Source: a virus
Direction: 5' to 3' (one strand)
IMG/VR virus record: IMGVR_UViG_3300023174_000440
Location: 1 to 32,248 of that record
Length of the DNA stretch: 32,248 bases
In this document: positions 1 through 32,248 of the stretch, piece after piece
Layout of the letters: every line of letters begins with the position of its first letter
How positions within the stretch are numbered: the first letter of the stretch is position 1
The notes under the pieces: model-generated
The model's input: only the letters and a program-made list of their open reading frames with translations
Database searches by the model: none
What the model was told of the DNA's origin: nothing
Program-made: the position numbers and the translations under genes

Positions 1-2
1 AT

Positions 3-308
3 ATGAAGCACCCAAAATTAGCCCAATTAATGTATGACTATGAAGATATATGGGAATCCAAAAAAATATTCTCTCTTTATAGAGCATATGATGGTGATGC
101 TCTTGAAAGTATGTTTACTAAATATCCTTCTTATAAAATTAAAAATACAGACCATGGCGGAGGCCTACATACCTATAAATTAGGCACTGTACATTATGGA
201 AGTAAAATTCCCAAAGAATTAAGAAGTATTTGGAAAGGCACTAGTCAGGAGCTAGTATCAGAAATGATAAGAGATAAAGAAGGGTTATTAAAAAGTTTAA
301 AAGAATGA
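3..308 (+). CDS. Small unknown protein at window edge
   Basis: I do not recognise this 101-residue protein. It opens the plus-strand cluster, and its stop overlaps the start of the glycosyltransferase-like gene by 4 bases (ATGA), so the two are probably co-translated. The first visible ATG is at base 3, so the ribosome binding site and any upstream start lie outside the window and the N terminus is uncertain. The protein is rich in Lys, Tyr and Glu, with no signal peptide, membrane segment or catalytic motif that I can see. Its position suggests, without proving, a link to the sugar-transfer genes that follow. Confidence 0.6.
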   Translation: MKHPKLAQLMYDYEDIWESKKIFSLYRAYDGDALESMFTKYPSYKIKNTDHGGGLHTYKLGTVHYGSKIPKELRSIWKGTSQELVSEMIRDKEGLLKSLKE

Positions 309-1225
309 AAGTAGGCATTTTTTATTCGTCAATATCTAATATTCATAAAGCTTTACACAAGGCAAATTTAATGGATTGTTTCCGTCATGGAGTACAAAGT
401 TGTGGAGATGAAACCATAGACTTTAGATATAAAAATCAAATTATACCAAAGTTAGATGTTGGATTCATCTTAGGTTATACTTTGGAAAATAATTATAGAA
501 AAAGAATCATTGATCTACTTAAATTACAAAAATCAAAAATTGTATATGTAGACAGTAATATTTTTTCATATGCTAGATCTACACATTTTTATCATAGATA
601 TAGCGTGAATAGTGTTTATCCAACTGATGGTGAATATTTTTTGGGCAATGAACGAGAACAAAATAAAACTGATGAAATAATGTCTTATCACAAATTACAA
701 ATGGGTCCGTGGAGAGATAATGGTAGTCATATATTAGTGTTGGGACAACGAACCTTTTCTTGGAATATGTTAAACAGAAATGGTATCGATTGGATTATTG
801 AAATAATAAAAAGAATAAAAAAAGTTTCTGATAGAGGCATTATTGTTAGATTGCATCCGGGTGATAAAACATATAACGAAGAAAATAGAAAAAAGATTTA
901 TGATTTTTATGGAAAAAAAGGTGTACATGTTTCTAACAATGAAAACATACGTGCTGATTTAATTAATGCATGGTGTTCGGTGGGCTATAATTCTACACCT
1001 AACTGTGCTAGCATATTGCAAGGAATTCCAGTATACTTAGATGATCCATTAAATAGTTGGGCCTGTGATGTAGGATTCGACGATATCAATTTACTAGAAA
1101 ATCCCTTAATGCCTGATAGAGAAAAATGGTTAGATAAGATTGCTCATATACATTGGAGTAATGACGAAATTAGTTCAGGTAAGTACTGGAAAAGATTTAA
1201 GGGTTTTTATCAATGTACGACATAA
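305..1225 (+). CDS. GT-B-like glycosyltransferase / capsule-transferase-like protein
   Basis: A 306-residue protein resembling the C-terminal half of GT-B fold transferases of the capsule-polysaccharide/CDP-glycerol transferase type. Visible signs are a strand-turn followed by 'VRLHPGD' near residue 182, and a 'GYNSTPNCASILQGIPVYLD' segment near 228-247. The latter matches the family pattern in which a Ser/Thr-rich loop and 'xxGxPV' bind the sugar donor. The start is ATG at the ATGA overlap with the preceding gene, and the 3' end overlaps the next gene by 13 bases. Donor and acceptor are unknown. It may glycosylate DNA, virion proteins or host surface sugars. A fold-level call is reasonable; specificity cannot be read. 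Confidence 0.6.
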   Translation: MKVGIFYSSISNIHKALHKANLMDCFRHGVQSCGDETIDFRYKNQIIPKLDVGFILGYTLENNYRKRIIDLLKLQKSKIVYVDSNIFSYARSTHFYHRYSVNSVYPTDGEYFLGNEREQNKTDEIMSYHKLQMGPWRDNGSHILVLGQRTFSWNMLNRNGIDWIIEIIKRIKKVSDRGIIVRLHPGDKTYNEENRKKIYDFYGKKGVHVSNNENIRADLINAWCSVGYNSTPNCASILQGIPVYLDDPLNSWACDVGFDDINLLENPLMPDREKWLDKIAHIHWSNDEISSGKYWKRFKGFYQCTT

Positions 1226-1890
1226 TTTTTATTTCAAATAATGAACCGAATTCTGATGAACATTGGAGGATATTAAGCTCTAGATTTGTATTAGCCAAAA
1301 GAATCAACGACGTCAAAGGTATCCATAATGCTCATATTGCAGCAGCAAAAAGTTCATTTACCAAAATGTTTTGGGTGGTTGACGGTGATGCCCAAGTATT
1401 AGAAGAATTTAAATTTGATTATGTTGTGCCCGAATATGATTTGGATTGTGTGCATATTTTTCATAGTCGTAATCCAATTAATGATTTAGTATATGGGTAT
1501 GGTGCTATTAAATTGCTGCCTAGAAGGTTAACTTTAGCAGTCGACACAACAAGTTTGGATATGACTTTGAGTATTAATAATAAGATCAAGGTAATAGAAC
1601 AAGTATCTAACATCACAAATTTTAATGTAGATAAATTTAGTACATGGCGTAGTGCTTTTAGGGAAGCAGTTAAACTAACTATTAACGTAGTTAATAAAAA
1701 AGACAATGATGAAAGTCTTAAAAGACTAAGCACATGGTGTACAATGGGCGATGACCGGCCTTATGGTAGTTATGCTATAAAAGGAGCATTAGCCGGCAAA
1801 GCTTATGCTTTGGTAAATTTTGAAAATGTCGATAAATTAAAGTTAATTAATGATTTCGAATGGTTAAAACAAAGGTTCAATAATGATTGA
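1213..1890 (+). CDS. GT-A-like glycosyltransferase-type protein, conserved in T4-like marine phages
   Basis: A 225-residue protein with 'FWVVDGDAQV' near residues 53-62, which has the D-x-D arrangement expected of a metal- and nucleotide-sugar-binding GT-A motif. Further conserved-looking segments are 'RNPINDLVYGYG', 'LLPRR' and 'STWRSAFREAVKL'. I recall closely similar proteins in marine T4-like phages, where they are usually uncharacterised. It overlaps the genes on both sides (13 and 8 bases), so it forms one translational unit with the preceding transferase-like gene and the following methyltransferase-like gene. That supports a joint role in building or attaching a sugar. Enzyme activity is inferred from the DxD alone, so this is a moderate call. 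Confidence 0.5.
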   Translation: MYDIIFISNNEPNSDEHWRILSSRFVLAKRINDVKGIHNAHIAAAKSSFTKMFWVVDGDAQVLEEFKFDYVVPEYDLDCVHIFHSRNPINDLVYGYGAIKLLPRRLTLAVDTTSLDMTLSINNKIKVIEQVSNITNFNVDKFSTWRSAFREAVKLTINVVNKKDNDESLKRLSTWCTMGDDRPYGSYAIKGALAGKAYALVNFENVDKLKLINDFEWLKQRFNND

Positions 1891-2434
1891 TTTTACAGCT
1901 TTTAGTCACGGACAGGTTGAAAGTAAAATTTGGTTATGTGAAAGATTAGAACCCATAATGCCTAGTAATAGTCGTATAGCTATACTAGGCGGGTGGTATG
2001 GAGTTTTAGCCTTTTTATTGCTAAGTAGACGTGCCGTAGATATCAAACATATTAGATCTTTTGACATAGATCCAAAAGTTGAATCAATAGCAGATAAAAT
2101 CAATAATGCCTGGGTATGTAATGAATGGCAATTCAAAGCTCATACCCAAGACGCTAATCAAGTAGACTTTTCAGAGTTTGATGTAATTATTAATACATCA
2201 GCTGAACACATTATTGATCGACATTGGTTTGATAAAATTACCAATCAACTAGTGGTAATTCAAAGCACTGATCAAATTCATGACGACGACGATGATCATG
2301 ATTATTGCTTTAGTTTAGATCAATTAGCAGAACGCTACCCTTTGACTAATCTTTACAAATCAGAAAAGAAGTTTATATATCCTGATAAGGAATTTTCAAG
2401 ATTTATGTTAATTGGCTACAAGACTGGAAGTTAA
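1883..2434 (+). CDS. Class I SAM-dependent methyltransferase-like protein
   Basis: A 183-residue Rossmann-type protein. 'IAILGGWYGVLAFLLL' near residues 32-47 fits the glycine-rich SAM-binding motif I. 'SFDIDPKVESIADKIN' near 78-93 fits motif II with the acidic residue that contacts the ribose. 'FDVIINTSAEHI' near 118-129 sits where motif IV is expected, but lacks a clear (D/N)PP(Y/F), arguing against a classical DNA amino-methyltransferase. It is the last gene of the plus-strand cluster, overlaps the transferase-like gene by 8 bases, and its tail overlaps the convergent thyX by 27 bases. A sugar or small-molecule methyltransferase acting with the two upstream genes is the simplest idea. Confidence 0.55.
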   Translation: MIDFTAFSHGQVESKIWLCERLEPIMPSNSRIAILGGWYGVLAFLLLSRRAVDIKHIRSFDIDPKVESIADKINNAWVCNEWQFKAHTQDANQVDFSEFDVIINTSAEHIIDRHWFDKITNQLVVIQSTDQIHDDDDDHDYCFSLDQLAERYPLTNLYKSEKKFIYPDKEFSRFMLIGYKTGS

Positions 2435-3076
2435 TGGGAAAATATTGGTAATAGCTTCTGCACAGGCTAAGGCCACTTCTTGATGTTCTTTTTGTGTGCC
2501 ATTTGCACTGCGTAATTCAATAAAATGAATCCAGCTACGTAGGGTTCCATTCATATAAAGACGACTTTCAATTAGTCCTTCTGGCAATACTGCACGAGCT
2601 TGTTCTTTGGCAATGCCATTGGCAATAGCCCATTCGTATTCACGTTTTGCTGCATAGATAACTCGTTGTTGAGCGCGATACCAATCATTTTGCAGTAAGT
2701 GATCTTCAACTTCTACACTATTTTGCCTATTTTTATCATCTTGTAGTCTAGCCTCTCTAGTGACAAAATTAAGGTCTTTAGTTGGATCAGCGTAGCGTTG
2801 ACTAAACTCTTGAAAACTGAAGCTACGATGACGCAGTATTTGTCGAGCAATATCTCTAGTGGTAGTAATCTCCATACAGGCTGAAACCATTTCTAATGGA
2901 CTCCAGTGTTGATGTTTAATCAAATATTTGATTAATTTTTCACTGGTTTCTGTATTAAGTTGATTGCTGGGGTTACTAACTCTGGCACAAAAAGCCACTA
3001 AGTCTTGTGCGTCTTCAATGCCCTGATCCAAAAATTCTTTGGTAGGTTGACTATAAGATACTAATTTTACGTTCAT
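2408..3076 (-). CDS. thyX: Flavin-dependent thymidylate synthase ThyX
   Basis: Converts dUMP to dTMP using FAD, NADPH and methylene-tetrahydrofolate, supplying dTTP for phage DNA synthesis. The ThyX signature RHR-x7-S is intact at residues 82-92, followed by 'QRYAD'. A C-terminal 'LRSWIHFIELR' block with a downstream Gln-x-Glu-type segment ('KEHQEV') supplies the conserved Arg and binding residues. At 222 residues it is normal length for the family. The stop codon lies inside the 3' end of the convergent methyltransferase-like gene. The start ATG overlaps the last base of the upstream gene's stop. All signature residues are present, so it should be active. Confidence 0.95.
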   Translation of the reverse strand: MNVKLVSYSQPTKEFLDQGIEDAQDLVAFCARVSNPSNQLNTETSEKLIKYLIKHQHWSPLEMVSACMEITTTRDIARQILRHRSFSFQEFSQRYADPTKDLNFVTREARLQDDKNRQNSVEVEDHLLQNDWYRAQQRVIYAAKREYEWAIANGIAKEQARAVLPEGLIESRLYMNGTLRSWIHFIELRSANGTQKEHQEVALACAEAITNIFPLTSSLVAN

Positions 3077-3390
3077 TAAAGTTTATTTTTTTTAAGGAAT
3101 TTATTGGTTTCTCGACTGATGTCTTTTTTAATTTGATCTGTGTCTAGTTTGAAATCTACGCTTTCTATATGTTCTTTATAATTCAATATCATTTCTTGAA
3201 TGTTAGATTGAATTACTTGCCAATTATCATCCCTTAGGTTTTTACCTATGTCTATGTTCCATACCTTTTTATCTTTAAATCTAACCTGGACAGAACACAA
3301 ATATTTTAATGGGACTACATTGAGATTAACATCTTCGAAAATTTCGGGCCAACTTTCAATGACATCTTTTGAAAGTCTTTTTTCGGTCAT
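3076..3390 (-). CDS. Conserved small protein of unknown function
   Basis: A 104-residue protein rich in Asp, Lys and Ile, with alternating charged and hydrophobic residues and no membrane segment. I do not recognise a catalytic motif. It overlaps the upstream gene by 4 bases (ATGA) and thyX by 1 base, so it is translated in the same unit. The middle part ('VRFKDKKVWNIDIGKNLRD') reads as beta strands followed by a helical C-terminal half. No function is proposed. Confidence 0.7.
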   Translation of the reverse strand: MTEKRLSKDVIESWPEIFEDVNLNVVPLKYLCSVQVRFKDKKVWNIDIGKNLRDDNWQVIQSNIQEMILNYKEHIESVDFKLDTDQIKKDISRETNKFLKKNKL

Positions 3391-3986
3391 TTTCTTTTTT
3401 TAGTTGGCACCAGTGCTTCAGCTTGACGACGTAATTCAGCAGCCTGTTTGGCCAATTTATCAGCTTGGCCTCTTAACTTACTAGCACGTTGATCTACTGG
3501 TAAATCATCGAAATTTTCTTCCACTGCGGGCATGGGAGTTTCAGTAACAGTTGCTACTTCAACAATTTCAACATCATCTCTTTTTTGATTCTTGAGGTCT
3601 TCTTTAATGGATAAATCATCCACAGCCACGCCCATTTGCTCTGCAATGACAACATTGAGTTGATCTAATTTAATTTTAGTTTGAAAATTAGGGATCATCT
3701 CAATTTGATCAGTGGCAACTCTAAGTAATTTACCTTGAGTATGCAATGCAGCCAACATAATGCTGCCATCAGGAAAAGTACTTCTTGCCAATACTTCGGC
3801 AAATTCGTTTGCTGTTTGAGCAGCATTGGATTCTACTAATTGAATTAGTGCATCATGATATCTATCTTCCAGTGCTTCCGTAGGAATTACTAGACAGTTA
3901 TATGCATCACCAGGTAAAGTTCTGTATGCTACTAGACATTTTCTACCGTTGGATACAAATCGTCCAACGTGTTTTAGACTGACCAT
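3387..3986 (-). CDS. Conserved T4-like phage protein with C-terminal coiled coil
   Basis: A 199-residue protein. The first ~100 residues are a mixed alpha/beta domain ('KHVGRFVSNGRKCLVAYRTL' onward). A central acidic linker follows, and the last ~40 residues are a Lys/Ala/Gln-rich helix ('ADKLAKQAAELRRQAEAL') likely to form a coiled coil. I recall related proteins, with the same layout, in marine T4-like phages, where they are unnamed. A good ribosome site (AAGGAA) precedes the ATG and lies within the end of the 72-residue gene upstream. A scaffold or adaptor role would suit the coiled coil, but this is a guess. Confidence 0.75.
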   Translation of the reverse strand: MVSLKHVGRFVSNGRKCLVAYRTLPGDAYNCLVIPTEALEDRYHDALIQLVESNAAQTANEFAEVLARSTFPDGSIMLAALHTQGKLLRVATDQIEMIPNFQTKIKLDQLNVVIAEQMGVAVDDLSIKEDLKNQKRDDVEIVEVATVTETPMPAVEENFDDLPVDQRASKLRGQADKLAKQAAELRRQAEALVPTKKRK

Positions 3987-3987
3987 T

Positions 3988-4206
3988 TTATTCTTCCTTA
4001 GTTGCTGTTGCTTGACCTAAAAACTTACTTAATTTATTATAAACTTTGCCCACAGCTTCCATTTCTCCAGCTTTGTAGCTACCACGGCTATTGGTTACTT
4101 CAATGATTTGTTTTAATGCATTAAGATCATTAATGTTAAGATCTTCAGCAGTGTCCATGTCTGGTTCTTGAACTGGCTCTTGTTGTTTCATTGGTGGTTT
4201 ATTCAT
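3988..4206 (-). CDS. Small conserved acidic protein
   Basis: A 72-residue protein with a disordered Pro/Gln/Glu-rich N terminus and a helical core ('LNINDLNALKQIIEVTNSRG' then 'EMEAVGKVYNKLSKFL'). The core resembles a short conserved phage protein of unknown role. AAGGAG lies 7 bases before the ATG, a strong ribosome site. A TATAAT-like hexamer on the same strand (bases 4229-4234) lies upstream without a convincing -35, so a separate promoter is only possible. It sits directly before the coiled-coil protein gene, with one base between them. Confidence 0.7.
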   Translation of the reverse strand: MNKPPMKQQEPVQEPDMDTAEDLNINDLNALKQIIEVTNSRGSYKAGEMEAVGKVYNKLSKFLGQATATKEE

Positions 4207-4257
4207 AATGTCTCCTTAAAAGTGTACTATTATATATCTTTTCTAAAAAATTAAAGA

Positions 4258-4536
4258 TTATAAATCTGAATAGGAAAGCAAAAAGAAACTAAGTTCTTTT
4301 TCTTCCTCGAATCCAATTTTTGTTATATAGGCAATACTGTTGGTATTGTCTAAATCTAATGCTTGTCCTATGTAATATCTTCCGTTTAAATTATGGTAAA
4401 TCCAATCATCTATTTGAACGTTTTTAATAGGATTGTATTTGTTTAAACTAGTATAGTGAAAATGGCGAGCAGGAAAGTCTACTCGCCGTAAACCTAATAA
4501 ATTTAATGCATTAGGTTTGCCATTCTTTAGGGCCAT
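4258..4536 (-). CDS. Conserved small phage protein, unknown function
   Basis: A 92-residue protein. The central part ('DDWIYHNLNGRYYIGQALDL' and a later 'IGFEEEKELSFFLLS') looks like a compact beta-rich fold that I believe recurs in T4-like phages, without a known role. Its ATG shares one base with the stop of the metallopeptidase/VWA gene (TAATG), so translation is probably coupled to it. No signal peptide, membrane helix or cysteine cluster is seen. Confidence 0.7.
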   Translation of the reverse strand: MALKNGKPNALNLLGLRRVDFPARHFHYTSLNKYNPIKNVQIDDWIYHNLNGRYYIGQALDLDNTNSIAYITKIGFEEEKELSFFLLSYSDL

Positions 4537-5708
4537 TACTTAGCTTCTTCGTAATAGGCGTATTGCCCAAATGGAGGAACAATGTTTTGATTGCCATGGA
4601 TAATAAACAGTGTATCGCAATAGTGTTCGTCACCCCATGAACCATACGGATATCCATCAGTAAACATAATAAACTTCTTTGGCGTAATATTATGTTCTTT
4701 CATGTAGGTCCAGTTAGCATCAAACTCAGTGCCACCGCCGCCTTTGAGTTCGTAACTTTCAATATCATTCTCATAACTATCAAAGTCCTGCTCATTGTAA
4801 ACACTGGTGTCGAAACACCAAATTTTCACTTTGAAGTCTTTGTATTCGTCCATGATGCCTTTGATTTCGCTCAGCATGTCTTTGCCCATTGCGTCAGTAA
4901 TACTACCGCTCATGTCTAAGCCAACACAGATATCAATAGTTTCTTCATTTTTCATGCTGGGCAATACAGCACCTAACCCCCAACCTTTACGATTAGGACG
5001 AGTAAAGCTAAAATCAGACTTGATCAAACTTTGAATTTGCTGACGTAGGTATTGACGCCAATTAATTTTAGGCTCAGTAAGATCCTTAATAAGACGAGCT
5101 ACGCCTGCTGGGGTATTGCCTGCACCTGCGGCATTGGCTGCTTGGATAGTGGCTTCACGGATTTCGTCACGAATAGCCTTAAGCTCTTCTTTAGTATATT
5201 GCGGGCGACCATTTTCGCCTTCTTTATCCCAGTCAATGTGCTCGTCGAGTAGTTTGCCCAACTGCTCTAGTTCTTGGTCATCATACTTTTCCATGAGCTC
5301 GTCGTATACTTGCTCTGCACTCTTGCCATAATGCTGGGGATCATGGAAGATAGGAATCTTTGGAGGCTGCTCGCCAATATGGTCACGAATCAATTGACCG
5401 TTTACGCAATAGTCAGCAGCAATATTGAATACTTTACGATTGCGACCTTCGTTACGACCCAAATGATCGAATACGTTATGGAGGATTTCGTGTCCAATAA
5501 CAAATTCAACTTGTTTATTGGTCAAGTCTTCAAAAAAGTTTCGATTGTAGTAAAGTGCCCGACCATCCGTAGCAGCAGTGGCGCACCATTCAGTAGCATC
5601 AATAACTTTAAGACGAGTAGCCATGTTACCAAAAAATGGATGACGGAGTAGGAGACCTACTCGAGCTACGATAATTTTGTCAACGACTGGATCTAATGAA
5701 TGTTGCAT
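4536..5708 (-). CDS. Metallopeptidase-like / VWA-domain protein paired with MoxR ATPase
   Basis: A 390-residue two-domain protein. Residues ~1-110 form a zinc-peptidase-like domain with HEILH (HExxH) at 73-77 and a downstream 'NIAADYCVN' near 95-103 that may supply a third ligand. A helical linker follows. From ~255 comes a von Willebrand A domain with an intact MIDAS: D265-x-S-x-S269, T327 in 'GGGGTEFD' and D351 in 'FTDGYP'. This architecture is known in bacteria next to MoxR-family AAA+ proteins, which are thought to remodel or insert metal into partners. In cyanophages the comparable genes are often called CobS/CobT-like. It has a strong ribosome site (AGGAG) and its own promoter. The substrate is unknown. 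Confidence 0.85.
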   Translation of the reverse strand: MQHSLDPVVDKIIVARVGLLLRHPFFGNMATRLKVIDATEWCATAATDGRALYYNRNFFEDLTNKQVEFVIGHEILHNVFDHLGRNEGRNRKVFNIAADYCVNGQLIRDHIGEQPPKIPIFHDPQHYGKSAEQVYDELMEKYDDQELEQLGKLLDEHIDWDKEGENGRPQYTKEELKAIRDEIREATIQAANAAGAGNTPAGVARLIKDLTEPKINWRQYLRQQIQSLIKSDFSFTRPNRKGWGLGAVLPSMKNEETIDICVGLDMSGSITDAMGKDMLSEIKGIMDEYKDFKVKIWCFDTSVYNEQDFDSYENDIESYELKGGGGTEFDANWTYMKEHNITPKKFIMFTDGYPYGSWGDEHYCDTLFIIHGNQNIVPPFGQYAYYEEAK

Positions 5709-5732
5709 AATGCTCTCCTATATAATGTATAT

Positions 5733-5761
5733 AGTATAACACCGCCCGAAGGCGGTGTCAA
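5733..5761 (-). promoter_or_regulatory. Sigma70-type promoter for the metallopeptidase/VWA gene
   Basis: On the minus strand TTGACA (5756-5761) and TATACT (5733-5738) are separated by exactly 17 bases. They lie about 25 bases upstream of the ATG at 5708, with AGGAG between. The match is 6/6 at -35 and 5/6 at -10. Unusually, the spacer is itself the stem-loop described separately. Confidence 0.75.
5739..5758 (-). terminator. C(UUCG)G stem-loop after the MoxR gene
   Basis: A perfect 8-base-pair stem, ACACCGCC/GGCGGTGT, closed by TTCG when read on the minus strand, the ultra-stable C(UUCG)G tetraloop. It starts 14 bases after the MoxR stop codon. There is no clean T-run after it, so it may stabilise or process the mRNA 3' end, or terminate weakly. 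The stem also fills the spacer of the next promoter. Confidence 0.7.
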
Positions 5762-5771
5762 GTGGTAAATT

Positions 5772-6863
5772 TTACTTCTTTTCGGTAGCTGCCGAAATGT
5801 ACTTACCAAACTTAGTATGGAACTCATCGAAGCAATCAATCTCGTCTGGATCCAACGGCAATTGATATTGGGTAAGAGCAAGTTTAGTGCTCATAATAAC
5901 CAATTCAGTTTCAAAATTATCCATAATAAAACGGAAGAAGTTATTGACTTGTTTATCCCAAGTCTTCGCTCGTTTGTCGCTAGCATCTTTGAGTTCGTAG
6001 CAAAGACTAACGGCCAGTGAGTACATGGCGCTAATCTCACGCGATTCCATTTTCTTAACCTTGCCAATCAAAATGTCAGTGGGGTTAGGCATCTTGCTAG
6101 AAACTTTACGATGTGCCATAAACTTAATTGCAAGACCTTCACCAACAGCACCTGAAATAAGGTTAGTTAGGGTGTTTTCGTCAGTGTCATCGTCCTCCAG
6201 CAGCTCTGACACAAAGGTCCAGCTACGTGGAGTAGCGAACGCCTTTGAAGCAGACTTAGGATCAAAGTCATGAAGATCCTTTTTACTGAACGTCAAAAAG
6301 CCAACTACGTCTTTATGGATACGATTTTCGGTAGCCCAAAAAGCGTAATCGTCCCAATCCACACGCAGTTCCAAGTGAATAAAGCGATTGCTCAATGGAG
6401 CTGGCATACGATAAGTAACGCCGCGATCTGCTTCACGGTTACCAGCAGCTACAATTACCACATTGTCTGGCAAGCGATAAGTACCAATGCGGCGATTAAG
6501 AATAAGCTGATAAGCGGCAGCTTGAGTGCTACCAGGAGCACTGTTCATTTCATCCAAAAACAGGATGATCTTTTTGTGTTCTTTGGCCATTTCTTCGTCT
6601 GGCAGTTCGCTGGGAGGTGCCCAAAGCATTTTGCCACTGTTAGAATCGAAGTAAGGAACGCCTTTAATATCAGTGGGTTCCCAAAGGCTCAAGCGGATGT
6701 CGATGACGTGGGCACCGATGTCTTCGCCAATTTGCTTGACGATATCGCTTTTACCAATGCCAGCAGGGCCCCACAGGAAAAGTGGGCGTTGTTTGCTGAA
6801 GCATTTTTGAATTGCACGTTTAGCATCACGGGGGCCAACGGTGCGACTAATAATTTCGGACAT
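5772..6863 (-). CDS. MoxR/CobS-type AAA+ ATPase
   Basis: A 363-residue AAA+ ATPase. Walker A is 'GPAGIGKSD' at residues 32-40, Walker B 'IILFLDE' at 99-105, sensor 1 'VVAAGN' at about 137-142, and an arginine-finger-like 'PLSNRF' near 156-161. This matches the MoxR/CbbQ/CobS group, which works as ring-shaped remodellers together with VWA-domain partners. The partner here is the next gene downstream. Start: ATG with AAGGAA ahead and a sigma70-type promoter about 45 bases further up. The C-terminal third is helical and family-specific. The biochemical target (host enzyme, metal chelation, virion assembly) cannot be read from sequence. Confidence 0.9.
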   Translation of the reverse strand: MSEIISRTVGPRDAKRAIQKCFSKQRPLFLWGPAGIGKSDIVKQIGEDIGAHVIDIRLSLWEPTDIKGVPYFDSNSGKMLWAPPSELPDEEMAKEHKKIILFLDEMNSAPGSTQAAAYQLILNRRIGTYRLPDNVVIVAAGNREADRGVTYRMPAPLSNRFIHLELRVDWDDYAFWATENRIHKDVVGFLTFSKKDLHDFDPKSASKAFATPRSWTFVSELLEDDDTDENTLTNLISGAVGEGLAIKFMAHRKVSSKMPNPTDILIGKVKKMESREISAMYSLAVSLCYELKDASDKRAKTWDKQVNNFFRFIMDNFETELVIMSTKLALTQYQLPLDPDEIDCFDEFHTKFGKYISAATEKK

Positions 6864-6907
6864 AGCTTGTTTCCTTTGTTAAGTTGAAATAAATTTGCTA
6901 TGTTGTT

Positions 6908-6936
6908 ATTATAAGGCCAGTCGCGGTTCTAGTCAA
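6908..6936 (-). promoter_or_regulatory. Sigma70-type promoter for the MoxR ATPase gene
   Basis: Minus strand TTGACT (6931-6936), 17-base spacer, TATAAT (6908-6913), about 45 bases upstream of the ATG at 6863. The match is 5/6 and 6/6 to consensus. The 8-mer ACTGGCCT sits at the 3' end of the spacer, directly against the -10 (6914-6921), and recurs in two other promoter spacers of this window. The -35 lies inside the 3' end of the upstream gene. Confidence 0.75.
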
Positions 6937-7327
6937 GTGGTTTTTCGTCTGATTGCCTAGCTTTCATGGCTTTCATCAAGCCAAATTTGCGTATATCATC
7001 GGAGAACAAGTGTAGTTCAAAAGCCTTTTTCTCGGAGAAAACAGTGAGACTACGGTGTGTAAGATAGTACGGACAGTCCAAAAACTGGTCAAAAAAGATG
7101 ATAATTTGGGGGCTTAGTTCAATATCTTCGGTAAATGGCACTTCATACTCTTTCAAATCCAATTCTTTTACCAAAAATTCGTAGCCCTTGTCAGTTAGGC
7201 GTAGTCCACCTTTGGCTTTAGTACGAGTATTTTGCCACCAAATTTTGTGATGAAGTTTTACATTGACTTCATCGCAGGATTTTTCTCGAGTATTTAGGAA
7301 TATTTTAGTGTATGTTAGACTATTCAT
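6929..7327 (-). CDS. Conserved T4-like phage protein, unknown function
   Basis: A 132-residue protein with a basic aromatic N-terminal half ('KIWWQNTRTKAKGGLRLTD', winged-helix-like in flavour) and a C-terminal 'DCPYYLTHRSLTVFSEKKAF' segment that I recall in other T4-like phages. A nucleic-acid role would fit but is not shown. It overlaps the upstream gene by 8 bases. Its 3' end carries the -35 of the MoxR promoter. Confidence 0.7.
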   Translation of the reverse strand: MNSLTYTKIFLNTREKSCDEVNVKLHHKIWWQNTRTKAKGGLRLTDKGYEFLVKELDLKEYEVPFTEDIELSPQIIIFFDQFLDCPYYLTHRSLTVFSEKKAFELHLFSDDIRKFGLMKAMKARQSDEKPLD

Positions 7328-7610
7328 CTTTAAGAGTTTGACCAGAAGTTAATATAACTACGGTAAAGTCTTGGCAATGAAATTCTAAGTTAAGTTTTTT
7401 TGCTAAGTTAATAGCATGTCCTGGATTGCTAAATGCTGTTTTTTTATATTTAGGTCCAGGATAACTGACTACACTGCTAAAACTTTTCAAGTTAAAAGGT
7501 TTATTTTTATAAAATACGGCCCAAATAGCGTCCGCTTCCAAAATTTGATCTGTTCTGAAATTCTTTTTATTAGTATGTTCTAGTAAAATTTTTGGTTTTG
7601 GGCGACTCAT
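7320..7610 (-). CDS. Conserved small phage protein, unknown function
   Basis: A 96-residue basic protein. 'LLEHTNKKNFRTDQILEADA' and 'YPGPKYKKTAFSNPGHAINL' are blocks that I believe recur in marine T4-like phages, where no function is known. No catalytic residues stand out. It is preceded by a 33-base gap holding a short inverted repeat and a GATAAATA sequence that may be a late-promoter element. Confidence 0.7.
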   Translation of the reverse strand: MSRPKPKILLEHTNKKNFRTDQILEADAIWAVFYKNKPFNLKSFSSVVSYPGPKYKKTAFSNPGHAINLAKKLNLEFHCQDFTVVILTSGQTLKDE

Positions 7611-7619
7611 TGTATGATC

Positions 7620-7640
7620 CTGGATAAGCGTATTTATCCA
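7620..7640. repeat. Short inverted repeat between small genes
   Basis: TGGATAA and TTATCCA form a 7-base-pair stem around a 6-base loop, in the 33-base gap between two minus-strand genes. It could be a weak terminator or mRNA hairpin. There is no T-run. The minus strand of the right arm also reads GATAAATA, close to the T4 late promoter TATAAATA, so the element may have either role. Confidence 0.4.
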
Positions 7641-7643
7641 AAA

Positions 7644-7889
7644 TCATTGAGAAAAGCCCCCTCCGTCCATTTTCAATTCAACTATGTCATTGTTATTGAT
7701 GGATTTTAATTCACTTAGTAGTTTGTCATAGTCCTGCAATAACTTGGAATTGACTTCACCGATGGTAAATGCCAGTGTCTTTGCTGTTAGTATATCTAGT
7801 TTAATTTCTCTTTGCTGACTCATTGTGGCAATTTTTACCTGTTCAATAAATTGTTGCAAAGGAAAAGTGTTAATTGGTTTATTTTGCAT
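7644..7889 (-). CDS. Conserved small phage protein, unknown function
   Basis: An 81-residue, mostly helical protein ('NTFPLQQFIEQVKIA', then 'LDILTAKTLAFTIGEVNSKL') ending in an acidic and glycine-rich tail ('VELKMDGGGF'). I recall the same N-terminal block in marine T4-like phages. It overlaps the upstream gene by 11 bases. There is no recognisable active site. A virion or DNA-replication accessory protein are both possible. Confidence 0.7.
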   Translation of the reverse strand: MQNKPINTFPLQQFIEQVKIATMSQQREIKLDILTAKTLAFTIGEVNSKLLQDYDKLLSELKSINNNDIVELKMDGGGFSQ

Positions 7890-8349
7890 TGTTTAATGAT
7901 TCCTTGGCTTCTTCTTCCGTTTTGAACGGACCTTCGTAAGGGTATCTTTCAATGGTAATTAGTTTTGGACAAAAACTTTTGATCCAATTTTTAGGAAATT
8001 TAATAATATAATATCCAGCACAGAACAAACTTTTACTTTGATTACTTTTAGTGAATAACGGCAATTTTTTTCTAAGATTATATATGCTATTAAAGGGTTC
8101 CCATTTAGTAGGATACCCATAGCATTCGTTAGGAACAGCCCGTGAAACAGTTGTTTCAATATCTTTAGAGAAAAATTCCTTGCCAAATTGCTTGGTTACA
8201 TCAGTTTTTTTAGGAAAAAACATATCTCCTTTTTTTGAACTGAGCATATATTGATTATTTTCTTTTTTATGCAGAGTTCCTACTCTAACCCCGTCTTCTT
8301 CAACGATCCAGAGTACACCGTCTACTACTGGTTTAGCATGAACATTCAT
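7879..8349 (-). CDS. Conserved phage protein, unknown function
   Basis: A 156-residue protein starting 'MNVHAKPVVDG'. I chose the ATG at 8349 rather than the longer reading frame from 8394, because AGAGG lies 5 bases before it and it removes a 35-base overlap with the RNase H gene. The sequence is beta-rich at the N terminus ('LWIVEEDGVRVGTLHKK'). A C-terminal 'PYEGPFKTEEEAKESL' motif looks like the end of a small alpha/beta domain. No function recognised. Confidence 0.7.
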   Translation of the reverse strand: MNVHAKPVVDGVLWIVEEDGVRVGTLHKKENNQYMLSSKKGDMFFPKKTDVTKQFGKEFFSKDIETTVSRAVPNECYGYPTKWEPFNSIYNLRKKLPLFTKSNQSKSLFCAGYYIIKFPKNWIKSFCPKLITIERYPYEGPFKTEEEAKESLNNAK

Positions 8350-8359
8350 TATGACCTCT

Positions 8360-9325
8360 TTAATTGGGATAATTGGCCTGAAATGCATCAGCATATTGCT
8401 GAATATTTTCAGTAATTCTTTTTAAATCGTATAGATTACAAAACTTCATAAGTCTAATACCAACTTGGCTGATGTTTTTAGGTTGGCTATTAGTTGTAAT
8501 AGTTTCGTTGATGATTTGTTTAATGTCATCGGGTTGATGTTTTAAGTCAATAAGTCTACGATTGCGTTCGTAATCGTCTAATACACGATGTTCTTCGCCG
8601 TTATGATCTACCCAACGCTGTAACATTAGGTTATTCCAAGCAAAGCCGCGACGACCTCGATCTTCAAATGCTTCTAATAGCTTATTTTTACGTACCTTAG
8701 GATAAGCACTGAACACATTATCAGTGGGATCGCCGCGTATGCATTTTTCAAATAATACCCATTCTGGATTGATTAGGTCTTTTTCCACATTGGTCTTTTT
8801 ATCAATTACACGTTTGCCTTTTTTATCAAAAATACCTTCGTGTGTATAGGTAGTTTCGCTAATGCCGTTATATTGTCGTACATTAGGAGCAATTAACTGA
8901 ATAAAATCGCTGTCTGTGCTAATAATAACATGGTCATCGTTGGGATGACTTTGAATAAAGCCGGCAATGAGATCATCTGCTTCTAGTTGTGAGTTTTGTA
9001 ATACTGTAGCATTAGTTTTTTCTGATATAAAATCTTTAAAAGTATCAAAGGCTTCCCAGAAAATACGATCCTCTTCTTGTTCTTTTACAGTGGCAGCAGC
9101 CCTAGATTCAGCTCTATTGCGTTTATAAGGTGCATAATAGTCCTTACGCCAGCTGCGACCTTCTAAACAGAATACTAAATGACTACCATTGAAGTCGGAC
9201 CAGGCTTTTTTAATACTGTTTAAGGTAATATGAAAGGCCATGCCCAGTTTTATATCTGCGCTGCCATTAATTGCGTGTCTAGAACGGAAAAAGGTATTTG
9301 CAGTATCAACTAAAATGTATGTCAT
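8360..9325 (-). CDS. rnh: T4-type RNase H / 5'-3' exonuclease (FEN family)
   Basis: A 321-residue FEN-like nuclease that should remove RNA primers from lagging-strand fragments during phage replication. Acidic metal-binding residues are visible: D7 in 'ILVDTAN', 'LEADDLIA' (E115, D117, D118) and 'STDSDF' (D138, D140). 'YKRNR' near 67-71 is the basic patch seen in this family. Length is close to T4 Rnh (305). The start ATG overlaps the upstream stop by 4 bases (ATGA). It lies apart from the polymerase but on the same strand. Confidence 0.88.
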   Translation of the reverse strand: MTYILVDTANTFFRSRHAINGSADIKLGMAFHITLNSIKKAWSDFNGSHLVFCLEGRSWRKDYYAPYKRNRAESRAAATVKEQEEDRIFWEAFDTFKDFISEKTNATVLQNSQLEADDLIAGFIQSHPNDDHVIISTDSDFIQLIAPNVRQYNGISETTYTHEGIFDKKGKRVIDKKTNVEKDLINPEWVLFEKCIRGDPTDNVFSAYPKVRKNKLLEAFEDRGRRGFAWNNLMLQRWVDHNGEEHRVLDDYERNRRLIDLKHQPDDIKQIINETITTNSQPKNISQVGIRLMKFCNLYDLKRITENIQQYADAFQANYPN

Positions 9326-9774
9326 TTGACTTCGGAAAGTCCGCCATTAATTTTGTTTACGTTAATGTATCCAGCACCACGGCCAACGTCCTGTCCTTCC
9401 TCAGCTAGAACGTTGCGAGCAAGATCACGAAACCAGCGATCCACAATTTGTTCTTGTGGATCAGCGTCGTATCCGTATCCTGCTTGCTTCAATTGTACAA
9501 TGAATTCTTCATTCCAGTCAAGCTCAAAGAAGCCATTACGAACGTTTTCTTTGTTGATATGAGTTTCTATTACCCCGACCCAGGGTTCGCCACGTTGTGT
9601 GGCACGTTCTTTTGGAGTCATTCGAGCAATAGCTTCTTCTTCCAACGCTCGTTTAGCAGCTTCTTCTGCTCGTTGAATTTCGACTTCCTTGGCTTCTTTT
9701 AATCTTTGAATTTCCGCAATGGCTTCTTCCATCTTGGAAATGCCAAAGATTCTTTTTAGGAACTTTTTCATCAA
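9322..9774 (-). CDS. Coiled-coil small protein, unknown function
   Basis: A 150-residue protein. The first ~20 residues are basic, then a long charged helix ('EEAIAEIQRLKEAKEVEIQR' and on to ~residue 50) predicted as coiled coil, then a compact C-terminal domain ('WVGVIETHINKENVRNGFFE' and 'IVDRWFRDLARNVL'). It is translationally coupled to RNase H (ATGA) and to the methyltransferase upstream (4-base overlap). I recall similar proteins in T4-like marine phages, always unnamed. Confidence 0.7.
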   Translation of the reverse strand: MMKKFLKRIFGISKMEEAIAEIQRLKEAKEVEIQRAEEAAKRALEEEAIARMTPKERATQRGEPWVGVIETHINKENVRNGFFELDWNEEFIVQLKQAGYGYDADPQEQIVDRWFRDLARNVLAEEGQDVGRGAGYINVNKINGGLSEVK

Positions 9775-10436
9775 CGTCCTGCTAGTGGATTAGGATAAGG
9801 ATTAGGTCTAACCCAAGGTTGTTGACCCTTGGTTAACACAATCATGCTATTATAGTAGCTTACGCTGGCTAGATCGTTAAACCTAAACACGTTTTGATCG
9901 GCAGGGTGTTCTTGCCAGTGATTAAGATTAACCATGTCAATGATCTTTTTACTATATTCCATCATGGTATGAGGACGATATAAACCATTCCCCCAGTCGT
10001 TAAAATAACTGGTATGAGTATCTTCAATCATATAAACACCACCAATTGAGATCTTTGGCCAAATAGCATTTAAGGTTACAATTTGTTGATTCATTTGATG
10101 ACCGCCGTCATCTAAGAACACATCAATATTACCCACATGTGGTATAAAGTTAGCCCAGAAAAGAGCATCTTCTTGATTGCCAATAAAGATTTCCACATTT
10201 TCTGCTTTGCGTTGTAGTACACCTTCGTCTACGTCGACACCAATAATTCTAGCAGTATCGCCAAAGTATTTTCGCCACATTTGCAAACTGCCACCACCTT
10301 GGACACCTACCTCAATAAAGGTAAGGTCTTGGTTTCTATATTTGCTAAAGAATTGTTCGTACACTGGAAAATACGGAAGGTATTTGTCGCAATGTAATGT
10401 TAGATCGTTTTCAAAAATTTCAAGTAAAGTTTTCAA
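9771..10436 (-). CDS. MycE/TylE-like O-methyltransferase
   Basis: A 221-residue class I methyltransferase related to the macrocin/mycinamicin sugar O-methyltransferases. Motif I is 'FIEVGVQGGGSLQMWRKYFG' near residues 40-59, 'IIGVDVDEG' near 64-72 binds the ribose, and 'DVFLDDGGHQMNQQI' (~105-119) and 'YMIEDTHTSYF' (~134-144) hold the metal and catalytic acids and His of this group. The start is TTG, directly after the queE stop; no nearby ATG exists upstream of motif I, and GGGG lies 8 bases ahead. The natural substrate is probably a sugar or other small molecule, possibly related to the phage glycosyltransferases. Substrate is inference. Confidence 0.75.
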   Translation of the reverse strand: MKTLLEIFENDLTLHCDKYLPYFPVYEQFFSKYRNQDLTFIEVGVQGGGSLQMWRKYFGDTARIIGVDVDEGVLQRKAENVEIFIGNQEDALFWANFIPHVGNIDVFLDDGGHQMNQQIVTLNAIWPKISIGGVYMIEDTHTSYFNDWGNGLYRPHTMMEYSKKIIDMVNLNHWQEHPADQNVFRFNDLASVSYYNSMIVLTKGQQPWVRPNPYPNPLAGR

Positions 10437-11294
10437 TTAGGTTCCCCATTCGTTTTTAAATAATGGCACTTGAAGTCGGTCACTGTACCGCCATCCTTCT
10501 CGCATTGCCATTTCTGCCACACGCCTATTATTAAGACTGTACACCCGCTCAACGCCACCGACAGGCATAATATACACAGGGCCTTTAAAGCCATTATTTC
10601 TATATTGTTTGACTGCTTGTTGAGCATCTGTTAAGTCCTCTTCGCTTGCTATGACAAATTTCAAGTAGGTATAGCCAACTTTTTCATAGTCGCATACCAC
10701 TTCGGGAAGGATAGCTTCCTCCCATTTTTCCCCACTCACTGGCAGTTTAGCACTAACACTGAACGTGACTTCCCTTTGTCGTGAATGCCGGTCACTCCAG
10801 TTAATTAAGTAATTTTTAAATTCTGGAGTTAATTTCTGAGTGCCGTTAGTTTCAAAAGTTAAGTGACGCAATCTTATCATCGACTCTTCATCTAGCAGTT
10901 CAGGATAGCTACGTTGCCAGCCTAGCAAGGGTTCTCCCCCTGTAATAACAAGATGCTCATCATGCCAATTTTTATGTGGCAATAAGTCTACTATACCTTT
11001 GGCCAAAGCACTTACTTCATATAAGGGGCTAAGATGTTTAAAGTTAGGATCCCAACTAGCATAGCTATCACAGCCAGTACTTACCAGTGGTAAGTCTTTG
11101 TAGCTTTTAAACGGCCGTTCTTCATCAGTTAATGCTACATTTACTCTTTCTATGCTTTTTTCACCACGTGGCATACCAAAACCATCGCAGGTAAAGTTGC
11201 AACCAAAAGTACGTAAGAAAATAGAAGGCACGCCCATATAGCGTCCTTCCCCTTGTATTGAATAAAATAGTTCGCTGATTTTAATCTTGCTCAT
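10437..11294 (-). CDS. queE: 7-carboxy-7-deazaguanine synthase QueE (radical SAM)
   Basis: Converts 6-carboxytetrahydropterin to 7-carboxy-7-deazaguanine (CDG). Numbered from the ATG at 11294: 'FYSIQGEG' at 10-17 is the QueE N-terminal motif, and 'FLRTFGCNFTC' ends at Cys36. The third iron-sulfur Cys is not in the usual place; 'GFGMPRG' follows and the next Cys is at 75 in 'TGCDSYASWD', which aligns with the canonical C-D-T-x-Y. GGEPL is at 119-123. A longer reading frame uses TTG at 11324; ATG is preferred because it begins right at the conserved domain. It overlaps mazG by 14 bases. FolE, a QueD-like protein and DpdA are encoded nearby. Confidence 0.9.
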   Translation of the reverse strand: MSKIKISELFYSIQGEGRYMGVPSIFLRTFGCNFTCDGFGMPRGEKSIERVNVALTDEERPFKSYKDLPLVSTGCDSYASWDPNFKHLSPLYEVSALAKGIVDLLPHKNWHDEHLVITGGEPLLGWQRSYPELLDEESMIRLRHLTFETNGTQKLTPEFKNYLINWSDRHSRQREVTFSVSAKLPVSGEKWEEAILPEVVCDYEKVGYTYLKFVIASEEDLTDAQQAVKQYRNNGFKGPVYIMPVGGVERVYSLNNRRVAEMAMREGWRYSDRLQVPLFKNEWGT

Positions 11295-11559
11295 ATATGG
11301 TAGACCATTGTTTAAGTTTTTCAAATTTAGCTAGTTTAGCCTTTTCAATATTATATTGACTAATTACTCCATTCATTTCTAATAGGGTAATCATGGCAGC
11401 CAAATCTCCCAGCTCTTCTTCTAAGTGTTGACGATTAGTTTTGAGCTCTCCAGGTTTTCGATTATCCATACCAAAGCGATTAATCTTGCTCACTGCTTGG
11501 ATAACTTCTGCACATTCCTCTTGGAGGATGCTCATTACTTCATTTATTGAGTCTTTCAC
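11281..11559 (-). CDS. mazG: MazG-like nucleotide pyrophosphohydrolase
   Basis: A 92-residue single-domain MazG. 'EECAEVIQAVSKINRFG' (residues 14-30) and 'EEELGDLAAMI' (48-58) supply the EExxE...ExxD metal site that hydrolyses (d)NTPs to monophosphates. In phages MazG is proposed to shift nucleotide pools or alarmone levels; here it may also feed dNMP metabolism. The start is GTG with a strong AGAGGAG 8 bases upstream, overlapping the previous gene by 20 bases. It is translationally linked to queE. Confidence 0.85.
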   Translation of the reverse strand: MKDSINEVMSILQEECAEVIQAVSKINRFGMDNRKPGELKTNRQHLEEELGDLAAMITLLEMNGVISQYNIEKAKLAKFEKLKQWSTIYEQD

Positions 11560-11821
11560 TTTGAAACTCCTCTATGTCTTTAACAGCTGATTGTAACACA
11601 AATGCATAGTTAAGAGCAACCTGTTTGCTCATAATGATGGAAGTTTCATAATCGGTATAACCTTTAGTTAAAAGTTTCCAAATATGATACCAGCGTGATT
11701 TAGACCAAAAGTTAGTTTTAGTTCTAGTATAAATGGTCACGGTTACATCTGTTTCCTCTGCTTCAATGTCAATTGTATGAGTACAATCATCACTGCCGCA
11801 TTCACAAACAGTTTTATACAT
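11540..11821 (-). CDS. Small conserved protein with Cys/His cluster
   Basis: A 93-residue protein beginning 'MYKTVCECGSDDCTHTIDIE'. A longer frame from a TTG at 11881 adds 20 residues; I favour the ATG because the Cys motif starts there, but the TTG overlaps the upstream stop (TTGA) and cannot be excluded. C-x-C-x4-C-x-H at residues 6-14 may bind a metal. The rest is beta-rich, then helical ('SRWYHIWKLLTKGYTDYETS'). The function is not recognised. Confidence 0.6.
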   Translation of the reverse strand: MYKTVCECGSDDCTHTIDIEAEETDVTVTIYTRTKTNFWSKSRWYHIWKLLTKGYTDYETSIIMSKQVALNYAFVLQSAVKDIEEFQSERLNK

Positions 11822-11877
11822 TTTATTAGAACCCCAGTCATTAACTAGAAGTACACCTTTAGCTGGCGTTTCTGCGT

Positions 11878-12174
11878 TCAATTTTTCAAGTTCTCCAATG
11901 TGGCAATTTTGGCAATACGTTGTCCAAAATCTTCATCGTTGTTAATGATATAAAGAGTATGATCATGACGATCAGTTCTAGGATCATGGCGACTAAACTC
12001 CACGATCCTGCCGCCAATAGCACTATAGACCTTAAACCTCATTACAGGATTGTCGCTAACGCTATTATCTTCGATGGCATGTACCAATCCGCGTCTAGAC
12101 AGTTTAGCCTCTACTTGTTGAGGACCGTCTTGCTCTAGCCAACGAAGAAGTTTTATTCTAAGCCAGTTCATCAT
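11878..12174 (-). CDS. Small basic protein, unknown function
   Basis: A 98-residue protein with a basic amphipathic N terminus ('NWLRIKLLRWLEQ') and a beta-rich core ('MRFKVYSAIGGRIVEFSRHD' then 'HTLYIINNDEDFGQRIAKIA'). Its ATG overlaps the stop of the CDGSH-like gene (ATGA). I recall related unnamed genes in T4-like phages. No catalytic motif is evident. Confidence 0.65.
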   Translation of the reverse strand: MMNWLRIKLLRWLEQDGPQQVEAKLSRRGLVHAIEDNSVSDNPVMRFKVYSAIGGRIVEFSRHDPRTDRHDHTLYIINNDEDFGQRIAKIATLENLKN

Positions 12175-12326
12175 GATTTTGTCTGTTCCTGTTTAGCCTG
12201 TTCTTTATGTTGCCATTCAGCTAATTTAGTTTGATACATGGCTTCGGTAAGTCCATGCCAGCCAATGCAATCACCAGTGGGGCTACGACCGCAGCCACAA
12301 GTTCCAACTTTCTTTTGAGTTTCCAT
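12171..12326 (-). CDS. 51-residue CDGSH-like mini-protein
   Basis: A short gene between folE and the preceding small gene, with AAGGAA 6 bases before its ATG and a stop overlapping the next start (ATGA). Residues 10-24 read CGCGRSPTGDCIGWH, giving C10-x-C12-x7-C20-x3-H24. CDGSH [2Fe-2S] proteins use the same three-Cys, one-His ligand set, with the same C-x-C and C-x3-H spacing and one more residue in the middle. Asp of the CDGSH core is Ile here. The C-terminal half is a charged helix. Binding of a 2Fe-2S cluster, or of zinc, is inference. A gene this small could be missed by automatic callers. Confidence 0.7.
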   Translation of the reverse strand: METQKKVGTCGCGRSPTGDCIGWHGLTEAMYQTKLAEWQHKEQAKQEQTKS

Positions 12327-12339
12327 AATATTTCCTTAG

Positions 12340-13035
12340 TTATCTTGGTGCAAAGTCTTGTTGGAGTTTAATGTTATCAAAAAACTCCTTCTTAGTGCCC
12401 ACGTCTTCTTTAAATGCACCTTTTAAGACTGTGGTTTGTGTGAGACTGGAATGTGCCATAATTCCGCGGTTTTCGCAACATCCATGAGTGGCCTGTATAT
12501 AAACACCAACGTTTTTACTATCAGTTGCTTTAGAAATCTCCCTAGCAATATCATTACATAGTTCTTCTTGGAGAGTGCCTCTCCGAGCACACCACTGAGC
12601 AATCCTTGTGTATTTTGACAAGCCAATGACTTTACCATTTGGAATAATTCCAATATAGGCAACACCATTAACTGGTTGATGATGATGACTGCACATACTA
12701 CGAAGTTCACTGCGTACTACCAACATGCCAGTATAAGCATCCTCGCCTTCATTTGGAAAGCTAGTAGCATCTGGTGCAGGCTCGTAACGCCCTGCCATGA
12801 TTTCGTTAAAGTACATTTTAGCCAATCGACGAGCAGTTCCCTTGCTATTAGGGTCATTTTCTCTGTCAATTAGTAATGAGTCGAGAACAGATTCAAATGC
12901 CTTAGTAGCATCGTTAATTAGTTCTTCTTTGAAGTTTTCTTCCACATAATCGGATATATTATCGCCTGCCCAGAATCTCTTACCTTCTCGGCGCATACGA
13001 TCACGCAATACTTGTGCTAGATTTTTTTCAGCCAT
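12340..13035 (-). CDS. folE: GTP cyclohydrolase I, FolE
   Basis: Converts GTP to dihydroneopterin triphosphate, the first step for both folate and 7-deazaguanine synthesis. Zinc ligands are in place: C115 and H118 in 'MCSHHHQP', and C186 in 'HGCCENRG'; 'GLSKYTRIAQWCARR' near 138-152 is the conserved substrate loop. At 231 residues it matches FolE1. AAGGAA lies 6 bases before the ATG, and a perfect-consensus promoter lies just upstream. With queE, a queD-like gene and dpdA in the window, a role in deazaguanine supply is likelier than folate alone, although thyX also consumes folate. Confidence 0.95.
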   Translation of the reverse strand: MAEKNLAQVLRDRMRREGKRFWAGDNISDYVEENFKEELINDATKAFESVLDSLLIDRENDPNSKGTARRLAKMYFNEIMAGRYEPAPDATSFPNEGEDAYTGMLVVRSELRSMCSHHHQPVNGVAYIGIIPNGKVIGLSKYTRIAQWCARRGTLQEELCNDIAREISKATDSKNVGVYIQATHGCCENRGIMAHSSLTQTTVLKGAFKEDVGTKKEFFDNIKLQQDFAPR

Positions 13036-13056
13036 ACCAATTCCTTGTTTGATAAT

Positions 13057-13085
13057 ATTATATAGGTTATTTAGGCCAGTGTCAA
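13057..13085 (-). promoter_or_regulatory. folE promoter: Perfect sigma70 promoter for folE
   Basis: Minus strand TTGACA (13080-13085), 17-base spacer, TATAAT (13057-13062), 22 bases upstream of the folE ATG. The match is 12/12 to the sigma70 consensus with optimal spacing. ACTGGCCT (13073-13080) overlaps the -35 edge and may be an operator. The -35 overlaps the 3' end of the upstream methyltransferase gene. Confidence 0.85.
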
Positions 13086-13573
13086 GTTTTTTCTGCTACA
13101 ATCATGAAACTGTCATTTAAGTCTCTACCACTATAAAAAATATTTGTATACTTCCTATCTATCAAATAGTCTTTGATCACCATGGCATCCAATACATGAA
13201 TGTGTTTTCGATTATTCCAAGGTCTCCAATATTCTTGGCTATAGTCTGGAAGGTATAAAAATAACGTGCCATTACTCTTAAGTTTAGTACCCCAATAGTC
13301 TAGTGCATCAACCCAATTAGGTAAATGTTCAAGGCAGTGACTGGAAAATATATAATCAACTTGCCTATTTGGCAAGTGTAAGGCGTCCCAATCATCGTCA
13401 AGATTTAAGTCAATTGGTTGAGCACCCGGGTAAGCCCATTCAACTCTATTGCAGCCAATATCAAATCCATCTCCTTTGCAAAAGTATAGAGCAAAAGGTA
13501 TAGCAAATTGGCTAGCGTTTCCCTCTGCCTGAAACGCTGGATATTTTTTATTTTTATATTCTATCAAATTCAT
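13082..13573 (-). CDS. Class I SAM methyltransferase (type 11-like)
   Basis: A 163-residue protein. 'GFDIGCNRVEW' near residues 36-46 fits a SAM-binding motif I, 'PIDLNLDDDW' near 53-62 the ribose-binding acid, and 'VDYIFSSHCLEHLPNWVDAL' near 73-92 is the typical H-x-L-E-H signature of type 11/UbiE-like methyltransferases. The fold is short but covers the core. It overlaps the upstream gene (ATGA). It is the third methyltransferase-like gene in the window, none of which looks like a DNA base methylase. The substrate is unknown. Confidence 0.75.
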   Translation of the reverse strand: MNLIEYKNKKYPAFQAEGNASQFAIPFALYFCKGDGFDIGCNRVEWAYPGAQPIDLNLDDDWDALHLPNRQVDYIFSSHCLEHLPNWVDALDYWGTKLKSNGTLFLYLPDYSQEYWRPWNNRKHIHVLDAMVIKDYLIDRKYTNIFYSGRDLNDSFMIVAEKT

Positions 13574-13767
13574 ATGTATTCACTTAGTACCAAACGACAC
13601 ATGGTGGCATCATGATCAGAATTGAATTTAAAGATTAGATTATCTTCGTTGACTAACGTTGTATATTTTTTACCTGGTAGGCCAAATGCTTCTATTACCT
13701 TGATACACAATTCGTCCCACCAAATTTTATCTTGATAAACATAAGTAATTTTTACTTCATTTGTCAC
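13570..13767 (-). CDS. Small conserved phage protein, unknown function
   Basis: A 65-residue protein starting at GTG (13767). I chose this over an ATG at 13830 because the latter would overlap the HIT gene by 74 bases; GTG gives an 11-base overlap and GAAGG lies ahead. 'KIWWDELCIKVIEAFGLPGK' and 'FKFNSDHDATMCRLVLSE' look like a compact alpha/beta protein that I recall in T4-like phages. Role unknown. Confidence 0.65.
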   Translation of the reverse strand: MTNEVKITYVYQDKIWWDELCIKVIEAFGLPGKKYTTLVNEDNLIFKFNSDHDATMCRLVLSEYI

Positions 13768-14134
13768 GTTTGTATTTGGCCTTCTTTGGGATAACGTGTC
13801 TAACTCCACCGCTGGGATCTTTGACATCACCCGTACGACGTGGGATCATATGTATGTGGGGGTAGCTTACGGTTTGGCCAGCAGCCTCGCCACAGTTTTG
13901 CCCGACGTTAAAGCCATGCCATTTTTCTTGGGCCATGCCGTCGTAGCCGAACTTGTAGGCTGCTTGAAAACACGCAACCAAGTTTTCAAGTTTTTTTTGG
14001 GTTGGCACAAATAGCAAATGTCCTTCCGTAACTGGGTAGGCATCTTTGAAGACCCAGTAGTTTTTGCTTCTGTATTCAATTTCTTTCCACGGAGCTCGTC
14101 CATCATCTAAGGCCCTTGTTAAATCTGACATCAT
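13757..14134 (-). CDS. HIT-family nucleotide hydrolase-like protein
   Basis: A 125-residue HIT protein. 'AYPVTEGHLLFVPT' (32-45) is the N-terminal substrate strand and 'GQTVSYPHIHMIPRRTGD' (86-103) the signature. The canonical H-x-H-x-H is Y91-x-H93-x-H95, keeping the middle His that is the nucleophile. Family members cleave dinucleoside polyphosphates or nucleotidyl-amidates. 'GGVRHVIP' at the C terminus is also typical. The start follows AAGGAG and overlaps the upstream stop by ATGA. A housekeeping or alarmone-clearing role is possible; no phage role is known to me. Confidence 0.82.
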   Translation of the reverse strand: MMSDLTRALDDGRAPWKEIEYRSKNYWVFKDAYPVTEGHLLFVPTQKKLENLVACFQAAYKFGYDGMAQEKWHGFNVGQNCGEAAGQTVSYPHIHMIPRRTGDVKDPSGGVRHVIPKKAKYKRDK

Positions 14135-14508
14135 TCGTCTCCTTTCAGTGATTCGAATGTTCTATATTTGCCCAATGCTGCCATATACTCGTCGTAGAGT
14201 TTTTTCAGCTTGGGATGTTTCCGTTCTAGTTTAACATCACGTTCAGGAATTTGCAAGACTTTTTCAATTGTTTCCAACCGTTCTTCCAAGTCACGTCCGT
14301 TTAACGTCATCTTACCTTTAACTTCCAATTGAGGAGGATTGGTATGATGGATTCGAAGTGCTTCACTCTGGCCGATTGCGCTGCCCCAGTGATTTCCATG
14401 TGGATTGCTAATTAAAAAATTTCCACCAGTATTATTAGTGGTGTATATTTGACCAGTAGGAACTCCCATAATGCTAGCTTGATTTGCGTAGTTCGAAGTA
14501 TTGCTCAT
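14131..14508 (-). CDS. Conserved phage protein, possible virion component
   Basis: A 125-residue protein. The N-terminal half is Gly/Asn/Thr-rich ('SNTSNYANQASIMGVPTGQI'), like tail-fibre or collar material. The C-terminal half is a conserved helical module ('KMTLNGRDLEERLETIEKVL' then 'ERKHPKLKKLYDEYMAALGK') that I recall at the end of several T4-like phage proteins. It may be an attachment module. The start overlaps the cupin-like gene by 35 bases. Function not established. Confidence 0.65.
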   Translation of the reverse strand: MSNTSNYANQASIMGVPTGQIYTTNNTGGNFLISNPHGNHWGSAIGQSEALRIHHTNPPQLEVKGKMTLNGRDLEERLETIEKVLQIPERDVKLERKHPKLKKLYDEYMAALGKYRTFESLKGDE

Positions 14509-14956
14509 TTTGAATCCATTTATCTTTAACCAAAAATCCCCATTCTCTCTTTTGTGGGCCAGGCATAAACATTGTCCAAGCAGCTACCCCTTCAACCATT
14601 TCAATACGGTGATAGCTATTAGCACTACTAATCCTAAAATGGCCAGGACCACGCCAGTGACAAACTTCCCCAATCTTTTTACCATCTTTGTCAAAAGTTG
14701 GAACCCATTCATTATAGCCACCTTTAAGGATTAGTGTGGCGTAGGGCCACGGATGATCGTGTACATCATCTGGATCACTCTTAAGAAATTTATGAATGAA
14801 CACATTGAATGGGAACCAATTACGATCTTTTAGAAAGATGTAGTATCTTTCCAAGTATGGTTCTTTACTGGCTCTGTCTAAGATAATTCTCTTACGACCT
14901 GACTTTTCTAATTTTTCGAAGAATTTATTTTTTAGGTACTGGATTATCATAATCAT
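14474..14956 (-). CDS. Cupin-like protein
   Basis: A 160-residue protein with a basic helical N terminus (~1-35) and a single-domain cupin-like barrel. 'PDDVHDHPWPYATLILKGGY' near 61-80 holds the H-x-H pair expected for metal binding, and 'WRGPGHFRISSANSYHRIEM' (~101-120) provides a second His. The family is widespread in phages and environmental bacteria without an assigned reaction. The start may be the ATG at 14956 or two codons later. It overlaps its neighbours on both sides by about 32-35 bases. Confidence 0.65.
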   Translation of the reverse strand: MIMIIQYLKNKFFEKLEKSGRKRIILDRASKEPYLERYYIFLKDRNWFPFNVFIHKFLKSDPDDVHDHPWPYATLILKGGYNEWVPTFDKDGKKIGEVCHWRGPGHFRISSANSYHRIEMVEGVAAWTMFMPGPQKREWGFLVKDKWIQNEQYFELRKSS

Positions 14957-15413
14957 CTTTAACCATGTTATATATGGAAACGACTTTGTCCATAGCTTTG
15001 TCTAGAGCTGGATATTTGACACGCATATTTTTTACTTTATTGAAGTCGGGCCAAGTATCAACCCATTCGACCTGATTCAAACTCCAGCTAGTATTGAGCA
15101 GTGTTGAAATGTCTACAGTGCCAATGGCACTGATTGACGCAGTAGCAAGTGGGCCAATAGTATTTGTGTAAGTTAGCCCACTGGCAGTTGTATAAGCATT
15201 ACCAGCCATGGTGCTGCCAAAGCTGCCGTAGTTATATCCAGCAGTGTAATTGCTTGAGTAATCTTGAAGAGTTATTGTGTCATCACCAACAACAAGACTG
15301 CTCAAACTACTAATATCAAAAGTAGTTAATGGCTGTATGTCTTGTGTAGTTAAGCTGGGTACATCACTATCCCAAGTTACTGTATAATGCTGTTGCGGAG
15401 AAAAATCGCTCAT
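14925..15413 (-). CDS. Ser/Thr-rich protein, probable structural protein
   Basis: A 162-residue protein. Residues ~10-120 are Ser/Thr/Gly/Ala-rich with little charge ('YGSFGSTMAGNAYTTASGLT'), like phage tail or decoration protein. The last 35 residues form a helical, basic segment ('VKYPALDKAMDKVVSIYNMV') that I recall as a recurring C-terminal module in T4-like phages. AAGGAT precedes the ATG. It overlaps the glycosyltransferase gene by 47 bases. Virion location is inference. Confidence 0.6.
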   Translation of the reverse strand: MSDFSPQQHYTVTWDSDVPSLTTQDIQPLTTFDISSLSSLVVGDDTITLQDYSSNYTAGYNYGSFGSTMAGNAYTTASGLTYTNTIGPLATASISAIGTVDISTLLNTSWSLNQVEWVDTWPDFNKVKNMRVKYPALDKAMDKVVSIYNMVKDDYDNPVPKK

Positions 15414-16464
15414 GTAAATCCTTTTCTTGTTTTCTTACTAATGCTATTTTACTTTCATAATTTTCCATATGATTTACGATGTCTTCAATCAAAAAATGTT
15501 TAAATTGCTTGTAGGATTCAAAACTTTCAGTAAATTCTGTAGGATATTTAAATTCGTCGTAGTACATTTCTCTGTAGCTTAGACGATCAGGTACCATGGG
15601 AATTGCATTTAATACCGAACCTTCATAGCAACTAATACCCAATGTTTCTTGTAAGTTAGCACTGAATACTATCTTAGCCTCAGCCAACAAGGTATGATAT
15701 TCATGTTTAGTCAATTGATGATCTTGGCAAACAACAAAGTCATATTGTGGTAATTGTCGAGCCAAGTCTCTAAAAATATCTACTTGTTTTTCTGGAGCAA
15801 TACGATGTGGGAATAAAATAAGATCTCTTTTGGGAAGACTACGATAACCTTTTAGGATTTTCTGCATATATTCCATAGGCCAACCAGTCTTTACAATCTT
15901 GCCACTGGCATATCTATTAGCCCAATCCTCTTCCCAATAGGGATTTTCACCTTTGAATCCGCCATTGAGTAGTTCCTGCATAAACAGCTCAACGTGGAAT
16001 TCTGTGGCAAAGTAGTTATGGTCAAGAGCATAGAAGTAGCTCATCTCAGCACAGACTACCCAAGGTTGGGGACCAATCAGTCTGCCTAGGAAGTCTTGGG
16101 GATCGTAGCTGCCGGCGTGCCAAAGACCATGAGTCTTTACTGGCACACCAAGCAGTTCAGACATGTATTTGAGATTGATGATTCCAGGGTGCCAAGCATC
16201 TGTAAAGATAAAATGATCACCAGGCTTAACTGCTCCGGCGCAAAATAGACGACCCATTTTTTCAACTTGGGCAGACTTATAAATGTTTGTACCACCAAAG
16301 TTAAGAAAAGCACCGGGAGTAGTAGCACTAGGGATATCACTAGGCCCACTAATAACTTCAACTTCATGTCCGAGTTTCCTAAGAGTTTCGGGCAAGTGGA
16401 TTTTCCACTGCCCGGTGTACCTAGTCTCTACGGCTTCGAGATCAACTAGGAATATTTTGCTCAT
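15367..16464 (-). CDS. GT4-like glycosyltransferase
   Basis: A 365-residue GT-B glycosyltransferase starting 'MSKIFLVDLEAVETRYTGQW'. The ATG at 16464 is preferred over an upstream frame start at 16488 because the family-like N terminus begins there. The C-terminal donor domain shows 'LILFPHRIAPEKQVDIFRDL' (~217-236) and 'FSANLQETLGISCYEGSVLN' (~275-294), the conserved E-x7-E-like block of family GT4. 'LPETLRKLGHEVEVISG' is the N-terminal acceptor-domain entry. The sugar and acceptor are unknown. It overlaps the 82-residue gene by 23 bases. It could modify DNA bases, a fibre, or host glycans. Confidence 0.8.
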   Translation of the reverse strand: MSKIFLVDLEAVETRYTGQWKIHLPETLRKLGHEVEVISGPSDIPSATTPGAFLNFGGTNIYKSAQVEKMGRLFCAGAVKPGDHFIFTDAWHPGIINLKYMSELLGVPVKTHGLWHAGSYDPQDFLGRLIGPQPWVVCAEMSYFYALDHNYFATEFHVELFMQELLNGGFKGENPYWEEDWANRYASGKIVKTGWPMEYMQKILKGYRSLPKRDLILFPHRIAPEKQVDIFRDLARQLPQYDFVVCQDHQLTKHEYHTLLAEAKIVFSANLQETLGISCYEGSVLNAIPMVPDRLSYREMYYDEFKYPTEFTESFESYKQFKHFLIEDIVNHMENYESKIALVRKQEKDLHERFFSATALYSNLG

Positions 16465-16690
16465 TACGCTTACGTCCTTGTCCAGCATTTTTGCCTTGAT
16501 AGGGCTTGCGTGGTCGCTTACTGTTCATGTAAGCACTATATACTGGGCTGTTCTTTTTGTAAAGATCAGCTTCGTTAAAAGGTGCCAATTCAAACCTGCA
16601 CCAGTCGTGATAGGCTTCAAGATCATCGAAGATTTTATGTACTTCGGGTTTAAAAGTAAGATACTTGTTAAGCCATGCGGGTTGTGCCAT
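16442..16690 (-). CDS. Small conserved phage protein, unknown function
   Basis: An 82-residue protein. An acidic/aromatic helical core ('FKPEVHKIFDDLEAYHDWCR') precedes a highly basic disordered tail ('SKRPRKPYQGKNAGQGRKRN'), a layout suited to contacting nucleic acid. I recall the core in T4-like phages. AGGAAAG lies 5 bases before the ATG. It lies just after the QueD-like gene. Confidence 0.65.
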   Translation of the reverse strand: MAQPAWLNKYLTFKPEVHKIFDDLEAYHDWCRFELAPFNEADLYKKNSPVYSAYMNSKRPRKPYQGKNAGQGRKRNEQNIPS

Positions 16691-16712
16691 TTTCTTTCCT
16701 AAAAATTAAGGG

Positions 16713-17102
16713 TTAATATTTAACAAACGAACCATTCTCTCCGTCTTCGGAGACTTCAATCCAGACTTCACGGTCAGGATACTTTGCGTGAATGATGTCA
16801 TAAAGTTCATCTGACATCATTTCACAACTCTTGTAGTCAAGGGTCATAGTCCCTTGGGCAAATAGGTTTTCGAGCCAGCGTTTGAATTGGATAAATTCAA
16901 CGTCACGATCATTGTGGGTAACTGAAAGCCAAACACGAAAATGAAATATATGACGGTGAGGATTAGCAAGAAACGATACATCATATTCATCACCTGTGGC
17001 CAGTGTGGGATCTGTGGCGGCTGCCGGATAACAATGGATGCCTTCTTTACGGAAGGTCACCCAAATCATTTTATTGGGTCGAACGTCTTGTTTAATAATC
17101 AT
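16713..17102 (-). CDS. Divergent QueD/PTPS-like T-fold protein
   Basis: A 129-residue protein that aligns by eye with 6-carboxytetrahydropterin synthase QueD. H49-R-H51-I-F matches the zinc motif HGH-x-(F/Y), H23 may be the third ligand, 'TMTLDYKSCEMMSDELYDII' (85-104) matches the 'LDH...ENLA' region, and 'VWIEVSEDGENGSFVKY' the C-terminal E-T strand. However, the catalytic Cys before HGH is absent, LDH is LDY and ET is ED, so it may have altered chemistry or only bind pterin. It ends the dpdA operon and overlaps the nuclease gene by ATGA. Context with folE and queE supports a pterin role. Confidence 0.6.
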   Translation of the reverse strand: MIIKQDVRPNKMIWVTFRKEGIHCYPAAATDPTLATGDEYDVSFLANPHRHIFHFRVWLSVTHNDRDVEFIQFKRWLENLFAQGTMTLDYKSCEMMSDELYDIIHAKYPDREVWIEVSEDGENGSFVKY

Positions 17103-17650
17103 GCTGGTTCAAATAAGTTGTCAAAATGTGGATTTGCCATAGTTTTAATTTTTTCCATTGCGCCTACGGATATTCTAAATTGATAGCCACTATTTTTTGC
17201 TTCAAAATAGCCATAAGTAGTACCACTTACATAACCAGATTCACCGTTGATAATTTTTTGTCTTGATTCTTCGTAGGCTTCTTCTAATCTTTTTTGAATA
17301 TAATCTGATCTAAAATCATAGAGTTTTTGATCTGTGATAACACTATCCTTGTGATAAACATGATAATGTTGCTGAAGTTTATCTTTTATGGGAGAATTTT
17401 TATATGGAGTAGTTATAATATCTTCTCTAGTCATAGTTCCAATAGCCCAGGCTGAGGTGGAATCTACATCTTTAGACTTCATTTCTAAGTCATGATTAGG
17501 ATAATCTGGACCTTTGCCAGGTTGTACTGGCATGCCAATTTCTGCGTGAAGTTTTTCAATATGATGACCAGTAACTCCAGAGGTTCTATGGGGTACAGAT
17601 TTGCCAACAAGGCTTTTATTAATTTTAACGATTTTTGGTTTCATAGTCAT
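17099..17650 (-). CDS. PD-(D/E)XK nuclease, MvaI/BcnI-like
   Basis: A 183-residue protein. 'GHHIEKLHAEIGMPVQPGKG' (28-47) leads into P48-D49 and 'DLEMKSKD' with E56-x-K58. This gives the helix-then-PD-then-ExK order of restriction-type nucleases, resembling the MvaI/BcnI group. A basic C-terminal half with 'GTTYGYFEAKNSGYQF' follows. The start is the ATG at 17650, which overlaps the upstream stop by ATGA; the longer frame to 17680 would overlap by 34 bases. It lies inside the dpdA-queD run, so it may cut unmodified DNA such as the host chromosome. Target site and sensitivity to 7-deazaguanine are inference. Confidence 0.65.
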   Translation of the reverse strand: MTMKPKIVKINKSLVGKSVPHRTSGVTGHHIEKLHAEIGMPVQPGKGPDYPNHDLEMKSKDVDSTSAWAIGTMTREDIITTPYKNSPIKDKLQQHYHVYHKDSVITDQKLYDFRSDYIQKRLEEAYEESRQKIINGESGYVSGTTYGYFEAKNSGYQFRISVGAMEKIKTMANPHFDNLFEPA

Positions 17651-18150
17651 AGTGGTGTATCCTCGGTATATTCGTCCCAACCAGTAAAATTACTACGATC
17701 CATCAGGGAATGTAGACTATGTGACCACACACCAGGATTAGTATCACCCCAAGTTGTATCATCAATCTTCACAGTGGTGTTGTAATTGAACAGACCAATA
17801 TATGGCAGTTTCACACTGATCATGGGGATAAAATGATCGTTCTCGCACCATCCTTCTTCGTGAAAATCACGAGCATAGCTAACGTCAAAGTCTAAGGTTA
17901 CCCAATAGCCCAGTTCTAACAAGCCTTTGATCATATGATCCCACGACTTCCAATCTTCGTAAGTTTGTGGTGTGAAGCTTTGACTAGTGCCAAGATAGAT
18001 ATGACGGAGGTTATTGACCTTTAGTACAATTTCCTCTACGGGTTTAACGCCAACTACGAACAATGTGCGTTCACCTTTCATTGGGGTATGTTCAACTTCT
18101 ACGCCAATAAAGTAGTCTACGTTCTGTCTACCTTCTGTATCTATTGCCAT
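17647..18150 (-). CDS. Unknown protein of the dpdA operon
   Basis: A 167-residue protein starting 'MAIDTEGRQNVDYFIGVEVE'. AGAGG lies 9 bases before the ATG at 18150; the longer frame to 18213 would run deep into the dehydrogenase gene. It is alpha/beta in character with many aromatic and acidic residues: 'FVVGVKPVEEIVLKVNNLRH', 'YWVTLDFDVSYARDFHEEGW' and 'MISVKLPYIGLFNYNTTVKI'. I recall relatives in marine phages but no function. Tight coupling to the dehydrogenase before it and the nuclease after it makes it a likely part of the same pathway. Confidence 0.7.
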   Translation of the reverse strand: MAIDTEGRQNVDYFIGVEVEHTPMKGERTLFVVGVKPVEEIVLKVNNLRHIYLGTSQSFTPQTYEDWKSWDHMIKGLLELGYWVTLDFDVSYARDFHEEGWCENDHFIPMISVKLPYIGLFNYNTTVKIDDTTWGDTNPGVWSHSLHSLMDRSNFTGWDEYTEDTPL

Positions 18151-19043
18151 TCTATGTAACCTCTGCTGTAATTTTCTGGACGATCTGCGCCATCTTGGAA
18201 TGCTTGTTGCCATTCAGTGTCACGATTATAGCTTCTTGTCCAGAACTTGTCAACATCAAGTTTGCCATTTTCAATCATCCAAACAGCATCTCTCATACAT
18301 TGATGAAATTTAGAATTACGTGGACTAGGAAATACCATAGTAGTAGCTTTCCAAAGCATTTTATCAAAAGTAGTACTAACTGGCTGTGTTTTGGCAGCTG
18401 CCATAATGATTAAGGCACAATCTTTATATAAATCACTGTCAAGAATATCACTTCGGCTGCTCAAATCAATTATGACATCGTATTGATCATTAGTTGACGC
18501 TAATAATTTATCACCCCATATATCTTGATTGGAACGCCCTACTACATCGATATCAAATCGTAAATGATAATATTTAGTAATAGTATGATAGGCAACCCAA
18601 GCTAGAAATCCGCTGCCTAAGATTAGTAGTTTGCTATTTGGGCCTTGCCGCCATCGCAATTCTGATAATGCTTGGCTAACGATGTTAACTCCACAGGCCA
18701 CTGGCTCAATAATATAGCGTGGATGCGCTTCTGGTACGGTGACATATTCATGCTGTCGTACTGTATAACGATCAGCATAGGCAGGTTCGCCTCTGGTAGC
18801 AACATAGTCACCGACTCGTACATCAAAAATTGCTGAACCAACCTGTGTAACTCGGCCTAAACCTTCGTGGCCTTGCATGTTCAAAGGTAATGGGCCAAAG
18901 TTTCCCTGCATCATGTCAATGTCACTGCGACAAACACCAGTCATAATGCTTTTAACTTCGATTTCGTTAGGGCTAAGTGGTGGGCAAGCATATTCGCTTT
19001 CCACAAATTCGCCCTGTCCAGTAGTTACTAGTATTCTATTCAT
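18141..19043 (-). CDS. Zinc-type MDR (alcohol dehydrogenase-like) oxidoreductase
   Basis: A 300-residue medium-chain dehydrogenase. Catalytic-zinc residues are C38 in 'GVCRSD', H59-E60 in 'GHEGLG' and 'EPVACG' at 113-118. The NAD(P)-binding turn is 'LLILGSGFLAW' at 139-149. The four-Cys structural zinc loop of classical ADHs is missing, which explains the shorter length. Related host enzymes oxidise sugar or polyol alcohols. It overlaps the Gfo/Idh/MocA gene by ATGA and the next gene by 10 bases. MDR and Gfo domains also occur fused in some bacterial polysaccharide enzymes, so the pair may act on one substrate. Confidence 0.82.
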   Translation of the reverse strand: MNRILVTTGQGEFVESEYACPPLSPNEIEVKSIMTGVCRSDIDMMQGNFGPLPLNMQGHEGLGRVTQVGSAIFDVRVGDYVATRGEPAYADRYTVRQHEYVTVPEAHPRYIIEPVACGVNIVSQALSELRWRQGPNSKLLILGSGFLAWVAYHTITKYYHLRFDIDVVGRSNQDIWGDKLLASTNDQYDVIIDLSSRSDILDSDLYKDCALIIMAAAKTQPVSTTFDKMLWKATTMVFPSPRNSKFHQCMRDAVWMIENGKLDVDKFWTRSYNRDTEWQQAFQDGADRPENYSRGYIEWQ

Positions 19044-19933
19044 AGTTTCTCAATTTTTTTATGGATCCATTGATCTTGATAATGTTGGTCATTCCAAAAT
19101 TCCGTATCATCAATGTTGGCAATTGCCGTTTCAATCATTTTTTTGTAGGCACTTTCTGGGCAAAGTCCTAATGGTTTGGATATTTTTTTATCTCCATCTA
19201 ATACAAACTCGATTTGTATGTCATCTCCGTTTAGGCTACGCCAATCTGCTGTGAATGTCCACATAGTTTCTTCGCCTAGGAAGCCTAATCTACAGTAGTC
19301 ATCTACATTGTATACCCCTTGGTTGTTGACAACACCATAATTTGTGTTAGTAATATCAGTTAATTGCCAGCGTTGTCTAACATCTTTGCGTACACGATTA
19401 GCTTCGTCGTACTGGTTATCTAAGGCAATCCATAAACTGAGTAAATGTGGCATAAGATCACGACTAACTCCGCCAAACGCCAATTCTTTATTGGTAAACC
19501 AAGTACCTGGATTAGGTACACGATCATGATTAATCCAATTAACGTTGACAATTACGCTGGCAGCAGCAAGAGTTTGTAGTTCATCAATCTCATCACGATA
19601 TTGATTGTTCTTGACCATCATGATTCTTGTGGCGGGATTATTATCTACTAGTTTATCCCATGCATCTGCGGTGATTAATCCAGGTTTTTCTATAAAAACG
19701 ATCTTGGCTTTTGGTGCCACTATGTATGCAATACCTTCGTGAGTATAGTTAGGTGTACAAATATGCACAGTGTCGAACTGATCATAATCAGCCAGGGCTT
19801 CTTCTACGGTGGTATAATCTGTGTGTTTAGCAGGATCACTATCTACTGTTACAACAGTATGATCCATTTGTTCTAGCACAGTACGATATAGTTCGCCTAT
19901 GCCCATTCCTATGATAAGACTAAGTGGTTTCAT
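19040..19933 (-). CDS. Gfo/Idh/MocA-family oxidoreductase
   Basis: A 297-residue NAD(P)-dependent oxidoreductase. The N-terminal Rossmann turn is 'LIIGMGIGELY' (6-16), the family's E-K-P is at 82-84 ('IEKPGLIT'), and 'GGVSRDLMPHLLSL' at 154-167 matches the 'GG...D...H' catalytic block. The start is the ATG at 19933, inside the end of dpdA (14-base overlap). Substrates in the family are sugars, inositols and related cyclic polyols. Immediate coupling to dpdA on one side and the MDR dehydrogenase on the other is unusual for a phage and suggests a shared product. Confidence 0.85.
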   Translation of the reverse strand: MKPLSLIIGMGIGELYRTVLEQMDHTVVTVDSDPAKHTDYTTVEEALADYDQFDTVHICTPNYTHEGIAYIVAPKAKIVFIEKPGLITADAWDKLVDNNPATRIMMVKNNQYRDEIDELQTLAAASVIVNVNWINHDRVPNPGTWFTNKELAFGGVSRDLMPHLLSLWIALDNQYDEANRVRKDVRQRWQLTDITNTNYGVVNNQGVYNVDDYCRLGFLGEETMWTFTADWRSLNGDDIQIEFVLDGDKKISKPLGLCPESAYKKMIETAIANIDDTEFWNDQHYQDQWIHKKIEKL

Positions 19934-21467
19934 TGTTAAGTTGTTCAAGTTTAAGTGTTTCTTCTTCACTAAAATCTTCGGTATGATCTGATTCTATATT
20001 GTTTTCATTGACTTCGTCAAATAGAATGGAAAAGTGTGTGCTTGAGTTTACAGTTTTTTTGCCGACAGCGCCACGAGTACCAATAATGCTAGTCCAATAA
20101 CGGCTATATTCTTTGACCACTGCTTCAGCTATACCTTTGTCCGATGTTGCAAAAACGGCTTCTACAATGTCTTTAAAATATAAACGATCGAATTCTTCTT
20201 GTACTAACATGGCAGGAACTTTACCAGCATCATATTGCCTGTTAGCTTCTTGTACAGCATTACAGTGCATCCAAACATTATGCCCCATCATGATAGCATA
20301 ACTAAATGAATCCCATGATGTTTTTCCTTCCTTACCTATTTTATTTAGGTCACCGGGTTTATAAATGCAAATATCCTTGATCTGAACACCATCCATGACA
20401 GGACTAAGTTCAAAGGTTTTAAACAAGCTGTCTTGTATAACAGCATCACTATATAATCGAGTATCTGTAGCGTATTTTTTATCATCTACACCAGGCACCA
20501 TTCGATAAGTCCATTTATGTCTATCCTTGGTTTCTGTTTGAACATAAATTTGTCCGTTGGCTGTGGCTAAAAATGGACTGGCACAATCGAAACTAATAGT
20601 GAAATTTTCATTATGATATTTACGAACAGCACGTTGAATGTCTGTTAGTAAGGTGGCCCATTCTAATTTACTGGTTCCTAAAAAATGCATCCAGTCTTGA
20701 TGACCTTTTTCTAGTAATCCATCAAACCTCAGTGCAACTAGCCTTTTAAGAACCAAGTGGACATCACACATATTTTGCCCGCCCATGCCCCAACCGTTAA
20801 ATGCACGATCACCGTATTGTTTAGGGTCGCAATACTTTTTCATATGCTGATACCATCCTTCGGCGTCAGTATGATTTTCGCCTTGTAGTACATTTAAAAA
20901 TTTACAATTGCCATTTCGATTATTAATAAAATATTCATTGTTAATAAATGTACCTTGAACTGCTTCATTGTAGGTGCTAACACCTGTGGCTTTGGCACCA
21001 GCAGGGCTACGGGCAACCCATGCTGGGATATCCAACCCCATGCCATAGTCCATTAAACTGTCCATCCAAGTAAGAACTTGTTTGCGTTTTTTAGCAGCAG
21101 CCGGGCAATTAGGATTCTTCCAATCAGCGGGCCATACACCCTTGCCAATTTGAAAGCCTCCGGAATCGCCCAACACCCAACTGGTAGCACGATTCCTATT
21201 ACGGAACATGTCTTCACCCTCGTCTGGTTTATTAAGATCTAAGTTAGCATGTCCTGCTGAATACAAACAGTGATCATAATAAAATAGACCTTGATCAGGG
21301 TCTAAATAATTAAGACTTTCTACACCATTTTTAAAATTTACAGGAAGTCGTGCAGGGTCGACATAGTTACTATATCTTTGCTTGCCTATGAATGTACTAT
21401 AAAAACCAGATGTTGCCGGCAGAAACCATGCATAATCTTGTTGAGTTGCTGTTAAATTTTTATTCAT
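19920..21467 (-). CDS. dpdA: DpdA-like DNA (TGT-family) base transglycosylase
   Basis: A 515-residue member of the tRNA-guanine transglycosylase superfamily. 'GDSGGFQIGKG' at 100-110 matches the TGT base-binding motif with D101. 'DYGMGLDIPAW' (140-150), 'LNVLQGE' (191-197) and 'FNGWGMGG' (223-230) follow in the TGT order. 'SFDCASPF' at 292-299 gives the likely nucleophile D294. The usual tRNA-TGT zinc cluster C-x-C-x2-C is not seen. In phages such proteins (DpdA) exchange guanine in DNA for a 7-deazaguanine. It lies one base after the clamp gene, and folE, queE and a queD-like gene are in the window. Exact DpdA subgroup and product need testing. Confidence 0.85.
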   Translation of the reverse strand: MNKNLTATQQDYAWFLPATSGFYSTFIGKQRYSNYVDPARLPVNFKNGVESLNYLDPDQGLFYYDHCLYSAGHANLDLNKPDEGEDMFRNRNRATSWVLGDSGGFQIGKGVWPADWKNPNCPAAAKKRKQVLTWMDSLMDYGMGLDIPAWVARSPAGAKATGVSTYNEAVQGTFINNEYFINNRNGNCKFLNVLQGENHTDAEGWYQHMKKYCDPKQYGDRAFNGWGMGGQNMCDVHLVLKRLVALRFDGLLEKGHQDWMHFLGTSKLEWATLLTDIQRAVRKYHNENFTISFDCASPFLATANGQIYVQTETKDRHKWTYRMVPGVDDKKYATDTRLYSDAVIQDSLFKTFELSPVMDGVQIKDICIYKPGDLNKIGKEGKTSWDSFSYAIMMGHNVWMHCNAVQEANRQYDAGKVPAMLVQEEFDRLYFKDIVEAVFATSDKGIAEAVVKEYSRYWTSIIGTRGAVGKKTVNSSTHFSILFDEVNENNIESDHTEDFSEEETLKLEQLNNETT

Positions 21468-21468
21468 T

Positions 21469-22203
21469 TTATTTTAATTTGGGCGGAAGAATATAACTGT
21501 ATTCGCCTAGACCACTGTCAATGATAATTTGCATGGCGCCCTGGTCACTAATTTTCATTGTGCAGTCGCCGTTTAAATTTAGAATGGCTAAAACTTGCTG
21601 TACATCCCACGACCAAATATTTTTTAATTTTCCACCGGGGTTGCCTTGGAAAATAAAACTGCCAGTGTGACTACTTGCATCGCCGAAGCTAAAGACTAGA
21701 TTTTTATTTTCTACTTTAGCTTGAAATAATGGTTCACTACTATGAGCTTGAGCCTGTAATTTTAGTCGTTGAATGGAAACCACACTGGGATTGAATTCTA
21801 TATCCCAAGTAACTCCCTTGAATTTGAGGCTTTTAATTTTTTCATTGATAATTTCAGTACTAACAAATCTAAATTCATTACTAAAATCTCCACCTTCATT
21901 TGTGAAAGTAATGCTAGTAGGTACATCCTCGCCGTTTTGTTTAGTGGAATTTACTTCAATTAGAAAGTTTTCTTTGTATTCTGGACTTTTTAAAAGAAGA
22001 CTTAAGATGTCCAAGTTTCTCATACCAAATACTCCCTCCAATTCGGATACGGGATTTTTCATTTTGGCTTCAAGAACTACACTTTTATCATCAGCCATGC
22101 TTTCTAGTTTAGTTTCTGTGTCACTGCCAGTGACTTTGACCATTTCTAGAAAACCTAGTCCTTTGGTATGTGCTACGATGTCGGTTAAAATATCTTTAAT
22201 CAT
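21469..22203 (-). CDS. 45: Sliding clamp, gp45-like
   Basis: A 244-residue ring-clamp protein, similar in length to T4 gp45 (228). Support comes from position directly after DNA polymerase gp43, an all alpha/beta composition with repeated strands, and 'MRNLDILSLLLKSPEY' near 76-91, where gp45 has its 'LxGFLGILSL' segment. Start: ATG at 22203 with AAAGGAG 6 bases ahead; a longer frame lacks a ribosome site. The clamp tethers gp43 and, in T4, activates late transcription. A TCTAAATA sequence upstream may be a late-type promoter. Confidence 0.8.
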   Translation of the reverse strand: MIKDILTDIVAHTKGLGFLEMVKVTGSDTETKLESMADDKSVVLEAKMKNPVSELEGVFGMRNLDILSLLLKSPEYKENFLIEVNSTKQNGEDVPTSITFTNEGGDFSNEFRFVSTEIINEKIKSLKFKGVTWDIEFNPSVVSIQRLKLQAQAHSSEPLFQAKVENKNLVFSFGDASSHTGSFIFQGNPGGKLKNIWSWDVQQVLAILNLNGDCTMKISDQGAMQIIIDSGLGEYSYILPPKLK

Positions 22204-22244
22204 GTTTTCTCCTTTGTTAATTGTATTTAGAAAATAATAAAATG

Positions 22245-24917
22245 TCAACTTGAAAAGTCGAACAATCTGCTAAATGTGTTCGTTTCTTCGGTGCTGCTAA
22301 AATTCCAACCTAACACACCAATTAGGTTTTCCAATTTGTTATCAATGATAGTATTTTCCATGCCATCATGATCGAATGGCAGATCTTTAAACCATTGAGG
22401 CAATCTTAATTCGTCTACTGGATAGGCCACTGAAGTATATTCTAAAGGATTATTTTTTAGTTTACATACAACAACTTTGGCGCCATCAGTAATACCCATG
22501 GAATATTTGTCGCCATGCATACGCTTTAGAGTATTCCAATTTAGAGAAGCTCTGACATGTCCAGGAAGATTGGCCTTGCCTTGTTTAAGTTCTTTGTCGG
22601 CAAAATCTGTAATATTGTTTGCACGTCTGGGTGAACCTTTTTCCCAACCTGGTCTTACTTTGAATTCAGTTCTAAAATCGTTAATATAATCTATAACTTC
22701 TTTTTGTTCATGTCCGGTTAGAACCATTTCCAAGACTTTACTCAAAAAGTCTTGAATAAATTCTGGAGTGTCACTACGTTTCAAATCTAATCCCATGGCC
22801 TTAATTTTGCCAGGTTTGTCATCTTTGTCGGTACGTTTGCCTTCTTTGTCATAGTATAATACAGCATAACGCTTTTTGGTAATGAACAGTCCTTTGGTAG
22901 CTACCAGTTCCCTTCCTGCCTTAATAACTTCCCCACGACTTTTTGGACAATGAAAAGAATCCAGCATAAATTGAGCAAAAGTGCTGTTAACTTCGTCAGC
23001 AATTTGATCATATAAGATTATGACATTGTCCTTGCTCCATGGTATAGTGCCTTTGTCGATTTCCTTTTTTAGAGTTTTATATGCGCTAAAGTATGCACTG
23101 TCAGTGTCGCCATATATAATAGCCTTGCCTACGTGATCATATTGTCCTGTGATGATTTCATTTACCTTAGCAGCCATGTGCTTGGCAATTTGTCTGCCTG
23201 TAAGGGTGGTTGATTGACCAATACGCTTATCAAAAAAGCGACAACCAGGATTAAGAATAGCACCGTAGAGACTGTTGAGGTTAATTTTCTTAACCAATTG
23301 GCGTTTATCCCAATACTCTTCTTCAATTTTGTTACCAGCATTTATGGCCTCCCTTAGTTTGGCCTGCATTTCTTTACGTTCACTGTACCAGCGTTTTAAC
23401 AGGCCTGGAATAACTCCTTCTTTTTCATAAGTAAAAATTGTACCATTAGCACTCAACATCCAAGGCTGATTGCTGTCAAAAATTAGTTTATATGTTTCAG
23501 CAGCACTGACCACATTGGTTTCGCCATTTTCCCAGTCAATGACAATTTCAGTGCCGATCTCTTTGTTCATTACTGCTTCGTATTCTAATGAACCAAACTG
23601 CCCTTCCCAAGCACCAGCAAAACTTTTCTTACTTGAGGTCATTTGATTTTCAATGTATTCGTCAGTGAGTATGGGCCGTAATTGTCCTATAATAGTTTCA
23701 GGGCCCATGTTAAGAGCTCTAATAGCACTTGGGTATAGACTGTTAATGTCTACGGAGCCGATCCAGTCATGAATGCCTCCTTTGGGATGAGCAACATAGG
23801 CACCTGCTGCCGCAGTATCGTCGCGTTCACTCATCTTGGTTCTATTGGGCACAATGAACCCTCTACGATGTGCTTCATTGATAATGGCCTGTTCAGTAAC
23901 AGCCACAGCACCCATAGTAGTTTGTAGTAGCACAGTATTTTCATGTGCTAGTGTATTGGCTAGGTCGATAAATTTAAGTTTTTTATCTAGCTTGTCTAAC
24001 AAGGCGCAGTCTTGACGATTATATTCAATGAATGTTTTAAAGTCATTGTTATACAGTTGATCTAATGTGCCTTCGTAGACAGTTTTACGTTCGCCAATCT
24101 CCATTTCACCAATAGCATCTAGTCTGTAAGTATGACGTTCTTCATAAGTGTAACGTCGATAAAGTTCAAGACTGTCTAAGTGTACACGCCCTACTAGGTC
24201 ATATGTTACTGCTTTTTTGCCGTATTTTTCATATTCACGACGTTTGGGATATTGTCCCCATAGACAAAATCGTCTAGTATCATCTTTGCTTAGTGCTTTA
24301 GTTACACGATTAACAGTATAAGGGATATCATAACCTTCACTGTTCCAACCAGTTAGTAGGTCAGCATCTTCAATTAAGTTTAGGAATGTGTCCAACATAT
24401 CTGCTTCGTTGTCGAAGATATGTGTATTGGGAAAATCTTTAACAAGTTCCTGTGCTTGGTCAACACTCATGCCTTTGGGTGGCACTGCCAAACAAACTAG
24501 TGTATCTAGCCATTGTAAATGTACACTGATAGCAGTGATAGGCATAAAGGCATCATCTGGACTTGCATATCCACGTTCTGGATCAAAGTCTACTTCAATG
24601 TCGAAAAATGCCACGTTAAGTTTGGGCACTTCGGCGTTGAGATAGTTATCACTCAAACAGACAAATATTTGGTTAATATCTGCTTCGTAGATACGTTTAT
24701 TTGAGTGTATTTTTAGTTCTTTGTGGAAATCTTTTTGTGTTTTAGAAGTCAATCTAGAAACAGATGTGCCATATATACTAGTATGTTTGCCCTTGGGGTC
24801 TTCATAATAAAACACAAACCGCCCGGGAATATCTCTATATTCTCTCTTACCATCGCGGTTACGTTCCACAACCCTGACAACATCATTGTCACGGTCGAAA
24901 TAAGCATCGACGTACAT
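22245..24917 (-). CDS. 43: DNA polymerase gp43, family B
   Basis: An 890-residue replicative polymerase with proofreading. Exonuclease motifs: 'FFDIE' near 104-108, 'GWNSEGYDIPY' near 190, 'YNRQDCALLD' near 298. Polymerase motifs: A 'DINSLYPSAI' near 389, B 'KKINLNSLYG' near 541, C 'YGDTDSAYF' near 602, and 'TKKRYAV' further on. All catalytic acids are present and the gene is not split or interrupted by an intein or intron. The start is the ATG at 24917 with AGGAG 5 bases ahead; a TTG 10 codons upstream is a less likely alternative. The clamp gene follows after a 41-base gap. Confidence 0.97.
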   Translation of the reverse strand: MYVDAYFDRDNDVVRVVERNRDGKREYRDIPGRFVFYYEDPKGKHTSIYGTSVSRLTSKTQKDFHKELKIHSNKRIYEADINQIFVCLSDNYLNAEVPKLNVAFFDIEVDFDPERGYASPDDAFMPITAISVHLQWLDTLVCLAVPPKGMSVDQAQELVKDFPNTHIFDNEADMLDTFLNLIEDADLLTGWNSEGYDIPYTVNRVTKALSKDDTRRFCLWGQYPKRREYEKYGKKAVTYDLVGRVHLDSLELYRRYTYEERHTYRLDAIGEMEIGERKTVYEGTLDQLYNNDFKTFIEYNRQDCALLDKLDKKLKFIDLANTLAHENTVLLQTTMGAVAVTEQAIINEAHRRGFIVPNRTKMSERDDTAAAGAYVAHPKGGIHDWIGSVDINSLYPSAIRALNMGPETIIGQLRPILTDEYIENQMTSSKKSFAGAWEGQFGSLEYEAVMNKEIGTEIVIDWENGETNVVSAAETYKLIFDSNQPWMLSANGTIFTYEKEGVIPGLLKRWYSERKEMQAKLREAINAGNKIEEEYWDKRQLVKKINLNSLYGAILNPGCRFFDKRIGQSTTLTGRQIAKHMAAKVNEIITGQYDHVGKAIIYGDTDSAYFSAYKTLKKEIDKGTIPWSKDNVIILYDQIADEVNSTFAQFMLDSFHCPKSRGEVIKAGRELVATKGLFITKKRYAVLYYDKEGKRTDKDDKPGKIKAMGLDLKRSDTPEFIQDFLSKVLEMVLTGHEQKEVIDYINDFRTEFKVRPGWEKGSPRRANNITDFADKELKQGKANLPGHVRASLNWNTLKRMHGDKYSMGITDGAKVVVCKLKNNPLEYTSVAYPVDELRLPQWFKDLPFDHDGMENTIIDNKLENLIGVLGWNFSSTEETNTFSRLFDFSS

Positions 24918-24979
24918 AAATTCTCCTATGTCTTTTGTGGCAGACAAATACCGATTGTGCAGCTTATGGCCTGCTTGCC

Positions 24980-25207
24980 TTACAAGTATACTTTACTTAT
25001 GCCTAACATGTAAATGGCTGTGATAATCAATTGCACCACTAATAGACTCCATTTACGCCAAGTCCATGCTAGATATACCCAGCCAATATTCCCGGCCAAA
25101 CATACCCATAAGTTTATGGGATAGACATTGAAACTGGTCAATGCCACACCCACAATTAGCAATGCAGTCAACGACCATTCTATAATGGCGTCTTTGAGTT
25201 TATTCAT
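24980..25207 (-). CDS. Small three-helix membrane protein
   Basis: A 75-residue protein from the ATG at 25207, which shares a base with the dsbA stop (TAATG). Three hydrophobic stretches ('WSLTALLIVGVALTSF', 'NLWVCLAGNIGWVYLAW', 'LLVVQLIITAIYMLG') with basic residues between them predict three membrane helices. 'GNIGWVYLAWTWRKWS' is the most distinctive part. I recall similar unnamed proteins in marine T4-like phages. A transport or membrane-anchoring role is possible. The 62 bases between it and gp43 hold the gp43 ribosome site only. Confidence 0.65.
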   Translation of the reverse strand: MNKLKDAIIEWSLTALLIVGVALTSFNVYPINLWVCLAGNIGWVYLAWTWRKWSLLVVQLIITAIYMLGISKVYL

Positions 25208-25464
25208 TAGATTTTTTTGGTAATGTCTAGAATTGCTTCCACTTCTTTCCAATCACTGTCATGGGCACTCCAATCACCTTTGTGTGCAATTTTGATAGCA
25301 CGATTAATAATGCTGGTTTTGACATTGAGCTCTTCAGCTACGGCCTTAACTGTTTCTTTTAGACCCTCTTGAAGGTCTTCAATTTCACGAAGTACAGTGC
25401 TGCCTTCGTTGATGAGTTTTTCCAATTTGGCCTTTTCTTCGGGTCCGTAAATTCTGCTTGACAT
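25207..25464 (-). CDS. dsbA: DsbA-like double-stranded DNA-binding protein
   Basis: An 85-residue helical protein that resembles T4 DsbA (89 residues) over its central part. 'LKETVKAVAEELNVKTSIIN' (35-54) and 'AIKIAHKGDWSAHDSDWKEV' align with the T4 pattern of helix, 'ELGV', 'NR', then 'HK..D'. T4 DsbA binds late-promoter DNA and aids late transcription. It has a divergent promoter of its own 25 to 50 bases upstream. I am moderately sure of the family and less sure of the role here. Confidence 0.65.
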   Translation of the reverse strand: MSSRIYGPEEKAKLEKLINEGSTVLREIEDLQEGLKETVKAVAEELNVKTSIINRAIKIAHKGDWSAHDSDWKEVEAILDITKKI

Positions 25465-25484
25465 AGTATCTCCTTAACTTTGTT

Positions 25485-25513
25485 AGTGTACGCTATTTAC
25501 TGGCCTAAGTCAA
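25485..25513 (-). promoter_or_regulatory. Sigma70-like promoter for dsbA
   Basis: Minus strand TTGACT (25508-25513), 17-base spacer, TACACT (25485-25490), about 20 bases before the dsbA ATG. The match is 5/6 and 4/6. Its spacer contains AGGCCAGT, the reverse complement of the ACTGGCCT 8-mer seen in the folE and MoxR promoters. It is back to back with the plus-strand promoter. Confidence 0.6.
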
Positions 25514-25523
25514 CAAAAAGTAG

Positions 25524-25552
25524 TTGACAATTTTGCCATAAGAGCATATAAT
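25524..25552 (+). promoter_or_regulatory. Perfect sigma70 promoter for the secreted HExxH protein
   Basis: TTGACA (25524-25529), 17-base spacer, TATAAT (25547-25552): 12/12 to consensus with ideal spacing. Predicted transcript start is near 25559, giving a leader of about 25 bases with no clear Shine-Dalgarno sequence before the ATG at 25584. This suggests strong transcription by host RNA polymerase soon after infection. Confidence 0.85.
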
Positions 25553-25583
25553 GTATACATGTTGAAATACTTGGCTACACATC

Positions 25584-25910
25584 ATGAAAAAGCTTGTTCT
25601 TGCAGTATTTTTGGTTCAATCAGTAATGGCTCATGCCGCCGAGCCACTGGACGATAATCCAGTTAAGCTTTTTGATGCAACCCGTAAAAATCATAGCGTT
25701 GTTCGAGTAGAATGGAAAGCGGTTGACAATGTACGTGACTATTGTAGTAAATTAAATATTGCAAGAGGGTACGGCCCAATCAAATATGAAATTAGTGCTT
25801 GTAGTACGCAGGACGGAGATTCATGTGTGATTGTCACAGGTAAAAAAGCAAATATGCATAATCTTGGACATGAGTTACGTCATTGTTTCCAAGGCCAATG
25901 GCATAATTAA
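25584..25910 (+). CDS. Secreted small HExxH zinc-protease-like protein
   Basis: A 108-residue protein and the only plus-strand gene after base 2434. Residues 1-19 form a classical signal peptide (basic start, hydrophobic core, A-x-A before the cleavage site). The C terminus has H96-E97-L-R-H100 and a further His at 107, the layout of a zincin active site. C54, C73, C80 and C101 could form two disulfides in the periplasm. The tail ends four bases into the convergent structural gene. It has its own perfect promoter, like a moron gene acquired from a host. Possible jobs are host envelope attack, superinfection block or periplasmic defence; none is shown. There is no lysozyme-like motif. Confidence 0.8.
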   Translation: MKKLVLAVFLVQSVMAHAAEPLDDNPVKLFDATRKNHSVVRVEWKAVDNVRDYCSKLNIARGYGPIKYEISACSTQDGDSCVIVTGKKANMHNLGHELRHCFQGQWHN

Positions 25911-26779
25911 CTTAATTTTTTAATTTTGACCTGCCCTTCATCGTAGGCTTCGTTAATTACACTAATTGTAAGTAAATCAACAATTTGTTCTCCAGACTTG
26001 TCATACATAAAGTAGTTTTTGTCTAGGAAATAAGTTTGTTCTAAACTTTCTCTGATTAGAGCTTTAGCTTCAATTAAGTCCATACGTTCTTGTAAACTAC
26101 GAATACCTTCTGCAACAGTTTGTTGAGACTCTGTTGACATGACATATTTGGCCATGGCTGCCTGTGTTTCCGGACCCATGCGTCCATCTGCACCGTATTT
26201 GGGCAATGCATTTGGATCTTTGGCCAATATTTTCTTTTGAACAGCTTGTATTTCGGGATCAGGTGCCGGACCGTCTTTAGCTGGCTGAGTAGTTACAGGT
26301 GTAGTATCACTTGTTTTTTCTGGATCATTTACAGGATTTTCTTTTTCTTTAGCATAATCACGATACATGTTATAGCCGGTCAATCCTAGTGAAGCACCTG
26401 CTGTAAGTGGTCCGCCTAAACTTAATACTGCCGATAACCCAGCTATACCAGCACCGACCCAGTCTCCTTTTTTGGCTCTGTCAATAGCATCCATGGTACC
26501 AACTACTAGCCCTACTCCTGGTAAAACTCTGCTTACAAGTTTACCAGCTGCCGAATTACCTATTTTGGCAGCAACTTTGGCAACAGCCTGTTTAGTGTTC
26601 TTGACTACCGGAATTCCTTTAGATGTTAGTTTGTCGGCGATTTCTACACGATTAGCGCCTTTGGTTAAATTAAATGGATCATTGGAATTAGTTGATGTTG
26701 GTATATCTTTATATGTAGCATCGACAGCTCCGTCTGTATTAAATTTACTAAGTTCGACTATTAATGATTTCATATCCAT
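25907..26779 (-). CDS. Capsid/internal-type structural protein with PG-binding-like motif
   Basis: A 290-residue protein. 'MDMKSLIVE' at the start ends in I-V-E, fitting a T4 prohead-protease (L/I-x-E) leader. Residues ~85-135 are a Gly/Ala-rich hydrophobic stretch ('VLPGVGLVVGTMDAIDRAKK', 'GAGIAGLSAVLSLGGPLTAG') that could insert in membranes. A Pro/Thr-rich linker follows, then a PG_binding_1-like motif near 195-215 ('GADGRMGPETQAAMAKY'). The C terminus is charged. A packaged, ejected protein that acts at the cell envelope would fit, but that is inference. Its tail overlaps the convergent secreted-protein gene by 4 bases. Confidence 0.65.
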   Translation of the reverse strand: MDMKSLIVELSKFNTDGAVDATYKDIPTSTNSNDPFNLTKGANRVEIADKLTSKGIPVVKNTKQAVAKVAAKIGNSAAGKLVSRVLPGVGLVVGTMDAIDRAKKGDWVGAGIAGLSAVLSLGGPLTAGASLGLTGYNMYRDYAKEKENPVNDPEKTSDTTPVTTQPAKDGPAPDPEIQAVQKKILAKDPNALPKYGADGRMGPETQAAMAKYVMSTESQQTVAEGIRSLQERMDLIEAKALIRESLEQTYFLDKNYFMYDKSGEQIVDLLTISVINEAYDEGQVKIKKLS

Positions 26780-26788
26780 GGTTTATTC

Positions 26789-27763
26789 CTATATCCCAAA
26801 ATCTTTCATTAGGGCTCTAGCAATACGACCAAAACTTTCTCTTATAGGCGGCAGCCCAGTCTTAGGATCAAACCCGTGTTTTATCATCATGCTAATCCAT
26901 GATGGATCACCTAAACCCATATTTCCCCTACCAGGTATTACATTCCATGCTGTACCAAGAGCAAGCATTTCTGAAGCTTCCGTACCTTTTTGAATAGCAC
27001 GAACAGCGTCCCACGCATCTTGAGTTGACTGAGTAAATATGCCATCAATCGGGACTTTTTGTCCGTTTTTGTTTAACCAATATTGTAAAGCTATTGTTCC
27101 TGGATTTTTATAACCATTTTTAAATGGCTTGTCCCCGGGCTTTGGTTTAACTCCAGGCTTTGGTTTAACCTTATAGGGTGTTACTCCATAATCTGAATCA
27201 TTAGGTGGTTCGTATCCATCTTTAACTAATGCTTCATAGGTATGGGATCCAATTTTACCATCGACTACTAGTTTTTGTCCTGGTACACGTGGATCATCTC
27301 TGCCTTTTTGGAAAGCCATGATTTCGGCTCGTGTAGTAGGCCATTTTTTCTTTACCCTAGGATTAGGTGGATCAACTACAACATCATCTGGTTTCGGTGG
27401 TTCTGGTTTCGGTGGCTCTGGTTTCGGTGGCTCTGGTTTCGGTGGCTCTGGCTTTGGTGGTTCTGGTTTCGGTGGTTCTGGTTTCGGTGGTTCTGGTTTC
27501 GGTGGCTCAACTACAACATTGTCTGGTTTAGGTGGTTGTGGAGGAACGTCAGCTGGACCGTATTTAACATTATAAATATCACCAAAACGACTACGTATCA
27601 CAGTACCATCATCACTGATGGCAGCACTTAGAATCTTCTGTCCATTTCGAGGATCGATATCGCCTATGCGTAACGGCGGAAACTTTTCAAAATTAGCAGG
27701 ATCATCAGGGTCACCTATTTCGTCTAATCTACGAAGTTTGTCTAATATAGTTTTAATTTCCAT
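26789..27763 (-). CDS. Proline-repeat protein with two PG-binding-like motifs
   Basis: A 324-residue protein. It starts 'MEIKTILDKLRRLDE' (L-D-E leader end). Residues ~80-130 are a tandem Glu-Pro-Pro-Lys-Pro repeat, a stiff extended linker. Then come 'VDGKIGSHTYEALVKDG' (~165-182) and 'VPIDGIFTQSTQDAWDAV' (~237-254), both like peptidoglycan-binding repeats. The C terminus 'ARALMKDFGI' resembles that of the 715-residue neighbour. AAGGAT lies 7 bases before the ATG. Likely a virion protein with an envelope-binding part; location is inferred from leader and context. Confidence 0.7.
   Translation of the reverse strand: MEIKTILDKLRRLDEIGDPDDPANFEKFPPLRIGDIDPRNGQKILSAAISDDGTVIRSRFGDIYNVKYGPADVPPQPPKPDNVVVEPPKPEPPKPEPPKPEPPKPEPPKPEPPKPEPPKPEPPKPDDVVVDPPNPRVKKKWPTTRAEIMAFQKGRDDPRVPGQKLVVDGKIGSHTYEALVKDGYEPPNDSDYGVTPYKVKPKPGVKPKPGDKPFKNGYKNPGTIALQYWLNKNGQKVPIDGIFTQSTQDAWDAVRAIQKGTEASEMLALGTAWNVIPGRGNMGLGDPSWISMMIKHGFDPKTGLPPIRESFGRIARALMKDFGI
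27390..27509 (-). repeat. 15-base tandem repeat, eight copies, coding for EPPKP
   Basis: Eight adjacent 15-base units (plus-strand consensus GGTTTCGGTGGTTCT) lie inside the 324-residue gene. They differ at only a few third-codon positions and encode the Pro-rich linker. Copy number probably varies by slippage. It is not a CRISPR, as there are no spacers. Confidence 0.9.
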
Positions 27764-27773
27764 GTTCTAATCC

Positions 27774-29921
27774 TTACTTCAACCCAAACTCTTTCATAAT
27801 AGCACGAGCAAATGCATTAGGTCTGCTCTCCATTGCTGGCATAAGTGGTGGACCAGGAATCCATGCATCCAATTTTTCATCATACTTGTATTGTTTTGGA
27901 TGTATTGAATCTTTTCCAGGAATAGCGCCTGGCGGTAGTGCTTGTTGTGTTTGCTGTTGTTGCTGCTTTTGATACATGGCCTGTGATCGAGCCTGTTGAT
28001 CTGCGGCAAATGCTGCTGCTTCTTCTGGACTTAATCCAGCTGGCGGCAATGACATTTTGAATTCTTTTACTTGTTTTTTAACATCGCCACTGTTGGGACT
28101 TTCGTGATCACCTTTCTTCACACCAGTTTTATAGACTTTTTTACCTGTACTTGGGCTGATGTAATAATCGCGTCTTTCGCCTGACTCTTTGTCAACGTCA
28201 CTGCCAGTGCTTTTAATTTTGTATTTTTCGCCACCTTCTTTAAGATGAGTTTCGCTCATATGTTCTGCACTAACTACAGCTTTGTTGCCACTAATTTTTC
28301 TATCTTTACCTACAACTCTTCCAGCTTCCCTTTTACTACCAATATGTTTACTAGCTAGGCTTTGACCAGATTTTACTCTTACTTTATTTGGTGGAACCTC
28401 TTGCGTTTTACCACCACGAGCCAAAAAGTCTGCTAATGCGTCATCGGTTTCTTGTCTAAAATGGGACTTGGTTCTTATGTCTTCTGCCACACCTTCTTCT
28501 TTATTGGTCAATCTACGATAGCGATCTGCATTCCTATAATATTTTTCAGGATCCATGTTACGAGTCATAGCATCGTGTGGCTCCATGCCCATAGATTTTA
28601 AATCTTGATGTACTTCATCGCCCTCGTCATCGAGTCTATCGGCTTTACTACGCAGTCTTGATTTGATAGTAGGATCGACTTTTCGTAGCATCTGCTTGAA
28701 GCCTTCCTTTGTATCTTTCGTAACCTTAGCCGTGCCAACCATTTGGTCTTTTGGCTCAATAGGGGGAGTTTTTCTATCCTGTTCTTTACGACGCTTTGCT
28801 GCCAAATCAGCCACTGAGCCTTTGCGTGGAGGTTTACCATAACTAAATGGGCCACCTTCCGCCACGTCTTTCTTTTTCTTTTTAGCAATAGCAATAGCAG
28901 CCTGTTGAGCTGCGTTCTGTGCTTCGCCTACTCTACTTTCTTTTGGCACACAATTTGGAACAGTTTTGCCACCTTTCTTTTTAGTGCCTACCATTTTGTA
29001 GTTGTCCCAGCAAGGATCTTTATCCTCTTTCATTTTAGGTTTGAATCCAGCTACTGGTTTACATTTGCATTTACCAGGTGGGCAACTGCATTTGCTGCTG
29101 CCACATTGTGGACATACCTTGCCCTCTTCCAATGCACCACCAACTAGTTTGCCTTTGGGATAACCTTTTGGATCCATGGCTTTTAATTGACCAGCTGGGC
29201 CTTCTTTTTGACCAACAGCGGCACCAGCAAAAGGAGTACGCATTTTTTCTCCTACTGGTGTATCCTTCTTTGGCGGTGGCATAATAGCATCTAAACGCTT
29301 GCGATGACTTTCTCTATCAGCTTTATTTTCTGGACTATTGCGTTGTTTTTCTAAAGCACGATTAAAACGTTTTTGTGCAGGACTCGGTGATCCATATGAT
29401 TCTAGCATACGAGCTGTGGCTCTCTTGCCTTTTCTTTCTAAGCTTCTAGCTACATTTTGTGCTTGTCTAAAAGTATCAAAGGTTTTCCAATACTTACCAT
29501 CAATATATACAGCACCGCTTCTAGTTTCGTGACCTAGCTCATGTTCTAGTTCACGACGTTTGAATTCACCTTTACTTAAAGACCCCCAGTCATCGTTTTC
29601 ATCTAATGACTGACCTTTATGCTTTTGAACACCTTGTTTGGCATCTTTTTTCTTGTCTTTATGTTTGCCAGCTGCACCACCGCCCAAAGCAGCATTGGCA
29701 TTCTTAGCCACGGGATTACGTTGCTTGGGTGGTTGGGGAGGTTGAGGATTTTTCTTCTCCATTACCTTACGAACAATTTTTGTAACTAAAGGATTAGGTT
29801 CGTAACTTTCTGAAATATGTACTAGTGGTGCAGGTTCTGTTTTAGGCTTAACAGGTTCGGCCACAATTTCTTTGGGTTTAGCAGCACTCTCCACAAGAGT
29901 AATATATTTCTTCATATCCAT
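27774..29921 (-). CDS. Large basic low-complexity protein, likely packaged in the head
   Basis: A 715-residue, Lys/Arg/Gly/Pro-rich protein. 'MDMKKYITLVE' at the start ends in L-V-E. Internal parts are a short domain 'RSGAVYIDGKYWKTFDTFRQ' (~133-152), a cysteine cluster 'CPQCGSSKCSCPPGKCKCKP' (~272-291), a 'DPCWDNYKMVGTKKKGGKTV' block that I recall in other T4-like virion proteins, and a Gln-rich stretch near 655. It ends 'ARAIMKEFGLK'. Such charge and disorder fit a DNA-binding internal head protein. Several further (L/I)-x-E-like sites could allow processing. I see no enzyme domain. Confidence 0.7.
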   Translation of the reverse strand: MDMKKYITLVESAAKPKEIVAEPVKPKTEPAPLVHISESYEPNPLVTKIVRKVMEKKNPQPPQPPKQRNPVAKNANAALGGGAAGKHKDKKKDAKQGVQKHKGQSLDENDDWGSLSKGEFKRRELEHELGHETRSGAVYIDGKYWKTFDTFRQAQNVARSLERKGKRATARMLESYGSPSPAQKRFNRALEKQRNSPENKADRESHRKRLDAIMPPPKKDTPVGEKMRTPFAGAAVGQKEGPAGQLKAMDPKGYPKGKLVGGALEEGKVCPQCGSSKCSCPPGKCKCKPVAGFKPKMKEDKDPCWDNYKMVGTKKKGGKTVPNCVPKESRVGEAQNAAQQAAIAIAKKKKKDVAEGGPFSYGKPPRKGSVADLAAKRRKEQDRKTPPIEPKDQMVGTAKVTKDTKEGFKQMLRKVDPTIKSRLRSKADRLDDEGDEVHQDLKSMGMEPHDAMTRNMDPEKYYRNADRYRRLTNKEEGVAEDIRTKSHFRQETDDALADFLARGGKTQEVPPNKVRVKSGQSLASKHIGSKREAGRVVGKDRKISGNKAVVSAEHMSETHLKEGGEKYKIKSTGSDVDKESGERRDYYISPSTGKKVYKTGVKKGDHESPNSGDVKKQVKEFKMSLPPAGLSPEEAAAFAADQQARSQAMYQKQQQQQTQQALPPGAIPGKDSIHPKQYKYDEKLDAWIPGPPLMPAMESRPNAFARAIMKEFGLK

Positions 29922-30095
29922 TTAGTTTGTTCCCTTACCTTCTACACAATCCTTACAGTGGCAATCTGGGCAATAGCTACAATCATTACAACTATGATTA
30001 CAATGTCTAACACAATTACAACTTTGGCACTTAGGTTGATCCATTTTTAGTGCCAAGTATGCTTCGTAATCATCCACATAGTTAGGTAATGACAT
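29922..30095 (-). CDS. 57-residue cysteine-rich metal-binding-like protein
   Basis: Starts 'MSLPNYVDDYEAYLALKMDQ' at 30095; a longer frame to 30158 would overlap the neighbour. Residues ~24-51 hold ten Cys and two His in 28 positions in C-x2-C and C-x-C pairs, a zinc-knuckle or metallothionein-like layout. It lies one base after the 439-residue gene and directly before the 715-residue gene. It may bind nucleic acid or metals in the assembling head. No homologous family is recognised. Confidence 0.65.
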   Translation of the reverse strand: MSLPNYVDDYEAYLALKMDQPKCQSCNCVRHCNHSCNDCSYCPDCHCKDCVEGKGTN

Positions 30096-30096
30096 A

Positions 30097-31416
30097 TTAT
30101 TTGGCTTGGTTTTTCCACATGGCAGCGGCAGCAATCTTTGTGCCTTTTTCACCACCACCAGCAGCCTTAGCTACTTTGTCAAAACTCTTGCCTGGTTTAC
30201 CAATATCTTTACCAGCCTGTGCTTTCTTAGCCACAGCAGATTTTTCACCTTTGCTCATACCAGCACTTGGTTTGGCTTCCATCATACCGCTACATTCTTT
30301 CATACCATGTACTGGGCAGCTTTTGCCTTTGGCGGTATGATTACATTTTTTATCAGCAGCTTCTTTAACTTTTTTATCAGCAACAGCTTTTTTCATTGGC
30401 TCTTTTTTGTTGCCATCTTTGTCCATGTCTAGGAAGTCTGGTTTAGCGCCTTCTTTAAATGGCAAGCCAGCAGCCTTACGACGACTACCGATTACTTCGT
30501 CTTTGCCACTTTCTACTTCGCCGTCGCCATCGTAATCTTTTTTGGCTTTTTTAGATGCTTTAGCTTCGTGGAAAGCCATGTGATCATCATAGGCTTTAGC
30601 ACTTGCTGCTTTTTTAGCTCTTAATCTGTCTAATCTTGCCTTAGCATGTTCATCACCTGCTTTGGCTTTATCTTCGAGATCCTTTTCGTGACCTGCTTTT
30701 AACTCACGACGATGTTGTGCATCGACAGAATTAGGATTATATGCTTCGCTTGCTTCATCATCTGTCATGCCTTTACGCTTGGTTAGTTGATCCATTGGAC
30801 TAACTCTGCGTCCATGAACTTGTTTAGCAAGAAATTTAGCAGCACGTTCATCATGATCTGGATGTAAACTAGTCATAGGAGCATCACCGTGTGGAATACG
30901 ATCTGCTTTGACTCTACTGGCCTTTCTACTATGTCTTACACCAAGACCGGTTTTTACTTTATTAAAATCACTCTTAGTATCGTCATCGCCGCCACGGCTT
31001 CTAATATCAGCATGGATGTCAGCAATGTCGCTGGCATTTTCGTCTACTTTTTTCTTTTCTTTAACTTTGAGTTTTTCAGCCTGTGCTTTCTTTAGATCTT
31101 TAACTTTTTCTTTAGCTTCAAGTAGTTTGTTCTTTAGGATTCGCTTTTCGCTTTCAGTGTACATTTCACTGTCTTCAATGGCACGGCCATATTCAGTGAA
31201 CTTCATTTCGTATTCTAAATAGTGGTACACACTGGCAAGGTAGTCAGCAGCCTTGGTAATTTTAGCCTGTACCCAACCTTCTAATTGAGCATTGTCTTCC
31301 ATCATTTTAAATAATTTTAGGCTATACTTGGCTGTTTTGTATAGATCAGCTTTGGCCATTTTACCTTCATCATCGTGTTCAGGTGTTGGCATAGGTGATT
31401 GCATGTTGATATCCAT
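30097..31416 (-). CDS. Internal/scaffold-like protein with EF-hand-like loops
   Basis: A 439-residue, highly charged, mostly helical protein. Residues ~20-85 ('AKADLYKTAKYSLKLFKMME', 'WVQAKITKAADYLASVYHYL') form a domain that I recall in T4-like cyanophage virion proteins. Lys/Glu-rich coiled coil follows (~90-125). Two calcium-loop-like motifs, 'DYDGDGEVESGKDE' (~293-306) and 'DMDKDGNKKE' (~329-338), also recur in such proteins. The ending is Lys/Ala-rich. The start follows CGGAG. A GATAAATA late-promoter-like sequence lies about 20 bases upstream. A head scaffold or core protein is likely but not shown. Confidence 0.7.
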   Translation of the reverse strand: MDINMQSPMPTPEHDDEGKMAKADLYKTAKYSLKLFKMMEDNAQLEGWVQAKITKAADYLASVYHYLEYEMKFTEYGRAIEDSEMYTESEKRILKNKLLEAKEKVKDLKKAQAEKLKVKEKKKVDENASDIADIHADIRSRGGDDDTKSDFNKVKTGLGVRHSRKASRVKADRIPHGDAPMTSLHPDHDERAAKFLAKQVHGRRVSPMDQLTKRKGMTDDEASEAYNPNSVDAQHRRELKAGHEKDLEDKAKAGDEHAKARLDRLRAKKAASAKAYDDHMAFHEAKASKKAKKDYDGDGEVESGKDEVIGSRRKAAGLPFKEGAKPDFLDMDKDGNKKEPMKKAVADKKVKEAADKKCNHTAKGKSCPVHGMKECSGMMEAKPSAGMSKGEKSAVAKKAQAGKDIGKPGKSFDKVAKAAGGGEKGTKIAAAAMWKNQAK

Positions 31417-31436
31417 TCTCTACTCCGTATTCAAGT

Positions 31437-31444
31437 TATTTATC
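31437..31444 (-). promoter_or_regulatory. Possible T4-type late promoter element
   Basis: Minus strand GATAAATA, one mismatch from T4 late TATAAATA, about 20 bases before the ATG of the 439-residue gene. It lies against the 3' end of the 60-residue gene, in a 23-base gap. A similar GATAAATA is at 7629-7636, and TCTAAATA precedes the clamp gene. The motif is short, so this is tentative. Confidence 0.3.
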
Positions 31445-31622
31445 GTTTTAAGCTGCCTCCAGTCAAAAGGTTGGCTCCTTTGACGTCTAGGGCATTTTTT
31501 ACTGTTCCATCTTTGTTTTTGTAAGTTTGACCCTTTTTATTCTTATAAACAGCTCCAACTGCGACATTGCCTGCGCTAGTTCCACCTGCTGATGCTGTTT
31601 CAAGTAATTCGCGTATTTTCAT
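31440..31622 (-). CDS. 60-residue Gly/Lys-rich protein with head-leader start
   Basis: Starts 'MKIRELLETASAGGTSAGNV', an L-L-E leader end followed by a small Ser/Ala/Gly segment that I recall in short T4-like phage proteins. The rest is basic and repetitive ('YKNKKGQTYKNKDG'). No domain. Likely a packaged internal peptide; if cut after E8, a 52-residue basic peptide remains. Confidence 0.6.
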   Translation of the reverse strand: MKIRELLETASAGGTSAGNVAVGAVYKNKKGQTYKNKDGTVKNALDVKGANLLTGGSLKR

Positions 31623-31624
31623 AA

Positions 31625-31999
31625 TTATACACCGTATTTGTTCTTTTTATGTTTGTGTACAGGACTGACAGTGTGGGTAGAAGGCAATTCCCTACTTTTC
31701 ATATCGCCTTTGTTAAGATCAGTATATTTGGCACCTACTACTTTGGCAGCTTTTTTAAACATTTCATTTTCTACTTCAGTGTATGGGTGAATGGTTTTCT
31801 TTTTGCCAAACCAACTTTTGCCATCCATATCTGGTGTGTTAGTGCCATCAGTGCCTGCCATGGCCTGACCTAGTTTAAAGGCCACATAGTCGCTATTGGC
31901 CATTTCCACATCACTATAAGTGCTCAATCCTCTAGTAGGTTCCTGTTGCCTCTTAGTGATTTTGCCTTGGCTAACTTCTAATAATTCTCTTAGTCTCAT
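31625..31999 (-). CDS. Small basic protein with head-leader start
   Basis: A 124-residue protein starting 'MRLRELLEVSQGK', an L-L-E leader end. The middle ('SDYVAFKLGQAMAGTDG') and the end ('KGDMKSRELPSTHTVSPVHK') are distinctive, and I believe they recur in marine T4-like phages. The overall charge is basic and there is no catalytic motif. Spacing of 2 bases to the next gene fits a shared transcript. Likely head-packaged; not proven. Confidence 0.65.
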   Translation of the reverse strand: MRLRELLEVSQGKITKRQQEPTRGLSTYSDVEMANSDYVAFKLGQAMAGTDGTNTPDMDGKSWFGKKKTIHPYTEVENEMFKKAAKVVGAKYTDLNKGDMKSRELPSTHTVSPVHKHKKNKYGV

Positions 32000-32000
32000 C

Positions 32001-32231
32001 TCATCTCATGCCCTTGCCAACGGGTGGTTCGCCTGTGAGGAAAGGCATACTAAACCATAGTTGGAACCATTCCTTGCTACCTGGTATAATATTATGTTTC
32101 TTCATTAGTTGGCCTTTTTCGTCCCCAGTCAAGCTGATATTGCTACCACCATAAGGGTTGTCTATATCGTATTTAACATATCCTCGATATTCGTTAATGC
32201 CTGCTAATTTTTTTAATTCATCTAAGTTCAT
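32001..32231 (-). CDS. Small protein with head-leader-like start
   Basis: A 76-residue protein starting 'MNLDELKKLAGINEYRGYVK'; I-N-E at 12-14 may be a prohead-protease site. The remainder is a compact Gly/Pro/Trp-containing segment ('SKEWFQLWFSMPFLTGEPPV'). It begins 17 bases from the window edge, so its ribosome site is only partly visible. It is the most upstream visible member of the head-protein cluster. Confidence 0.6.
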   Translation of the reverse strand: MNLDELKKLAGINEYRGYVKYDIDNPYGGSNISLTGDEKGQLMKKHNIIPGSKEWFQLWFSMPFLTGEPPVGKGMR

Positions 32232-32248
32232 TTAACCACCACCCATCC

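Follow-up and report, generated by a model that had tools for sequence, protein, structure and literature searches.

A modular dpdA locus with an exchangeable dehydrogenase cassette in a T4-like phage: a possible route to glycosylated 7-deazaguanine in DNA

Comparison of more than 200 loci shows that the genes running from dpdA to a queD-like gene in this phage genome form a block of three parts, and not one fixed six-gene pathway. The core comprises DpdA, a QueD-like protein and a retaining GT4-like glycosyltransferase (GT), with folE and queE further down; an optional cassette encodes a Gfo/Idh/MocA-type dehydrogenase (Gfo), an MDR zinc dehydrogenase (MDR) and a 167-aa protein; and the third part is a nuclease gene, which is variably present. 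We propose, as a tentative reading on a nearly even call, that this block, carried by a family of aquatic bacteriophages, is a modular locus for hypermodification of phage DNA, in which a deazaguanine would be inserted and then glycosylated, the optional cassette would alter the decoration, and the nuclease would be a passenger.

The window (the whole stretch analysed, 32,248 nucleotides of IMG/VR record IMGVR_UViG_3300023174_000440) had been described in a first-pass annotation as carrying six open reading frames overlapping by 4 to 14 bases, and these, their order and their overlaps are all real, on the minus strand from 21467 to 16713. With gene starts chosen as those backed by homologues (Gfo at 19933, not 19969; the 167-aa gene at 18150, not 18213; the nuclease at 17650), the overlaps are 14 bases for dpdA/Gfo, 4 for Gfo/MDR, 10 for MDR/167-aa gene and 4 each for 167-aa gene/nuclease and nuclease/QueD-like. 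Such tight coupling had been taken as a sign of one pathway, a reading which we reject: 17 of the 23 adjacent gene pairs in the same block of the phage overlap and, because most neighbours here do so, overlap is weak evidence of a shared pathway. The locus continues past 16713, where a 22-base gap is followed by an 82-aa gene and then by the GT gene, conserved with the locus (Table 1). On the upstream side, dpdA is bordered directly by the genes for the sliding clamp and DNA polymerase, the clamp being identified as gp45 from sequence features and gene position. The glycosyltransferase had been overlooked in the first-pass annotation; it is more constant at the locus than the dehydrogenases.

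Table 1. Features of the locus and its surroundings, in window positions.
Feature	Positions	Strand	Evidence or remark
dpdA, DNA guanine transglycosylase, TGT superfamily, 515 aa	19920..21467	-	motif, AlphaFold model, hhalign
Gfo/Idh/MocA-type dehydrogenase	19040..19933	-	PF01408 7e-6; 14-base overlap with dpdA
MDR zinc dehydrogenase, 300 aa	18141..19043	-	PF08240 3e-10
167-aa protein, Gfo/MDR-linked clade, third gene of optional cassette	17647..18150	-	
Optional nuclease-like gene, PD-(D/E)XK-like motif	17099..17650	-	motif read from sequence
QueD-like T-fold candidate, PHROG_17812, without QueD catalytic residues	16713..17102	-	
Conserved 82-aa gene between QueD-like and glycosyltransferase	16442..16690	-	same position in 56/80 dpdA loci
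GT4-like retaining glycosyltransferase (GT-B)	15367..16464	-	invariant motifs; outside the six genes first described
folE, GTP cyclohydrolase I	12340..13035	-	PF01227 5.5e-41
queE, 7-carboxy-7-deazaguanine synthase	10437..11294	-	alignment to annotated phage QueE; Cys, TGGEP motif conserved
Sliding clamp, gp45-like	21469..22203	-	PHROG_12062 7e-37; context directly upstream of dpdA, outside pathway

The dpdA call was confirmed by structure prediction, which gives DpdA the (beta-alpha)8 fold of the tRNA-guanine transglycosylases (TGTs). Foldseek of the AlphaFold model (pLDDT 88) found a TGT as its best PDB match (4e-6), and in structural comparison with the PDB all of the top 50 matches listed were TGTs (Z 18.1-18.8, approximately 300 residues at 4.4 A). 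A DSGGFQ-type motif (D101-SGGFQ), D146 and D294 are invariant in 42 DpdA homologues. The DpdA sequence profile had no significant match in the PDB; hhalign related the window DpdA to gp123 of Acidovorax phage ACP17 (E 1.7e-5), which itself matches TIGR00449 (4.6e-7). That DpdA acts on DNA, inserting a 7-deazaguanine, we infer purely from the folE, queE and queD context.

The QueD-like protein has a zinc-type histidine triad with an H-x-H (H23/H49/H51), plus E119/D120, all invariant in 100 sequences, and is related to phage QueD by hhalign (E 1.8e-5); its sequence profile matched nothing significant in the PDB. C30 and D73-H74, which are invariant in phage QueD, are missing from its alignment, and it is because this catalytic Cys and the Asp-His pair are absent that we call the protein QueD-like and not QueD. 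The original QueD-like label stands on motifs and a weak profile similarity; as a working QueD the protein was rejected, these residues being gone and true QueD genes lying elsewhere in relatives. Several phages encode it alongside a true QueD of their own, and in Cellulophaga phage phiST it lies beside QueD, QueE and FolE.

Genes for FolE, QueD and QueE are present in the phage genomes examined; in 16 records QueC was absent or unconvincing, and true QueD was found in 11. This gene set without a convincing QueC points to 7-deazaguanine, or the 7-carboxy form of it, as the probable modified base; that queC-less phages possibly carry the 7-carboxy base was already noted by Hutinet et al. 2019 (PMC6884629). 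In the scheme that we favour, FolE, QueD and QueE would make 7-carboxy-7-deazaguanine and, in genomes without QueC, the QueD-like protein would process it, most likely by decarboxylation to 7-deazaguanine; DpdA would then swap guanine in DNA for this 7-deazaguanine-type base. Cui et al. 2023 reportedly treated phage DpdA and 7-deazaguanine DNA modification, and are said to have predicted DpdL to be a 7-carboxy-7-deazaguanine decarboxylase, expected in queC-less pathways. DpdL and the QueD-like protein have the queC-less setting in common, a likeness of genetic context.

The combination of DpdA, GT and QueD-like turns up in five or more unrelated settings, Pseudomonas jumbo phages, ACP17 and bacterial chromosomes included, and its members occur side by side or in the same genome in lineages of differing gene order. 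They recur in the T4-like family of the window, in PA5oct, in Phosso, in X1 (GT-DpdA-QueD-like-QueE), in ACP17 (QueD-folE-167-aa homologue-DpdA-GT-QueD-like-QueE) and on contigs of Magnetospirillum, Verrucomicrobia and Aurantimonas; among cultured phages, Paride, PA5oct, ACP17 and X1 carry the core genes. In the GT, the EX7E motif (E281-x7-E289), R229, K234 and H124 are invariant in 83 of 83 sequences. The window GT itself reaches only 0.075 against the Glycos_transf_1 profile (PF00534); the X1 homologue matches it, as do 6 of the 18 members of the family alignment, the best member at 8e-12, and the sequence profile found nothing significant in the PDB. The GT would put a sugar on the base after DpdA insertion.

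Both dehydrogenase annotations are supported by the family matches in Table 1, and the sugar or polyol type proposed for the pair is borne out by their nearest families: levoglucosan and other sugar dehydrogenases among NCBIfam models for Gfo, and weak matches that include scyllo-inosose 3-dehydrogenase for MDR. GxGxG, E-K-P, D171 and H175 are conserved in 106 distinct Gfo sequences, and zinc-ligand C38, H59 and E60 are invariant in 105 MDR sequences. In PA5oct, Gfo is without GxGxxG and EKP and MDR is without the zinc Cys and His, and thus catalysis may not be the function common to the homologues. The two genes are tied to each other and to dpdA: a Gfo-seeded scan found MDR at 79 of 80 loci and dpdA at 77, and an MDR-seeded scan found Gfo at 79 of 80 and dpdA at 75 (a contig end cuts four of the five exceptions). 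Seen from dpdA, the proposed single coupled pathway is not borne out, since Gfo accompanies only 16 of 80 close dpdA relatives (with MDR within reach in 15 of these) and the nuclease accompanies seven. The counter-evidence foreseen in the first-pass annotation, dpdA without these neighbours, was found in part, most close dpdA relatives being without Gfo/MDR.

Gfo, MDR and the 167-aa protein are inherited as a unit. Loci with Gfo form one clade on the tree of the 167-aa protein, and wherever the cassette is present this protein comes from its own clade. Gfo status changes once on that tree (shuffled mean 10.9) and three times on that of dpdA (12.7), compared with nine times for QueD-like (10.2) and five for the GT (6.5); as co-evolution of the GT with Gfo-MDR was not seen on the last of these, a new sugar donor for the GT is not indicated. 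At one locus (L077) Gfo-MDR and the type of 167-aa gene switched together while dpdA stayed within the Gfo-positive clade; in the window, clamp and dpdA were replaced while the cassette stayed. Adjacency could in part explain why Gfo/MDR is linked to dpdA and to the 167-aa gene. Homologues of the 167-aa protein adjoin Gfo-MDR in PA5oct and folE/DpdA in ACP17, one of the phages that encode it without Gfo/MDR. Neither sequence profile nor structure comparison gave it a significant match in the PDB; its top VIA-align matches include QueE at Z 6.3 and 5.8, below the trust level of Z 8, hhalign against QueE (E 0.26) gave no profile similarity, and by hhalign its family has no relation to the X1 gene before the GT. 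The three cassette proteins may alter the decoration of the base further, with oxidation of the attached sugar, or of its nucleotide-sugar donor, as the likeliest means.

The slot after dpdA varies, holding Gfo/MDR, a flavin halogenase, a gene of approximately 85 aa or nothing, and other loci have a radical SAM gene between dpdA and Gfo or an SGNH-like gene after MDR; contents such as the halogenase and radical SAM genes would be expected of a cargo hot spot. It could be, then, that Gfo/MDR is an auxiliary module of host sugar or polyol metabolism sitting in such a hot spot, with no role in DNA modification. The rarity of the pair among close dpdA relatives fits this, as do two records with Gfo-MDR and no dpdA, and a SulP-like transporter found between Gfo and MDR in ten loci, for which no DNA-modification step accounts. 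We nevertheless consider a host-metabolism role unlikely: Gfo-MDR has remained with dpdA where lineages are rearranged; PA5oct, an unrelated jumbo phage, has Gfo-MDR-167-aa gene in the same order, as a separate block approximately 25 kb from dpdA, and encodes DpdA, GT and QueD-like as well; and the pair always travels with its own clade of a protein that phages lacking the pair, such as ACP17, also encode. The PF04820 halogenase directly follows dpdA in six of 80 dpdA loci and lies beside it in seven contigs; as a general dpdA partner it was set aside, since its homologues among the cyanophage/viral flavin halogenases of the same family occur in cyanophages without a dpdA match in our search. 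The window nuclease is without a Pfam match and a homologue is weakly like MutH (E 0.13), so that the PD-(D/E)XK call stands on its motif and is weak by profile; we would regard it as an unrelated passenger.

Gfo and MDR might instead act before DpdA, adding or oxidising a side group on the base or free precursor, which is close to what was first suggested. Their adjacency to and overlap with dpdA, and the clustering of Gfo status on the dpdA tree, are as this would predict, but adjacency also predicts the clustering, and the closest families of both enzymes are of sugar/polyol type. The window dpdA allele is nearest to those of phages without Gfo, yet the window keeps Gfo-MDR, so that DpdA need not match the cassette; that DpdA alleles swap across cassette types argues for cassette action after base insertion, and makes the earlier step, in our judgement, distinctly unlikely. 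Improbable, too, is that the GT, perhaps with the dehydrogenases, has its substrates among virion proteins, tRNA or glycans of the cell surface and is near dpdA by location only. Surface- or virion-acting glycosyltransferases are common in phages, and this GT is exchanged freely relative to Gfo status; however, the same GT family lies beside DpdA/QueD-like in bacterial chromosomes and in unrelated phages which share little else. We retain the modular DNA-hypermodification reading; what we infer from these comparisons is the whole of its chemistry, the identity of the sugar, the sequence in which the steps occur, DNA as the target and decoration of the base by Gfo/MDR.

Membership in a 7-deazaguanine DNA-modification locus is supported, and TGT-fold DpdA with FolE, QueD and QueE genes is shared with described phage DpdA systems (PMC6884629), the text on which is without glycosyltransferase or dehydrogenase; here GT, QueD-like, the 167-aa protein and optional Gfo-MDR are present and QueC is missing. 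Bacterial dpd islands (dpdA-K) likewise exchange guanine in DNA by DpdA, but as described they combine dpdA with dpdB, dpdC and a restriction operon, whereas the bacterial loci here are DpdA-GT-QueD-like groups. The T4 alpha/beta-glucosyltransferases and other phage DNA glycosyltransferases add sugar to a modified base after replication, as we propose here; the T4 acceptor is hydroxymethylcytosine, in contrast to the proposed 7-deazaguanine and a GT4-like enzyme with an EX7E motif. Glycosyltransfer to a preQ0-derived base has a precedent in huimycin (PMC7439116), whose Kutzneria cluster has folE, queD and queE by a glycosyltransferase sugaring a 7-deazaguanine-derived base, although the product is a free small molecule retaining the preQ0 nitrile and DpdA is absent. 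A literature search for DpdA combined with glycosyltransferase or MocA found nothing relevant, and we could not find a description of glycosylated 7-deazaguanine in DNA.

It is possible, if on balance doubtful, that glycosylated 7-deazaguanine is present in the DNA of these phages and of some bacterial islands, and that a subset oxidises the sugar via Gfo, MDR and the 167-aa protein, so that a single scaffold would bear chemical caps that can be exchanged. If so, a sugar-bearing deazaguanine would join the known DNA hypermodifications, a set of hypothetical genes would be accounted for in PA5oct, Paride and other well-studied jumbo phages, and the cassette would be a swappable tailoring unit, plausibly selected by host nucleases.

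The strongest result of our analysis is the recurrence of DpdA, a GT4-like glycosyltransferase (GT) and a QueD-like T-fold candidate together. The three genes are neighbours or near neighbours in PA5oct, ACP17 and X1, in Magnetospirillum and Verrucomicrobia contigs and in Aurantimonas, and all lie within the one genome of Phosso; gene orders and surroundings differ between these lineages. The 167-aa protein encoded near dpdA in the window is also encoded in PA5oct, and in ACP17 its gene adjoins folE and DpdA.

The bacterial contigs with these three genes (L270 and L273, also L271, L272 and L274-L276), some of which have an integrase-like gene, true QueD or a YhhQ-like transporter nearby, are possibly mobile islands. 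Loci from Neomarinimicrobiota, Euryarchaeota and Pacearchaeota MAGs (L265, L266, L268) are probably misbinned phage, since the phage block comes with polymerase and clamp. The T4-like group of the window locus extends to jumbo size, as its relatives on contigs of 329-400 kb (L190, L197, L248) indicate.

The DpdA of the window matched no Pfam, PHROG or NCBIfam model. Its identity is the firmest annotation of the locus because separate lines agree: an AlphaFold model built from 42 homologues (mean pLDDT 88) has tRNA-guanine transglycosylases as its top structural matches (Foldseek 4e-6; Z 18-19); neither the DSGGFQ motif nor the catalytic aspartates vary among homologues; and hhalign joins it to ACP17 gp123 (E 1.7e-5), which matches the TGT model TIGR00449 (4.6e-7). 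For the GT, all of 83 sequences show the EX7E motif and the basic residues known from retaining GT4-type enzymes, and a distant member of the family matches Glycos_transf_1 (8e-12).

Across 100 sequences the QueD-like protein conserves three histidines and a terminal Glu-Asp; it lacks the Cys and Asp-His that phage QueD holds invariant. ACP17, phiST and Rhizobium phage RHph_I1_18 each encode it together with a true QueD. Because QueC was absent, or a weak and partial match, in all 16 records tested, while true QueD was found in 11 of them, the pathway probably ends at 7-carboxy-7-deazaguanine, unless QueC comes from the host. Processing of this compound would be the most economical role to assign to the QueD-like protein; Cui and co-workers reportedly predicted in 2023 a decarboxylase, named DpdL.

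DpdA-made 7-deazaguanine DNA modification is already known (PMC6884629). Our literature search, the 2023 follow-up paper apart, found no report of its being joined to a glycosyltransferase or to Gfo/Idh/MocA-type (Gfo) and zinc (MDR) dehydrogenases. The huimycin cluster of folE, queD, queE and a GT is alike in that it can put a sugar on a preQ0-type base (PMC7439116).

In the window, a 32-kb viral contig, the six genes from dpdA to the QueD-like gene are present as the first-pass annotation described, overlapping by 14, 4, 10, 4 and 4 bases (starts set by homologues). DNA polymerase and sliding clamp directly adjoin them upstream; an 82-aa gene, the GT (outside the interval first annotated), cupin, HIT and methyltransferase-like genes, folE, mazG and queE follow downstream. 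The tight coupling had been read as a sign of one pathway, for which it is not sufficient alone, because 17 of 23 gene pairs in the stretch overlap.

Coordinates of features in the window and in compared loci
Locus	Position	Strand	Feature
Window	21467-16713	-	six-gene block
Window	22300-19900		clamp and dpdA, apparently replaced by recombination relative to L101; edge at dpdA/Gfo boundary
Window	17647-18150		167-aa protein
Window	16713-17102		QueD-like
Window	15367-16464		GT
Window	27318-27575		PKPEPP-type repeat
Window	26789-27763	-	structural-looking protein containing the repeat
L085 (PA5oct)	5099-6867		Gfo and MDR
L140	8829-10004		SulP-like anion transporter between Gfo and MDR
L125	7766-8905		radical SAM protein between dpdA and Gfo
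L128	7659-8798		radical SAM protein between dpdA and Gfo
L116	10746-11672		SGNH-hydrolase-like gene after MDR

Of the 80 loci that a dpdA similarity search gave, 16 carry Gfo and 15 MDR, always placed between dpdA and the 167-aa gene wherever the latter is in reach. MDR-seeded and Gfo-seeded scans nearly always returned loci with Gfo, MDR and dpdA, and dpdA lay within the fetched stretch in 166 of 173 loci having both dehydrogenases, the same contigs being counted repeatedly in part; L130 and L229 are exceptions whose records, possibly fragments, contain no dpdA. A divergent lineage has the order polymerase, clamp, QueD-like, dpdA, Gfo, MDR, 167-aa gene, GT, and thus the dpdA-cassette association outlasts rearrangement. 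In PA5oct the cassette keeps its three-gene order of Gfo, MDR and 167-aa gene about 25 kb away from dpdA, yet the Gfo and MDR there no longer have the NAD-binding glycines, the EKP lysine or the zinc Cys/His.

On trees drawn from the dpdA-seeded set, selected independently of Gfo status, that status changes once for the 167-aa protein (shuffled mean 10.9; SH-aLRT support 99% for the Gfo-bearing clade), 3 times for dpdA (12.7), 5 for GT (6.5) and 9 for QueD-like (10.2). This pattern is partly due to adjacency, and two natural swaps tell more. Locus L077 has a dpdA of the Gfo-bearing type, has lost Gfo and MDR, and has a 167-aa gene of the Gfo-lacking type. The window and its near relative L101 are mostly 82-96% identical in DNA, falling to 62-80% over the nuclease and over the clamp-dpdA stretch (about 22.3-19.9 kb), and the nearest relatives of the window dpdA are Gfo-lacking phages. 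These swaps show that dpdA alleles and cassettes are exchangeable, and that Gfo, MDR and their own type of 167-aa protein travel as a unit.

The slot next to dpdA also fits a cargo hot spot: its contents vary (halogenase, radical SAM and others), and ten loci have a SulP-like gene inserted between Gfo and MDR (L140, L170, L205, L213, L257 and five more; the family was read from sequence in five, an insert of such size being present in ten). These features, and the degenerate PA5oct dehydrogenases, count against a sugar mechanism after insertion. On seven contigs (L027-L029, L049-L051; also L279-L285) a flavin-dependent halogenase (PF04820, 4e-30) lies between dpdA and the 167-aa gene. C7 of 7-deazaguanine would be a plausible substrate for this halogenase, but its cyanophage homologues are in phages without a dpdA match. 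The cassette is proposed to act on the sugar, or on the donor of that sugar, once the base is in place, because the nearest families of Gfo and MDR are sugar and polyol dehydrogenases, DpdA need not match the cassette, and the GT is constant. That the GT does not co-vary with Gfo argues against a change of donor and lends slight support to the attached sugar being oxidised.

What the first reader, a model, noticed from the sequence alone, without database searches (positions are those of the whole stretch)
17099..17650. Restriction-like nuclease embedded in the DNA-modification operon
PD at 48-49 and ExK at 56-58 after a helix rich in His and Glu resemble MvaI/BcnI-type nucleases. Next to a base-modification pathway, this could act like a phage-carried restriction-modification pair: modified phage DNA is spared and host or rival phage DNA is degraded.
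Basis: partly seen in the sequence, partly recalled or inferred. Interest (0 to 1): 0.75.

Follow-up and report, generated by a model that had tools for sequence, protein, structure and literature searches.

The report
MutH-like nuclease in phage modification operon
A virus of bacteria that appears to carry guanine-altering genes also carries, between two of them, a small DNA-cutting enzyme of the MutH/restriction-enzyme type; it probably cuts ordinary DNA while the virus's own altered DNA is spared, but that last step has not been shown.

Summary
In detail: a 183-aa ORF (17099-17650, minus strand) has P48-D49 and E56-x-K58, and it is a real gene: relatives lie in 54 IMG/VR contigs, under strong purifying selection. 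A predicted structure (pLDDT 83) matches MutH best (Z 14.5), then Sau3AI (11.4), MvaI (9.3) and BcnI (9.1), well above other nucleases (7 or less). The MutH catalytic set E56/D70/E77/K79/K116 aligns with E32/D49/E56/K58/K91. So 'restriction-like nuclease' is right; MutH/Sau3AI is a better label than MvaI/BcnI. The operon encodes a predicted guanine transglycosylase (TGT fold, Z 20), QueE, FolE and a QueD paralogue. All relatives found sit in one slot just upstream of the QueD paralogue; other related phages have that slot empty or filled by HNH, GIY-YIG or oxygenase genes. Fifteen long related records hold no DNA methyltransferase above its family cut-off and no MutS, and the window does not avoid GATC or CCWGG. 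Best reading: an orphan nuclease that attacks unmodified DNA while deazaguanine protects the phage, like T4 endonuclease II but with another fold and base. Homing is the main rival. The nuclease is not co-inherited with the transglycosylase, so a dedicated restriction-modification pair is unproven.

The parts
17099..17650 (-). MutH/Sau3AI/MvaI-type PD-(D/E)XK nuclease, 183 aa
17555..17557 (-). codon of E32, equivalent of MutH E56
   Evidence: coordinates by arithmetic from the ATG
17504..17506 (-). codon of D49, equivalent of MutH D70; invariant in 27 relatives
17477..17485 (-). codons of E56-M57-K58, equivalent of MutH E77-x-K79
17378..17380 (-). codon of K91, equivalent of MutH K116; invariant in 27 relatives
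17647..18150 (-). gene directly upstream, unknown function, 167 aa from the MAIDTEG start (first-listed ORF 17647-18213); one wall of the slot
16713..17102 (-). QueD paralogue, 129 aa, three invariant His (H23, H49, H51) read by eye as a QueD-like metal site; possible CDG decarboxylase (DpdL-like); other wall of the slot
   Evidence: canonical QueD is a separate gene in most long related records; no profile hit to PTPS structures
19920..21467 (-). guanine transglycosylase (DpdA-like), TGT fold, DSGGFQ motif
10437..11324 (-). QueE-like 7-carboxy-7-deazaguanine synthase
12340..13035 (-). FolE-like GTP cyclohydrolase I
18141..19043 (-). zinc-dependent alcohol-dehydrogenase-like protein, upstream in the operon
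19040..19969 (-). Gfo/Idh-type oxidoreductase-like protein, upstream in the operon

Best explanation
It is an orphan, sequence-specific DNA endonuclease (nickase or two-step cutter) of the MutH/Sau3AI/MvaI/BcnI fold, made from the phage's deazaguanine operon. It most likely cuts or nicks guanine-containing target sites in unmodified DNA, that is host chromosome, plasmids or rival phages. The phage's own DNA is spared because the DpdA-like transglycosylase replaces guanines by a 7-deazaguanine (probably 7-carboxy-7-deazaguanine or plain 7-deazaguanine, as QueC is not found), removing or crowding the N7 contact in the major groove that such enzymes read. Shown here by computation: gene, fold, catalytic residues, conservation, slot, operon content, no methyltransferase or MutS found. 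Inferred: DNA rather than tRNA as the modification target, identity of the base, the recognition site, selectivity for unmodified DNA, and whether the victim is host or rival.
For: Fold and active site: MutH Z 14.5, Sau3AI 11.4, MvaI 9.3, BcnI 9.1, next unrelated 7.0; Foldseek top five hits are all MutH, E 3.8e-5 to 2.2e-4; E32/D49/E56/K58/K91 align with MutH E56/D70/E77/K79/K116 and are conserved. Kept for function: dN/dS about 0.05-0.13 in unsaturated pairs. Always in the deazaguanine locus: 54 contigs, 51 with both slot walls, 3 with one, none elsewhere, transglycosylase in the fetched stretch of 49; one copy per long record and none in the 7 long records with no nuclease in the slot. No Dam-type or C5 methyltransferase in 15 long records and only one partial N6/N4 match under the cut-off, so nothing else is known to protect the phage. 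No site avoidance: GATC 132 observed/113 expected, CCWGG 39/44, CCGG 25/25, lowest palindrome TGCA 0.61. Precedents: 7-deazaguanine in phage DNA blocks many restriction enzymes (PMC5567051, PMC6884629); T4 nucleases degrade non-modified host DNA early in infection (PMC11404850); chlorovirus-packaged restriction enzymes are thought to degrade host DNA (PMC7019647).
Against: Nuclease distances do not follow transglycosylase distances (rho 0.07, permutation p 0.14, 32 loci), and it occurs with both transglycosylase types (32 and 17 contigs). Only 10 of 78 related loci that hold the slot carry it, so it is dispensable. The slot also takes non-nuclease genes. Lack of site avoidance is also expected for a long or unknown site or a nuclease regulated by a partner. 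No cutting data; no proof that the base is in DNA.
Confidence: 0.5

Rival explanations
1. A free-standing homing-type endonuclease: it cuts the empty junction between the upstream gene and the QueD paralogue in co-infecting relatives and is copied in by recombination, spreading itself (or excluding rival alleles) with little use to the phage otherwise.
For: Presence/absence in one exact slot, with empty sites joined by the same ATGA overlap; very low correlation with neighbours, i.e. frequent exchange; the same slot in other phages holds HNH, GIY-YIG/NUMOD3 and T5orf172-like genes, typical of mobile nucleases; an HNH-looking gene next to a duplicated queD 3' end in L001 shows invasion nearby.
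Against: Strong purifying selection with almost no broken copies (one reported in-frame TAA in G007); short overlaps with both neighbours, an operon-like fit; fold of the short-site MutH/restriction group rather than a usual homing fold; the slot also takes oxygenases and small non-nuclease genes, so it is a general exchange site.
Confidence: 0.27
2. A MutH-like nickase for phage DNA metabolism (mismatch correction, recombination or packaging), directed by strand state, for example newly made strands not yet carrying deazaguanine, as MutH uses hemimethylated GATC.
For: Best structural match is MutH; post-replicative transglycosylation would give hemimodified DNA (established logic of DpdA).
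Against: No MutS in 15 long related records, no Dam-type methylase, and the gene is absent from most relatives, unlike a core repair gene.
Confidence: 0.12
3. A modification-dependent nuclease that attacks DNA carrying a different 7-deazaguanine, i.e. rival phages of the same environment with another base.
For: Alleles of the slot differ greatly between otherwise near-identical stretches (window and L002: direct neighbours 93-98%, nuclease 64%), as expected for a competition locus.
Against: The same nuclease clade is found with both transglycosylase types; no modified-base reader domain is present beyond the catalytic fold.
Confidence: 0.06

Closest known systems
MutH (Pfam PF02976; E. coli MutH)
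   Same: Fold (Z 14.5 over 167 residues) and catalytic residues E56/D70/E77/K79/K116
   Different: 13% identity; no MutS and no Dam-type methylase in the related records; the window protein itself does not reach the Pfam model
Sau3AI (MutH-type restriction endonuclease)
   Same: Fold (Z 11.4 and 9.9)
   Different: Sau3AI is a two-domain enzyme with a cognate methyltransferase (own knowledge); here one domain and no methyltransferase found
MvaI / BcnI (PF15515)
   Same: Fold (Z 9.3, 9.1); those enzymes are monomers that cut one strand after the other (PMC4081073)
   Different: Weaker match than MutH; one weak Pfam hit (0.054) in 27 members; no companion methyltransferase found; about 60 residues shorter
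Phage T4 endonuclease II with hydroxymethylcytosine DNA
   Same: Functional parallel: virus-coded nuclease and unusual base; unmodified host DNA is degraded (PMC11404850 for the T4 nucleases; endonuclease II's role from own knowledge)
   Different: GIY-YIG fold and cytosine modification; here MutH fold and guanine modification
Chlorovirus restriction-modification pairs
   Same: Virus-coded restriction enzyme thought to degrade host DNA while viral DNA is protected (PMC7019647)
   Different: Protection there is by an adjacent cognate methyltransferase; here by a presumed base replacement; eukaryotic host

Membership tests
MutH/Sau3AI/MvaI/BcnI group of PD-(D/E)XK nucleases | Group fold | tested here: met
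   Top VIA-align rows are MutH, Sau3AI, MvaI, BcnI, Z 14.5-7.9, next group 7.0
MutH/Sau3AI/MvaI/BcnI group of PD-(D/E)XK nucleases | E...D...ExK active site plus downstream Lys | tested here: met
   E32, D49, E56, K58, K91 conserved and aligned to MutH
MutH (PF02976) in the strict sense | Profile match above the curated cut-off | tested here: not met
   No hit of the window protein or of the window record; 7 of 27 relatives hit weakly, best 2.9e-4
MutH (PF02976) in the strict sense | Works with MutS and a Dam methylase | tested here: not met
   No MutS_V and no MethyltransfD12 in 15 long related records, controls positive; MutL not tested; host proteins could serve; records may be incomplete
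MvaI/BcnI (PF15515) | Profile match | tested here: not met
   1 of 27 relatives at E 0.054; window none
MvaI/BcnI (PF15515) | Cleavage of CCWGG or CCSGG | not testable with these tools
   needs purified protein
Type II restriction-modification system | Adjacent cognate DNA methyltransferase | tested here: not met
   PF02086 and PF00145 absent, PF01555 one partial match under cut-off, in 15 long records; a base-exchange enzyme may stand in
Homing endonuclease | Present/absent at one exact site with clean empty sites in relatives | tested here: met
Homing endonuclease | Cuts the empty site and is inherited with bias | not testable with these tools
   needs mixed infection and cleavage assay
Homing endonuclease | Belongs to a known homing fold (LAGLIDADG, HNH, GIY-YIG, His-Cys, Vsr-like) | tested here: inconclusive
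   Best matches are MutH/restriction folds; unlisted folds are not excluded
Phage 7-deazaguanine DNA modification (DpdA) locus | TGT-fold transglycosylase plus FolE/QueD/QueE genes | tested here: met
   TGT fold Z 20; QueE, FolE; separate PTPS in 10 of 16 related records, not tested to be in the window's own genome
Phage 7-deazaguanine DNA modification (DpdA) locus | 7-deazaguanine present in virion DNA | not testable with these tools
   needs mass spectrometry

The most novel reading that the evidence does not exclude
Phages with deazaguanine DNA keep a dedicated exchange slot inside the modification operon for nucleases of unrelated folds (MutH-type, GIY-YIG/T5orf172, HNH), each acting on guanine-containing DNA only: a methyltransferase-free restriction system in which replacement of the base is the immunity and the nuclease allele is a swappable weapon against host and rival phages.
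Probability: 0.3. Interest if true: 0.78.

Novelty: new variant of a known kind. Interest (0 to 1): 0.56.

Why it matters
If it discriminates as proposed, it is a restriction system whose immunity is base replacement rather than methylation, carried by phages. It would give the deazaguanine pathway an offensive role beside its known defensive one, and natural enzymes for telling guanine from 7-deazaguanine. It makes a clean question testable: whether hypermodified phages commonly pair their base with a matching nuclease, as T4 does.

Tried and rejected
Single-sequence searches of Pfam, PHROGs, NCBIfam, PDB and the phage collection gave no usable hit; another phage tblastn with a relative also none. 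The profile searches of PDB sequences gave only chance hits, and hhalign to MutH alone has low probability (2.3%) although it places all five catalytic residues; the fold comparison carries the assignment. A genome-contig scan found no bacterial relative, but it rested on two short patterns, so bacterial relatives are not excluded. A search for an avoided palindrome that could reveal the recognition site found none. Co-inheritance of nuclease and transglycosylase was tested and not found. BFVD's S-CAM7 structural hit could not be recovered by profile search in one S-CAM7 genome (a search without a positive control), so its context is unknown. The QueD-paralogue and upstream-gene profiles match no solved structure. 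I first called the 129-aa neighbour plain QueD; canonical PTPS genes elsewhere in related records make it a paralogue. The gaps of about 500 bp printed for some 'empty' loci come from the wrong reading frame of the upstream gene; those read in the right frame mostly show the 4-bp overlap.

Full report
The gene. It overlaps the stop of the gene before it and the start of the gene after it by ATGA. The window is a 32,248-base IMG/VR virus record; its DNA polymerase resembles those of large phages at 42-50% identity.

Relatives. Single-sequence searches find only three close relatives in IMG/VR, but the neighbours lead to many loci of the same layout, and searches with these add more. In all, 54 contigs carry the gene. 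In 51 it lies between the same upstream gene and the same QueD paralogue; in three only one wall was found, two of these at a contig end; none is elsewhere. The transglycosylase lies in the fetched stretch of 49. Long records have one copy, and the seven long records with no nuclease in the slot have none. No relative was found in bacterial genomes or named phages, with limited sensitivity.

Fold and active site. A model from 15 relatives (pLDDT 83.3, pTM 0.79) matches MutH (Z 14.5, 167 residues, rmsd 3.1), Sau3AI (11.4 and 9.9), MvaI (9.3) and BcnI (9.1); other restriction folds follow at 7.0 and below. Foldseek also ranks MutH first. MutH E56, D70, E77, K79 and K116 align with E32, D49, E56, K58 and K91, which are invariant or at least 90% conserved in 27 relatives. 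In one divergent clade (L065) E56 is Asp. Pfam MutH is hit weakly by 7 of 27 members, MvaI_BcnI by one. It is a member of the MutH/Sau3AI/MvaI/BcnI group by fold and active site, not a typical MutH and not specifically MvaI/BcnI.

Selection. Pairwise dN/dS where dS is not saturated is roughly 0.05-0.13, near that of the neighbours. The ORFs recovered were full length except at contig ends. One profile match, in G007, was reported with an in-frame TAA, which I did not resolve.

Operon. The 515-aa protein has a TGT fold (model pLDDT 86.4, Z 20 to tRNA-guanine transglycosylase) and the DSGGFQ motif, so it is DpdA-like. QueE and FolE are supported by profiles. The 129-aa protein has three invariant histidines that I read as QueD-like, without a profile hit; canonical PTPS is a separate gene in 10 of 16 related records, and QueC is missing apart from partial hits in one. 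This suggests 7-carboxy-7-deazaguanine or 7-deazaguanine as the final base, an inference that also leans on my memory of published phage enzymes (DpdL). That the base is put into DNA and not tRNA is inferred from related phage systems (PMC6884629).

Slot. Of 78 loci with the slot found through the QueD paralogue, 10 carry this nuclease, 4 a T5orf172-like gene (assignment weak), one GIY-YIG, one HNH, 3 oxygenases, many small unknown genes, and 25 are empty. These 80 loci were ranked by similarity to the window's QueD paralogue, so the fractions are not a random sample. The nuclease distances are nearly independent of the neighbours (rho 0.04-0.18) and of the transglycosylase (0.07, p 0.14). Window and L002 share neighbours at 90-98% but the nuclease at 64% and the transglycosylase at 69%. 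So the gene is exchanged within a fixed slot. Homologous recombination through conserved flanks could by itself explain the fixed position.

What protects the phage. No D12 or C5 methyltransferase appears in 15 long related records (8 with and 7 without the nuclease); one N6/N4 match is partial and under the cut-off. No MutS appears. The window does not avoid GATC, CCWGG, CCGG or any other short palindrome strongly. A short-site nuclease of this group would therefore need another protector, and the base modification is the only candidate seen; 7-deazaguanine in phage DNA is known to block many restriction enzymes (PMC5567051, PMC6884629).

Judgement. The most likely mechanism is selective attack on unmodified DNA (about 0.5). 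Homing is the strongest rival (0.27), because presence/absence at one site, exchange and company of HNH and GIY-YIG genes fit it well; selection, operon fit and fold speak against. A repair nickase and a modification-dependent nuclease are less likely. The parallel with T4 endonuclease II and chlorovirus restriction enzymes makes this a new variant of a known kind.

Noticed in passing
L001:6309-6998 and L070:6933-6989: Downstream of the QueD paralogue a segment of about 1 kb ends in a second copy of its last 19-23 codons; in L001 the segment contains an HNH-looking gene (by eye, no Pfam hit). Looks like homing-type invasion of the 3' end.
   Followed up: partly
L023:4489-5001, L055:3940-4485, L057:923-1432, L077:4488-4991: A family of 168-182 aa proteins in the same slot, weakly T5orf172-like (E 0.037 in one member), possibly GIY-YIG nucleases.
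   Followed up: partly
L015, L029, L054 (slot upstream of the QueD paralogue): 2OG-Fe(II) oxygenase-like genes occupy the slot; they might further modify the base or other targets.
   Followed up: no
17647-18150: The gene between dehydrogenase and nuclease is conserved in most of these loci, with invariant E18/E20, H50, D130/D131, and matches no known family or solved structure.
   Followed up: partly
window 18141-22248 against L002: Mosaic: clamp 61% and transglycosylase 69% identical, while the genes between transglycosylase and nuclease are 90-93% identical.
   Followed up: partly
L121/L123:6527-6901: The QueD paralogue next to a typical nuclease is replaced by a divergent version (44% identical to the window's).
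   Followed up: no
26789-27763: ORF with a run of PPKPEPPKPE repeats.
   Followed up: no
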